This document shows, in pieces, positions 1-64,000 of a DNA stretch of 64,000 bases; the stretch's first letter is position 1; every line of letters starts with the position of its first letter. The notes under the pieces were generated by a model. That model searched no databases. It had not been told where the DNA came from and saw nothing but the letters and a program-made list of their open reading frames with translations. The stretch lies in assembly GCA_034687125.1 (NCBI GenBank), contig JAQGBZ010000353.1, forward strand, positions 1 to 64,000, written 5' to 3'. Source of the stretch: Neelides folsomi (taxonomy: Eukaryota; Arthropoda; Collembola; Neelipleona; Neelidae). The position numbers and the translations under genes are program-made.

Positions 1-1196
1 TTTATTATAAAATCGTTAGAAACCACCAAAATCAAATTAATTTCCAAAATAGCATACTTTTCTCCTACAAAAGCCATGTTTGTATGTAGAGAATAAGATT
101 TTCAGGATCAAGAGAGTAAAGTTGAGAAAAGTATCTGTAATATAGCTTCAAGCTTTCTATTTATGCTTGAAAAAATTTAAAAAATGAAAAGAAAGGCATA
201 ACTCGTGGGGAAGCATATGAGCATAAGTATTATGTATTAGATACAGTGGGGAGAAGATGTGAGGAATGAGGACACTTAGCTATCGGATCTTAAGACGAGA
301 AAGAGAGATGGTCGGGGATTGAGTGGGCGGAACGTTGCATAAATCCCAAGAAAGTTTCTTGCATATATTGCAAAGGTGATTATATGTAACAGTAACAATA
401 TATTTAAAATGGTTCTTCTTCACTTTGAGCCCACTGGTGAGCAATAAATCTGTATTTCCTTTTGTTTTCTCTATGTATCCCTCTGGCTCTTGGTTCATTA
501 TTAAAATTTCAGTTTGCATGTTAGGCACGTTTGTCGGCCTCAAGTGAATGGCCTGGCTCGCCCACTTCACCCACCAAAGCCCGATAGAAAGAGACAATAC
601 AGGAGCCAATTCGCATATAATTTCATTCCCCATTTCCACTATCCTAGACGATAAAATAAGTTAGAATATTTGAGCCCGCATACCACAAAACACATTTTCC
701 TATTCAATGAAGCTGAAATCTTAAGTGAAAATTGAAACTTTATGTTCCAATATTTAACAAGTAAATACAATTGATAAATAAATCTCATATTTACTGTATA
801 TCATTGAAGATTTTGAAAGAAAACGTAGCAAATGAGTTCTTGAATTATGCTAGATTAAATATATTGATTTCATTGCAAAAAGCTGTTTTAAAGTAAACAA
901 TAACTTATAATACCTCTACATATTGAATTTACTTTGAATAAAAATAATAAGAGTTAAAGGGTTGATTGCATGTTGAATGATTTAGAAGCTACTAACTCCT
1001 ACTTATGGTTAGTTATTTTATTAATAACCTAACCTAACCAAACCTATGTGAATGAAATTTATACATCTCATATCATGTCGAATTTTGGCAATTACTGCGC
1101 AACTCCAAGGTCTCTAACACTATGTAAGAACTTATGGAATATGTAAATAGAACGTTCTGTGGAAAGTTGGTTGATTAACCATGAACAATTGGCCAA
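1..1196. other. Left-edge non-coding stretch
   Basis: AT-rich sequence, probably within an intron of the minus-strand dipeptidase gene or beyond it. The only notable item is an open frame on the minus strand at 280-639, entered separately. A short TAACC/CCTAA run lies near 1024-1041. No splice-bounded exon with recognisable protein content was seen. Confidence 0.4.
280..639 (-). CDS. Unrecognised 119-codon open frame
   Basis: This minus-strand open frame begins with ATG and runs 119 codons without a stop, which is fairly long for such AT-rich DNA. The predicted protein has a hydrophobic, tryptophan-containing stretch near residues 12-26 and ends in a basic, serine-rich tail. It shows no motif I recognise and nothing of the M19 dipeptidase domain that should continue on this strand. 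A possible acceptor (GATAG) lies just before the ATG and a weak donor-like site after the codons for GLK, so it could be an exon. A chance open frame is at least as likely. Confidence 0.15.
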   Translation of the reverse strand: MEMGNEIICELAPVLSLSIGLWWVKWASQAIHLRPTNVPNMQTEILIMNQEPEGYIEKTKGNTDLLLTSGLKVKKNHFKYIVTVTYNHLCNICKKLSWDLCNVPPTQSPTISLSRLKIR

Positions 1197-1506
1197 TGCC
1201 CGACGTTACCAAACTTTTTAAGTAGAGATTAAACTAATCAGAGATTAGGCCAACTATCATTCTCATTGGCTCTTCCATTGATCCCTCCTTCTTTTCCCGA
1301 AATGAGAATTTGAATTTCTAGTATTAATATTTAATCAACGTTTTAACTCAATCTGCAGTTTTATACCAAAATACAAGCCGGCAATGAGAAAAAATTCTCA
1401 TTTCGGGAAAAGAAGGAGGGATCAATGGAAGAGCCAATGAGAATGCTAGTTGGCCTAATCTCTGATTAGTTTAATCTCTACTTAAAAAGTTTGGTAACGT
1501 TGGGCA
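1197..1506. mobile_element. Foldback (long inverted-repeat) element
   Basis: Two arms of about 115 bp (1197-1311 and 1392-1506) are reverse complements with only about two mismatches seen, separated by an 80-bp spacer. The arms begin TGCCC(G/A)ACGTTACCAAAC. The trinucleotide CAA flanks both outer ends (1194-1196 and 1507-1509), which may be a 3-bp target-site duplication. There is no transposase frame inside, so this would be a non-autonomous element of foldback or MITE type. The superfamily cannot be assigned from one copy. The transcript would fold into a near-perfect long hairpin. Confidence 0.75.
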
Positions 1507-2577
1507 CAAGGAAGTTCGACAGCCCAGGCCCTGGGAAATTGAAATCTTATTAAATTGCAAAATTTCGCTAACGATAAGTAAAGAACCATATTTAATTATA
1601 TACAGTAAATACAAGGCATGTTTTGAATTAAAATATTTTATAATTACAACTATGAAACAACATTTACCTATGTATATAGAAAGTCCCACAGCACAACTCG
1701 TAAAAGTCAATTAGGACAAATAGTAGATAAGGGTCCCGAGACGCACTCATTGAGAATGTGAGGGAAATTGTATCAGAATAATTTACTATTTATGATGAAT
1801 TTCATTTATGAATCCTTGAATAGTAGGTGGAATTGGCTAAAGGAATGGCGTAGATGAGAAACTAGTCCAATTCACCATGTTGATTTGTAATTTAGAAATG
1901 CAGATTTCCTTCTCATTCCGATTTTGGAGATTTGGTTGAGATTAACTTAATTTCTCTCTAATCCTCTCGAGTTGTTGATCCATTGTTCAAAGGAGCCGAG
2001 CCGATGTGTCCCAAAGTGTAAAATGAAATGAGTGGATTTTATTGGGGCAAGCCTTGGAGCAGGGTGTTAAAATCTCTGCCACAATTGGCGAAACTCTCAA
2101 GTTGGGTTCGTGGGGAGTCATGAAAATGAGCCAGTTCCATTCTACCTCACTGAATCTGTTCCTCGTTCTCTCCTTTGGAGCGGAGAACCTTCACGCTTAC
2201 ACACTCTCTTCGTCGCCTCTGTAGAAAACGTATCTCTTTGGACCCGGAAGGCTACCAGCCATCTCAATGACTCTCTCTGAATCCCGAATCCATTATTTTA
2301 TTTTATCCTATCACAGATTCCATAAAGTAAATGCTCCCTTGTAAAACTCTCAGCTCCATGAATTGAATTGGTGATTCTGATTGGAATGCTTTCATTCACA
2401 AACATTGAAGGTGCCGAGGAGGGCCATCCATTATTGTCTAAAGAACCAAAACTGCCTCTTCTGTACATATAAATTGACAGTTAGAAAAACGTGGTAAATT
2501 GAGGCTCTTGTGAGGGGAAAATAAGCCCCAAGCTGAACCAATCCAACTGGAAAGGAATTTTATTTGACCGAAACATG
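1507..2577. other. Non-coding stretch between two short elements
   Basis: No supported exon or RNA gene. The sequence around 1900-2300 is slightly richer in G+C than its surroundings but its open frames are short and unconvincing. Confidence 0.4.
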
Positions 2578-2579
2578 TA

Positions 2580-2953
2580 CTGGGTGAGGCTAAAGTCGCT
2601 TCGTTTTTTAATCATTTAATAACTTAAAGGTGATAATTGATAAAAATCTTTTATGATAGCAATTCGATGGGGAATATATCAATATATTATGTATCCAAAT
2701 ATAAGCCGAAATGGTTAAACATTAAATAAACGACAGTCACTTTTCTTTCTGCGAGAAAACGTGATTTCTCGCAGAAAAGAGGTTTTCTGTGTATCGAAGC
2801 CAAGATTAAAATTAATTAACCAGTTAAATTTCATTTTTATATGATATGATATACTCTAAGAAAGATACTAGCCAATTGTAATAAAAATCGATTAAAGAAT
2901 AAAAATGATATGATTGATTTTGAACAAAACGAAGCGACTTTAGCCTCACCCTG
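2580..2953. mobile_element. TA-flanked TIR element (Tc1/mariner-like MITE)
   Basis: A 374-bp segment is bounded by inverted repeats of about 28 bp: C(T/A)GGGTGAGGCTAAAGTC continuing as GCTTCGTTTT, at 2580-2607 and 2926-2953. A TA dinucleotide flanks each end (2578-2579 and 2954-2955), as expected for Tc1/mariner superfamily insertions. The interior has no transposase frame and contains a strong hairpin at about 2747-2780 (CTTTCTGCGAGAAA and its complement around a short loop). It is best read as a non-autonomous MITE. Other copies in the genome would confirm its ends. Confidence 0.7.
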
Positions 2954-2955
2954 TA

Positions 2956-5900
2956 CATACTGTATACCCTTCTCTACATCCATACTGACTAACCATACGA
3001 TGTGCATAAAGCGATAGGAAGTAACAATAAAGAAGGCTTCAAGAAATCGTGGCCCATACAAATGAGCAGGCAAAGGAAAGGTTAAAAGAGGGCCAATGAC
3101 CCATAAATTGAAATCTCATTATTCAATGTTATCTTAAGCAATTTTTCATATTGTATCTAAATGTAATTACATTTCACTCATTTTGTCTGATGAAAGTGTT
3201 AACAAACATGCGAAACATTGCTGTGTAAACTTTCTCTTTGAAGGGACGGAAAGTTGAAACTTTTGCGGGCGTCTATGAACTAATGTATACTCCACCACGA
3301 ACCAAAGAGCCGAAACGAAATGGTTGACATTATGTGCATTTATGAGGACTGTCAATGTTCCGTGGTTGTTTGGGGGTCTCATTGAGTCTTCTCGGACTTT
3401 GGCTACGTGGGGAGACTTTAGAAGCAGAAATTTTCACATCCGTTTGATGTTCACTTCAATACTGAGACCTCATTTCATTTCAAATCAACGAGGGTCTTCA
3501 TTCTCATTTCCCAACTCCAACTACTACGAGTTCCAATCCAATTCAATGATTCACATCACAAGAACATTTATGTGAAAAAAGAAGCAGTGATACTAAAATA
3601 AACTTTAGAACCACTACCTTTTGCCCCATATGAACTTATATTTACTACGTACTTATGTAGCTGTATACTTACATAATGTATACATAATTTAACATATGTA
3701 CTATATTGGTATAATTCTAATTTAAAATTAATCACAAAACATTGCATTAAATTTGAATATTACAAGGCTTGGTAGAAATAGTCAATACAATCACGTAACA
3801 ACTAAGAAAAATATACAATTCCATTAAAATCCTTCGAATCAAGTAATAATGTCATATATAAAGTCTACAATGTTGTTCCATAACATCTAAGTTATTGAAA
3901 TAGTAAAAAATGTATAAAAAGATTTATTGTAAATAAATTATTAATTATTTTTTTTACTAAATCGCCTATAGTAGGTGTCCAATTAAGCCATTAAATTGAG
4001 GATGAAGACATGAAGTTTATGGGCGTAGTATATTTTGTCGCTTCTCTTTCCTTAAAGGGCGAAGAAGTCGATAAAAGTTTTTGAGCTGCCTATTATCTTG
4101 TGAACTTACTGCCTTTCATTAGCTCTTATTGACCATTTCCCTTCCGATCCAAGGGGAGAATCTTGTGCAAAGCAGAGCCATCAACAACAGGCGCGCTAAT
4201 TGAATTGCCGAGACAAGGCCATGACTCTGTCCTGACTCTGACAAAATGTTTATCAGCCGCATGAGGAGGAAAACGATATGAACCATGCTTCCTCTTCAAT
4301 AAATAAAGACTTTCACCCCAGAGTTCCACTAATAGTTCTTTATCCCCTATGCCATTTAGTAATTCCCCTCTTTGAGAAATATTACAATTTTATCCATCTA
4401 CTTAATTGCTTGCATTAATTAATAACATATTTTGATGAAATAAAGAGAATGAAACAGAAGTGATTCTTGAGACAATAATGGGGCCAAATGTTGATAATCA
4501 AAGATAGAGAAAGGGGGCGGATATTACACAATGACATTAGTATGATTGCGCCAAAAAAAGGACACTTTTACAATCTCAGTCTAGCGTTGGGGAAAAATAT
4601 GACCCATTACCGTCCCCCGTCTATTTTTCATTTCCTTTGTTTATTGTTCAAAAGAGTTGGCTTGAAACTTGTAAAAGTTTTCACCCTCCTCCGCACAGAA
4701 AATAAGACAATGGGGATGAAGAATAGTGAGAAGAGGAACCAAAGAAAAAAAGAACTTTTTCAATAGTTATACTCATTTCATAGGTACCATACTTAATAAA
4801 AGTAAGTATGTAATATAGTTACATAACATGCTTAGGAATATTGTACGATACGTACAATATGTATAAAATAAATTTATATTGTATTTATACATGGTAGTAG
4901 ATAATAATTGGTAACTTGTAATATCTATTCATTAGATAGTTTATATTTATAATCTTATGTAGTTATGCATTTCTATCTTGACTATGCATGTCATATCATA
5001 TTCGTTTCATTAGCAAACATGTTAGATTAAATTGAACTGAAACTCAATATTACAAAAGCCCAACAAGATATAATTTTACAAGCCAATGGCTAATTTCCGA
5101 AAAAAAAGTTTCAGTTAATTTACAATTTCAACAATGTTCATCTCAAAAAAATGAAAAAAGGAATATCGAGCGAACAAAACTTTTTCTCTTTCTTTATGAT
5201 TTGAGTAGTCTGCGGCTGACTTATGAAATTATTTCTCTGACTTGAAAAAATACGAGTTCTTTGTTATAATGAGGAGAAAAAGTCCAAGTTTAGCGTAAAA
5301 GTTATAAACATTATGGAGCTGTAGTAAGAAATATCTTTCTTAATTCCCCTCGAACAATAAGAGAATATGACATGATCAAAATATATCATATTTTCTAACC
5401 ATTGTATCTCACTTTTTACTCCTCGTTCTTTAACTTTCTCCTACCCAAGATTGCCTAAAATTCTAAAGCAAATTTTTCCTTATTACACTTTTTATTGGAC
5501 AACTTGATAATTTCGACCAGTCCAATTTAATAAAATTAGACTTAAATTTATTTTAAAACAAATGTTTCATACATGTTCACAAAGATCTACACCAGAAATA
5601 TTTGTCAATAAATATGAAAAGCCGTTGAGATAAGTTAGTTTGACAATAAACTAGTGATTTGAGAATATAAAGGTATAAATAATTTGAAATCTCTTTTTAT
5701 TCCCTTAATTTCCTTTTGATCATGGGAGCAATAAAACGAGATGAATGGGAGCAGTTCTTTATAAAGCCAACTCAATAAGTCAAGGCATGCATTGCAGTGG
5801 GGATTGCGTCTATGTGAGTGAGGTTGAGCTGAGAACGATTCATAGATGAGAGGAGCCATAAAGTAGAGAAAGAAGGAAAGAAGGCTTAGAAGCCGAGATG

Positions 5901-8900
5901 AAACTGACAGACTACTCGGGAAGAGACACATGAAAACTCCATTTCCGCAGTGAGAACTTTCCTGATTCTCATGTCAGTCAGCTCTCATGTTTGTATAAGT
6001 ACACTCATGTGGTTAGACGTAGGATTCAAAATCCGCCCAGTCCCACACAAGGTGAACTCCCATGTTTTCCTTGAAAGGAAGAGGAAAGGCGGTAAACAAG
6101 AATAGACTTTGTATGTAATGCTAGAGAATTACCTTCTTTAACTCCCCAAACCAATATTTCCCAGCTCAAACAACCAATCTCTCTTCAACAACCAACAGGC
6201 AGGAGGAAATAAACATCATACGACTTTTACTGCTTAAAAGTTCGGTTAAACAGCTTAAAACAAAGACACGTTTTCTTTTCCCATCCTCCTCGCACATACA
6301 TATTTTTGTTTCCAACCAACTTTAGACCAAAGTTTTACTTTCCCCTTCATCCACACTTGGGCTTTCAACGTGGTTGATCGGCGTACCTCCATAAGGACCA
6401 AGGACCTATCTTCTCTATGGACCCTTATATTATGTATACAAGAAAAGAGGAAAAAAAACTTTTCGAGCAAATTATCTACGAAGGAAGTTTGAAAGAATAT
6501 AATGCGGCGAAACCAACTCATTTCAAATTTAAATAAAAACTTTCCCTATTATCTTAAAATTCTTTCTTGACAGTGACTTGATTAAATAACATCTATGTAA
6601 ATAGTATATACGTGTACACACTTGGATATAATATTTAGAGGAACATATCTTTTTTAAACGCCCTTATCATGGTGAGGAGACGAAATTAAAGATGAATAAA
6701 ATTTCTTTTGATCTCCTGTATAAAATTTTAAACCAACTTTTCCTTTTTAATTTGTAGAATTATTTAATTAATTCAAATCACAAGAAGCATAAAGGCTCAA
6801 ATTTTAAATTGGGTCTCTTTTTATTTTCAATGGAAATCCATCTACTTAATCCATTCATGTTTTTATAAAATTAAATTTCTAGGCAGTATGAATGTACCAC
6901 TATTTTATTTCCAAAATTCTTTTTTAGTTTCTTTTTGTTTTAAGAAGACGAATCGACCTTATTAACCTTTGTAGTCATAAAAAGGAAGGAGTTTTCTCTT
7001 TTGTATTTTTATGAAAGTTTGATTGCTTTTGGGACTCGTTAAATCCATGTTGGATATACAAGTGGATAATGAAGGATGATAGGCCTACCCACTTTTACTT
7101 TTAAAGAAAACAAGATTTAGAAAGTTTTGGTGATGAGAAGGAAAATCCCCTAGGCTTTCTTCGGTTCTCTTCTACTCCGCTTTCAATTACGGAACTTAAT
7201 CTCGGAGCAAATCTATCCTCTAATACAGCTAACATATTCTATAACTCTTCCCCATTTATACATGAGACGGGGGAAAAGAATTGGAATCGAATTCTGATCC
7301 TTTGAGAGAGAGACTCAACGACGAGGATCGACATTTAAAACGTTGGATGAACTTGGGGGAATCCGGGGCGTTGGCGGGAGGATGACGGGAGTGGCGGAAG
7401 CTGGACGGTTTCTTATCTCACTCTACTTGAATCATGGGAGAGAATAGGTCTTTGTAGTAATATGAGAGAAAGAAGGAGGGCGAAATAGAAATACGGACCC
7501 GCCGGTCTCGCCGGCTTCTCTATGTAATATTATTCTTGTCTCCGTTTCTGCTTCAGTTTTAGTCGTAATCGTAAGTTCTAATAGCCTCATGTATGTGTTT
7601 CTAATGCTTATAGAAAGAAATCAGGCAACGAGCCAAGGGCATAAATCTCAAATCGAATCGAATCGGATACTCAAGCTCCTAAATCCAAAATCCTACTCCA
7701 GTTTACGAAGACTCGTTTCCGTCCAAAGATATTCGCGTTTCGCTCAGAAGCACAATCTTAATTATCATAGGAAGCTGAATACAATTACAGCATAAGAAAT
7801 GCTTACTTAGCTTCCTTTTAACCCAAATTCATTGACTATTCACATCCCTTCCCAGACCTTCTAAACATCCCTAATAAGAAATGAACATTAAAGTATATTT
7901 AATTAAAATAATCAAGTGAATTTAAATGAGTTTAAATGAACATTTGTTTTCTCATTAGAATTCAATTTCTGCCCCCATGTGCTCAGAATGAGGAGTTTGG
8001 GAGAAAAATTCATCTAAAAGAACTTGATTAGTTAGGAATTCATATTATACTATGATGCTACTCAATTTGGAATCTCATTCTTCTTTCATCTCAAAGTGAA
8101 AGTTAGGAGACAAATGTGCCAGAGAATCCTCATTATGATAGAGATTGAATGAAGCATTAGAGCAGAAATGTCTTTGAGAATTCAAATCATATAAAATAGG
8201 CCCTTTTTTCATTTTCTTAAAGCCTAACTTTATTTGTGTTGAATAGACCGATAAAAACAATATAGCTAATAGCTAATTTAACAAAATATTGTAAAGTTCT
8301 TCAAATATTATTACAAATAATTATTTTATTTAAAATTAAAAAAAAACATTAAAAATCTTTATACAACCTTTATTGTAAAGGTAAATGATACAAGTGAATA
8401 TTTTTTCTACTTGTGCATATTTTTTTAATAAAAATAGCTAAATGTTTAGATACAATTCATTCAAGTTTTCAACCAAATTTTTTCCCCTAAATTCATCTTT
8501 GACCTTTTATCATTCCGCATTAAGATTGTACGTTTCTACTTTTATAACCATTTGTGTTTGTTAGGTAGGCTATACATATTTATGTCCGGCCGTATGATTC
8601 ACAAAAAAGTGGCGGAAGGGAAAGTTGGACGCATCGAAGTAAAAAGACTGAAGGAGGAAACAAGGAACGAGTCTTCCTTTTTCATATGATAAAAGAAGAA
8701 GGGAAGTTTGTATGAAAAACGTGAAAGAAATGCTTTTATTTTGCTCCGGCGGTCATTCGGAGTTTGGCGAGCGAGAGAGACCAGACGCTGTATAAAACTC
8801 GAAGAGAAGGGAGTTCGAGCACGGACATTGTATCAAGAAGAAACGAACAGACCACTATAACTTCTTCTTAACCAGGTCAAAATCTCCTGAGAGTCGACTA

Positions 8901-9112
8901 AGTGATTAATGTATAGCGCCGACATAATTACAGGAAGAAGGCCCCTTCCCAATCTCATCCTCCCTTGAGGGGCCTTTCCCACCAGACCAACTCTCTCATT
9001 ACCTCACGCTTTAAATGGCCTACAACCATTAAAATTGGATGCGTACTTAACCTTAGAATTACTTATTCTTATTAAGAATTAATTGCAGATAAAATCAAAA
9101 TTTTAAGCTCAC
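2956..9112. other. Long non-coding stretch, presumed dipeptidase intron
   Basis: This lies downstream (minus strand) of the exon that ends in the residues VPLIDG, so the next dipeptidase exon, which should begin with HNDLP-like codons, ought to be on this side. I could not find it here, so the intron probably runs past the left edge. Local islands of higher G+C occur at about 7290-7560 and 8600-8990. The second includes TATAAAA at 8791-8797 on the plus strand, but no open frame follows it. Confidence 0.4.
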
Positions 9113-9284
9113 CCGTCAATTAGAGGGACTTCGCGGAGGATTTGCTGAACAGTCTCAAGACGATCACGAGGCGAGACGAAATCCTCCATGATAGAGAGCG
9201 GAACGCCGACACCGACGCCGACCGTTGCAGCGAGAAGGAGAATACAACAGACCAAAAGCCAATGTCGCATTTTTAAATCGACAC
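9113..9284 (-). CDS. Dipeptidase gene, coding exon 3 (membrane segment and M19 start)
   Basis: A 172-nt exon between the acceptor ATCTTTTAG|GTGTC and the donor GACGG|GTGAGC. It encodes VDLKMRHW, a hydrophobic segment of about 20 residues, a short linker (SIMEDFVSPRDRLET) and VQQILREVPLIDG. The last residues match the strand that precedes the HNDLP motif in membrane dipeptidases. This is the family-defining exon. Confidence 0.75.
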
Positions 9285-12200
9285 CTAAAAGATTGATAAA
9301 AAGGTAACAATGAGTATTTTCAAAGTTTACATTCAATACTTATGTATAGGTATGTACATTATATACGTATGTTGTAACACTTATTATACATTCAATGGAT
9401 ATCTATCCATACAATGTAGGTAGTTATAAATCTGTAGAATACATAATATGAAATTCAAGAAAATCTTTACAACTACCTAAATACTTATCATTGAGATATA
9501 AATTTTTATGCATGTACATAATATTTATTCTTATCCTATAATAATAATAATATCATAAATATTATTTTGATATTAAATCTAATGTATTTTATGCCACAGA
9601 TTAGAAAAGAAAACTTTAAATACGATTTTAAAGTAAAAGTAAATGTAAAAGAGAAAACTCGGAGTTTTTGAAAAACTTAGAAAGTTCGGAGGCGTTGAGA
9701 CCGAACCTCATTGTTTGTTTCGGCATGAATGAATAAAAGCATGGGAAGAAAGGGGAAGAATTTCTCTGCTCAATCTCTCAAGAGAATTAAAAGTTGTTTG
9801 TCTCTCCTAGTTGAAGAAACAGAAGTCTGTCGTGTTCCCGTGTCAAGTGAAAAACACCCCAATTGTGTTCATTGGGGAAAGAGTCGGTGCGGGAGCTCAA
9901 TCCCCCTCCGCACCTCGGAAGGGGGTCAGAGTCAAGTAGGAGCTGACGTGAGGGAAAAATAACATCTTCCTCCTAATTTAGCAGCAGAATAATGAAAAAA
10001 GGAGGTTCCCCGCGACGGTCGCCTCATTTCTTACATACCATTTCCATTATTTTATCCGCAAGTTCTCATATTCATAAGAGGAAGCTCTCCAAGATGACTA
10101 CAATAACCATTATGGACTACATGGTAAAGTGAAATGCAATCTCGACCCTCATATTCTCATATTTACTCCTTTCTCATTCCTCTCCATTGTGTATACTTTC
10201 TGGTAAATGACATAAGAATTTGCCGGCTTGGCGCTCGATGATTATTTCTTCTCGGAAATTAAAAATTTAATTCGTTTTTTCTTCTTCTAAGGATTTTTTT
10301 CGGATCTTCTTTTATAAATGAAAATAATGTATAGTGTAATATATTATTTTTAAGCTCAAACACTCGGTCATGTAAGAAATTCCATGTTAAAAACAATTTT
10401 ATTTGTCAGACATAAAATAAATGAAAAGCATTTTGAAGTTCTCGCCATGTCTAACTGTCAAGAAGAAATGAGCTATTACATTTTTCAAAATCACAAACGC
10501 ATGTTCTCTTCGAGAGAACATGTCTCTCATAGGGATATTACTAGAGGTTAAAAACTGTTGACTCAAGAGAAGGAAAAGATGAGTGATAAAGGTTGACAGA
10601 GACTTCCTTCTCTCCTCCTTCTCCTCATAGAATATTGAAGAGAGGAAGTCGGAACAGCCGAGCTCATCTTCTCCTTTCTCATCAGGTGTTGGAGCTCAAC
10701 TTCCTCGAGTCACTCAACTCAACTCCTCTCATTTCTCTCTTGACTTCTCTATTGTTTTTGCTTAAATTATCTCTGTTTACACACATCTCTTCTTCTTATA
10801 TGAATTCTCTCATTTCTAAATGTAAGTAGGGACCACAATGGAACTCAAGTTTCAAGAGACTTCTCATAAAAATATCTTATTAAAGAACGAGTTAATCATC
10901 CATGTCTGCTACACATTGCTTAAAAAGCGAAATAATGAAATTAATTATAAATGTGATTAATAAATAATTATATGTATTCTACTAGTACAGGCTTCTAAAA
11001 ACAAAAAAGGTCAATAGCTAGGTAAATAATTTACTAAAGTTGCTTAAATAAGTATTTGGTATTACAACAGTGATTTTGATTAATATTTAAAAACGCTTAC
11101 ACAACTCTATGTTCTATATATGTACATAATGTTATAGATAAACTTGCGATACACACACTATGGTATAAGACCGGAATGTTATCATAAATAAATTATTTTG
11201 CAATTCTACTGACTGAATTTGAATAAATTTATTGTAATAAATGTAGGGAAATGCAGAAGGCACACCTCATACCTTTTAAATAAATTTGTAGCAAATAATT
11301 CCTTTTGCACAGGCCATTTGTAAATAAGATATTACTTACAATGTTTGAGCTAGAAAAGTACCCTACATAACATGAGAATGGAGTAAGTTTATTAGCTCAG
11401 CATCTTTTCAATTTTTAAAACACGATGTCATACTACTGATACGTATATAAGTAATAGCTTTATGCCTCAAGATATGCATCATTTCAGGCATTATGCATAT
11501 ATTAGCTGTTATTGGTAAGAAATTCCGAAGGCGAAAGGAGCGGCGAGAAAAGTTAATAAAGCTGAAAGTGAATATATATATCTCCCTTGTTGACTTTTCA
11601 TCAGAAATTATACAATGCCTTATGGAACTTCTAATTTCACGGTTCAAGCAACTTCCGCCATGCCCCCCTCATTTAATTAGCATGAAGCAGCGATCCTTCT
11701 TCAACTTATTCACTCTTTCAAACTTGAACCAACCTCTCAATTTTCTAAAACTTATTTTATTAAAAGGAAACTTGGGTCAAAATTATTAATTCAATTTTAA
11801 AGGAAAACTTTCTTTCATGGGCCAACAAAGGCGCTTTCTCTTAAACACTCACCTTACATTCAATTAATTTCAAACAAGCAAAAGGAATATTGGTATCCAT
11901 TTTTTTCTAAATAAAATTGTAAACAATTCTTGGTCATTGTTAATTGTTACAAATGAGAACGTTGCGCATTGTTCCTATTTAGTAAAGTAGATTCTTGTAA
12001 AATCTTAATAGTCCCGCATTGATGCGATTTGAAAATAAATTGGCAATACGATATTTATCACTATTAAAAAATTCAAAGATGTGGTATCTTGATATACCAT
12101 AGTACTAGCTACTAGAATTTTGAAATTGGCTAGTAGTAAGAATTTCGGTATTAAATAGAATATTTCATATAAGTACATAGTATACCATGAAGAGAAATTG

Positions 12201-15200
12201 CGTACACGGGTATGAATGGTAATAGGAAGGAGAAAGCGGAAGAAGATTGAGGGAGTCGAAGTGTAGTATAAAGTGAAGTATAATGGTTGACAAACGAGTG
12301 CAATTCATTCTCATAACGCCTCGGTTAACTGAGCAATTTTGCTTCTGAAAAGAAAGGCGCTTTTATTCTATTGTACTCCTGATACTACTTAAGTTTATGG
12401 CTCATATGAGCTCATTTGAGTCCTCTTATTATTTCCATTTTTCATTGCTTCCAGTATTTGTCACGAGGTAAAACCCTTTAATGGAATGGAATTCCCATTC
12501 TCATTCAAATCTCGTAAATGGCCAAATAATACTGATATAAGGGACTATGCTTCTTAATGCATCCCATCAAATCACCACTCTGTGAGCTTAAAAAACCTTC
12601 GGTCTTACTCTCAATGTTAACTTCCCAGTCTACAATGTATCATCAGACAAACATCTTTAAGAGACAGTAAATTTTCTTTAAAGTGGGCATTTCAATGAAA
12701 CGACTTGCACTGTAATACTTAATGTATTTCGGCTATAAAATAATTGGTTCTTTTAGGTTAGAGCATTCAAAAAAATAGTTACATAAGTATAATAATGTTA
12801 AATGCATAGAAAAGCCTTACTTCTTGAATTTGGACTTCCAGTAATTTCCCCGTCTTTACTATTTGAAGAGAGCGATTCTTGATCAGATCCCTGGTTGTGT
12901 CCACCTCCAATAAGTGTTCCACCGTTGATCCTCACAGCAGACCCGTTCTGCCCTGATGATGGGAGACTGACCACGGTTGAGAATCCAACAGGGCTTACGC
13001 GGCTCACGTCCGGTAATTCTATCACATTGGCCTGTCATATCGGAAAAAGAGTTTTTAGAAAAAGAAATCCCATGAATTAGTTCTTAATCTCCTTCCAAGG
13101 TCTTAAATTACTCTTTTTCGCACGCTGCTCAGAGTCCTAAACTTTCCCCCAACAATCCCTGCACGGTGTGTTGCGGAAGCAAAGGATGCAAGGAATAAAA
13201 GAAAGAGGTATTTAATGCATTTTGAGAACAGAGACTGAATAAAGCTTGGAGCTTTATTTTCTATTTTGTTTTTATTATTTGTGCTTGGGAGCAACTCGTT
13301 TTCAATGAGGTCTTCATTGTCTCCTTCATTTTGAAGAAATCCATGGCATTCTTTTCACATTGGAATGGAGAATCCAAACATCTCTCATAAGGGAAGTTCT
13401 CGCCATTCTTGTCCCTATTTCTTATGAGCCAAAGAAAGAAACTACATAATAAGAACCGAAATGAAAGGAAGAAAGCATTATGAGAATTCCAACACCTCTC
13501 CTCAGCACTTCAAAAATTCCTCAACCATTATGAGACTCTGGGGTATTCCTATTTTCAATTTTAGTCTCGACGCTTTATATTAAAATTTTAATTACACTTA
13601 TTAAATCGTTTATGCACTTTTATGACCTATTCAACTTGCAATTACCATTTTTCCACAATAAAAATGATAACATTCTAACAATAATTAATTTTGACAATTA
13701 AAATAAAAAGTTCGTATCACGTTATTAGAAGGAATTCATGTGTATTATTAAAAGTCAATTAGCAAAATGTTTTATATTAGATCCCAATAATGATCTTATC
13801 ATTTCACATTCAAAGTTAGCATTAGTACAACTTCCATGTGATATAGGGAAATTCGAGATTTCAGCATTTTCAGCTATGATTATTATTATTCGTTTTTGTT
13901 GAAGCTTCAAAGGTTGGAGCGAAAATAAAATTTTACAACATTTCATTTCGGTATAACTGACACGTCGTTACTGGTTCGTAAATTGTTCGGGGTGTAAAAG
14001 TCGTGTAAGGGGACATTCGTGAGAAATAATGATGATGAGATTGGTTTTTGAATAGTTTTCACATTTGCAAATATTTGCTTTTCCCTAAAAGCCATCGTGG
14101 CGAATAAAGAGAGGAAGGATCGTGTTAGTGTTTTATCAATGGAGCGAAGACAATAGTTTTTTACCGTCCGAAACTCTATAAATTCATCGAGAGATAGGGG
14201 AGTGAGGGTGAGTTGGAAGATATTCAGGCTCCGATCCCATTTTTATTTCAAGTTGGAGCCGTTCGTGTAAGTTGAGATCCCTCTCTATCCCACCTAATAT
14301 CTTTAATATCAGGCGACGAGTTTACACATAGGCGTAGAACCGCCTTCACGATCCGATCAGATGCTGTCTTGCCCTGAGCCGTTCCGTCATTTGGGGAGAG
14401 CCACTAAACTTTCTTTCTAATATTTCACTCCCTTCCCCATCAGAAACTTATTTCCCAAACCAAAATTGCCTTTGAGACGGTCATGTCGAATGGCTTCGCA
14501 TGAGCCACCCTGTCACGGAATCTCGATCCAGGAAGCTGGCCAAGGACCATTTTTATCATTCCATGTCATGTCCCAAATGGTTTATCAATACTCCGAATCT
14601 TCAAATATTCTCCCTTAGACTCTCCATACCTATCCTTAAATGATATATGAGATGTGAATCCAAAGCTGAATATGTATAAAAAAATATAATGTTGGTTCTC
14701 AACCTTTCTCATTACGACCCTCTGAATTCCACTCAAAAACCTACGCGACATCGATACTAAAATTGAAGATCCGTGAAGCAGCTCGGCCCAATGAGCGGTT
14801 AAATTTGACCAACCAGATTAAATGTCCTTGGACCAACATTAAACGAGATCAGGAATAGAGATAAAGGAGAATATGTCCCGTTATCGCCATGGTCAGTTTT
14901 CCGAGTGGAATTCCGTTCATTCCAACTCGTGTCACCCAATTGGATTAATTAAAGTTTAAAAGTACAAGGGAGATAAGAACATGATTAGGGAAGGACTGAG
15001 GGAACGTTGCTGTGGCCCACATTCTTCGACAATTATTCGAGCTAAATATTTGAAATGGCCAAAATGGGAGTTTATAAATAAAGGAGTCTCTTGGAAAGAG
15101 TCAAGTTGGGAGAAAAAGGCATTCGGAATGAGAGAGTTGGGAGAGACCAATTTAAAATGAAAAGGGCCAAGCAGGTTCGTCTGCAGTAAGGATGAGCTCG

Positions 15201-18200
15201 GAGGAGGATTGAGGAGTCGAGTCACGTTGTTTGCACTTTACTTTGCATAGTTGCTCGAGGAGGCTCAACTTTGACTCCCTTAGTGAGCAAGAGCTTTCAC
15301 CCGAACTTATTACTTACGAACCAGCAGCCCCAAAGCCTTCATGATCAACCTTTTTACAATATTACACTCCCGACGATATTTTACGTGAAGAAAAGGTGAT
15401 TTGTTGCCGAGTAAAAAAAATCTCCATTCAGTCCACGCCTAAAGGAACCGCTTAAGCTTGACAAAGCGAAGGTATATTAGAATGACTTCATTCATTTCGT
15501 TCAAGATAATTCTTAAATAGACAATTTGACAAACACCCATTTGTCTTTTTAACTCCCTTTTTATTGATCCTTGATTCAATTTTTCAATCGTAAATCAGCA
15601 TAGATTAGTAAACTAATATTTTCGCTCGTTTTATCATTCAAAATGATAGATATTGCACAGATATTGCAGAAATAAATGATAAACGAATCTTAAAAGCACT
15701 GTACTTCAACGATGAATAAAAATTTATATTAAATATTTTTCTCTTTGTAAATTCCTTCCCCTGAACAAAAGAAACGTAGGTATTAGATATTAAATATAAC
15801 TAATACATACATATACGATATAAAATATGCATGTGTATTAAATGAGCACATTTACGTATACCAAAAGGTATGTAACATGAAAGAATAGCTTTCGCAAAAA
15901 TCATTAAATTATTATTATAGTTAACTATGCAATAATGCAAAAAGATAAAATAAAATACAAAAATAAGGTATCTTAATAAAATTCTCTATCTTGACCTCAT
16001 TCTTTAAATATTCTACACAATTGAGAATATATCAATATGGAGGATGGAGCAGGTCGAAAATTCCTCTGTAATTGCATTCCAGCCCCTATTATTCTCAAAG
16101 ACCTAAATATTTGTCTTTCAGATTTGATAATTTTGCGGGGCCTACATGTGTAATTTCCCTATTATCATCCATGAAAGGAAGAGAGTAATGTGATGTGAAA
16201 TGTTATGCATAAGGAGGAAATTACTTACGAGGCGGCGGAAAGCGAGTATGGAGTAATTAACCACTCCTAATTTATTGCCTTCATTTTGCCATTCCCTTGG
16301 AAGGAAGCCTTGAAGGTTCCATTCATTTATTCCCACAGTGGATCCCCTTCCCAGCGATGGGGTCACATAACTCGAGAAATATACTTATATTATGTGTATA
16401 CGTATGGAACCAACCCACCGCGTCCCTCCAAACATATAAGTAGAGAGAAATGGTGAGAGAGTGGAACATTCTTCAAATTGCCTGCCCTCCTTTTTTCATC
16501 GAGAAGACAAAGATCTCTCCCAGGCTCCTCCTGAAGAGGACAAGAGGAAGAAAGTCGTGTCTTTCCATGATTTAGTGCTCCCTTTCATCCACGCACAATA
16601 AACTTTGCATAATATTCCGACTCTCAAACATCCTTCGTTCCTCTTTTATTGCCTTCAACCACTCAAAATGGTGAAAAATGAAACTCGCACTTCTCATTAG
16701 TAATTGGAGAAGACAGATTTATTTTTCATATATAAAAGAAATTAATGAAAGGGGAAATTTACACGTGAAAAACGAGGCTCTTAAAACTCGTAATTAAAGT
16801 TTTGTTGTAGCATGTTTGACCCATTATGTTAAAATTCTTTTAAAATGCGATCCAATGCGTCTTTTGAAATGACTATAAAGCTTCGGAATCTTTTAAGAAG
16901 TTTCGAGGGAAGAATAATAGGGAGTGTAATTGAAAGTGGGGAGGAATAAAGCTGCCTCCAAACTCCTATTTTTAAAGTGTCAGATTGTCTTAAGGAGTGG
17001 GAGAAAGTTCCAGAGTGAGAAAAAGTTGACGATTTTAATTCAATTTAAGTCCAACCATGGCTGTTCTCTCTCAATTACCACATTTCTCTCTAATGATTTC
17101 TCTCAAAACTTTTCACCGTCTTATTCTCATCCCTTGATGGATTTCAAGACGACACAACTCAATTTCGTCACACTCAAAATGGCTTCACACATGATTTCTT
17201 ATTTTATTATAGCACTAAACTTTACAATAATGATATGAAAATTTCTCCTTCTACATAATACTTATGTGCATATATCTTGCGATAAGATATAACAAGATAG
17301 AAGATCAAACACATTAAATATACAATTTATGTAATAGCAGAGATTCACGAAAATGCTTTTACTTGAGCAATGCACATTACTAACAATTGATATGAATAAT
17401 ACATATGACCACCATGTATGATATGTTTGTACTTAAGATTTTTCATTATTCTTTACAATGACATGTCCAACTTATCACGTCCATTTGGAGGAGTAAAATA
17501 CTCATATCCGAAGTGTCTTCCTTGTCCAATAACTGTCACTGCCTTTGGACATTTATGAGAGGAACTTTCTCACGTCACTTCTTTCACGTGCAGCTCAATA
17601 TGAAGGACTCTTGCTGAGGATTTCTCAGGACGAAAAACCCTTCGAGGTAATATTATTTCCTCCACATACCTCATTTTTCCAACTCGAGGATCTTGACCAA
17701 CTCATTGAGAAAAGAAGAGCACTACACAGCCAAGCTCCTCTTATGTGGAGAAATGAAACGGCTCATCGTCCACCATTCTTGACACGCAGAATGAGGAAAT
17801 ACTTACATTCCACCAGGAAAATTCATCTCGATATGAATTTCGACTTTCGTTATTTGACCGGAATCTCAAGCAGTTTTTTTTACCATCAAAGATCCAACCA
17901 ATACAATAGAATGGGAATAGATGTGAAATTTTATATATTCTGCTAATAGTGAAAGGCAAAATACCGTGATACCTAAAACATATAAAGGTACTAGGTACAA
18001 GATATAAAGGTATATTTAGGTACTCTACTTACTATCCATACTTACTTACTTAGGTGTACCTATACAAATACATACTTGGGCTTAGTTTTGTAGGCATACA
18101 CTACACTATGTCTATAGGCGTATACTTTAAATAAAATGGTTACAGTAATTTGTGAATATAAACAGTTTGTCAGAGCAAAGGATAAATCCATATAATTTAT

Positions 18201-21200
18201 ATGAAAAGGAATAATGTATGAAATATGTACTAAGATTTTTAATGCATAACACGAGATTATAGGAATATTTTGAATAATTTCTTTATCATGTAATCCACTT
18301 ACATACACCCACGCAGATGAATTTAAGCAGGAATAAAGCCCAGAGAAAGATTACTCCCCTATTCGGAGTTTTGATATCCATGTAACGCATGTAATGTTAG
18401 TTTACTAATGCTGTGTGGACAGAAGGAAAGGCTTAAAAAGAAAAAGCCTTATTCTTCGACCAAATCCTGCATGGTGAAATAGCATAGGAGGAATGGATCA
18501 AAAAAAGCTGAGCCGAACTCAAAAGCCGAATCGGATTTTTCTTCTCCACAACATGAACTTATTTGAAGAGGATCTTCCGTCTCCTTGGAGCGAAATTTGG
18601 AGTGATGGGACTAAAGACTCGAGATCCGGACAAGGACAGAGTGAAAGAAGGAGGAGGAAATGAAAATTCAAGCACAAAAAGGGTTTCTATTAGATGACAA
18701 CTGGCATTCAATGTCGGGTCAAAATGCATTTTTGGCAATTGTCAATTGAATTCCATGGCAGAGGACCAGAAAAATCTGATCGCGCGAAGTCGAGAATCAG
18801 ATAAGGGGATGGTCTCAATCGGATTTTATTTCAACACGGATTCGAATTTCTTTCTCCAAAGGTGAAACATCAAACATCAATATGTCAATAGGAAATAGAA
18901 CTTTATATACAGTACATAAGATATTGAGAGTATTAAGAATGCTTTTGTGCATTTGAGAAATATAATTTCACATTGATTTTTATGCAATGAAAAATGCAAA
19001 AATATAAGATCGGTAAGACCTGTATAGAACAATTTTTTGATCGATGACCTATCATTTCAAACATCTTGTATTTATGGATTTGGAGACCTCCCATGTAAAA
19101 TGATGAATCAATAAAGTAGGAGTATTTATGATATTTCATCCTTTGAAATAAAAATGCGGGATCGATCCCAATTAAATTATATTATAAAATTATTTTCAAA
19201 TCAAGACAAGTCAAAACTATTTAAACGTAGACATTGTAAATATTGTGATAATCTCAAATAAATTAAAAATATTATCATATGAATAATGTAATAGAGTTAA
19301 ACTTACTTTAATGAAAATTAAATGCGATAGACTACTTCTATCTGTAAATTCGGTACTACTGAAGCATCTTACTATAATACATACCTAATAAAGCATTTTT
19401 ACTTAATTAATACATACCTGTATACTGGATAATGTTATCTTGGTTCATAGAGTACATGTCTTAAACATCTAATATGCATCCATACATACATAATGTATGT
19501 ATGTACATAATATTATATATGTTACGTAAAATAAAAACAAATGTTTGTAGTTCTAAAGAGCAGTGCGTCCTTCTGTCCTTTCTCTTGCGGTCGTGACTTG
19601 AGCTAATGGATCCTTAATTTGAAAGGATTTCACCATTACGGACAGCTATAGAAAAGGATCTCATTTAACCTTAAAGGAGACAGATCACAAGCTACAAATA
19701 AGCAGAGTACAAATAAGTGTGTACAAATACACAACAGGTAGAATATATAGTACATATTATGTATAAGTATTAAGTGCATGCTCTAATTCACTATTTATTC
19801 TCCTTATGTTTTGAAATAAGCCATCCGGCTTCGCTTCTCTTTAATTAATCTCGTATTATTATTTCTCACAAAGAGTTAAACTAAACATAAGCTCAATGCT
19901 ATACCATCATTTTAATGACACGAATTTTATATCACATAATTACTGAAAAGTTCTATTATAATTATGGATTAGACGAGTCTTACCTGTATGATGAAATATG
20001 ATCCAAATTATAAGAGTGACCTATCGTAAACTTCTATAGGGAACGAATAGTGTAGATCTATAGATTACGCAGACCCATAATGTTCAAAGCAACATAAAAA
20101 GGAAAAGAGACCCTTTTTCCTCCAACTCCCTACACCAGAAAACCACCTAGCGGACGACCTCAGTTTATTTAAAGAAAAAATTAAAGACGTGTGGTCAAGA
20201 AAAGGGTAGGGAGGGTCCCTATAGAAGTTTACTACCGGTCACTCTTATAATTTGGATCATACTTCATCTTACAGGTAAGACTCGTCTAATCCATAATTAC
20301 AATTCGTGACCTATCGTAAACTTCTATAGGGAACGAATACTGTAGATGTTCAAAGAAATACACACGTCTTTAAACAAATATATCCAAAAGCCTCTTCATT
20401 ACATAAAAAATAGGACACAACAAAGAGACTAATTAGAGGTTAATTGATGTAAATTTTTAAATGGTCTTTTGTAAAATTTCGCAAACACAGAAGATTTTGT
20501 TGACCAACCTGCACATGATAATATAGTATCAATACACACTCCGTTATTTTCAGCCGTTGAAGTTGCAGCGTGACGAAAACTATGCCCTTTAAATTTTGTG
20601 TCAATTTTGGTCTCACGTAATAACATTTTAAGCCAACGGCCAACAGATTGAGTTGTGACAGCGCCATGAGGTTTGTCAAGGCTTACAAACAAATTATCAT
20701 TGGATCTCAATTTACTAGTTCTTTCCAAATATACTTTTAAAGTATTAACGACACATAAAATTTCCTCTTTTACAAAAGATGGAAGATATAAACAAGGTTG
20801 ACACTTATTTGGCTGAGAAGTCTTAATACACTTTACAATAGGGATCTGTACATCAGAGGGAGTAAAATTAATATTAGACACAAGTATAGAATTTAAAGTC
20901 TGAGCTCTCTCACCTGATGTTAATGCTAACAATCCGATTAACTTAAGAGTAAGAGATAAAGATAAGTTTACATTAGATTGCCAAGACCGAAAGTGATCCA
21001 GGATAATTTCGGAATTCCAAATAACATTATAACGAGGAAGAGGGGGACGTTTCCTCCAAACCCCCTTTACAAATCTTGAGACTAATGGATGTTGGTCAAC
21101 AGCACCATCAATGGGTAATGTGAAAATTGATAGGGCGGAGCGTGCGGTGTTCAAACTGCTATAACCAAGATTATTGTCATACAATGAATTTAAAAACTTT

Positions 21201-24200
21201 AAAATAACGAGAACTGAAGGGCTAATTACGTTACACTTATTCAAATTACAGAAAATGATCCATCTTGTGATGAATGACTTGTATTGACTCCGAGTAGAGT
21301 CTGCACATGAAGAAAGAATTAATTCTGATATATCTTCCGGGAAACCCTTCTGAATTAATGAGCTCCTGAGACAATCCCGATCTTCAGTCTGAGTGTTTGA
21401 AAAAGCGGGTGCGGTCTATTAGAAAAGGGACAAGTCAGTAAAGATCGAGATGGGCCGCAAATATACTTCCTTGTGATTAGCATAGAGTTAAACACTGGGT
21501 ACCAAGATTGAGATTTCCAACTCGGAACTACAACAATTCCCTCAGCAGGTATAAATAAATCTTTTCAAGAACCCTTCCAACTAATGAGAATGGTGGGAAC
21601 GCGTAAAACCTCTCGTCTTTCCAAGGAACTGAAAAAGCATCTACAAATTCTGAACATGGATCCGGATGCCATGAGGCGAACCTTTTACACTGAAAACTTG
21701 CATGTGATGCAAACAAATTTAACTGGGAATTCCAAACTTCTGACATTTTATATCGAACTCACACTTATCTAATTTCCATTCAGAAATATCTTCCTTACTT
21801 CTGGACTGTAAATCGGCGACAAAATTATTCTGACTAGAGATATGAGTCGACTAGCCATAAATCCCTTTCTTCACAGAACTTCCATATACTTTTAGCTAAT
21901 TCATGTAGTTTTGATGATCTGCAACCACCGAACCTATTTATGTATGCGATCGCTGTGGTATTGTCCACTCTCAATAAAACTGACATATTTTTCCATTCCT
22001 TCGCAAAACATCTAAGCGCCTTATTCACTGCAAGCAACTCGAGATAATTTATATGATTATTTTTCTCGTCATTAGTCTAAAACCCTCTAGTTCGTGCATT
22101 CTCGTGGGCAGCTCCCCAACCCGACAGGGAAGAATCAGTAAAAATTATCTTTGTTAAAGGTAACTGCTTAATTGGTCTAGCACGTGAACTCATATGAACA
22201 TTGTAGCCTCAAAGTTTCCACCGGTGATTGTCAAATATGACGTCTTCTCCCATTCCAACTGTCTTAAATAAAGCAGACCGTAAGGGATTGCGGGACAAGC
22301 TGAAACAAGGTTACCTAAAAGAGAGGCTATTTCCTTAATTTTAAAACTTGAACGTTTTAAAAATTGTGAACACATTAGTCTCAACTTTTCAACCTTAACA
22401 ATAGGCAGGAAAAAGACATGTCAATTGAATTAAATATAAAACCTAAATAACCAATTTCACAAGTAGAAATTAACACAGACTTTGATAAGTTAATTATAAA
22501 ACCCAATCCCTCTAAAGATTGACAAACTATTGCCACATCCCCCTTACATGCTTTATAAAAATTGCTTATAATCAAAATATCATCTATGTAAATAACCATT
22601 CTAATCCCTTCTGATCTTAATTAGGATATTAATGGTTTCATTAATTTTGTAAAAACTCGAGGAGCACAAGAAAGGCCAAATGGGCACACGTATATTCATA
22701 TAATACATTTCTCCATCTAAATTTTAAATACCTCCTAAAACCTTGATCAATTTTTACCAAGTGATAAGCATCCTTCAAATCAATTTTAGCCATATAACAA
22801 GATGGAGTAATTAATTCACACACAGTACGATGATCCTCCATCTTAAAATGAATGTTTTCAATAAATTCGTTCAATTTTTTAAGATTAATTATTAATCTAG
22901 AAGTTCCATCTGATTTTGGCACAACAATAATGCTCGATAAAAATTGTCAAAGTTCATCCCCTGATTCCACAATTGAACCAAAATTTCTAAGCTTTACAAC
23001 ACAATCATCTATTAATTTTGCCTCATTAATGCTCAATTCTTTCATTGAAGGCTCTAATACTTGATACGGTAGGGATACAAATGGCAAACAAAAACCTTTA
23101 ACATTTAAAATATAACTATCGGAAGCGATTCGTATCCACATACCAATATATTTACATAAACGACCAGCTACCTTACTCACATTTATTGTTGATAATTCCT
23201 GTGTTGTTTGCCATTGTTGAGTCGACCTCATTTAATTCTGATTGAACCGTCCTGCTCTCTGAAACCTGCCGCCTCCTCAAGCCCGATTCGGCGGCGCCCT
23301 TGAGTTTAAAGCCAAATTTCCTCTTCTGTTTTGATAAGGAGGTCTGCTGAACCGCTTTGGTTGACCTCCTCTGACCAATTTAGATTTATTCCTGGACTCC
23401 CTCAACGACTGCTCCAGATCATCCCCAAAAAGGAACTCGCTCCATTTTCCGTCTTTCACGTTACAGATGCTCGCGTATTCGGTTGAGTGATGGCTTCAAA
23501 AGAGATTTCCTTCGCATTGCAATCTCTTTCCCGACATGGGTCAAATTGTATGAAGAATCCATACAAGTTTTGAGAGCTGTTTCGACAAGCTCCTTCTGGC
23601 CATTTTTTGAAATTTCCAAATTCGTCTCTGCCAATCTCGCATTGGCGGTCATTGCTCGTGATACATGGAGATGAAGGGATTGTAATTGAGCGTCGCTAGC
23701 TCTCTGGTTTCCTGATAAATTCCCCCAAATCTCAGGCCGAATCCTTGAAACGCCAAGAGATTTACAATTGATTGGAACCTTGTAGGCGGCCTTAAGAGCT
23801 TCGTTTTTCTCCTTGCCCAGCGTCTGGTCAATTATCTTGGCAAATGAGCTCGATATCTCAGCCTTGAGTTCAGTCCCAAAATACTCCTGACTCGTTTCTT
23901 GCAAGAATTGAAAGGATTGACTCGTCTAATCCTTCATGTTCGTTCTCATCTCCGGCATGATTTGCTGACCTCAACAACTGCTCAGCAATGTCATCTCCAT
24001 CGTCATGGCTCATTGAGAAATGAGATGACTCGTCATTCTCTACTACAGGCTCATCAAAGCGTTCGGCAAGTCTTTCAAAAGCAGAAGCCATCTTATTCAA
24101 TGCATCAGCCTGTAAAGCGGTCGGAATTTGGTTCAATGCAACCCCTTCAAAATAACTAACAAAAAATCTTACAAATTTACAAATTTCTAAATAGAGCTAA

Positions 24201-27200
24201 TTAGGTACACGTACCCTGCTCTTTCACTGCATCTGCCAAAGTGGCAAGCATCACATCAGGATTCGAAGACGCGTTCGAATCTGCAGTGCTTAGACCAGCA
24301 ATCGCTTTACCACGGGTTGTTCGACCCGATTTCCCTCCAGCTCTATTTGAACACGTACAATGAGCAAATTTATTTCATCTCTACTTCTCTCAAATCTAAT
24401 AATTAAAATTACTTAATTTATGACTTACGCATTAGAGGCTCCTTCGTCGCTCATCGCAAACCAATTATTAAACTCGAAAAAAGGTCAAACTAGGTGGAAA
24501 ATTCTGGAGCAAAAAATATTGGTGTGAGTCTCACCACGCATAAAAATAGAACTGAGGTCGTCCGCTAGGTGGTTTTCTGGTGTAGGGAGTTGGAGGAAAA
24601 AGGGTCTCTTTTCCTTTTTATGTTGCTTTGAACATTATGGGTCTGCGTAATCTATAGATCTACACTATTCGTTCCCTATAGAAGTTTACGATAGGTCACG
24701 AATTGTAATTACAAGAGTGTTATCATACACTATTTCACAACAGATAGGGACACATACTCTATGTATGGTACATATACTTAATTTAGGTATTAGTACAGTG
24801 ATATTATATTACATGTATTAGTACATATGATAGAATTATAAATAGTAACAAGATAATAAATATACATCTACTTATGTATGGTGTAAGTACATAATATAAA
24901 TAATTAGTTTTGTAAATATCAATTTTCTAAAGAAAGGTATTACATTCCAGAAAATTCTTTGAAAATGCGAACGAAATAAAAGGTAACTCAATAAAAGGTT
25001 ATCTGAAATATACAGACAATGGTCTGAGTTTTTAGAAAGCAACTCTGTGTCTTCGTTTATTTGGATTGACATTTATTCGAGAATTCCTCTGAAATTCCAA
25101 TAATCTGTCAGCGCCGACAGAAACCATCTCTTTAGATCTAAAATCCATTTACTTAAAAACTTTTAATATTTATTATACTGAATGCTACATATAAATATTT
25201 ATTTTTTAATGAAATTAAAAAACCATAATGATTTAAATATTTTTTATGAGATCAGGCGCTTGCGAAATAAAAAATGCAATTTAATGCAATTTTTCATGAA
25301 TTTATCCAATCTCCTGTGCAAACTCTTTTAAGCTTAATATTATATCCGAATACAAACTGCCTATAGAGAATAAGCCCTTTCGACATAAAAGTATAAAAAT
25401 AAGTGACATTTCATGTAAGTTTTATATTTGACATACAAATTTTATGTTGAAAAGGCTTAAAGATAGAAGGTGACTTCGATATGACCAATGTGTTATGAGT
25501 GATGGAATCATATTTATGTAGATCCCTTCTTGAAAGATTTATTGGCTTACTCGTCCTATCTACGGCTCGGTCTTATGACATGAGTCTGACAATATCCTTT
25601 CTCGAAATTGCTTTAGCTTCGAATACGACCTCAATTCCGGTCAAAGCTGTTCTTTCATTACTTGAATAAAGCACTATTACACTAACATACACATGAACTT
25701 TATTCCTATGCATTTAACCACAAAAACATTTATGTAAGAATCGTAAAAAATCCCATTTAAGATGAAATATACTTATATTTGTACTTATACTTATATAAAG
25801 TATTACATATATCCTCTTATAGAATGTTAATTGCAACATTCCGTAAATGTTTATATATTCATATTCATCTACATATTTATCATTTATATCGAGAAATTAA
25901 AAAAATTATTTGTTAACTTGATGCATTGTTCCGTAGTTGATCATATATTTTATGGTATATGATATTGTATAAATTATTACTTAATATTGTTATTTATCCA
26001 TTGTTCATATTATTTATCTAATCTACTTTCATATTGATTTCTGATTTAGCTTCATTTCAATTGAATTCAAAGAAATACAGATATTACCAAAATTATGTTA
26101 TTAACTTTTAAATTAATTTGATTCAAATAAATTTATAACAACGGACACATGGCTTAAATAAGAATCGGGTGAAATTCGAATAAACCTGAAAATAGTTGAA
26201 AGTTTCCTTTCATAAATTATATAAGTGGAAGACCGTTCAAATCAAGCAGAAAGAAGAAGCGAAGAAAAGGAAACTTTCTAAAGAAAATAGACTGAAGAAA
26301 ATACATTTGAAATAGAAAAGGTGCACAGCAAGAGCGAAAGATTTTAATAGATAGAGAACTTTTGCCATTTAACCTCGTAGAAGATCAAGAAGAATGGGAA
26401 GAAGATGACAAAGAAACTCGTTGTAGCTCCTTACCTACTGCTTATGTATGTAGGATCATAAATATTATTTATATCTTTTTAATGTAATAAATACTTGTGT
26501 TAAAATCTACTTTATAATATAACACGATGGTATTATGTAATTTTAAAGTCAAAATCTTTAGTATTGAACGAAGATAAAATTTCCTCTAAAAGGATTCATT
26601 GTCTTTGGGCGATTTAATTATTTACACTTGCAGCAAATCCTCTGTTTATTATTTGTACAGGTTAATTTTTTATTGGAATTTAAAAAGAAAATTCACTTTC
26701 TCGAGTAAATTAAAGGAAAATAGTTGGGTCTAATAGCCAAAAGAATCTATGCTCACCGTTTATGCGCCTGGGGACTTTTTTTTCTTTATTCTGGGAGCAA
26801 ACTGCTGAGCCACTGTTTGATCATGAGTCTAATTCCAAATGCGAGTTTCAAAAGAAAAAGAGAATGAGGTTTTTGGTCCCATTTCGATCCCTCCTTCAAA
26901 CAGAAATTCAATCCTATTCGTTTTTTATATTTTCATTTCTTTATTAGAGGTCTCTTTCTCCCTGTGTTCAAATACTTGTACGATCACGTGTACGTTATCT
27001 TAAAGGGAATTTTTATCAACACAAATCTCATTCCATCTCAATTTATAATTATAAAGAAAAATGTCTATACTAAAGAATAAACTATTCTCTATTATAAAAT
27101 AACTAAGCTACATGTTTAAGTGTGTAGAAAATGCCAAAGCTCTTTACTTACTTGTAGACAGTACCATATGCTACTTGTAATTGTATATTTAACGCATAAA

Positions 27201-30200
27201 GAAGTTCAGATACACTTAAGTAGCTAACGCATATATGTACATATTAGAACATGTAATGTTAACGTGGGTTTAAATAAAATACATAAAATACTATATTAAA
27301 CTTTCTCCTTACTTTTTTTAATACTGACCAGGCATATTTGCTGCCAGTCAGAGATAAACAACAATGATTTATATGCCAAATACAGATACATACCGCACAT
27401 ATTATAGTATTTAATATATATGTCAGTATGTAAATAAATGCATTAAATAAGGTAGTAGTACTACCTATGTATGTATGTCTAACATTAAGTAAGTTGATTT
27501 TATACATGTCGGAATTCATCATTAGGAATCTAGAGAAAACAACCTTTAATTCATTTGAAAATCCTCCTATCAGTGATCATAACAGTGAAAACAGTAAATG
27601 GATAGTAAGCGAAATATTAGATTCTGCTTTTCGTTATCTATAGTACAATATGAATGATGAGAACGTTCGTCTCCCTTCATAAAAAATCATCTCCTTTGAC
27701 ATTTAAGAAACTCGCCACATGAATGGGAGTAAAAACGCATGGAAAGAGCCAAGATTTTCCTAATTCGATTCCTCTCCAGTTTCTCTCTCGATTCCTCAGA
27801 CGGTGCAACCTGACTGAAGACATTTAAAGATTCTCTCTTGTATTCAATTTCAATCCTTAGGAGACTTCTCCTCCTTCCTTGACTAACTCAGTCAGTTCAA
27901 CAACCAAATTGACTCGATTTACGTTTTTTCACCAAAAAGAGCTTCGAACCACGAAAAATCGAAGGGGGGATGCAAACGGGAGATGACTGTAAAGGGAAAG
28001 GAATGAAGGTAGTTGTAGAGCACTCAACCTATAGCTCCAGCCCCACGCAGTTCTTTTATGCATGCAGAAAAGTCGGGTCTTCTCTCCCAACTTATACACT
28101 TCCATACATCACATCCCATTACATATACATTCATACGAAGGGCAAAGGAGCCTTTATTCCATCCATTCTGAATTTTAAAATCGAAATGTGAAACTTCTTC
28201 CCACACCCCACTCCCACTTCACTCATCTTTCCAGAAATTACATTTCAAATCCTAAAAATGTGCCTCGGCTTCTTTAAATCCAAAAAGCCCTCTTTCCTTT
28301 TTATTAAAAAAGACTTTGGTATAGGGAATCCAAAAGTTAATGCGTCGAGGTTGAAGGGACATTTAATAGGCATGAGATGTGAGGAAAAGGATTCATTAAA
28401 AATAGGAAAGATGTTTATGTAGTTTCTCCGAAAGAGGAAAAAGGGCTGACGAGTAATGATTACGGGGATTATAAGTGTCGCGAATAGGCCATTTAGAAAA
28501 GAAAGTAAAGAAAGGAGCGGAGTGGAAGCCGCGGTTATATTGGGGATGGGAAGAGAAATACAGCAAATATTGTTCCTACATTTCAAACTGTATATCTGGG
28601 GAGGTTGGTCGGGAACACGTGTAGGTAATTAAGGAGAGGCGAAAGAGTGGAAACAGCATTAATACCAATAGGCTCAAAGTTGTATGGAAGGGAAAGGAAG
28701 AGAAATAAAATCTCATTAGCTCCTATTGAACCTGAAGGTGCGGAGCTCATAATGCACCATCATGTACAGAAGGAGAGGATACAATGCATAATGCAAAAGA
28801 GTGCAAGAAGTTTGGATCTACCAAGAAGTTCAACTTACATTTACTTCCTGATTTACTCCATTCCCCTCAAAACAAAACGCTTAATGATACTAGATGAAAA
28901 TAGTTAAATTTTTAATGCCACCATGTTGTGTCGAGAAAAGGAAAGATAATGCGGTGTGTGGTATACAACTTTGGGTTAAAGTAAAAGTAGGTAAGTCATT
29001 TTGGACGCAACGCAGGTAAGTGAGATACACGCAATTCATAAGTTATGCATTTTCTACTCTTCCTTTTCTCCATAAAGAGGATTTTTTACAGTCAAAAAAA
29101 GAACTGAAGCTGTTGAGATTTGAGCTTCCAAATATTATCGCACTCATGTGGATGACATTGAGACCAGAGAATTCCCCCTAATGAATAATTCTTATCCTCC
29201 ATAGACATAATACCGCAACCATCTCATTTCTGCGTATTTTCTCCTCTTCTCCAATTTTTTATTTGATATCTCGTATTATCTCGCAAAGGAAAATGCATTG
29301 CATATAGTATTCATTTCTCAGCGGTCTAACCCTCGTAAAACACGAATGAAAATTCTTTTTTTAAGAAATGGAACAAAGATATTTTGCAAAATATACTTAT
29401 TATGTAAAAAAAATACAGAAATATAACAATTCAAGTTTTCTCGACTTGTAATACATTCGTAATATGTATATACTCCCAGGACTCTCAAGACTTTATTTAT
29501 CAACTTGCACTAGAAAGGAATAATCGTAAGTTTTCAGACAAATTGTAATTTCCAATTCAAATGCTGTGCAATTAAATAATACATTACTCTTACAAAAGAC
29601 CAACAATACGAACTATGCAGATATGGAAGTCCCTATGTCCCTTTCTTATCAATTAAGAAATAACCTAGAACACAATCTTTGATGTTAAAATATTAGAAAG
29701 AATCAGTGCTATATTAGAAAGTCCTGAATATGCAAATGGAGCCATAAAAGGGAAGTGAGATTTAAAGTGACTGAATTACCTTCTTGGAAAAGCATGGTAG
29801 TACATAATGGGAGGAAGTTTGAAGTAGAAAAGCATTGTTCATCAAGCTACCATGAACCATTAAATGTTGAGAATATATTCTCTCCCCGTATAGTGGCAAT
29901 TTGAAACCCGGCACCTCCATTCGAGAGAAGGTATGGAAAAGACATGAGTCCCTCAACGTCTCTCAGAAATAGATGGAAAATGGTCGTTGTAAGTTGAGGG
30001 AGTAGAAAATCACCAGCGTGGAACCTTTTCCTCTTAGCGAGGAGAGATGAGAAAATGAAGTAGGAAATCACTTGGTTTGAGTAGAGTCTGCGGAAAAGTT
30101 TGCTCTTCAACTCTTCCGCCGGTCTCTTTCTCCTCTTTTGGCTTCAGCTCCGCTGAGCTTTCATTCTTCTTCCTCAATCAATTGAGAGTGAAACTCCCAG

Positions 30201-33200
30201 ACAATTCAAAGTCTACACAGTTTCCAGATAACGCCTCATAATACACCGTATCAAATCGCCAATCTCATGAGCATTTTTTTTACTTATTTTCACTTTCATC
30301 ATACATTAGCATCGTATTAAAACTTGCTCTGTAAGCGTGTCACGATTTGAGATTTTACGTAAATAAGCTTTAGCGCTTATATATCATTTCACATATTGTT
30401 TTCAAAATAATTTTTAATAGGTATTAAATATTTTATTGAAACTATCCATACATATTTTATGCATCTTGTAACAGATTTTTCTTTAAATTAGTAAAAAATA
30501 TTTGTGAAGATATCACATCAGTTTGCAGACGTCTGTTGAAAGTAGTAATATTGAAATTTTGTAAAAAGAATATTTTATGAGAGAATATTTCAAATTGAAT
30601 GTCTGAATAAAATATTTGAAATAAAGTGAACTATCTTGCACATTGTCTGGAATACTTTTTTGTTTTAAATGATTGACGCCAATAACATAACTTTGACTGC
30701 CAATACATTTTACGACGAAACTAACTTTTATTATTTGGCAAGTAACGAGCCCCTTATGTATGAAATGCTATTAGAGTTTCTGAGTTTCAAGGATTCTTTT
30801 ATAGGCGTTGTGAGAGAAGAAGTCATAAAAAATACGCTCGATAATGAATGGATAGAGGGAAATTTATATACACACTTTCGTACATTTGTAAGTCATAACG
30901 ATTCGTAAAAGTTTGCTTATTTAAAGTTGACGCTAAATTAGAAGAGCCCCTCAAATATGTATGATAAGTCGGACCGTAAACAATTATTAATATTAGATCC
31001 TATTGTTAAAATATCCCAACTACATAATTGTAACTTTGTTAATAAATATTTAATGATGGTTAACATATTAAATTCATCGTAAAATGAAAGTTGTGCTAAT
31101 GGTATTTCGTCAATCTTACCCCATATTATTTGAATAGAGTATTTGGTTGGTCAATTCAATAACTTAGTTAAGTTATTAAGCTTAAGAAACTTATTTGTAA
31201 TGCACATAATATAAATAGAGAAGTTTGTATTGCCTAAATACGAAAATGAAAGACCACAATAGGAGTGAAAGTTCGTTGAAAGAAAGAAAACAATGCGAGC
31301 AAGTTAAATCCATCTGTTTTGGGCTGCTATATATTCCTATATATTCACGGATTTTGTCCTTTGGAATATTCCTGTAAAGTTTATTAGCCCATTTATCAAA
31401 TTATGAATTAGATAAAGGCATCTATAGATTCTAAATCGTAGAGATTTCCAGGATGAAGGCGATGAAAATTGAGAGCCGAGCTGTGGGAGGTGGAACTCAT
31501 ATCTACACAGTATATAAGTTCTATGGGGAAGAACCATTGGACAGGATATACAGAAATGGTGCTGTCAGTATGCGGTCTATCCCACGAAAATGAGATTAGT
31601 ATTCTGGAATTAAACTCTGATTTTATGAGAAGATAGCTCATTTATTTCCTACAACACTTCCAAAGCTCTACAGGATCCAGAGTTTCGCTTTATTCCACAA
31701 AATATTTCACAAGCCCAGTATGAATGCTCAAAACCAGAATTTCTCTCAAAAAGAAGATTTGGAATAATGATCCTGTGTCCAAATCCTCAATCTCGGAAGA
31801 CCCAATTCTGTCCAACGCTTCAACTTCATTTGAAACTTTCGCTACAATGTAAATATATCCATGTACTCGAAGTATTTGGAAGAAAACCCCCATTATTTAT
31901 ATTTATTCCGGAAAAGTAACCGTTCAAGGACTTCACATTTATGCGACACTTTCAAATTGAATAATAGAATTGTAGAGCTCGTTGCAACTCTCAAAATGCG
32001 TTATTCATAAATAATAAAATATCGTTTTATGAGAAATTGTACATTTAAAAATAATTTATTTGTCACAACAAACGGCAATTAAGTAAATTCAATTTAATGA
32101 CTTGCGGAATATGCGGGAAATAAGTAATTAAAAGCTTCGTATCATCATATCATTAATAGAATTTCATGGGTTGTTGGGAAATTTCGTTTAGTGAACAACG
32201 TTATGAACGAGACTTATATAATTCCCAACCAGGGACTCATAAAGTGTACACAATGAAGTATCCACGATATTTCCCTTAATTTCAACTTCTTAGAAAAGCA
32301 TCGCCTACATTAGCGAACACTGCATAATATAGTTAAGCCACTCAAATGAATATGCAAACAATTCCTTTACGAATTTCAAAATGGAGGTCTGAAGAATTAT
32401 CGAGAGAAGTGTATTTACACTCCACTCCATAAAATGATCCCAAGAGGCAATTAGAGTCCCTTAAGAGGAACACAATGAAGATACAAATACAAATGAGTGT
32501 CAATGATACTTTAACTCTTATGAGGGGCAATGGCATCAAGATTCAAAGCTGGTATTATTACTCGCACTATCGTATGGCTTACAACCTATTATCCTTGATA
32601 TCATTTATAAAATGGCGTTAAACCTTTAACATTCTAAATGGAGATTCCTATCTTTATCCTAGTCTTAATTGTCTCTGATCCTTTATTCATGGAACGTGTA
32701 ACATTGACATAATATGCTCAATTGTATTTTGATTTTAAACTGCCCTACTCCTACATTAATAATACGCATGTTATAATTTACACTCTTCGATCATAATTTA
32801 TCTTTAGATCGTTAGGGCGAAATAGTCCATGGCCAATATTTACATTTTGATTAGGGGCATAAACTTTTAATATTTTCACTCCACTGACATTGAGTGAGCT
32901 AAAACTTAATTCTCTCATAGAGTAATATAACATACCTAAAAGTGCAAAGTCTGTATTTATCCAAATTATAAATATAAAAAATATAATAAATTAAACATAA
33001 CACAGTCAATTCATACAGTTTTGCCCCCGTTTCGAATGCTCAATTTATTTTGCTCACATTAAATAAAGTTTTGATATGAACCTTTATATGGAAAACAGAA
33101 AAAAATATTTGATTTTATATGAATTGAACTCCTAAATGTTTACATAATGACAATAAGATTAGGAACGAAGATTAAAGATTTCCCAATTCTTCAATTTCAA

Positions 33201-33929
33201 ATGCCAAACAAATAGGAATAGACCAATAGCATAGGAAGTATTTCCACGAACAAATGTCCAACAATTTACTTTCGTTTCGTCTGTGTACAGTGTACACAAA
33301 CGTGGAATTTTCGTTGAGAGAAAGTAGAGGGATGAGAAAGGTTTCATCCTCGTGTTTGAAGAGATTGAGGATCTAAATTCATGTCGACACCCAAGTGTAC
33401 CCACCTTCAAAATATTAAATTTATACGGAAGGGCAAAGGTGGCTTAGTCAGGTCCCGGACTCGAAAGAGCTAGCCATAAATAATATACAGATCCAGATGC
33501 GTTTGACGTGAATTTTCCTCGAGACTCAATGCATTTATTTTAAGAAGGAGAATCCTAACCGTTTCCTCTCTTTCTATTATCCACCTAATACGTACATATT
33601 TTACACCCCTTGTTTACTCTCCCCATCCTCTCACTCACAGCCCAATGAATAAAAATGATGTTCCCATTGATTAACTTTTTAATTCAACCACAAGTCAAAA
33701 GGAAACCCATTAAAATTCTTCCTTTTCACTACGGGAATATTTCGATTGGTCAATTTAATTTAATGGGATTTACCTGGTAGTCGAGGTAGTTTCCATATCC
33801 CATGTGATCACAAGTACACGTGCATCTCGAAATGTGTTCATGAATATTAAGTGGTGGAGGCCAGTCAGAAGGATTGAGATGAACGGATGAAGGATTTGGC
33901 GAGGCTGACTGTCCCATGCCTTCTTCCAT
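9113..33929 (-). CDS. M19 membrane dipeptidase, 5' part (three coding exons)
   Basis: Partial minus-strand gene with coding exons 33929-33774, 13031-12821 and 9284-9113, continuing past the left edge. The phases agree throughout: phase 0 between exons 1 and 2, phase 1 between 2 and 3, phase 2 after 3. The product would start with about 127 residues of polar, Ser/Gly/Pro-rich cytoplasmic sequence with a cysteine cluster (RCTCTCDHMG). Next comes one membrane segment (about 131-152, WLLVCCILLLAATVGVGVGV), then ETVQQILREVPLIDG, the strand that leads into the HNDLP metal-binding motif of peptidase family M19 (renal dipeptidase type, zinc hydrolases of dipeptides). A type II membrane topology follows from this order. 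The link between exon 3 and the two upstream exons is inference from strand and phase; alternatively exon 3 has its own start (ATG at the MRHW codons) with the membrane segment as signal peptide. The first coding intron holds the DIRS element. Confidence 0.6.
9285..12820. other. Intron between dipeptidase exons 2 and 3
   Basis: 3.5 kb of AT-rich sequence. A perfect hairpin with 9-nt arms and a 3-nt loop (ATGTTCTCT, TCG, AGAGAACAT) lies near 10501-10521. No exon, RNA gene or recognisable element was seen. Confidence 0.4.
12821..13031 (-). CDS. Dipeptidase gene, coding exon 2
   Basis: A 211-nt exon bounded by ATGACAG|GCC and AGAA|GTAAGG, with codon choice more G+C-rich than the flanks. It encodes ANVIELPDVSRVSPVGFST and then a Gly/Ser-rich, low-complexity stretch ending SPNSR. 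There is no catalytic motif, and it would be part of the cytoplasmic N-terminus. It starts in phase 0 and ends in phase 1, matching its proposed neighbours. Confidence 0.6.
13032..19960. other. Part of dipeptidase intron 1, before the DIRS element
   Basis: Mostly AT-rich, with islands of higher G+C at about 14160-14560 and 18480-18840. The first contains TATAAATT and later a perfect donor-like site (CGTGTAAGT) on the plus strand, but no coding exon follows. One longer open frame (17545-17946, plus) is entered separately. Confidence 0.4.
17545..17946 (+). CDS. Unrecognised open frame of 133 codons
   Basis: Open from a TAA just upstream (first codon TTG) to a TAA after residue 133. The first 34 codons (DIYERNFLTSLLSRAAQYE, then GLLLRISQDEKPFE) have balanced, protein-like composition and end at a good donor-like site, GAG|GTAATATT. 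The middle has LEDLDQLIEKRRALHSQ and is rich in basic residues; the tail is less convincing. It could be a coding exon of a plus-strand gene inside the intron, a decayed gene, or chance. No family motif is recognised. Confidence 0.25.
   Translation: MDIYERNFLTSLLSRAAQYEGLLLRISQDEKPFEVILFPPHTSFFQLEDLDQLIEKRRALHSQAPLMWRNETAHRPPFLTRRMRKYLHSTRKIHLDMNFDFRYLTGISSSFFYHQRSNQYNRMGIDVKFYIFC
20016..20165 (+). repeat. DIRS inverted terminal repeat, 3' end of element
   Basis: 150 bp beginning GTGACCTATCGTAAAC and ending GACGACCTCAGTT. It is the reverse complement of 24550-24699, with no mismatch found by eye. Confidence 0.92.
20183..20370. repeat. DIRS internal complementary region
   Basis: The core, 20228-20330, is the reverse complement of the element's own circle junction. 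The stretch 20228-20297 pairs with 19961-20030 (the left outer end and its extension), with a few mismatches. The stretch 20293-20346 is an inverted copy of the right outer end at 24665-24711. The two halves meet at CCATAATTACAATT. Because both ends share the ITR tip, the region is itself an imperfect palindrome, extended by AAAGACGTGT near 20183 and ACACGTCTTT near 20361. In the DIRS replication model this region templates completion of the ends and circle formation. Confidence 0.88.
20429..21415 (-). CDS. DIRS tyrosine recombinase
   Basis: Frame open for 328 codons from a TAG at 21418-21416 to the stop at 20429. The first ATG gives a 271-residue version, but upstream in-frame sequence (SCADSTRSQYKSFITRW) looks like the core-binding N-terminal domain, so the natural start is probably earlier. 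The catalytic set is visible: Arg in TSGERAQTL, the HxxR box in GHSFRHA, Trp in CAGWSTKSS, and a C-terminal Tyr in AKFYKR. Such enzymes integrate the circular DNA copy. This is the only reading frame of the element without an evident break. Whether it is expressed is unknown. Confidence 0.88.
   Translation of the reverse strand, partial: TAPAFSNTQTEDRDCLRSSLIQKGFPEDISELILSSCADSTRSQYKSFITRWIIFCNLNKCNVISPSVLVILKFLNSLYDNNLGYSSLNTARSALSIFTLPIDGAVDQHPLVSRFVKGVWRKRPPLPRYNVIWNSEIILDHFRSWQSNVNLSLSLTLKLIGLLALTSGERAQTLNSILVSNINFTPSDVQIPIVKCIKTSQPNKCQPCLYLPSFVKEEILCVVNTLKVYLERTSKLRSNDNLFVSLDKPHGAVTTQSVGRWLKMLLRETKIDTKFKGHSFRHAATSTAENNGVCIDTILSCAGWSTKSSVFAKFYKRPFKNLHQLTSN
21528..23231 (-). pseudogene. 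DIRS reverse transcriptase and RNase H, broken
   Basis: The reverse transcriptase is read in pieces: VVPKSDGTSRLIINLKKLNE, then AKIDLKDAYHLVKID with the first catalytic Asp, then YIDDILIIS as the catalytic YxDD box (about 22590). RNase H-like sequence follows (LRVDNTTAIAYINRFGG near 21950), then a conserved tail typical of DIRS polyproteins (FASWHPDPCSEFVDAFSV, AFPPFSLVGRVL). Breaks include an in-frame TGA near 22946, a frameshift near 22680, stops near 22620 and 22380, and others between 22190 and 21780. No restored sequence is given. There is no room here for the methyltransferase domain found in many DIRS1-like elements. Confidence 0.85.
23277..24136 (-). pseudogene. DIRS gag-like region, broken
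   Basis: Upstream of the RT in element orientation. It starts at ATG 24136 (MNQIPTALQADALNKMASAF), with an acidic N-terminal part. It then shifts frame near 23900 into a helical segment (AEISSSFAKIIDQTLGKEKN and onward), and shifts again near 23465 into a basic Arg/Pro-rich tail (RFSRPPYQNRRG). Position, size and acidic-to-basic trend suit a DIRS gag/ORF1 protein, although sequence alone does not prove it. A further short open stretch on this strand lies between 24136 and the terminal repeat. Confidence 0.65.
24550..24699 (-). repeat. DIRS inverted terminal repeat, 5' end of element
   Basis: Reverse complement of 20016-20165. The outermost extension, CGAATTGTAATTA (to 24711), differs from that at the other end and is reproduced in the internal complementary region. 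Confidence 0.92.
24712..33773. other. Rest of dipeptidase intron 1
   Basis: 9 kb of AT-rich sequence without a recognised gene. A purine-rich stretch at about 26220-26420 reads like lysine/arginine-rich coding sequence in short pieces broken by stops and may be a decayed gene fragment. A 79-codon open frame (30669-30908, plus) is entered separately. Confidence 0.4.
30669..30908 (+). CDS. Unrecognised 79-codon open frame
   Basis: ATG-initiated frame with acidic, aromatic-rich and well-mixed composition (FYYLASNEPLMYEMLLEFLS, VVREEVIKNTLDNEWIEGN). The composition is more protein-like than the Lys/Asn/Ile-dominated chance frames around it. No splice sites or homology are recognised. It could be an isolated small gene, an exon, or a remnant of a mobile element. 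Confidence 0.2.
   Translation: MIDANNITLTANTFYDETNFYYLASNEPLMYEMLLEFLSFKDSFIGVVREEVIKNTLDNEWIEGNLYTHFRTFVSHNDS
33774..33929 (-). CDS. Dipeptidase gene, coding exon 1
   Basis: 52 codons from ATG (MEEGMGQSAS) to a consensus donor CAG|GTAAAT. A leader ATG-GCC-AAG-TAA and an ATG-ATG-GGT-TGA lie upstream on the same strand, so the start was put at the first ATG that keeps the frame open to the donor. The peptide is Pro/Ser-rich and then has RCTCTCDHMGYGNYLDYQ, with three closely spaced cysteines that could be lipidated or bind metal. This exon alone does not identify the family. Confidence 0.55.
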
Positions 33930-34239
33930 ATCAGCACTCAACCCATCATCACACTTTCTCACCCACTTTAATTTTTACTTGGCCATGTACTAGGAGTTTT
34001 CAAGTTTTTGGCAAATTTCTCAATTCAAAAGATATTTAATTTCGACTATCAAGAAGTCTTTCACTTTAATAGAATAATATTAGTTGAGGGCTTGGAGGTG
34101 ACAGAATCCAGGGAGTTAGAATGAGAGAGGAAGGAGAGAGCGAGAGCAAGGGGGAATCCCTACTGGCTCGATCATCAGTAGGAGAATAAGTTTCCGGCGC
34201 TGAGAAGCACGAGGAATTCGGGAATTGGACCAAGTGTAT

Positions 34240-34300
34240 TCGCTCGTTGTGCGGAAGACCCGATAGCTTCGGCGCATTCCTTATATATTTACTTTTTTCA
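34240..34300 (-). promoter_or_regulatory. Possible core promoter of the dipeptidase gene
   Basis: On the minus strand TATATAAG (34287-34280) is followed by a short run of higher G+C (GGAATGCGCCGAAG) and then by about 330 nt without introns up to the first coding exon. A start site would be expected near 34257, but no clear initiator is visible there. Placement is inference. Confidence 0.3.
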
Positions 34301-37300
34301 TTCACCACTCCTCACCTCTTTCAAAACTCTCCATTAACTTTAATATTTAAATTTAATTCCCTCTAATTAAAATGTGCACTTTACGTCGTTTGAATTATGC
34401 AGATATTTTCATCGATCCAAGTGTGATCAAAAGAGAAAGTCTTTGAACTCTCTGCTAATTCTTACAAGCGGTTCCTTAATGGATCGAGGAGATTATTCAA
34501 TCAGGGCCTATTAGGAAATTTAAATGCCGTGTGAGTGAAAATAATGTAATTGAGCCGAGGGCCGTAGCAGCAGCTCATGTGTTGTTTCCAATGTTTGATT
34601 AGCAGATGAGAGTTAGTGATTAAATCCGAGTCCCGCAGTGGGTTGGATGTGTGAGAATGGAAGAACCAAGGAGACTCTTGTGATTGAGACCTGAGATGGA
34701 TAATGTCACCATGTTGGGTGGAAAAGAGATCAAAGTGCCATTAAGGTATTCACTTGAGAATATTCTTAAAGGGAACATATGTTCTTCCAACCCACCTACG
34801 ACCATTTGTCATCCTCAATCCTACTCAATTCAATTCACTAGTAATCTCCCTTCATTCACAGAGTTACAATTTCCCCGATTCCAATCTCTCAGCCGAGTTC
34901 AATCAAACCTTTTCTGCGGCGCGGCTTAGAATAATCCTTTAAAAGATTAAATCCGCGATCACATGTGTGCTAACGATAAGTTACCTTCATGGGATTGTTA
35001 GTAGTAGTAATGAATAAATATATCATAAAGAGTCTGAGACCGCAAAATACACATGTACAACATATTACTATAATATATCAGGTAGTAATAAATTAATATA
35101 AGTATGCATGATGATTATAGGATACATACATAAAAGTATTTCAGTAGCGGATTTTGTGAGTTCCCTCATAAAGTATCTTTTTAAAAAATATCACTTTATG
35201 TATATATTTGTAATTATACCTAAACTGTGACACTGTGAGTAGTGCCTACCTACAATACATATTTATTGATAGTAGATAATGACATTCAAATTTTGACCAA
35301 TTATTTCTGGCTGTGATTTCAATTTAAGAGCAATCATATGTATGGTATATACCTAAAAGACCGCATTCTTCATTTAAGCAATTATACAGCGAATCACAAT
35401 TTTCATTAATAAATTGACTGATTATGAAATACAACAAACAATAAGCTGATCTCATTTAATGAAACGAGATTATTTATTTCTGAATATACGTATGTAAATA
35501 CAAACTTACTTCCTTGCTAATACCCACTGAGAATACTGTAGAAAGACAACTTTTAATTCGGCGAAGTTATGAATTTCAGCTCTTGTTCATTCCAAATGAC
35601 TAAATTAAGTATGTAGGATCTTTGTGATGAATAATTCTTTGCAATGAACTCGTTTCAAATTAATAGGGATACATTATATATCCTGTGTCTATGAAGAAGA
35701 ATGTAAATTGCCCTTAAGCAACTTATTCATTCTCTCATAATGTCACATTGTAAAATTTAGCTTAATTTAAAATTCATCATTTCCTTTCAGAATTAATATT
35801 TTAACATTCTAGCATTATTTGACAAAGCTCATTTTTAGAAATGCATAAAATTTTGATCATGGGAGTTTCATATTAAATAATATAGCTATTTAAACTAAGA
35901 TAACACAATGTGTTCTTTACACAAAAGTACTTTGTTACTTTACTTAATACACATGCAAATATTAGCCAAAAATTAATTTTAATGGCTAATTAGAGGGCTA
36001 TTAAAATAAAGGTGATCAATTGAAAACTGAAACTAACTCCGCCAGTGATATATTATAATTAAAGACAAAATTGGAGACTGCAAAAGTTTTCGCACTTTCT
36101 CTTTCGTACTTTCATCTTATCCGCCATCTCTGTTTAAAGAACCTTCTCTCTTTCTCTTTCGTTTCTCTTTCTTTCTCCTCAAACCCTCATGATTGCGCAA
36201 CCGAGGTTTTGAGTTAAATTTCATATATGACTCCAATCCTACTCAATTCCAATCATAGTACGTATATTGTAGTGTGTATTTATTGTGTTAGATGAACTTA
36301 ACTTGAATGACAAAGCTATCGATTTATTAATTAACTTTTGGTGCGAATCAGAGGAAATTTAGTTGTAATAGAACAAACAATACTTTTATTCACCGTAAGT
36401 GATGGAACTCGCTTCGAGTTGGTTTAGAAAGGTTCTCCAGCTTCAAGAGCTCCTATGCAACTGCGGAAGGGAACAAAGACAATTTCCCTTCTCGGACTGC
36501 AAGGTTCATAACCTGCCTATTTTAATAATTATAAATAGTAATACTTTTTACCATAAAAAGTATGCTCCCACAATATTTATTTATAATAGAATGGACGAGT
36601 AAATCTTTAATTAATTCACTAAAAATTAATTCCTTTGTTAAAATATTTCAACTTCCATATGTTATGCAATATAATACAATATCTAAATGTTTATTTATTA
36701 TTTCGTTATGACCATGTGAGACTTATGGATAAATATGAGAAAGTCTTACACATATTTTGGGAGCTGTCATGCAGTCATGCTTCATAGGTTTTTAATCTTT
36801 TTAAATAACATTATTAGGTAAAGGCTAAACACACTCACAAGTTAAATCAATAATTTTAAAAGATCAAGTTTCATATATGAGCTAAAAGTACATTAAAAAA
36901 TTTAACCCATAATATATGTAATATGCCAAAATATTCTATGTATAAATCTCGAGTGTCTAACAATTTAAGCTCCTACTTTCATATTATTTAAACTTCATTG
37001 TAAATATTTACTTATAGGTTTACTGTATACCTTAAAAAGAATGGTATTTTAATATTTAAATGCAATCAATACTTCATTAAGCAATGTAGTAAATAGTGCG
37101 TACTTTAAGGTACGTATTGGCATTATCAGTAAAATTCATACAAAAGCATATACCTATTTATTCCTTTAAACAAAAGATTCTTAATATTTACCATTGATGT
37201 ATTCCCCATATGGAAAAAACTTCATTTCAAAATTTAGCCAATTGAAAATAAGATAGAAAAGTGAAATGTGTAAAGGGGATGACAAGATTATCGTCAAAAG

Positions 37301-40300
37301 CGTTAGTGATATTATGTAAATTGAATTAATCCTTTGTTTCCAAATATGAAAGGATGTCGTTGTCATTAGAATAGTAATAGGGAGAGGAGTGGAATTAAAA
37401 GTAGAGAGCCGAGGGGAGAAAATCAGCAGAGGGAATGAAACTCTGACACTTGGAATTTCAAACTCGTTCCACCCTAACAATAAATTTAAATGCAGAGAAA
37501 GTAGGACTAGGGCTAGAAAGTTTTTCGCTTTATTTGACGAGGGCTAGTTGAGAATTTTGTGATTAATTCATTACCTCACCCACTCAGAGCATTCATTCTC
37601 ATTTCGATGATATTAATAAACAAAATCATATACGTTTCGCAGAGCAAACAAGCAAAGCTCGTGCTTATGGTATATACAATGAGCTATTTATAATAATGCT
37701 TGTTAATAAATGTGAGGAAGGATTACAAATAGATAGTCGGAAATGATTTTAAAAATGCACACCTAGCAAACTAACCAAGCATTTGTTGACACAATTTATC
37801 AGCAATTTCAGTGTTTAGTACTGTGTAACATACAAAATTTCAATTTTATATGTGACTGACTACTGACTACTATTTAGATTTAGATTCAAAATATTGCCAT
37901 TAAAAACTTGTTATGGTTTGTAGAGTATTCTACCTACATACTATACTACTCCAAAACTATTTGTGCATTGATAAGAATTTTATTTAATAAAATATCAAAT
38001 CGAAGATTTTGAAAATTCAAATAACCAAAAAGTAAATATTTGTGATTTAGCAAATTGAATAGCTGAAAATTGGTAAAGGGGGAAAAGTACATTTAGGATA
38101 TATTAGTAAATATAGTCATTTTAGCTTTAATACATTACCAAACCAAATGTAATTTATAAGTGAATTTAATTGATTTAATTTATATTGGGCAATTCACAAT
38201 TTAACATTATTTATAATTTTCAGATAGCTAGAATATTATTATAATTAATTTGTGAAAGGTCAATTAATATACCTTATAGGCAGTTATGAAAGGTATAGCT
38301 AGTACCTATTTATAAATTATGAGTATCTCATATCATTGAAGCAGAAATCATTAATCATTTATATTGCAGAGGATGCAGAACTTTTGCATTAAAAGTCGAT
38401 TATATTTAACTTGTACAGTGAATCTTAAGGGAAAAAGGTGAGTCGAGGCGTCAAAAGTGGTGAACATGTGGAGAATGAAAAAGAACCTTTTGCTCCTGAT
38501 GGGAACTTGAGAGAGCAATAATGGGCTCCTTGAAAAACCCATTATCTTTCTAGTAATTTCTCCCAAGAACTTTCACTTATAGTGGTTTTTTAGAAGAATG
38601 CCACCACATTGTTTCGGTCCTATAGCTAAAAGGCAAAGGATCAATAGAAGGAAGATACGTGCATGGCCTATTCAACCTATGTATGTATGTGGGAACTTTG
38701 GTGCGTAATGCATGGGACAGGTTTGGTTTAAAATCCACATGGAGCCTCGAGTCGAGATCAACTTCAACTACTTACATATATTCAGTATAGAAACGATGGG
38801 GTCTATGTAAATATCAAGTGCCATATTTCCAAATTCACACACCCATCTTCTTTCGGTGACTGGTGTGGTGAGGGAAAAAATTTAAATATCACTTTATCCT
38901 CATACATTTCAATCATAGACAGAGAATCCTAAGAGAGAAAGAATATCAATATTATACTCACATGAGAGTTTAACAAAAAATGAAAAATGCTTTAAGGTAT
39001 TCGATAGAAAGATTCCAAGATTCCAACGCTTGAGTAACAATTTGACCGATTCTATTCAGACTATTTATATAAAATAAATTCAATTCCAATGTTGGATATG
39101 CCTATCATATTTTATCATTGATATATACTCCATACATATAGGTTGTGAAAAACTTTTGCGTTATATCTGGTACTTATATCTAGTATCAATGTTTGTAAGA
39201 ATGATTTAAGGCATCCTTATTTTCACTCCTATTGAAATTCTCTTTGAAGTCTAAAATTGATACTTCGCTTTCCTTCTTTCATCTATTTATACAACACACA
39301 AGTCATCCAAAAAATAAAATGGAAATAGGATGCCTAGAATGGCCTCAGGATAATTAAAAATTGAAGCCATTTGATTAAAGTTCTAAGGGTAATTATACTC
39401 TAAAAGTAACTAAATAACTTTTAGTACAAGACAGCCTTTCAACTCTTAAATCAATACATCACAAGAATAATTAATTTTTAATACCAAGCTGTCTACTCAA
39501 TAAAATAACCCATCAATTCAAAGAATAAAGTGAAGTTAAATATTTAGAAGCTAAATAATAAATGAAAGAGATTTCATAAGAACTCCTAGCGAATTAAAAC
39601 TCCTGTGTCGAAAATAATCCACATAATTTTTTGAGTGTGACATCAAACGGAGGACCCATTCCCTTTCCCCATAATATATCATCCCTTTATGAAGTTTTGA
39701 TCCAAACAATGTATCGTGTTGGAATATCTGTGTAAGCCTCCCTAAGGCCTACCTGTTGAAGTGGAAATATTAAAGAAGATTAAACGCGGAGGGTTGGGAC
39801 TGAAGAACACCCCACCTCTGAGTTATCACTCTTCAAGCTCCCGAGACTTATCAAGAAGAAAAGTGCGAGATCTCTTGAATTCACCTCATTGTTCCATTCT
39901 TCCCTTCCATTCCACTTCATACAATTTATTCCTTTCTACCAACTCGAAACTCTGATCCTCTCCTCATTCAGGAGAGATTTGGATAGAAAGCTATCCGTCT
40001 TCACTACTGCCATTATAATTCTCATTCCGCCAATGCCGGCGGGGCACTCGGGCAGTAAATTAAATTCAACGTATCACTTGAATCTGAATTTGAATCCATT
40101 CGAGGAAAACACACTCCATTTGATCCAATTCCTACATTATTCAATGTAAAGAGAAATATGATGAAGAAATATTGATTTCTTCAATACAACCTATCTGCTC
40201 AAACACTTCAAAGATTCTCTCCATTTGCTACCTTGTTCCCTTTATCTACCACCATGCATCATACAATAACGACCCAGGAACTAGATACCCACTAATCCGA

Positions 40301-40980
40301 GAAAGAGATCTCAAATGTATCGCGCATTATTAAAAAAAAGCCTCTTTTCTCAAAGGAACGCAATTTTCCTAATAATGATACGTTATTTCAAACATTTTGA
40401 TCCGCTTTTATGGGAGTTACTCGGGTGGAAAGTAGTTCAAAAAGTTTCACTGGCCACTCCGATAAAATTATACGTAAGGAGAAGGAGATGAGGAATATTG
40501 CGCCGTTTAAAACGATAAAAAAACTTTTGAAACTTTGTAAGCCAGCCGTAAAGAGAGAAAAGTCAAAATTGGTCCAAATGTGAAAATATCTCATCATATG
40601 AAAATGAAAATTAAATGGAAATTGTTATACAAGAAAATCACTCTACAATGTCTACAATGTAAATGTGAGTAGTGAAAGTACATAGAGTAAATATAATTTA
40701 AAATAGAAGGAAAGCAATCATGAATATGTATGTAAATGATGATTAACATATAAAAGTTGATGAATGGAAGGAATAAATAATACGAGTATTATAGTGAAAT
40801 AAGTATACTCTAATATATTTCTGCGCATAAATATCCCCTTTGTAACTTAAAAGTATTAAATGAATGACATTATGAATGTAATATATGAAAATTACCTTTT
40901 TCTTTTAGAATATAGGCTTATAGGCATGTAGGATATAGAAAGATTGGATTTCTTGAGAATGCTGATGATGCGAAGTTGAG
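34301..40980. other. Intergenic stretch
   Basis: Between the presumed promoters of the dipeptidase gene (minus) and the TMEM200-like gene (plus). A pyrimidine-rich tract lies at about 36080-36180. No splice-bounded exon, RNA gene or repeat pair was recognised. Confidence 0.4.
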
Positions 40981-41520
40981 AGGGATTCAATTTGCTGAGC
41001 AAACAAACCGCGGCCGCGAAACATTGTAATTATATTCGGTTGAGAACGGGAGGATTCAAAAGGGAGGCTGCGGGGCACGCGGAGTGAGAAATAATGAGCG
41101 TGTGTGTTACCTGAGAATGGTTTGGAGTGTTAGAAGGTGTCGGCGGGTTGGCTGGAGGAGGCGGGCACTTTTGCCAGAGACCCAGGATGGAATAAAGAGC
41201 CAGGCGAAGGGACCCTCCGTCTCAGAGGAGATGAAGCCGCTCGTCTCCGCTCCTGCCGAAGGAAAGCAAGCACGCTCAGTCAGACTGAATTTGAGATCCA
41301 ACGGGCTAAATCATCCAACGTAACGATCTCGGAGTTCTCTCTGCCGGTCGCCCTTTGCCTCTCTCCTCCTCGTCTTCGTCTCACATATAAAATAGTCGTC
41401 CCGCTGCAGTCCCTGTCTTTTACGGCCCTACAATACATCACTCTGCGTGTGAGAGTCCAATCAGAGCTTCGCCTTCACCCCCACTGAGCTTTGTCTCCGG
41501 CTGACAGCCTCCGCTTAATG
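40981..41520 (+). promoter_or_regulatory. GC-rich promoter-like island upstream of the TMEM200-like gene
   Basis: About 500 bp whose G+C content is clearly above the surroundings, containing GCGGCCGC (near 41011) and several CG dinucleotides. ACATATAAAAT (TATA at 41386-41393, plus strand) is followed by GCTGCAGTCCC about 20 bp on and by sequence suited to a 5' untranslated exon. It is the first such island upstream of the first coding exon at 42467. Open frames across it are probably by-products of base composition. Promoter assignment is inference. Confidence 0.4.
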
Positions 41521-42466
41521 GGACACAACAAAACATCTACAATAATCTACATTAACAGACGTCTTCACACATACACTTTCTCCACATCTTTATTCTCTTC
41601 ATCTCGCACCTTCTGGCGACCCGTTAAAAACTTTTTAACCATCTCGCAAGTTCTACTAATATAAAGTTTATTCTTTAAATTGCAGATGGAATTAAATATT
41701 CACGTAAACTAAATATTAATTTACAAAATTTTCGCATATCTCAAAAGTCAGAAATTCTTTTCGCTAGGTCTTTAGTTCATTTTTAATAGTATTTTAAGTA
41801 AAAGTAAAATCTTTTTGACTCTAATAAATAAAAGTCCAAGAAGTGAAGTGAAGGAGTAACAAGTGGATTGAAAAGAATCGAAACCTACAATCAACTAAAT
41901 ACATATAACTATTTATTGTGCTAATATTTGTTCAATTTCAAGTATTTACTGAACTATTTACTATCCTATCATACAGTACATTCTGAGTTTAATTTTATAA
42001 ATTATGCTCTAATGCATTGCACAAGAAATACAAATTCAAACATTAATGCTAAATACTCGAATCAAGAGTAAAATGGACATTGTGTGTGTAGAAGGAAAAA
42101 CAAGTTAGAATTTCAATGAGGATATCCTATCAAGTTCATTAGTGTTGCAACAAATTGATTTAAACTTTGGAAAATCTAACTTGCAAACTCACAGTTAAAA
42201 TACATGTAGTACAAAGTTTCTGAATTTCACATCAAGTGGCAACTTCAAAACTGTCTAGGTAAGGCATTTCAAGATATTCATTAATCTTCAAAATCCAACT
42301 ATCCCAAAATTTGAAAACCTTTGGAAAGAGAGAGAGAATGTTTCTGAAGGAGTGAGGATCGATAATTTTAACTCATTTCCCGATATGGCTGAGTGCTATC
42401 TCAACCTGACGTGAGAAGACGAATTTGGGAAATAATAGAGGAAATTGAAATGGTTTAGTGTGCGAA

Positions 42467-45400
42467 ATGGTGAGACGAACGCGAATGAATCGGCGAATGA
42501 GTCTCGCCACCACAGGGAACTCTCGACGCCTCAAGAGGGGAGTTTCCCCTCCTGTTATGTGGAACATCCAGGTGAGAAATTATTAAATTTGAAGTGTGTA
42601 AACTCTCTGAGCTTCAATCGCCCAATCGATACACAATTTATAATCACTGTCTGTCTCAATGTGACATCATTCAACAAGGTTCTAAATGTGAGAATGTGAG
42701 TCTCTGTCTTATTTCAGTTATTTCTTGTTAAGTCAATCTGCACGGTCTGAGATTGGACACACATAAACTCGTCTCTGTTCGCAATATCACAATACTTTTC
42801 CCGACGTGTACTTTCCACTTAAACATAACCCCTCAAATTGGAATAAAAGGAGATTGATTCAATTCACCCAGATTTACACTTTTCAAATATGCAAGAAAAT
42901 ACTACAGACAAAGTAAGAAGAATCTACAAGTACATACATACGATACTCGTACAATCAGTAGTTAAATCTAATATATTTACAGTAGATCATGTACCTTAAC
43001 CTTATAATTAAGACATTAGATCTATGTAGTATTTATATAACAAATACTGCCTCAATATTAGTATAGTATATGGACCTGCTTCTACCAAAATTGAGTAGAA
43101 ATACTTAAAGCATAAATATTTTAGTAAATTACCATACTACCTACGTTCATGATTACAGTATATCAATTTATCTCACAGTATTTTAATTGCCAATTTAATT
43201 TTTCTTAATGTTAGAGTCAATTATTATTCTTTTTTACTTTTCAATTTTATAAGTACCATTAGCCATCACTTAATAAAAGTAACAAAAATTTGCCATAAAT
43301 ATAACCATTTTTAATACTTTTTGTTACTTTTTAGCAGTGTCTTTTAATGAGTATTTAACAATTTAGAAAAATATCAAGTTAATATTTGTTTATCAGCAAT
43401 CAGTAAGTTTATTTTCTTTCTTATAGCATGGTTCGCGTGAAATTTTCACATAATGAAAACTCTGTTTAATAAATAAATACGTAGTTGAGAGATAAAACAA
43501 TGATTTAAGAGACGAAGCATAAAAGAAAGGACACTTTTAGAAGATTAATTCTTATTGTCTTTCATTGTCTTTCATTGCCTGATGGAATTGGAGGCACCGA
43601 CGAAAGTAAAACTATTTGTTTATTGCTTTCCCCCAAGCAGATCCCCAATACTCATGTACGATACATGTAGTCGCTATCTCTTTCCAACTTATACCTAAGA
43701 AGGAGCTTCCAACTTTTCTTTTTATTGTTCTGAGGTATGCTGTTTATTGAGCTTTTCCATTTCGCCCGTACTCAATCCATCTATCAGGAGAAAGCGATGC
43801 AATATACTTCCAGTTAAGTAAAGAAAAAACCAAGGCTTTCAATTCCTTCACTTTTATTTACCGAAACCACATTCAAGAAGAACGATTCCCTGAGACGAAT
43901 TACAGACCAAACCTTAAATTTTCCATTTACAAAACCAATCTCCCCTCTTTCACTGTCTTTAACGTATAATATATATTCTCTTGATCTCAATTCTATCCCA
44001 CTCGGATCCTGATTCCAATTTAAAGAGCCACATTACAATTCGAGACTTTAACTGCAAATACTGATACAATGATACAACCAAGTTTGACCTAATAATTTCA
44101 ACGATCCTAATAGCTTTTTTGATAGTACTTACATTTAGATTAATTTTACTTTTATCATTCCTTACATTTACCATATGAGGATAGAGTAAGTATTGCACTT
44201 GTACTTACATGGGTTTCGTTAAAAAAAATGAGCAGTTGATCACAGCCCATTCCTTCCCCTACTATTTCTATCTGTATATTTCCTTTATTAACGACCCAAA
44301 TAAAAGTAAATTTAGAAATGAATCTCTGTACCAGCATCTATGTGATACATTTCCAGATTCAACCCAGGCTTTCTTAATAATTTGAATTATGCCTCAGCTT
44401 TAAACCTCATTTTCACCCCTTTTAAATTATTATCATGAGAAAGTTTTCTCTCCTCCCACTAATGCTTATGTAAGTATACTTGCTTTCCTTGTCATCTCCC
44501 TGATGAATATACGAGATTGTGGTGAAGGCAAGTAGCATAAATGCATTATAGAATGAGCATGAAATAAATGATTCTCGCTTCCTAGCTGCATTTAATGTAG
44601 ATGAGTGAGGCTCGTGGAATAACTAAAGGACCATTCATTCTTCTTTGTGGAATGTGAAATGACTTTTCTCAGGGAATGCGGGGAAAGATGTCCTCCAATT
44701 GCCTCTGGCACGCCTGTGAAGCCCTATTCGTCGGAATACTCCTTTTCTCCATTGGAGCCTCTATGTCTGTCATGGGTAAGGAGTTAATTAAGTTTGTCGC
44801 TACTCAAACTTCCAAGATCACTGCAAACTTTTGGCGGAATAAAGAAATTGACAAATGAAACTAATCCAATATTTATGAATTTTTAAAGTTTCTAAATTTT
44901 CCTAAAACGCAGGTAAATGGAATCAATGTCATTTGGCTAACTTCTATATATATATTGAAGAAGATGTTTAAGGTTCAGGAAGAATAGAGGAAAGTTAAAA
45001 ATTATTCTTTGAGGGAGAAAGGAGAGATTAAATGTGAGTAATCGGGGTAGCTTAAGTGCTTTTCCTTTCTGTCTTTGACGTACGGGGACGGAGGACGTCA
45101 AGGGAGAGGAATCGAATTGAGCAGAAATGATACTCTGCGTATACACGGTCGTTTCAAAGAAACACGCCAAATCATTCTTCATTTTTTTCTCCGGAGAAAA
45201 CTTTCATGAGAAAAAGAGAAGAAAAAGCTAAACAGGAAAAGACTTCCCTTTCTCTTACTTGATACTATTACGGAGCTTTCCACCATTTCCTTTGAATTCC
45301 CTCAATTAAATTTGAGAAATTTCCAAACTCAAAATGAAATTTGTGGCATGCGAAACATTAAATTTTGAAGGAGTTTGTTCTTAAAAGATTGAGTAACGTA

Positions 45401-48400
45401 TACATATATCATAATATTCATTGGAATAAAAATGACAAAGTATACCTTTATACCTAATAGTATATTCGAAATAATTGTAGGATTTTGTATGCGGATTATT
45501 AGTCTATAAAGACTTAGGATCTTGAGAAAGAAAAGATTTCAAATGTTTTATGCAAACAAGATTTGGGTAAATTTGAAGTTTCATTCAAAATTTAGGAGTA
45601 GGGTTAGACGGTAAGAAATGAACCTTTCTTTCATCCAATCTCCGTAGAGGTCTTATGATGTGATGGCCTATTAAAATTTAGAAGCCTCGTTCAATTCCTT
45701 CTTGAATACTAAAGAAGCTCTTATAAAGAAAACAATGTAAAAATCAATAAGGGAATAAGACCAAGGTCCCTACAACATTCTGAAGGCGTCTTATGTCTTC
45801 GAAAGAATCATGATCATTAGGAATTTTTGGCTAGGGCTCAGCTCTCGCCTTTCGACATCTCAGTTTATGGAATTGGAAATTACAATTTATCAGAAGTCCT
45901 ATGATTTTTTTCATTAAAGAGCGAGTCGCCAGAAAAGATATTTAACAATAGTGTAATAAGTACAAATATATATATATATATATATATATAAAGGAAATAA
46001 TTCAAGGCGGAAATAAGCTATATTTATTTATATACTTTACTAAATATTGCATTCGGAATTGTAATTTTTCAAAAATGCAATATAAAACTTCTTTTCTTTA
46101 TATTATTTATATAGATACGATGGATTTATGTTTTCAGAAAATCACAAGAGTGAAGTTAAACTAAACTATTTATCCACTGAAACACGATTTTCTTATAAAA
46201 GTTTACTTTTTCGATCTTATAAAAAAGTTAAATATAAAAGGAGATTAAAATGATTGCCTTCATTAAATATAAAGATGAGTTTAGAGACAATTCTATACAT
46301 TTGTAATCTCAAAACTTTTGAACTCGAATAGAATTGAATTAGCGAAAAGGAAAATACGTGCTTACAAAAACGGGTTTCCAAGAAGCGTGGAGGAGGACAA
46401 GCTGGTCACAGTAGAACCTTGTAATGAAAAGATCCCCGAAAGCACGCGGTGGAGAAGTTCTAGAAAATGAAAAGCAATTGGAACGGGGAGCGAATTGTAC
46501 AATGTTCTATAGGATGTGGTATAATTGTAAGAATTTGGTCTTTTACCTCAGGATTCCACGCGGATGGATTCTTGGATCCGAAAATTAACCGAACGGAGCG
46601 AAACTTTCGATATGATGAGACTCGGATCCCGACTGTTCGGTTCTCCAAGCTCTCCTACGCTGGTCCGATAGTTATGGGGATTGGAGGTATGTGTTCGTCG
46701 AAGAAACTTTTCTCATATTAAGTCGGCCTTCAATTACCTCTGCCCTCGAACAGTTCCTTCCGCCTTAATTAGAAACAAATGGAATTTACTCTTCTCTTCA
46801 ATCTAACTTAAGCTCTACCTTAACTGGAGTAATATTCCCTCGGTTCGCTCAAATCTCTTCTTGTCAGGCTTTACTTTCAAAATTCCTCTAACCGAGGAAT
46901 TTTCCGCGTGTATTGAAGTAGTAAATAATTCCATTTATCCAATGTGAAAATAAAGAACAATAGGTTCTTTAATTAACTATTTAAATGTATTCGGAACCAA
47001 GCTGGTCCCGTCTTTTTAATAATATTTACCATGCAAAAATATTTGCCGAGTCAGTCAATCGACGTCATAAAGACTAATTGAGTAAAGTAGTTTAATTAAT
47101 AAAGTAAATAATAAAAGAATTGGCTCACAAAGAAAAGAAAACCAATTTCCCGCGATGGAAGATACTCCTTTCACTCTCACCGTCTTTCTTTCATTTACAT
47201 AATGTACACTCACATGATATATCACGACACACAGCCCGGTGTTTATGTTATGCCAAATTTGAAGATATTTATGAGACAACCCGAAAAAGAGAAAGAGTCG
47301 GGAAAAGAGAAAGAAGGGGAAAGTGGGCGTGGAGGGAAATACTATAAATTTGTACATTTATACACACATACATGTATCTGTAAGTATTATATAATATTAT
47401 ATAATATTTTTGCCAAAAGACATGTATGAGTGTAGCAAGTTTAGATATGAGTTTAATTCAAAACGAGTCACAGGTGGACAATAAACGTTTCAAACCTTCC
47501 TTGTTCTCATTTTATTCTCCAGTCTTCACACCGTTTTCTCTTTCAAAGGCAAACTGTCAATAGCAGCCGAGTTCCCAATTCCCCCATCTTCCCTTTGAAC
47601 CAATTTGGATCTCGTTTATTCTCACATTTTACAAAATTGGAAAGTTTGACGCAACTATCGAGATGGATTGATATGGGTTGAAGAAACTATTTGAAATTCA
47701 CAAAACTATATTTTAAATTCAAGTTTCAGGTATAGAGACGTTCAATTTAGAATCCTCCCCATGTCTCAAGATGTCTCAAGAATCTTGTAGATCCAATATC
47801 TAAAAGTGTAGTCTGTACTGGTAGCATATATAGAGTATGTAAATAAATACTTATTATGTAGAAGGCCAAGGCAAGGACGGATAAATGTAAAGATGATATG
47901 AGAAGGAGAGAGTGAAATGAAAAAGTTTGCATGGAGAGAGACACTAAAGGATATTCTTGTGCCAAACATACACATTTTCTTCCTCGAGCTCTCCTATTAT
48001 TGATATGTACACTGTATGTATTACCTTTCATGGCCGAGGGAAACCATACTCAAGGAATTTCCCAAGAGGAAAATGCATCCTCACTTTTCTCACCCTGACA
48101 GCTCCCTTAAAACTTAAGTTTCACTTTTGTGTATTTCGAATCCTCAACTAAAATAACTAACAGCTGCTTCACGAAAACATAAAGTTTATCCTCACCAAAA
48201 TCCGAGCTTTATACTTTTATACATATTCCCAAGTTTTTATTACGACTCATTCTTATGCATGTTTGAAATAAATGAATACCTATACTTATACGATGAAAAA
48301 GTTATACCAAACATATTATGATTAGAAAAGCACACAGCAGAGTATAGTTTAACTATGAAAATGCTTAACAATTTTCATATCAGTTTGGGAAAGCGAAGCA

Positions 48401-51400
48401 TCTGGTGGAAATAGGGAGATATTCTAGAACTCTAATTTACTATTATTTGAAAGAGTTTTGTGCTTTCACACATCTGAATATAAGTATTATATTATTTACT
48501 TGAATCACGAATGCATCATGACATGACATAAAATTATTTTCTCAAGGGACGTAGTCGTATTTATGACAAGTTTTCTGAAAAGTGACTCTTAATTAAGACT
48601 AGTGATTTGCATATTAGGATTTATAATCGTCGCCACTTGCGTCCTCACTTTTGAAGCAAGAGACAGTGCGGCGAAAGTTGGACCAGCTGCACTTATAGCG
48701 ACAAGAAGCACTTCATCGACCATTTTTGTTCCACCACCGCGACTCAGAACAAGGAGCCTGGACGTGCGTAGCGTTGCGAGTCAAACAGATGAGTTCACTT
48801 CGTCATCTTCACTCCACAACAATCATCTTTTTGACAGAAAGCACATTATGGAAACGTTTAGAAGATTTTCAAAGTGGGCAAAATTTTAATATTTATTCCA
48901 TTTATCTTACATGAAATAAGCTAACAATTTTAATTAATTAAAATTTTAAGTTTTCAAATTTTTATTGCAGCGTTTACAAAATTGTATTAAATACGATATA
49001 CATATACCATAAATAAATATAACATATACTTGGATAGTAGACATATTAGAGTTACCTCATTTCCTTATTTGGAGCTGAGAATTGAATAATATGTTATAAA
49101 TGTAGTACATAGGTATTACAGATATGTACTACACAACTACACACTACTCGTTACATAAAGACAATAAATGTATCAGTTGCGGTTTTTTACTTCAAATTAA
49201 ATAAATTATATTACGAGTAGGCTCAAGTATGCAGGTTAGTGATTTAGGCAGGTTTGCTTCCCTTGCAAGGGAAAGGCCTTGTTATGTAGGTATCTAAATA
49301 CTTGAAAAGCGAGAATAAGGAAAGTTCAATTATGTGGATATTAAATATTGAGATCTTAGAAGTCTTTCCCTTAATTAAGAATTAAATATTTGAGCAGAGA
49401 TTACAGCGAGGGCGAGCCCTAAGAAATGCTGCCAAGTTGATATATAAAATATAAATGGAAAGGAAGAAAGAGATTATAACAATTAAGCAGATCTACCAAG
49501 GGAAATGTATGTAATTTCACCTAAGAACTTTTATGTATAATTCTTCAAATCGCATACAGTCATGCTTCATTTGGTCTTACTATACCTCTATACTGTATAT
49601 TCATTAATCATATAAGTTAGGTATATTGTGTATTATTAACTAAACTAATGGTAAGTATAGTTAATATAACTATGTAGCAATAAATAATAAATATACATAT
49701 TCTGTAGTATTCCGTAAAGTACTATTACTACCCATATTATATTTATTAGAGCGCCACAAAGAACCATAAAATAAATTATACATTATAATACAAATTTTAT
49801 GAGTCAAAGATACATTTTATCTAGAGGTCTATATAATACCTCAAGTATGATCCGAATCTCGCTATAAAATGTTTTTAACATTTGTGCTGCGGAAGGAAGA
49901 GCGAAATGACTTTTTATGGCCTTTCTTCTTTAATCTCTTGTTAATGATGACAATGAGTATAGGAATAAATATTTAATAGCTCTCCTAGGCCCACTAATTA
50001 ATTAATTTAAAGAAGATGTGTTTTACTTCCAACAATGTTTTGACAAGAAGCCACCTCCATAAATCGTTGATGTACTTACATTCCTTCATTTGGAATAACT
50101 TTTTCAACGTGTTGACTTTTTACATCCATGGATGTTTTGTTCTTTTTGCCTTTGGCAAGAGTAGGGGAAATTCCTATTTGAGCTCAACTAAAGTATACTG
50201 GAGTTTCTTCAAGGATGAAGGTTCATATGAAATTAATGTTCGTTTAACAAGAAATCATGAGGTTCAGAACGATAAAACCGCCATGTATTTATATTATAAA
50301 TCTAAATAATACAAATCGAGTAGGGCCAGCGACATTGTAAATTATACTTTACTTTAATATTTACTCTTTATGCGAATGGAATACGCACAGGGAGTAAGCG
50401 TACAGAATGACTGAATCGCGTAGGTCTGTTGACCTAACTTTTTTCAAATAAGATTTTCTAAGCCATTTTGGCATGTAATGTATATTTTGCCATTTTTGTA
50501 ATGTTTACAAACAGGCATGAAATATTTTACGATTAAATTAGTATTTATCTATTGAATACATAATACATATATTGAAAAATTGAAATCTTTATATTTATAT
50601 CTTAATGTTTTTATTTTTACCTTGAACACACTATAATATATAAGTATGGTATATGGTACTCTAGTATCGAGTATGATTATTCTGCATTAAAGCATTTATT
50701 TATACAGTACATGTTAGGTAATCAGATATGGTTTACAATAACTTTTATATTTCAACTTTTATATGGTATGTTGTAGTGATGAACAGGAGAGGTATTTTTT
50801 TAAACAATCAATCTAAACCGGAGCTAAGTAAAAAACAAAAGTACAGAATCATTGAATAAAGTATTTTTTGAAAGGACAATCAGGAAGAATTCTCGAGAGG
50901 ACGACGCCGAGGAGTTTCCGCGAAGCCCTTCAGCTCCAGATCTCCAGGATTTGGATTCGCCCCAAACTCCTCAAGCAAGTTTAAAGAGCATTCTAAACTT
51001 AAAGAATACTCCATACGGTGGGCCCAGAAGTGGTCGGCGCACTTCCCATTGCCCCTACATCCCCCCAAAGAAATCCAATCGGCTCCCATTGTCCATCATC
51101 AGACAATCAATGTCAGTGGAGTCATCCAACTACTCGCCCTTTCTCCTCCATGCCGTTCCGAGTTCGAGCAAAGGTTCACTCCAGGAAACAACGGGAAGTT
51201 CTCTCATGATTGAGTTGGAACGAGAAAGGAAATTACCAGGTAGAGTTGGACAAAGACGCAACTCTGCCTTTGCCTCTTTCCCTTCCTTTCCAATGAAGAA
51301 GAATGAAAGTTCTCCCCCAAGTTCCCTCGTAAATAGCACAATAAAGATGCATCAGCAGCATAAGGGCGGAGGAAACTTGGGAAACCCTGGGACAGTTGAT

Positions 51401-51730
51401 TTGCACCTTCCAAACGGCGTCGTTACCCTTAACGTTGTTTCTTCCACTCCTTCCCCGATGAGGTCACCGCGTTCTCCGCTCCTTCCATCTTATTTTGAAG
51501 AAGAAATCGAAATGGAGTCGCGACCGTCTACATCCAAAGCGGCTTCGTCTTCTCATCCTCTTCAAATAATAATGGAAAGGGAAGTGAGCATCGCTGGCGG
51601 AAGACCTGCATTACTTAGGCAAACAGGGCTAGACTCGGAAATAATTTCCATGCCTGATTTCGTCCCTGACGAAGGGCCAAGACAATCGGTGATCATTGAA
51701 GAAGAAACAGAAGAATCGGAGTATCTTTAA
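42467..51730 (+). CDS. TMEM200-like (DUF2371) two-pass membrane protein
   Basis: Five coding exons: 42467-42571, 44673-44775, 46552-46686, 48618-48873 and 50875-51730. Every junction is GT-AG and in phase, giving 484 residues. Order: a short basic N-terminus (MVRRTRMNRRMS); RGKMSSNCLWHACEALFVG opening membrane segment 1 (about 46-69); a loop with KINRTERNFRYDE; the motif YAGPIVMGIGG continuing into FIIVATCVLTFEARD as membrane segment 2, split across exons 3 and 4; and a long Ser/Pro-rich cytoplasmic tail (SPSAPDLQDLDSP; acidic end EEETEESEYL). The GP(I/V)xMGxG plus EARD-like pattern is the TMEM200 family hallmark as I know it; molecular function is poorly known. The last acceptor could instead be 9 nt later (50884), giving 481 residues. 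An AATAAA lies at 51998-52003. Confidence 0.78.
42572..44672 (+). other. Intron 1 of the TMEM200-like gene
   Basis: Starts at CAG|GTGAGA and ends TTTTCTCAG. AT-rich. A short tandem repeat of about 10 nt (TTTCATTGTC) lies near 43556-43583. Nothing else was seen. Confidence 0.6.
44776..46551 (+). other. Intron 2 of the TMEM200-like gene
   Basis: Starts at ATGG|GTAAGG and ends TTTTACCTCAG. It contains an (AT)n microsatellite of about 24 bp at 45966-45990. Nothing else was seen. Confidence 0.6.
46687..48617 (+). other. Intron 3 of the TMEM200-like gene
   Basis: Starts at GGAG|GTATGT and ends TGCATATTAG. No feature recognised. It interrupts the second membrane segment between the two Gly codons of MGIGG. 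Confidence 0.6.
48874..50874 (+). other. Intron 4 of the TMEM200-like gene
   Basis: Starts at the less usual donor CAAA|GTGGGC and ends TTTTTTGAAAG, or 9 nt later at ACAATCAG. Both choices keep the frame. A 97-codon open frame inside (50016-50309) looks like chance. Confidence 0.5.
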
Positions 51731-52501
51731 GGCATCGTTTTATGTCATTGCCAAAAATGTTATACAATTTTTAAATATAATATGTAATGTAGATCACCTT
51801 TTAAGTCAATTTTATGATGAAACCACGATGAAGCAATCAATTTCCATTAAATATCAAGGTACTAGGATAATAAGATGATTATGATTAGAATATATTTATT
51901 CATGGGTACATCGATAGATGTTTATAAATTATCCATAATTTCGATATACATATAATAATTAAGTTTGTACATGATGTAAAAATTCTTTCAATTTAAAAAT
52001 AAACTCTTGTACGCGAACAATAATTATATACGATTTATCTTATTTAAATCTTAATTAATTTCGATTAAAATCAAATTTAAAATAAACAAATAACAGGTAT
52101 AATAATTATATAATATATAATTAATTTTAATAATAGCGGCTAATAAAATTGAACAAAATATATACGCATGAATGAATAAACCACTAAATAATTAATTAAA
52201 TTAATTGTTAAAATGTTAAACACAAATATTTCGAATATTAAAAATTAAGATTTATATTGAATCGTAAATTATTTTAATGATTTCTTGGTTTATGTCAGAA
52301 TACATATTATTTGGCAAATTTTGGAAAATAAAGTGAATAAATGATTTAACAATTAATTATAAAACTACAAATTAAAACTTACTTATAAGTACTTAATATT
52401 TAATATATGGTGTAATTATATGATTAGGTAATGATATTATAATATCAATATGACTGTAAAACTTTTGAATATAGATTGATTTTTTGAGATTACGAATAGG
52501 T
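51731..52501. other. Convergent 3' ends
   Basis: Very AT-rich spacer between the stop codons of the TMEM200-like gene (plus) and the NYN ribonuclease gene (minus). It carries AATAAA at 51998-52003 for the plus gene and TTTATT at 51895-51900, a distant candidate for the minus gene. Confidence 0.5.
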
Positions 52502-54039
52502 TTAAAATCTTAGAAATTGGTCTAGTGTCGGTCCACGACAACCAAGAGGGTCCTGTGCGAAGAAAATAAGATCATTGACCCAAGCAAATTGAAGTACCCT
52601 ATAGCACAATAAATAATAAATTCGTCATATTAAATTATTTATTTTCATATGAAAATCATATTTTGTCATATTTTGTAAAGCTAAGTTATAAAAAATTCTA
52701 AAATATTTATAGAGACACCGTTTTTAATACAAATATTTTTAACAAACCTTTTTTCAATTGTGTCGCGAAACATAGGGCCTTCTTGATGAATGTCCTTGTA
52801 GTTGTCATTTGAAACAACAATACCATTCAATTCAGTCGCAATTTGAAGAATAAATCTGAATATGTTAATATAAAAAATAATATTACCTAATATAAATATA
52901 TTATATTCTCTTGATTATTTATAAAAATCTCGTCTTTCAATACAAAACAATAATAATGAAAACAATGATTCTGTATAAGATACCTATCATCATATGGAAC
53001 AATTCGGACAATAAGATTATTATCATCTTTGTATTCTCTGCTCGGTGAAAAGGTCACAAGGTTCTTCCTATCAAGTTCTTCAAGAATATCAGTATCAATT
53101 GATTCTTTATGTTTCTTTCTAAATTGTGGAACCACAATTTTCACCACCTTGTGACCTCGATCAAGAAAAAATTGAGCACATATTGCGAGTCCTTTACAGG
53201 AAAACATACGATTATTCCCGTGGCTGAAATTAAATAAACTTTAATAAATTATCCGAATCTGTATAAATTATTATGATTTACGACTAAATATTCTTACGAA
53301 TCGTTAAGTATTAATTAGTATCAAACCCCATGGCCACATTTGATCCATCGATGATAATCGGCCTAAGATGATCCGCATCATTTGTATTTAAATTGTGTCG
53401 GAGATAGGAGTTGGTTGGAAGTGATGGAACTATTTGAAAATCGGGATTCACAACCATATTCGACCTCCTTTTTATGGGTTGAACAGGTTGAACTGAAGCT
53501 GAAGCCTTTGGTGCGGATTTTCTTATTCTGTCATTTTTAATTGCCTTCCTGTGAAGTGTGGCTCTCTTGAAATTAAATAATCGTCTTTGATTCTGTCGAT
53601 TCCTTGAAATTTTTGAAATTTTTGGAATATTCATGAAGGGATTTGGATTTCTTCTGATCCTTGTTTCAGTTTCATTTTGGTTAATATTTGTACTTTCCCT
53701 TTTCACAAATTTGCGCCGAACTCCACTCAATAGCCCTCTGATTTTGCTTAATCTTTTTGTCCTTCTTTTTAAATGCTCTTCTAAAATTTGAATTTCTGGA
53801 GAATCTTCTTCCCTGTCTGACTCGATTGTGACGACTTCAACAGCTCTGGCCTCATTATCTTCTACCTTCTTTACAATTACCTTTTTGTCTTCGTCATCGT
53901 CCGAGTCGAGAAACACAAGTTCAACGGATGTTTCGAGCTCACCGTCTTCTTTTCCATCATCTTCGAATTCATCTCTGATTTCATCAGGTATTAACGGATC
54001 TTCGTCCGCCTCCATAATCTGCACCTTATTATCACTCAT
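52502..54039 (-). CDS. Zc3h12a-like NYN-domain ribonuclease
   Basis: Four exons on the minus strand: 54039-53327, 53223-52984, 52855-52748 and 52598-52502. All junctions are GT-AG and in phase, giving 385 residues. Residues 1-225 are a charged region (acidic first third, basic middle) without a clear fold. The NYN/PIN-like domain runs from about 226 to the end. IDGSNVAMGHGN carries catalytic Asp231, PYDDRF carries Asp316-317, and SNDNYKD carries Asp335. These match the acidic metal-binding residues of Regnase-1/ZC3H12A RNases, and the family's closing signature (FFAQDPLG, GPTLDQFLRF) ends the protein. The CCCH zinc finger that follows the domain in ZC3H12A is missing, which is closer to the N4BP1/KHNYN-type arrangement. 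Expected role: Mg-dependent endonuclease acting on mRNA. Confidence 0.88.
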
Positions 54040-54800
54040 TGAATTAAATTAAAAAATATTGAGTTTAAAGATTAAACGAAACCCTATGAAGTGAACACCA
54101 CTTCACTTATAACTTACAAGTATTGGTAAATATAATTGTAAGCATATTCAACTATTGTTTTCGACAATTATTAATTTTTTTTCAAAACGTATTTGGAATA
54201 AAAGAATAAAAGTCGTCGAATTCTCGTTTTCGAATATTTTTTAGAAATCTTCACGTAGTCAAGTATTCTAATAACATTGAATTTAAGGACGAGAAAAATA
54301 CATGGCAGGTTGTATCATCGTTATTATAATTTTTATCACTATGCCCCTTCATCTGTGCACCGGTGCACGTGGGAGAAATTCATTTTCTCGTTCATGTTCA
54401 CATAATGCTGTCTTGCTTAGAAATGAATAGCAAACTTCTATAAATCGATAAACTTTCAAAAATGACCCTGAAACACACAGTCGGTTTGAATTTTGTTCAT
54501 TTTAACACAGTAACAAACTTATAATTAAATTGCTCCCTTTGATTTTTTTGAACTAAAATACGCAATAGTTTTACAACCGTTGATTCTGAATTTGTCATCT
54601 GTCTTCCTCCTCACAGGCTGTATTTTATTAAACCGACGGTTCCTGTACGACTCTTACCGTTTCAAGAAATCATCAATTTATCTAGGTATATTTGTATCAA
54701 TGTTTACAAAGTATAAATTAAATGATGTATTTTTATTAAATAATAGGCAAGATTTTATGTTAGATTTACATTCAACGACAGAGGAAGAAAAATAGCATCA
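54040..54800. other. Intergenic spacer between divergent genes
   Basis: 761 bp separating the starts of the NYN ribonuclease (minus) and acylphosphatase (plus) genes, so it probably holds both promoters. No clear TATA box was recognised. GTGCACCGGTGCAC near 54355-54368 is a perfect palindrome. Confidence 0.45.
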
Positions 54801-55314
54801 ATGTCAAGGAGTGATAAAGATTTAATTTCAGTTGAATTTGAGATTTACGGCAAAGTTCAAGGTGTATTTTTTCGAAAGGTATAAACTGCATAGCAGACAT
54901 GTTAAAAATATTTATAATTCTTAATAAGTTTATAAAATAGATATAATAATTTTAATGTGTCAATTTAGTACACACAAAAGAAAGGGCTGGATCTTGGACT
55001 TCGGGGATGGTGCAAAAATACCACAACGGGGACTGTCATTGGAGTGATTGAAGGTCCACGCAACAAAATTCAACTCATGTAATATCAAATATCGTATTAT
55101 ACTTATTTTCTTTTACGGCTCAAATATACTAGAGTAGAGTATACTACATACATAATAAATAAAATATGTTATATAATCTAATCAAACATCTTATTTTAGG
55201 CAAAATTGGTTGGAAAGAGAAGGCAGCCCAAAGAGTCATATAACAAAAGCAGAATTCCAGAATGAAAGAGCCATTCAAAATCACAGTTTTGGGACGTTTG
55301 CAATTAACAAGTGA
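54801..55314 (+). CDS. Acylphosphatase
   Basis: Three exons, 54801-54878, 54969-55078 and 55200-55314, with short introns (90 and 121 nt) and matching phases, give 100 residues, the normal length for the family. GKVQGVFFRK holds the phosphate-binding loop and catalytic Arg; GLRGWCKNTTTGTVIG holds the catalytic Asn. The C-terminal half (NWLEREGSPKSHITKAEF) also follows animal acylphosphatases closely. The enzyme hydrolyses acyl phosphates such as 1,3-bisphosphoglycerate in the cytosol. Start chosen at the first ATG, 9 residues before the first beta strand. AATAAA lies at 55341-55346, close after the stop, and again at 55548-55553. Confidence 0.95.
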
Positions 55315-55553
55315 TACGTAGCAAGTCAACCCAATTATCCAATAAAATAGATCAAGAACAAAATGATTGAAATTGTGAAATTAGCCAATTTGTCCTAAAT
55401 CTAATACTCTTCAGATCAAGTCGCTCAATTGTAAATTCGTATGCTGCTAAAAATAAGTGTTTTTTCAATTTATATTTCACTGATTGCGAGATTGTAATCA
55501 TTATAGGTATTATGTGGCAGAATTAAGTAAGATATACATACTTTGTAAATAAA

Positions 55554-57600
55554 GACAACTATTTGTAGTGTCCAAACGAATTGAAAACAAGATTTTTTAA
55601 TCAAAAGTCAATGTCGCTTATCTATTACAAAGAGTTATAATCTTAACGCATTAGAGTAGGTAAACAATATTATTTTTAATAGTAGGTAATAAGCGTGTAC
55701 GTGTAATAATTATTGTTTGTAAGTAATACAGTAGTAATTTAGGTATATTTTTGGATAAGCGAGATAAGCCATGTCAATCTCAAGATTTCTGGAGTTTAAA
55801 ATGATTGAAGAGCAAGACTGTTTAATCTCATGTAATCCATATTTGCGTCAATGATTTGAGTTATTTTAAATTGAAGATTATATTTATTTAGTAATAATGT
55901 AGTAATTTATCATCGTAAATCTTTTAGAATTGAGATTGTCTATTTTTACACTATTTTAGTTTCACGTGGCACATAATATTTCATAAGCTTCAATACAAGA
56001 GCGATACACTTCTTAGCATACCTACTGATTAAAATCCCTCAAAGTTTTTAATTTTCATATAAGTGGTGTATTTACATGCTGTATGTTATGAATTATGAAA
56101 AATACCATATGTACATATGTATAACTAGAACATACATTAAACATTATAAACTCATGGAAAATGGGAGAAGATACAATTTTTGCCATCGATTTGAAGCGGT
56201 ATAAAAGGTGAAATAAAAATATTTACCTTATAATCGTATGGGAATTCCTTGATATGGAAGTTGATGATGCTTCATCAACACCGTATATGATTCATATACG
56301 GTGTCATTGCCACTGTCATTTCATTAGCTTAAGGTATGCAAGTATCCCTTTCATGCATTGTTTAAGTACCTACCTTTCAATTAGTCGGAATACAAGTATC
56401 TTAATGACGTTTTTTATGATTTGGTATTATCGATGAAAAAACCATAATATTTTGGTTTTTTTATTGTTAATTTCTATAAAAATATTATTTAAGCATTATG
56501 TTTTGTATTTTTACAATATACCTTTACATGATCATGACTTTTTATATATGAAACTTCTAAGAATTGATTGCATAGGGAAAGGGGTAAAAGTAATTGAATG
56601 AAACTGATAATAAGAAGCTTTTACCCTTTTTATATAAAGTCAAGAACCGTTAGTTATTATATAAGTAAGTTTTTGGGAAGTTTGGAATTAAAAGATAACA
56701 AATTAATTGGATGGGAATTCTAGCATAATTGTTTTCTTTGGCTTCAGGACTTTCCCAGACAAGCAGATGTGTTTACAACTGATAAAATCGATATTTCATA
56801 TCAATAATAATCAGTGAAGTTATTATTAGGAAACCACTGTTCTAATTTGTAAAAAAAATCTAGAGAATTCTAATAGACAACTGTTTAATTTAACGTAAAT
56901 TGACTAAATTAGTAAAAATTGCTGATAAAACTGATAAAATGTTGAAGAATATTTGACTATAGATTAAAATTTTAATGAGGATAATTACAAATATGTATAG
57001 CTTTATTATTTCCCCTTATATCATTATTTAACATTTGTCTATACATTTTTAGTCAAAACAAAGTTTGCAGCTTGTGAAAAAGCTATCTTGACTTACAAGA
57101 CAGCATTGTTAATCATACACTTTAATTGTAAGTTTATAATTAAACTACTATGTTATATTCGATAATTATGAGCACCTGTTTAATTAGAAAATCTAAATGT
57201 GATTTCATTACTATTAGAAAAGCAAACCGCTGACATGTTATATGAAAAATAAAATTGGGAATTCCCACCAGTAAAATTGAATATGAGAAATGTCGATTTG
57301 GTAAACAAATGTTGTTAAATTAATCAATACGAACGATTAAAGATTAAATATTGGAGAAAGTCCCATATGATGGTATTTACGAGTACTGATTAATGCGCTC
57401 CAAATACATACAAATTCTTTCACTGTTAAAATGACGCTCCACGTGTGGTACTCATGAATTGATGCTACTTTTATTTATTTTTGGCACTTCACTCACAATT
57501 GCCAATGTCTGTCTCCGAAAATCCCAAAAAGATACTTTACAAGTGTCCTCCCAATGTCCTAATCTAATTTATCTACTACGATTCATTTAATTTACCGCAT
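55554..57600. other. Intergenic stretch
   Basis: 2 kb of AT-rich sequence. It holds a 27-nt near-perfect palindrome at 56278-56304 (13-nt arms around one base). No exon or RNA gene recognised. Confidence 0.45.
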
Positions 57601-57610
57601 TGACCAGTCG

Positions 57611-57650
57611 TATAAATATGAGACTCTCCACCAAAATATAATTCAGTTGC
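57611..57650 (+). promoter_or_regulatory. TATA box and initiator of the acyl-CoA synthetase gene
   Basis: TATAAATA begins at 57611 and TTCAGTT spans 57642-57648, with A+1 of the arthropod initiator (TCAGT) at 57645. The spacing is about 34 bp. This would give a 67-nt 5' leader before the ATG at 57712. Confidence 0.6.
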
Positions 57651-57711
57651 AATCAAGCAAGCAGTCAAACCAAGGCTAAAGAGCTAAACCTCAAATCACG
57701 ACTCATTAATA

Positions 57712-59707
57712 ATGGGAGCATACGCTGACGAAACCATTGCGGTTGAAGAACCAATTCTCGAGTCTCCATATCCTCGAGTGTCCATTCCTGCTCTCACAGT
57801 TCGGTCTGGAGTTGAGTTTATCCTCAAGGCGGCCGCTGCAACTGTCGCAGCCGGAGGAGACAAATGGCTCACAAATTCCATCACTGGAGAAACCCTCACT
57901 TTCTCAGATGTCGAACCAATGTCAAAGGCTGTTGGAAGTGCGATGAAGAAACGTGGAATGGTCAAGGGGGACGTGGCTCTTTACTTGACTTCTGATGTGA
58001 CAAAGATTTATCCAACCATCATTGGGATTTGGAGAGTTGGAGGAATCATGTATTCTTCATACCCCGAAGACACTCAAGGTATTTTCATAAATGAATTATA
58101 AATCAATAAACCACAAATTAATAATTGATCAAAAAAAGTATTTTTATTGAAAACATTAACCTTATAATGGCTTTTCTTTAGATGCGCTTTTGATGAGAAT
58201 TGAAGAATCGAAGGCCAAATGGGTCTTTTGTGACTATTTCTCTGTTCCTCAAGTCAAAGCCGCAATTGCCCAACTCTCATGGGATGTCGAAATCATCGTC
58301 ATCTTGGGACCACCAGGAGAAGAAACGTCAATTGGAGAAATTTTGGCTGATGATGGAGCAGATTGCCCTAAAGAAGTTGAAAACGCAAGCTTGGATGATC
58401 CAGTAATGATTTTATGCACAAGTGGAACTACTGGAAAGAGCAAGGGAGCTGTTTACACAAACAAATCTCTCTTGGCTTTCTGTCTTGGAACTAACACGAT
58501 CCCTAAAAACGAGCGACCGGAGCTTAAAATCCTCCGAGTTACCCACGTTCTCGGATTATTGTTCCCTGTTAGAAACATCTACAGAGGAACATGGGCGGTC
58601 ATGATGCATCAAGTGACAAAAGAAAACATTTTCAAAGCAGTTGACACTTATAAGGTAAACTGACAAAAAAGTAGACATCTGAATCAACCATTATGTGTAA
58701 TTTGAGTACCTATACCAATATTAGTGAAATCGTGAATTAGAAATAATTTTGTAATTTGTTTAATAGCCGGTTCTCGCATTTGGATTCCCAACTTTCCTCA
58801 TTCTCTTGGCTGTTGATCCTGATGCTCAGAAGATTGATCGAAGCAGCTTGGAAGTCGTAATTGCTGGAGGAATGATGATGACACAAAAGTTCATTGATGC
58901 TATGATGACTCTCCCAAACATGAAAGCCGTTCTTAATGGATTCGGAATGACAGAGTGTGGAGCACTCACAACAACTTTCGACTTATCAGGAGTTGGGAAA
59001 TTTGTTCCGATCCAAAATGTGCCACCGCTTTCAGTTGGACGCCTTTACCCAAACACCTCTCTTAAGATCCTTCATCTTGACACTGGACGAGCACTTGGTC
59101 CAAATGAAAAGGGAGAGATTACCATTAGAAGTCCAATCCTTTGCTCTGGCTATTGGAACAGACCAGAAGAAACAGAAAGGACTTTTGTCAATGGATGGAT
59201 GAGGACCGGAGATCTTGGGTTTTATGATGAAAACGGATTTGTTTTTCTCGTTGATCGAATCAAGGAGACTTTCAAATACTTCAACAACCATGTAAGATAT
59301 TTTAAAAATATTAAATTATTCATTCTCATAAAATAAATCATTAGTTTCATTTATCACGTTTTGTTTGAAATGATTAGTAATCAATCTAATCAATTATTTT
59401 TTAACAGATCTCTCCTACTGAAATTGAAGAAGTTATTCTCCACCATCCTGATGTTGCAGAAGCATCTGTATATGGAGTTGAGGATCCAAATGGCGGTGAC
59501 CATATCCCAAGAGCAGTTGTTGTCCTTAAACCAGGAGTTGAAGCCAACACTGAAAGCATTCGAGAATTCACCGATAATCGAGTGGCTGAATACAAGAAAC
59601 TCCGGGGAGGAGTTTACGTCGTAGAAGCTCTTCCAAGAGGAAAAACTGGAAAAGTGATGCGCTCAATGGTTGCTGAAATGACACTCAATGTCCCGAATGC
59701 TGCTTAA
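57712..59707 (+). CDS. 4-coumarate-CoA-ligase/luciferase-like acyl-CoA synthetase
   Basis: Four exons, 57712-58078, 58182-58654, 58767-59291 and 59408-59707, with introns of 103-116 nt; all phases agree and give 554 residues, the usual size for the family. ANL (acyl/aryl-CoA synthetase) motifs: CTSGTTGKSKGA (about 201-212, AMP-binding P-loop), NGFGMTE (337-343), MRTGDLGFY (TGD 427-429), VDRIKETFK (443-450, hinge) and PRGKTGKVMR (catalytic Lys 537). It would activate a carboxylic acid through an adenylate and transfer it to CoA; the substrate cannot be told. The C-terminus is NVPNAA, so the peroxisomal SKL-type signal usual in luciferases and many insect relatives is missing. The start is the first ATG after a TATA/initiator pair. 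AATAAA lies at 59839-59844. Confidence 0.93.
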
Positions 59708-59844
59708 TTATCTCAATCAAACTATTCATATTTTTTTAAAATATCTTTAAACTTCTTGTATATAATCTGTAAATATCATGTCGATATATCGTTATACAAT
59801 TAATTTTGTCATTATACTAGTTAAGTTTTAAACACTCAAATAAA

Positions 59845-60342
59845 ATAACGTTTATAAATACATTTTTTGCAATATTGCATGCATTTTTTCAACAAAACAT
59901 ACAATTATATTAAATATTTTCATTTTAATTTAAAATATATATGATCATTTAATGAAAAATGAATTCTTATAGTATTTATGCGAAAACATCTATTAAATAA
60001 TCAAAAGAAATTGTAGTAATTAAGATGTAATGAATTATGAATCAAACATTAGTTAAACAGGGATATTTTATTGTGTAAAATTGTAGATAAAAAAAGTTTA
60101 TAAATACTAGTACATACGCATACTAAAAGTACCCAGATATTTAAAACTCCTTTATTATGAATTTTACTGATTTTCAGTATTAGCTAGTAAAGAATTGATT
60201 TTCACAAAATAAATAAGACTTTTGAAAAGTAAAAAAATAAATCTGACAGAATTAACTAATTTAAAAGATGAAGCTTGAAGTGACAGAGATTTAGTAGAAA
60301 TTCTATTTAGTATTCAACCCCACATTTCTTGCTTTGAAGTTT
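59845..60342. other. Convergent 3' spacer
   Basis: AT-rich sequence between the plus-strand synthetase gene and the minus-strand proline-rich gene. TTTATT at 60151-60156 is a likely poly(A) signal (AATAAA) of the minus gene. Confidence 0.5.
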
Positions 60343-61872
60343 TTACCAGTTGTCCAAAAATTCCAAGCCAGTCTTTGGTGTTGCCTAAAAGTAAGAAAAT
60401 TATATTAGTATTTGAATATTAAGGTGTTCAGACTTCAGACTTTAGTTTGAAAAGATTAAAAATGCAAACAATGATTTAAAAATATAATAATTACAATTCG
60501 ACATGGGCTTGAAACATCGACACGAAAATCCTCATCAGACTTTTCCTTTTTCATTTTCTCTCCTGGATTGGAAGGGACTTGCTGTCGAGGCGGCAATGGA
60601 GCTTTCTTCTTAGGTACATCTCCACCAGAAGCTTCTGTTGGCTCCCCAGCATTCTTCCCTTCTTTTCGTCCCATTTGTGGTGGCGGAGGTGGTGGAGCTC
60701 GTGGCTTATTCACCTGTGCGAAAAAGAGGTTAAACTGACCATTCCCATCATACCTTCGTTAACATCACCACTTGTAATCTGATTCTCCTCACCTTATGAA
60801 CAACTGGGAATGATTTGACCGCAGGGTCACTCTTCGCTCCTATCCCATTTTCGCCCTCTTTCCCCTCATTGTCAGTCGTCTTCTTTTTCAATTTGGCTTG
60901 AAGCTCAGCAATTAAGTCAAAATTTTGAACCTGGTTTGGTAACTTGTCGTCCACTACTTCATCTTCGGAAATGAAATCATCTTCATTCTCATCCTTACTT
61001 CCAGTCTCAACTCTGGCGGAAAAGACCATCAATGGGTCTTTCTTCTTCACAGCCACAGTTTTCTTCTCACCGGAGTCCTCCATTTCAAACTGGCCATCTT
61101 GGTTCAAAAATGCAGGACGGGACGTATGTTGGACATATCCTTTGATATGAGATTTGGACGTGGAGGGAACTTCGTCCTCGTATTTCTCTTCCCTCAATTC
61201 CTCCTTATTAATGAGGACGACGATTTTCTTTGAATTGTCACTGGTGTCTCTTGTCCTTAGGATCCTTTGAGCTCCGTGTTGAACACTCTTTTTCAAAGAG
61301 TTCAAAGAAGGGAGATTTGGAACGCCGAATTTATTCTTTCGTTTTTGTTCCTTCCCAGCTTCTTTTTTCTCTTCTTGAATGGCAAGCTCCCATTCTTCTT
61401 CTGATTTCTTTAGATCCTCCTCATATGCTTTCCTTGCCAAAAATTTAGATTTCCTTTCCTTCATCTCCTCCTCTCTCTTCTCTCGCGTCTCAATTGGAAG
61501 ATTTTTGATGAATTCCCCAAGTTTACAACAATTCACTTGGCTTTCGGTGCAGAAAAAAAAAGGTTCAGAGTGCTCATCAAGCCAGTAGGAATTGTCCGAT
61601 TCGTCGTAAATGTACTTTTCAGGCTTCTTTGGATATACGGACATCATGAGAGAGGCAAGATGGTCTTCGTAGTCGTCATTGGCATTTCCTCTTTTTTTCA
61701 CACGATCGTGAATGAGGTGTTTGTCAAGGACAGCGCATTTCGAAGAATATGACAAATCGGGCGATAAGTTGGCTCTTTCGGACACAGCTTGAATGTCGGA
61801 GTAAATTCGTGCACTGAGAGGATTCATTTTCGCGAAGTACATTCCATACTTGTCAGAATATACACCGGACAT
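60343..61872 (-). CDS. Unrecognised charged, proline-rich protein
   Basis: Three exons on the minus strand: 61872-60793, 60713-60495 and 60384-60343. Junctions are GT-AG and all in phase 0 (donors AAG|GTGAGG and ATT|GTAATT), giving 446 residues. N-terminal part (1-125): compact, aromatic (DKYGMYFAKMNPLSARIYSD), possibly a small domain. About 125-185: Lys/Glu-rich helix, likely coiled coil. About 185-345: acidic, disordered. Exon 2: proline-rich (NKPRAPPPPPPQMG, KKKAPLPPRQQ), able to bind SH3 or profilin-type domains. C-terminus: TPKTGLEFLDNW. No membrane segment or signal peptide. I do not recognise the family. The pattern suggests a scaffold or cytoskeleton-associated protein, but this is a guess. 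Confidence 0.8.
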
Positions 61873-62682
61873 TTTGTCAATTAATAATTATCTATAAATT
61901 GGTAAATATTTATGGTAAAGAGAAGTAAATGCTTTGCATTAAAAATAAAAGGAACTTTTGTTAAAATGAGATTCACTGGAATAACAAAATAATTGAGGTA
62001 ATATAAATTACGAATTGCTGATAGTCCTCAAAGGTGCAATTCTTTTGAGATCAAAAAATATTAATTAAAACAATATAAAAAATGCATAAAAATATATAAA
62101 ATGATTGTTAATTAGAGATTCAAGTTAAGAACTAACTTCTTTTAAGATAATAAACAAGGGGTTTAGTATTGTAATTAATACACTTGATATTGCTAACTAA
62201 AGTTAAATATAAAATGTTTATAGCCTCACAGGGATAATATTTTGATATACTCTGAACAACGACACGGACCACACCACTTGTGCTTGACTGCTAAGGACTG
62301 AAGAGTTTGCAAAGTTGATGAGTTGCTTTTAAAGATGATTTTAAACTTGAGAGATTACAAAAGAATTTAAGTAATTGAAGATCTAATACTGAATGGTAGA
62401 GTGAGTGGGTTGAATGGTGGAGTCGCAGGGTCGTTAAAGACTTGAACACAAACTTCGCCTGGTCTTGTAGGTGATATTTGGGTAATTGAGAGTCTGAGGA
62501 TTGGTGGTTGTTATTTCTTTTGACATGATGGTTCCTTTGTGGTCGGTCGTGTCCACGGGAGAGTGAACAACGTCTCACCTACTTACTCCCATCAAAACCA
62601 GAGATCCCTGGGTTCAAAAGAAAGGCACAGATTATCAACCCATAAATACAAGGAATGGATATTGAAAAGAAGAGAAACTCAC
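61873..62682. other. Upstream region of the proline-rich gene
   Basis: AT-rich near the gene, richer in G+C from about 62260. On the minus strand an acceptor-like site (ATTTATAG near 61893) lies just before the ATG, and GAACCCAG|GGATC with the donor-like GGGA|GTAAGT lies near 62590-62610. 5' untranslated exons may therefore lie here. No coding exon is supported. Confidence 0.35.
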
Positions 62683-62728
62683 CTGAGAGGAAGTTGAGGG
62701 AGAAGAAATCCTCATTCTTCGCTCACCT
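62683..62728 (-). other. Candidate small exon
   Basis: On the minus strand, GGGTGTTTCAG is followed by about 45 nt and then the ideal donor CTCAG|GTGAGT. It contains ATG and could encode MRISSPSTSSQ in phase 0, or be an untranslated exon of the downstream proline-rich gene. Transcripts would be needed to choose. Confidence 0.3.
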
Positions 62729-62899
62729 GAAACACCCAAAATAGAACATGAGATGAATCTGAGCAAGGGCTAAACTCACATGACTTGTGCGGTAATTGTG
62801 AATGGGAGGATTGAGAAAGAAGAATCTCAAATCCATACGGTATACGTTCCCATACGTTCTCTTCCCTTGTTCTATATCTTCTACAGGGAGTGTCTGCCA

Positions 62900-63151
62900 G
62901 GCCACCATTTCCACTCTCGCCCTTTTACAACCTTAATCTTCCCTTGCTGATCGAATCAGGTAATTATACTCCTTATTTGTTAACTATGAGCTTCCTTAGA
63001 CCCTACCAATTAGCTGCTATTAGCTAAATCCACTTTAACCATTCTTAATCGTCCATTAAAGCTAATTGTTTTGATGGCGATCAGAGGAGCATTTTTTCGC
63101 AGTTGATCGCATATTAAATGTTGGTTTTAAAATTATTATTAATGTAATTAG
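62900..63151 (+). promoter_or_regulatory. Possible 5' leader and leader intron of the TAZ1 gene
   Basis: Plus-strand GAATCAG|GTAATT (donor at 62960) and TAATTAG (acceptor ending at 63151) would bound a 192-nt intron just before the coding start at 63161. Minus-strand splice-like sites lie immediately to the left, so the zone around 62.7-62.95 kb may be a bidirectional promoter. Confidence 0.35.
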
Positions 63152-63160
63152 GATTCAACG

Positions 63161-64000
63161 ATGCCTCCTCTTAACTATGTTCCTGAACCTGAGGAAGTCC
63201 CAGAGTTGGAAAGACCCTCACGGCAAGGTTGGATAATATAAAATTGAATAAATATTAAATGATGTAATTTACATAAAGTTTTAAAGTTTCCAATTATTGT
63301 ATAATATTCTATTCCATAATATTTAGTCAAGTTCATTAACCTCATAATTAATTAATTATATAAAATTTCAGTGTTCCCAAACATTCTTTCTGTTGAGGCT
63401 AGAAGAATCCAAATTATGTTGCAACAACGTCGGGATGCATTGCTTCGTTCGCCAATTATAACTCTTGGTCCCGAAGTTCGTCCACCTGCTTTGCAAATGC
63501 AAGCACCTGAGCGTCTTCGTCAAGTTGTTCGACAAGTTCCTCGCAGAGAGCAACTTCGAGCCTCATCCAATTTGGCTGGTGAAAAGAGGAGACTCATTCA
63601 GCAACAACTTGTCCTCCTTCTTCACGCACACAAGTGTCAACGCAGAGAGACCATTCCGCCTGCTGCTAGAAGGGTATACAAATTAGATTTTATTTCACAT
63701 CGAAGATTAAAATTAATATTTACCATTAAAATTATTTAAGTTTGACATTTTAATATTTTTATATTTTGTAATTTTAGTGTATGTTGCCTCATTGTTCGAC
63801 CATGAAAAATGTCTTGAACCACATGACCAATTGTCACATTGGGAGAAACTGCACCGTGACCCATTGTTCATCATCCAGACAGATCATTTCTCATTGGAAG
63901 CACTGCACTCGGGTTGACTGTCCAGTTTGCAGTTTTATTAGACTGGGAGCTCATGAGAGGAGCCGATATTTCAACAACCCACCCGCAGCTGACAATCAAG
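63161..64000 (+). CDS. TAZ1 zinc-finger protein of the CBP/p300 type (5' part)
   Basis: Coding exons 63161-63227, 63372-63673 and 63778 to the window edge; phases agree and give the first 197 residues. The TAZ1 domain covers about 93-172: [54 protein letters not shown]. All twelve His/Cys ligands of the three HCCC zinc sites are present with CBP-like spacing. In CBP/p300 this domain binds activation domains of transcription factors. Here only about 92 residues precede it (about 340 in human CBP), without an obvious nuclear-receptor-interaction LxxLL motif, so this may be a short paralogue or a CBP gene with an alternative first exon. The donor after exon 1 (CAAG|GTTGGA) is weak. KIX, bromodomain and HAT parts, if any, lie beyond the window. 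Confidence 0.85.

Follow-up and report, generated by a model that had tools for sequence, protein, structure and literature searches.

DIRS1-like retrotransposons are described as carrying inverted terminal repeats (ITRs), left and right internal complementary regions (ICRs) that overlap at the circle junction, and extensions, with the ICR lying downstream of the tyrosine recombinase (YR) gene at the 3' end (PMC3266345). In the replication model discussed for DIRS-1, the transcript is missing most of the right repeat and a little of the left one, both are restored during cDNA synthesis with the ICR as template, and a circle then forms and is integrated by recombination; the source presenting this scheme rates it as not fully proven experimentally (PMC5633606). 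Left extensions are known only from fungi and amoebozoa in the account of PMC3266345, whose table gives none for any animal element (that of CaspDIRS1 is not determined). An earlier note on the DNA analyzed here held that few DIRS elements had been worked out to the level of their ends, a statement contradicted by the 28 elements in Table 3 of PMC3266345, 27 of them with measured termini, and by the Xenopus DIRS-like families evaluated in PMC9210276, almost all of which have ITRs and ICRs.

The window, by which we mean the whole 64,000-nucleotide stretch of the Neelides folsomi contig JAQGBZ010000353.1 that was analyzed, contains with high confidence a DIRS1-like retrotransposon whose coding strand is minus, and 20216-20347 is its paired ICR, right and left, overlapping at the crossover core. 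The element occupies 19959..24711 (minus strand, about 4.75 kb; 5' end at 24711, 3' end at 19959, both taken from the circle-junction match) and reads, 5' to 3', as a 12-bp outer segment, an ITR, gag-like frames, pol, the YR open reading frame, the ICR pair, the second ITR, and a 55-bp extension. The earlier assignment to DIRS is borne out by the ITRs, the ICR pair, and the YR and RT domains, and the two overlapping ICRs lie, as expected, near the 3' end and downstream of YR. The element is an ordinary, well-marked member of its group, and its overlapping ICR pair is the group-defining feature, already known.

Its closest counterparts in PMC3266345 are DpuDIRS3 and NveDIRS6b, as tabulated there. 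Their conserved ITR parts measure 170 and 118 bp against 150 bp here, their right extensions 50 and 49 bp against 55, and their total sizes 5195 and 4142 bp against about 4.75 kb; both have an overlapping ICR pair at the circle junction together with RT and YR, and the junction is AAT in both and AT-rich here. Dictyostelium DIRS-1 likewise has inverted repeats, a right extension, and an ICR downstream of YR, but DIRS1-2 is tabulated with a conserved ITR of 304 and a right extension of 24 (PMC3266345), so that the window element has the shorter ITR and the longer extension. PAT and Ngaro elements also combine YR with RT; however, they are described as having split direct repeats, A1-B1-A2-B2 (PMC4157794, PMC9210276), and either identity is ruled out here by terminal repeats that are inverted.

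The YR open reading frame (20429..21415, minus strand) encodes 328 aa without an internal stop and matches PF00589 in Pfam (E 2.6e-10, 40.8 bits against a cut-off of 27.1). Against solved structures it gave two chance-level matches alone (E 0.23 and 0.82), and a search of viral contigs for relatives gave 4 pattern matches, of which 0 were confirmed. The pol region (21355..22946, minus strand), whose RT carries a YIDD motif, is read as nine overlapping or adjoining stop-to-stop pieces, hand-picked from 51 frames, two of which exceed the cut-off for PF00078 (RVT_1; E 3.8e-07 and 2.1e-08). As read, this copy could therefore not make its own RT. Stretches of the pol region that we presume, from reading by eye, to be RNase H-like and methyltransferase-like gave no Pfam match, for RNase H across the broken pol pieces and for methyltransferase in 21355-21564 and 21528-21758; the latter two also matched none of the sister copies described below at E 1e-3, and one RNase H-like piece weakly matches the sister element C62 (E 3.2e-04). 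Pfam scans of 15 distinct frame pieces showed no integrase core family. The two overlapping frames at 23461..24196 (minus strand), which we take to be gag from their position, match no Pfam family over the cut-off, and a 154-aa piece from them shares 43% identity with C62 across 96 aa. That pol is broken, yet the YR frame is uninterrupted and the ITRs match at 150/150, could be explained by a defective copy moved in trans, by ITR homogenization, or by assembly indels. An Rfam search of the window returned nothing at the gathering score.

The sequence that identifies the ICR is the one expected at the junction of a circularized element. The reverse complement of 24600-24711 joined to 19965-20090 aligns without gaps to 20216-20347, with 126 of 132 positions identical and a score of 234; elsewhere in the 64 kb, 442 windows of 266 bp, chosen to exclude those starting inside the element region, gave a best score of 28 and a median of 18. 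This confirms the claim of a circle-junction complement inside the element. Its extent had been given as 20228-20330, where the match indeed lies, although the true span is wider (20216-20347); similarly, the two ends do join as had been proposed, but simple concatenation of the two strings would duplicate TTA, and the overlap must be counted once. The right ICR (20216..20299, minus strand) complements the element 3' end with 5 mismatches in 84 positions, and the left ICR (20294..20347, minus strand) complements the 5' end at 53/54; they overlap at TAATTA (20294..20299), within which the junction match and the comparison of families place a probable core AATT at 20295-20298. Mismatches to the joined ends fall at 20233, 20235, 20236, 20262, 20269, and 20340, leaving a perfect 70-bp stretch around the crossover (20270-20339). 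A direct-repeat scan reported 16 families, and the two with the highest identity at lengths of at least 27 nt (D1, 42 nt; D2, 27 nt) are ITR-ICR pairs.

The 3' ITR (20016..20165, minus strand) and the 5' ITR (24550..24699, minus strand) are each 150 bp and complementary to one another at 150/150 positions, an identity that fits one ITR having been remade from the other. Between the ICR and the ends there are 6 differences in 132 positions, against 0 in 150 between the ITRs (Fisher p 0.0099), a contrast weakened if the three mismatches that fall within 4 bases arose as one event. From this difference it follows either that the far arms of the ICR were left uncopied in the last round or that the ITRs were homogenized, and 4 of the 6 mismatches do lie in the ITR-overlapping arms, which need not be copied.

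Outside the ITRs, the unequal segments of 55 bp (19961-20015) and 12 bp (24700-24711) are as previously described. The right extension (19959..20015, minus strand; 55 bp, or 57 bp with the whole of TAATTA) is complementary to the right ICR only and matches nothing at the other terminus. The 12-bp outer segment of the 5' end (24700..24711, minus strand) matches the left ICR and by strict definition would be a left extension. When it was tried instead as a gapped part of the ITR, its alignment to the inner right extension scored 7, a value reached by a fraction of 0.3692 of 5000 shuffles, and that candidate was rejected. In contrast to the animal DIRS1-like elements tabulated in PMC3266345, the window element lacks a divergent ITR stretch and has a 12-bp 5' segment whose match is confined to the left ICR, a difference that depends on a soft boundary call. 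That the host is an animal is also indicated by three exons of ribosomal protein L3, each of which matches PDB entries 6xu6 and 4v6w (Drosophila) best, in one case by a small margin, with vertebrate ribosomes close behind. A nematode SL1 string was absent even with 1 mismatch allowed, and an Rfam SL1 search, with 50 of 21760 candidates scored, carries no weight because it gave no signal in any of 14 control genomes. Neither the left-extension nor the divergent-ITR reading is established, and relative to that 2011 table the segment is at most a minor variant. A near-copy of the left outer end (19 bp, 89%) lies inside the gag-like region at 23919-23937 and could be due to chance.

A circle-junction complement near one end is the standard DIRS1-type signature, and it makes the ends of an element readable from a single copy. 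The earlier proposal that the internal region predicts both element ends agrees with its match to the joined outer ends. Because both ends share TAATTA (19959-19964 and 24706-24711), the only bases common to the two ends and themselves present in the ICR, either boundary could shift by as much as 6 bp. A DNA-level search of the 75-Mb assembly, of a kind that can miss very common words, turned up no further copy of this family, and the window YR and one RT piece used as queries against the same assembly found only distant relatives; the ends of the window element are therefore placed by its ICR alone. With the same type of DNA search, and the same proviso about common words, no empty site was found, each flank matching only the window.

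The same genome holds a second DIRS family, represented by C62 (with RT) and by C94 and C91, both internally shortened relative to C62. Its YR pieces share 37 to 57% identity with the window YR (a weak C41 match at E 0.0119 was left out), and all three copies carry ITRs and an ICR, the latter matching the copy's own ends, over the aligned parts, at 83/92 and 47/50 in C62, 80/88 and 55/61 in C94, and 58/62 and 40/42 in C91. Here the suggestion that similarity between copies should stop at the ICR-predicted ends could be examined. The ICR of C62 predicts ends at 620 (exact match from 623) and 6231 in locus coordinates; similarity between C62 and C94 starts at C62 623 and ends at 6233, and that between C62 and C91 ends at C62 6231. 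Similarity therefore stops within 3 bp of the predicted ends of C62, which is an independent check of the rule for the sister family only and not for the window's own. The far end of C94 is less clean, with the ICR match running to 5048 and similarity to C62 stopping at 5041, 7 bp earlier.

In C91 (L019 6560-6990), which has one of the four 3' ends examined, the 3' extension is truncated and the ICR of the same copy lacks the core, which makes the rule uncheckable at that 3' end. The C62 copy is interrupted beside its ICR by about 1.8 kb (L017 994-2807) containing inverted-repeat pairs at 993-1240 and 1236-2814, and the sequence of the first pair also occurs on C5, C85, and C576; this insert probably consists of nested DNA transposons. 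The ICRs of C62 (L017 about 931) and C94 (L018 about 2955) lack 4 and 2 bases, respectively, inside ACAGGTAAG, which is complete at their own 3' ends. Both families carry ACAGGTAAG unchanged at their 3' ends, and it resembles a splice donor or part of the recombinase site.

Comparison of the two families bears on the crossover. C62 and C91 start with AATTATAATTC at the 5' end, and ..AACAATT is common to C62 and C94 at the 3' end, from which it follows that the core shared by the ends of the sister family is AATT. TAATTA had been put forward as the crossover motif; it is indeed shared by both ends and present in the ICR, but the sister family supports AATT and not the whole motif. Judged from these sequences, TAATTA may be AATT plus two bases matching by chance (about one in four for the outer T and for the outer A, by our own estimate), so the crossover is not necessarily the whole 6-bp overlap.

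When the ends of the two families are joined at AATT, they align without gaps over 50 bp with 37/50 identical, a score reached by 0 of 2000 single-base shuffles. This junction block, conserved between the two DIRS families, corresponds to 20256..20305 in the ICR; the sequences compared were the genomic ends themselves, from which the ICR departs at 20262 and 20269. The 43-bp part from the 3' end is significant by itself (0/2000 shuffles), and the 11-bp 5' part by itself is not (233/2000). The block stops where the ITR begins, the outer ITR adds nothing to the alignment, and the score of the inner ITR between families, over one 100-bp stretch, was reached by 482 of 2000 shuffles. Because the outer extensions with the core are the part of the termini found to be conserved between families, we infer that the circle junction is probably the recombinase site. 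Among the matches listed for DIRS half-sites, crossovers, or extensions, no title dealt with a DIRS attachment site, which is not proof of absence.

Tyrosine recombinase sites commonly have an inverted repeat around a spacer. The sister junction has such a repeat with a 7-bp spacer, matching at 9/10 in the C94 ICR (reached by 5 of 5000 shuffles) and at 8/10 in the C62 ICR (74 of 5000), two related copies that do not count as independent. Inverted half-sites were also sought at the junction of the window's family and rejected, the best being 5/10, which 4116 of 5000 shuffles equalled or exceeded; this speaks against generalizing the layout.

These observations bear on the strongest alternative to the ICR as a template, namely that it is mainly a preassembled recombinase site or splint, keeping the full junction in the integrated element for recombinase binding or for the landing of a circle. 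The conserved block extends across the junction but not into the ITR, and the sister family surrounds the core with an inverted repeat; four of the six ICR mismatches sit in the arms that overlap the identical ITRs, and DIRS-1 insertion is reported as preferring DIRS-1 copies (PMC5633606). On the other hand, the window's family lacks the inverted repeat, 0 of the 4 copies have a DIRS element inserted in the ICR (the interruption beside that of C62 looks like other elements), and the roles of template and site are not exclusive. We consider it unlikely, though worth entertaining, that the site role is the main one. A more specific and rather doubtful proposal is that the joined extensions and AATT form an attachment site of about 50 bp that is uninterrupted in the circle and, in inverted form, in the ICR, but nowhere else. 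The ICR would then be more than a template, offering a standing docking site in each integrated copy, and animal DIRS elements would have a short left extension belonging to the site.

An assembly artefact of inverted repeats might be suspected in a single copy with identical ITRs, but 6 differences separate the ICR from the ends, so it is not a pasted copy, and three loci on other contigs share the layout, each with its own sequences; we regard this explanation as very improbable. Similarity arising by chance or from simple palindromes in AT-rich DNA, suggested by the palindromic core and a GC content of 31-38% (18001-26000), is virtually excluded by a score of 234 against at most 28 in the 442 control windows, with nothing comparable elsewhere in the window.

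The preferred reading of the ICR as a template follows the DIRS-1 model. The element RNA would lack part of the terminal repeats, the ICR would serve as a template or splint that restores the ends and brings them together in circular DNA, and the element's tyrosine recombinase would then recombine the joined ends with a short target of matching sequence, and no target-site duplication would result. Transcript, circle, and recombination step are carried over from the published model; the locus itself contributes its anatomy, the ends that this anatomy predicts, and a junction common to two families.

For a DIRS1-like element with a single known copy, the analysis provides the ends. Such an architecture was established long ago, but with the DIRS-1 model described as not yet fully proven (PMC5633606), it is useful to have the junction defined. 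Within one genome, the comparison of two families yields a candidate recombinase site of 50 bp with core AATT, testable in vitro.
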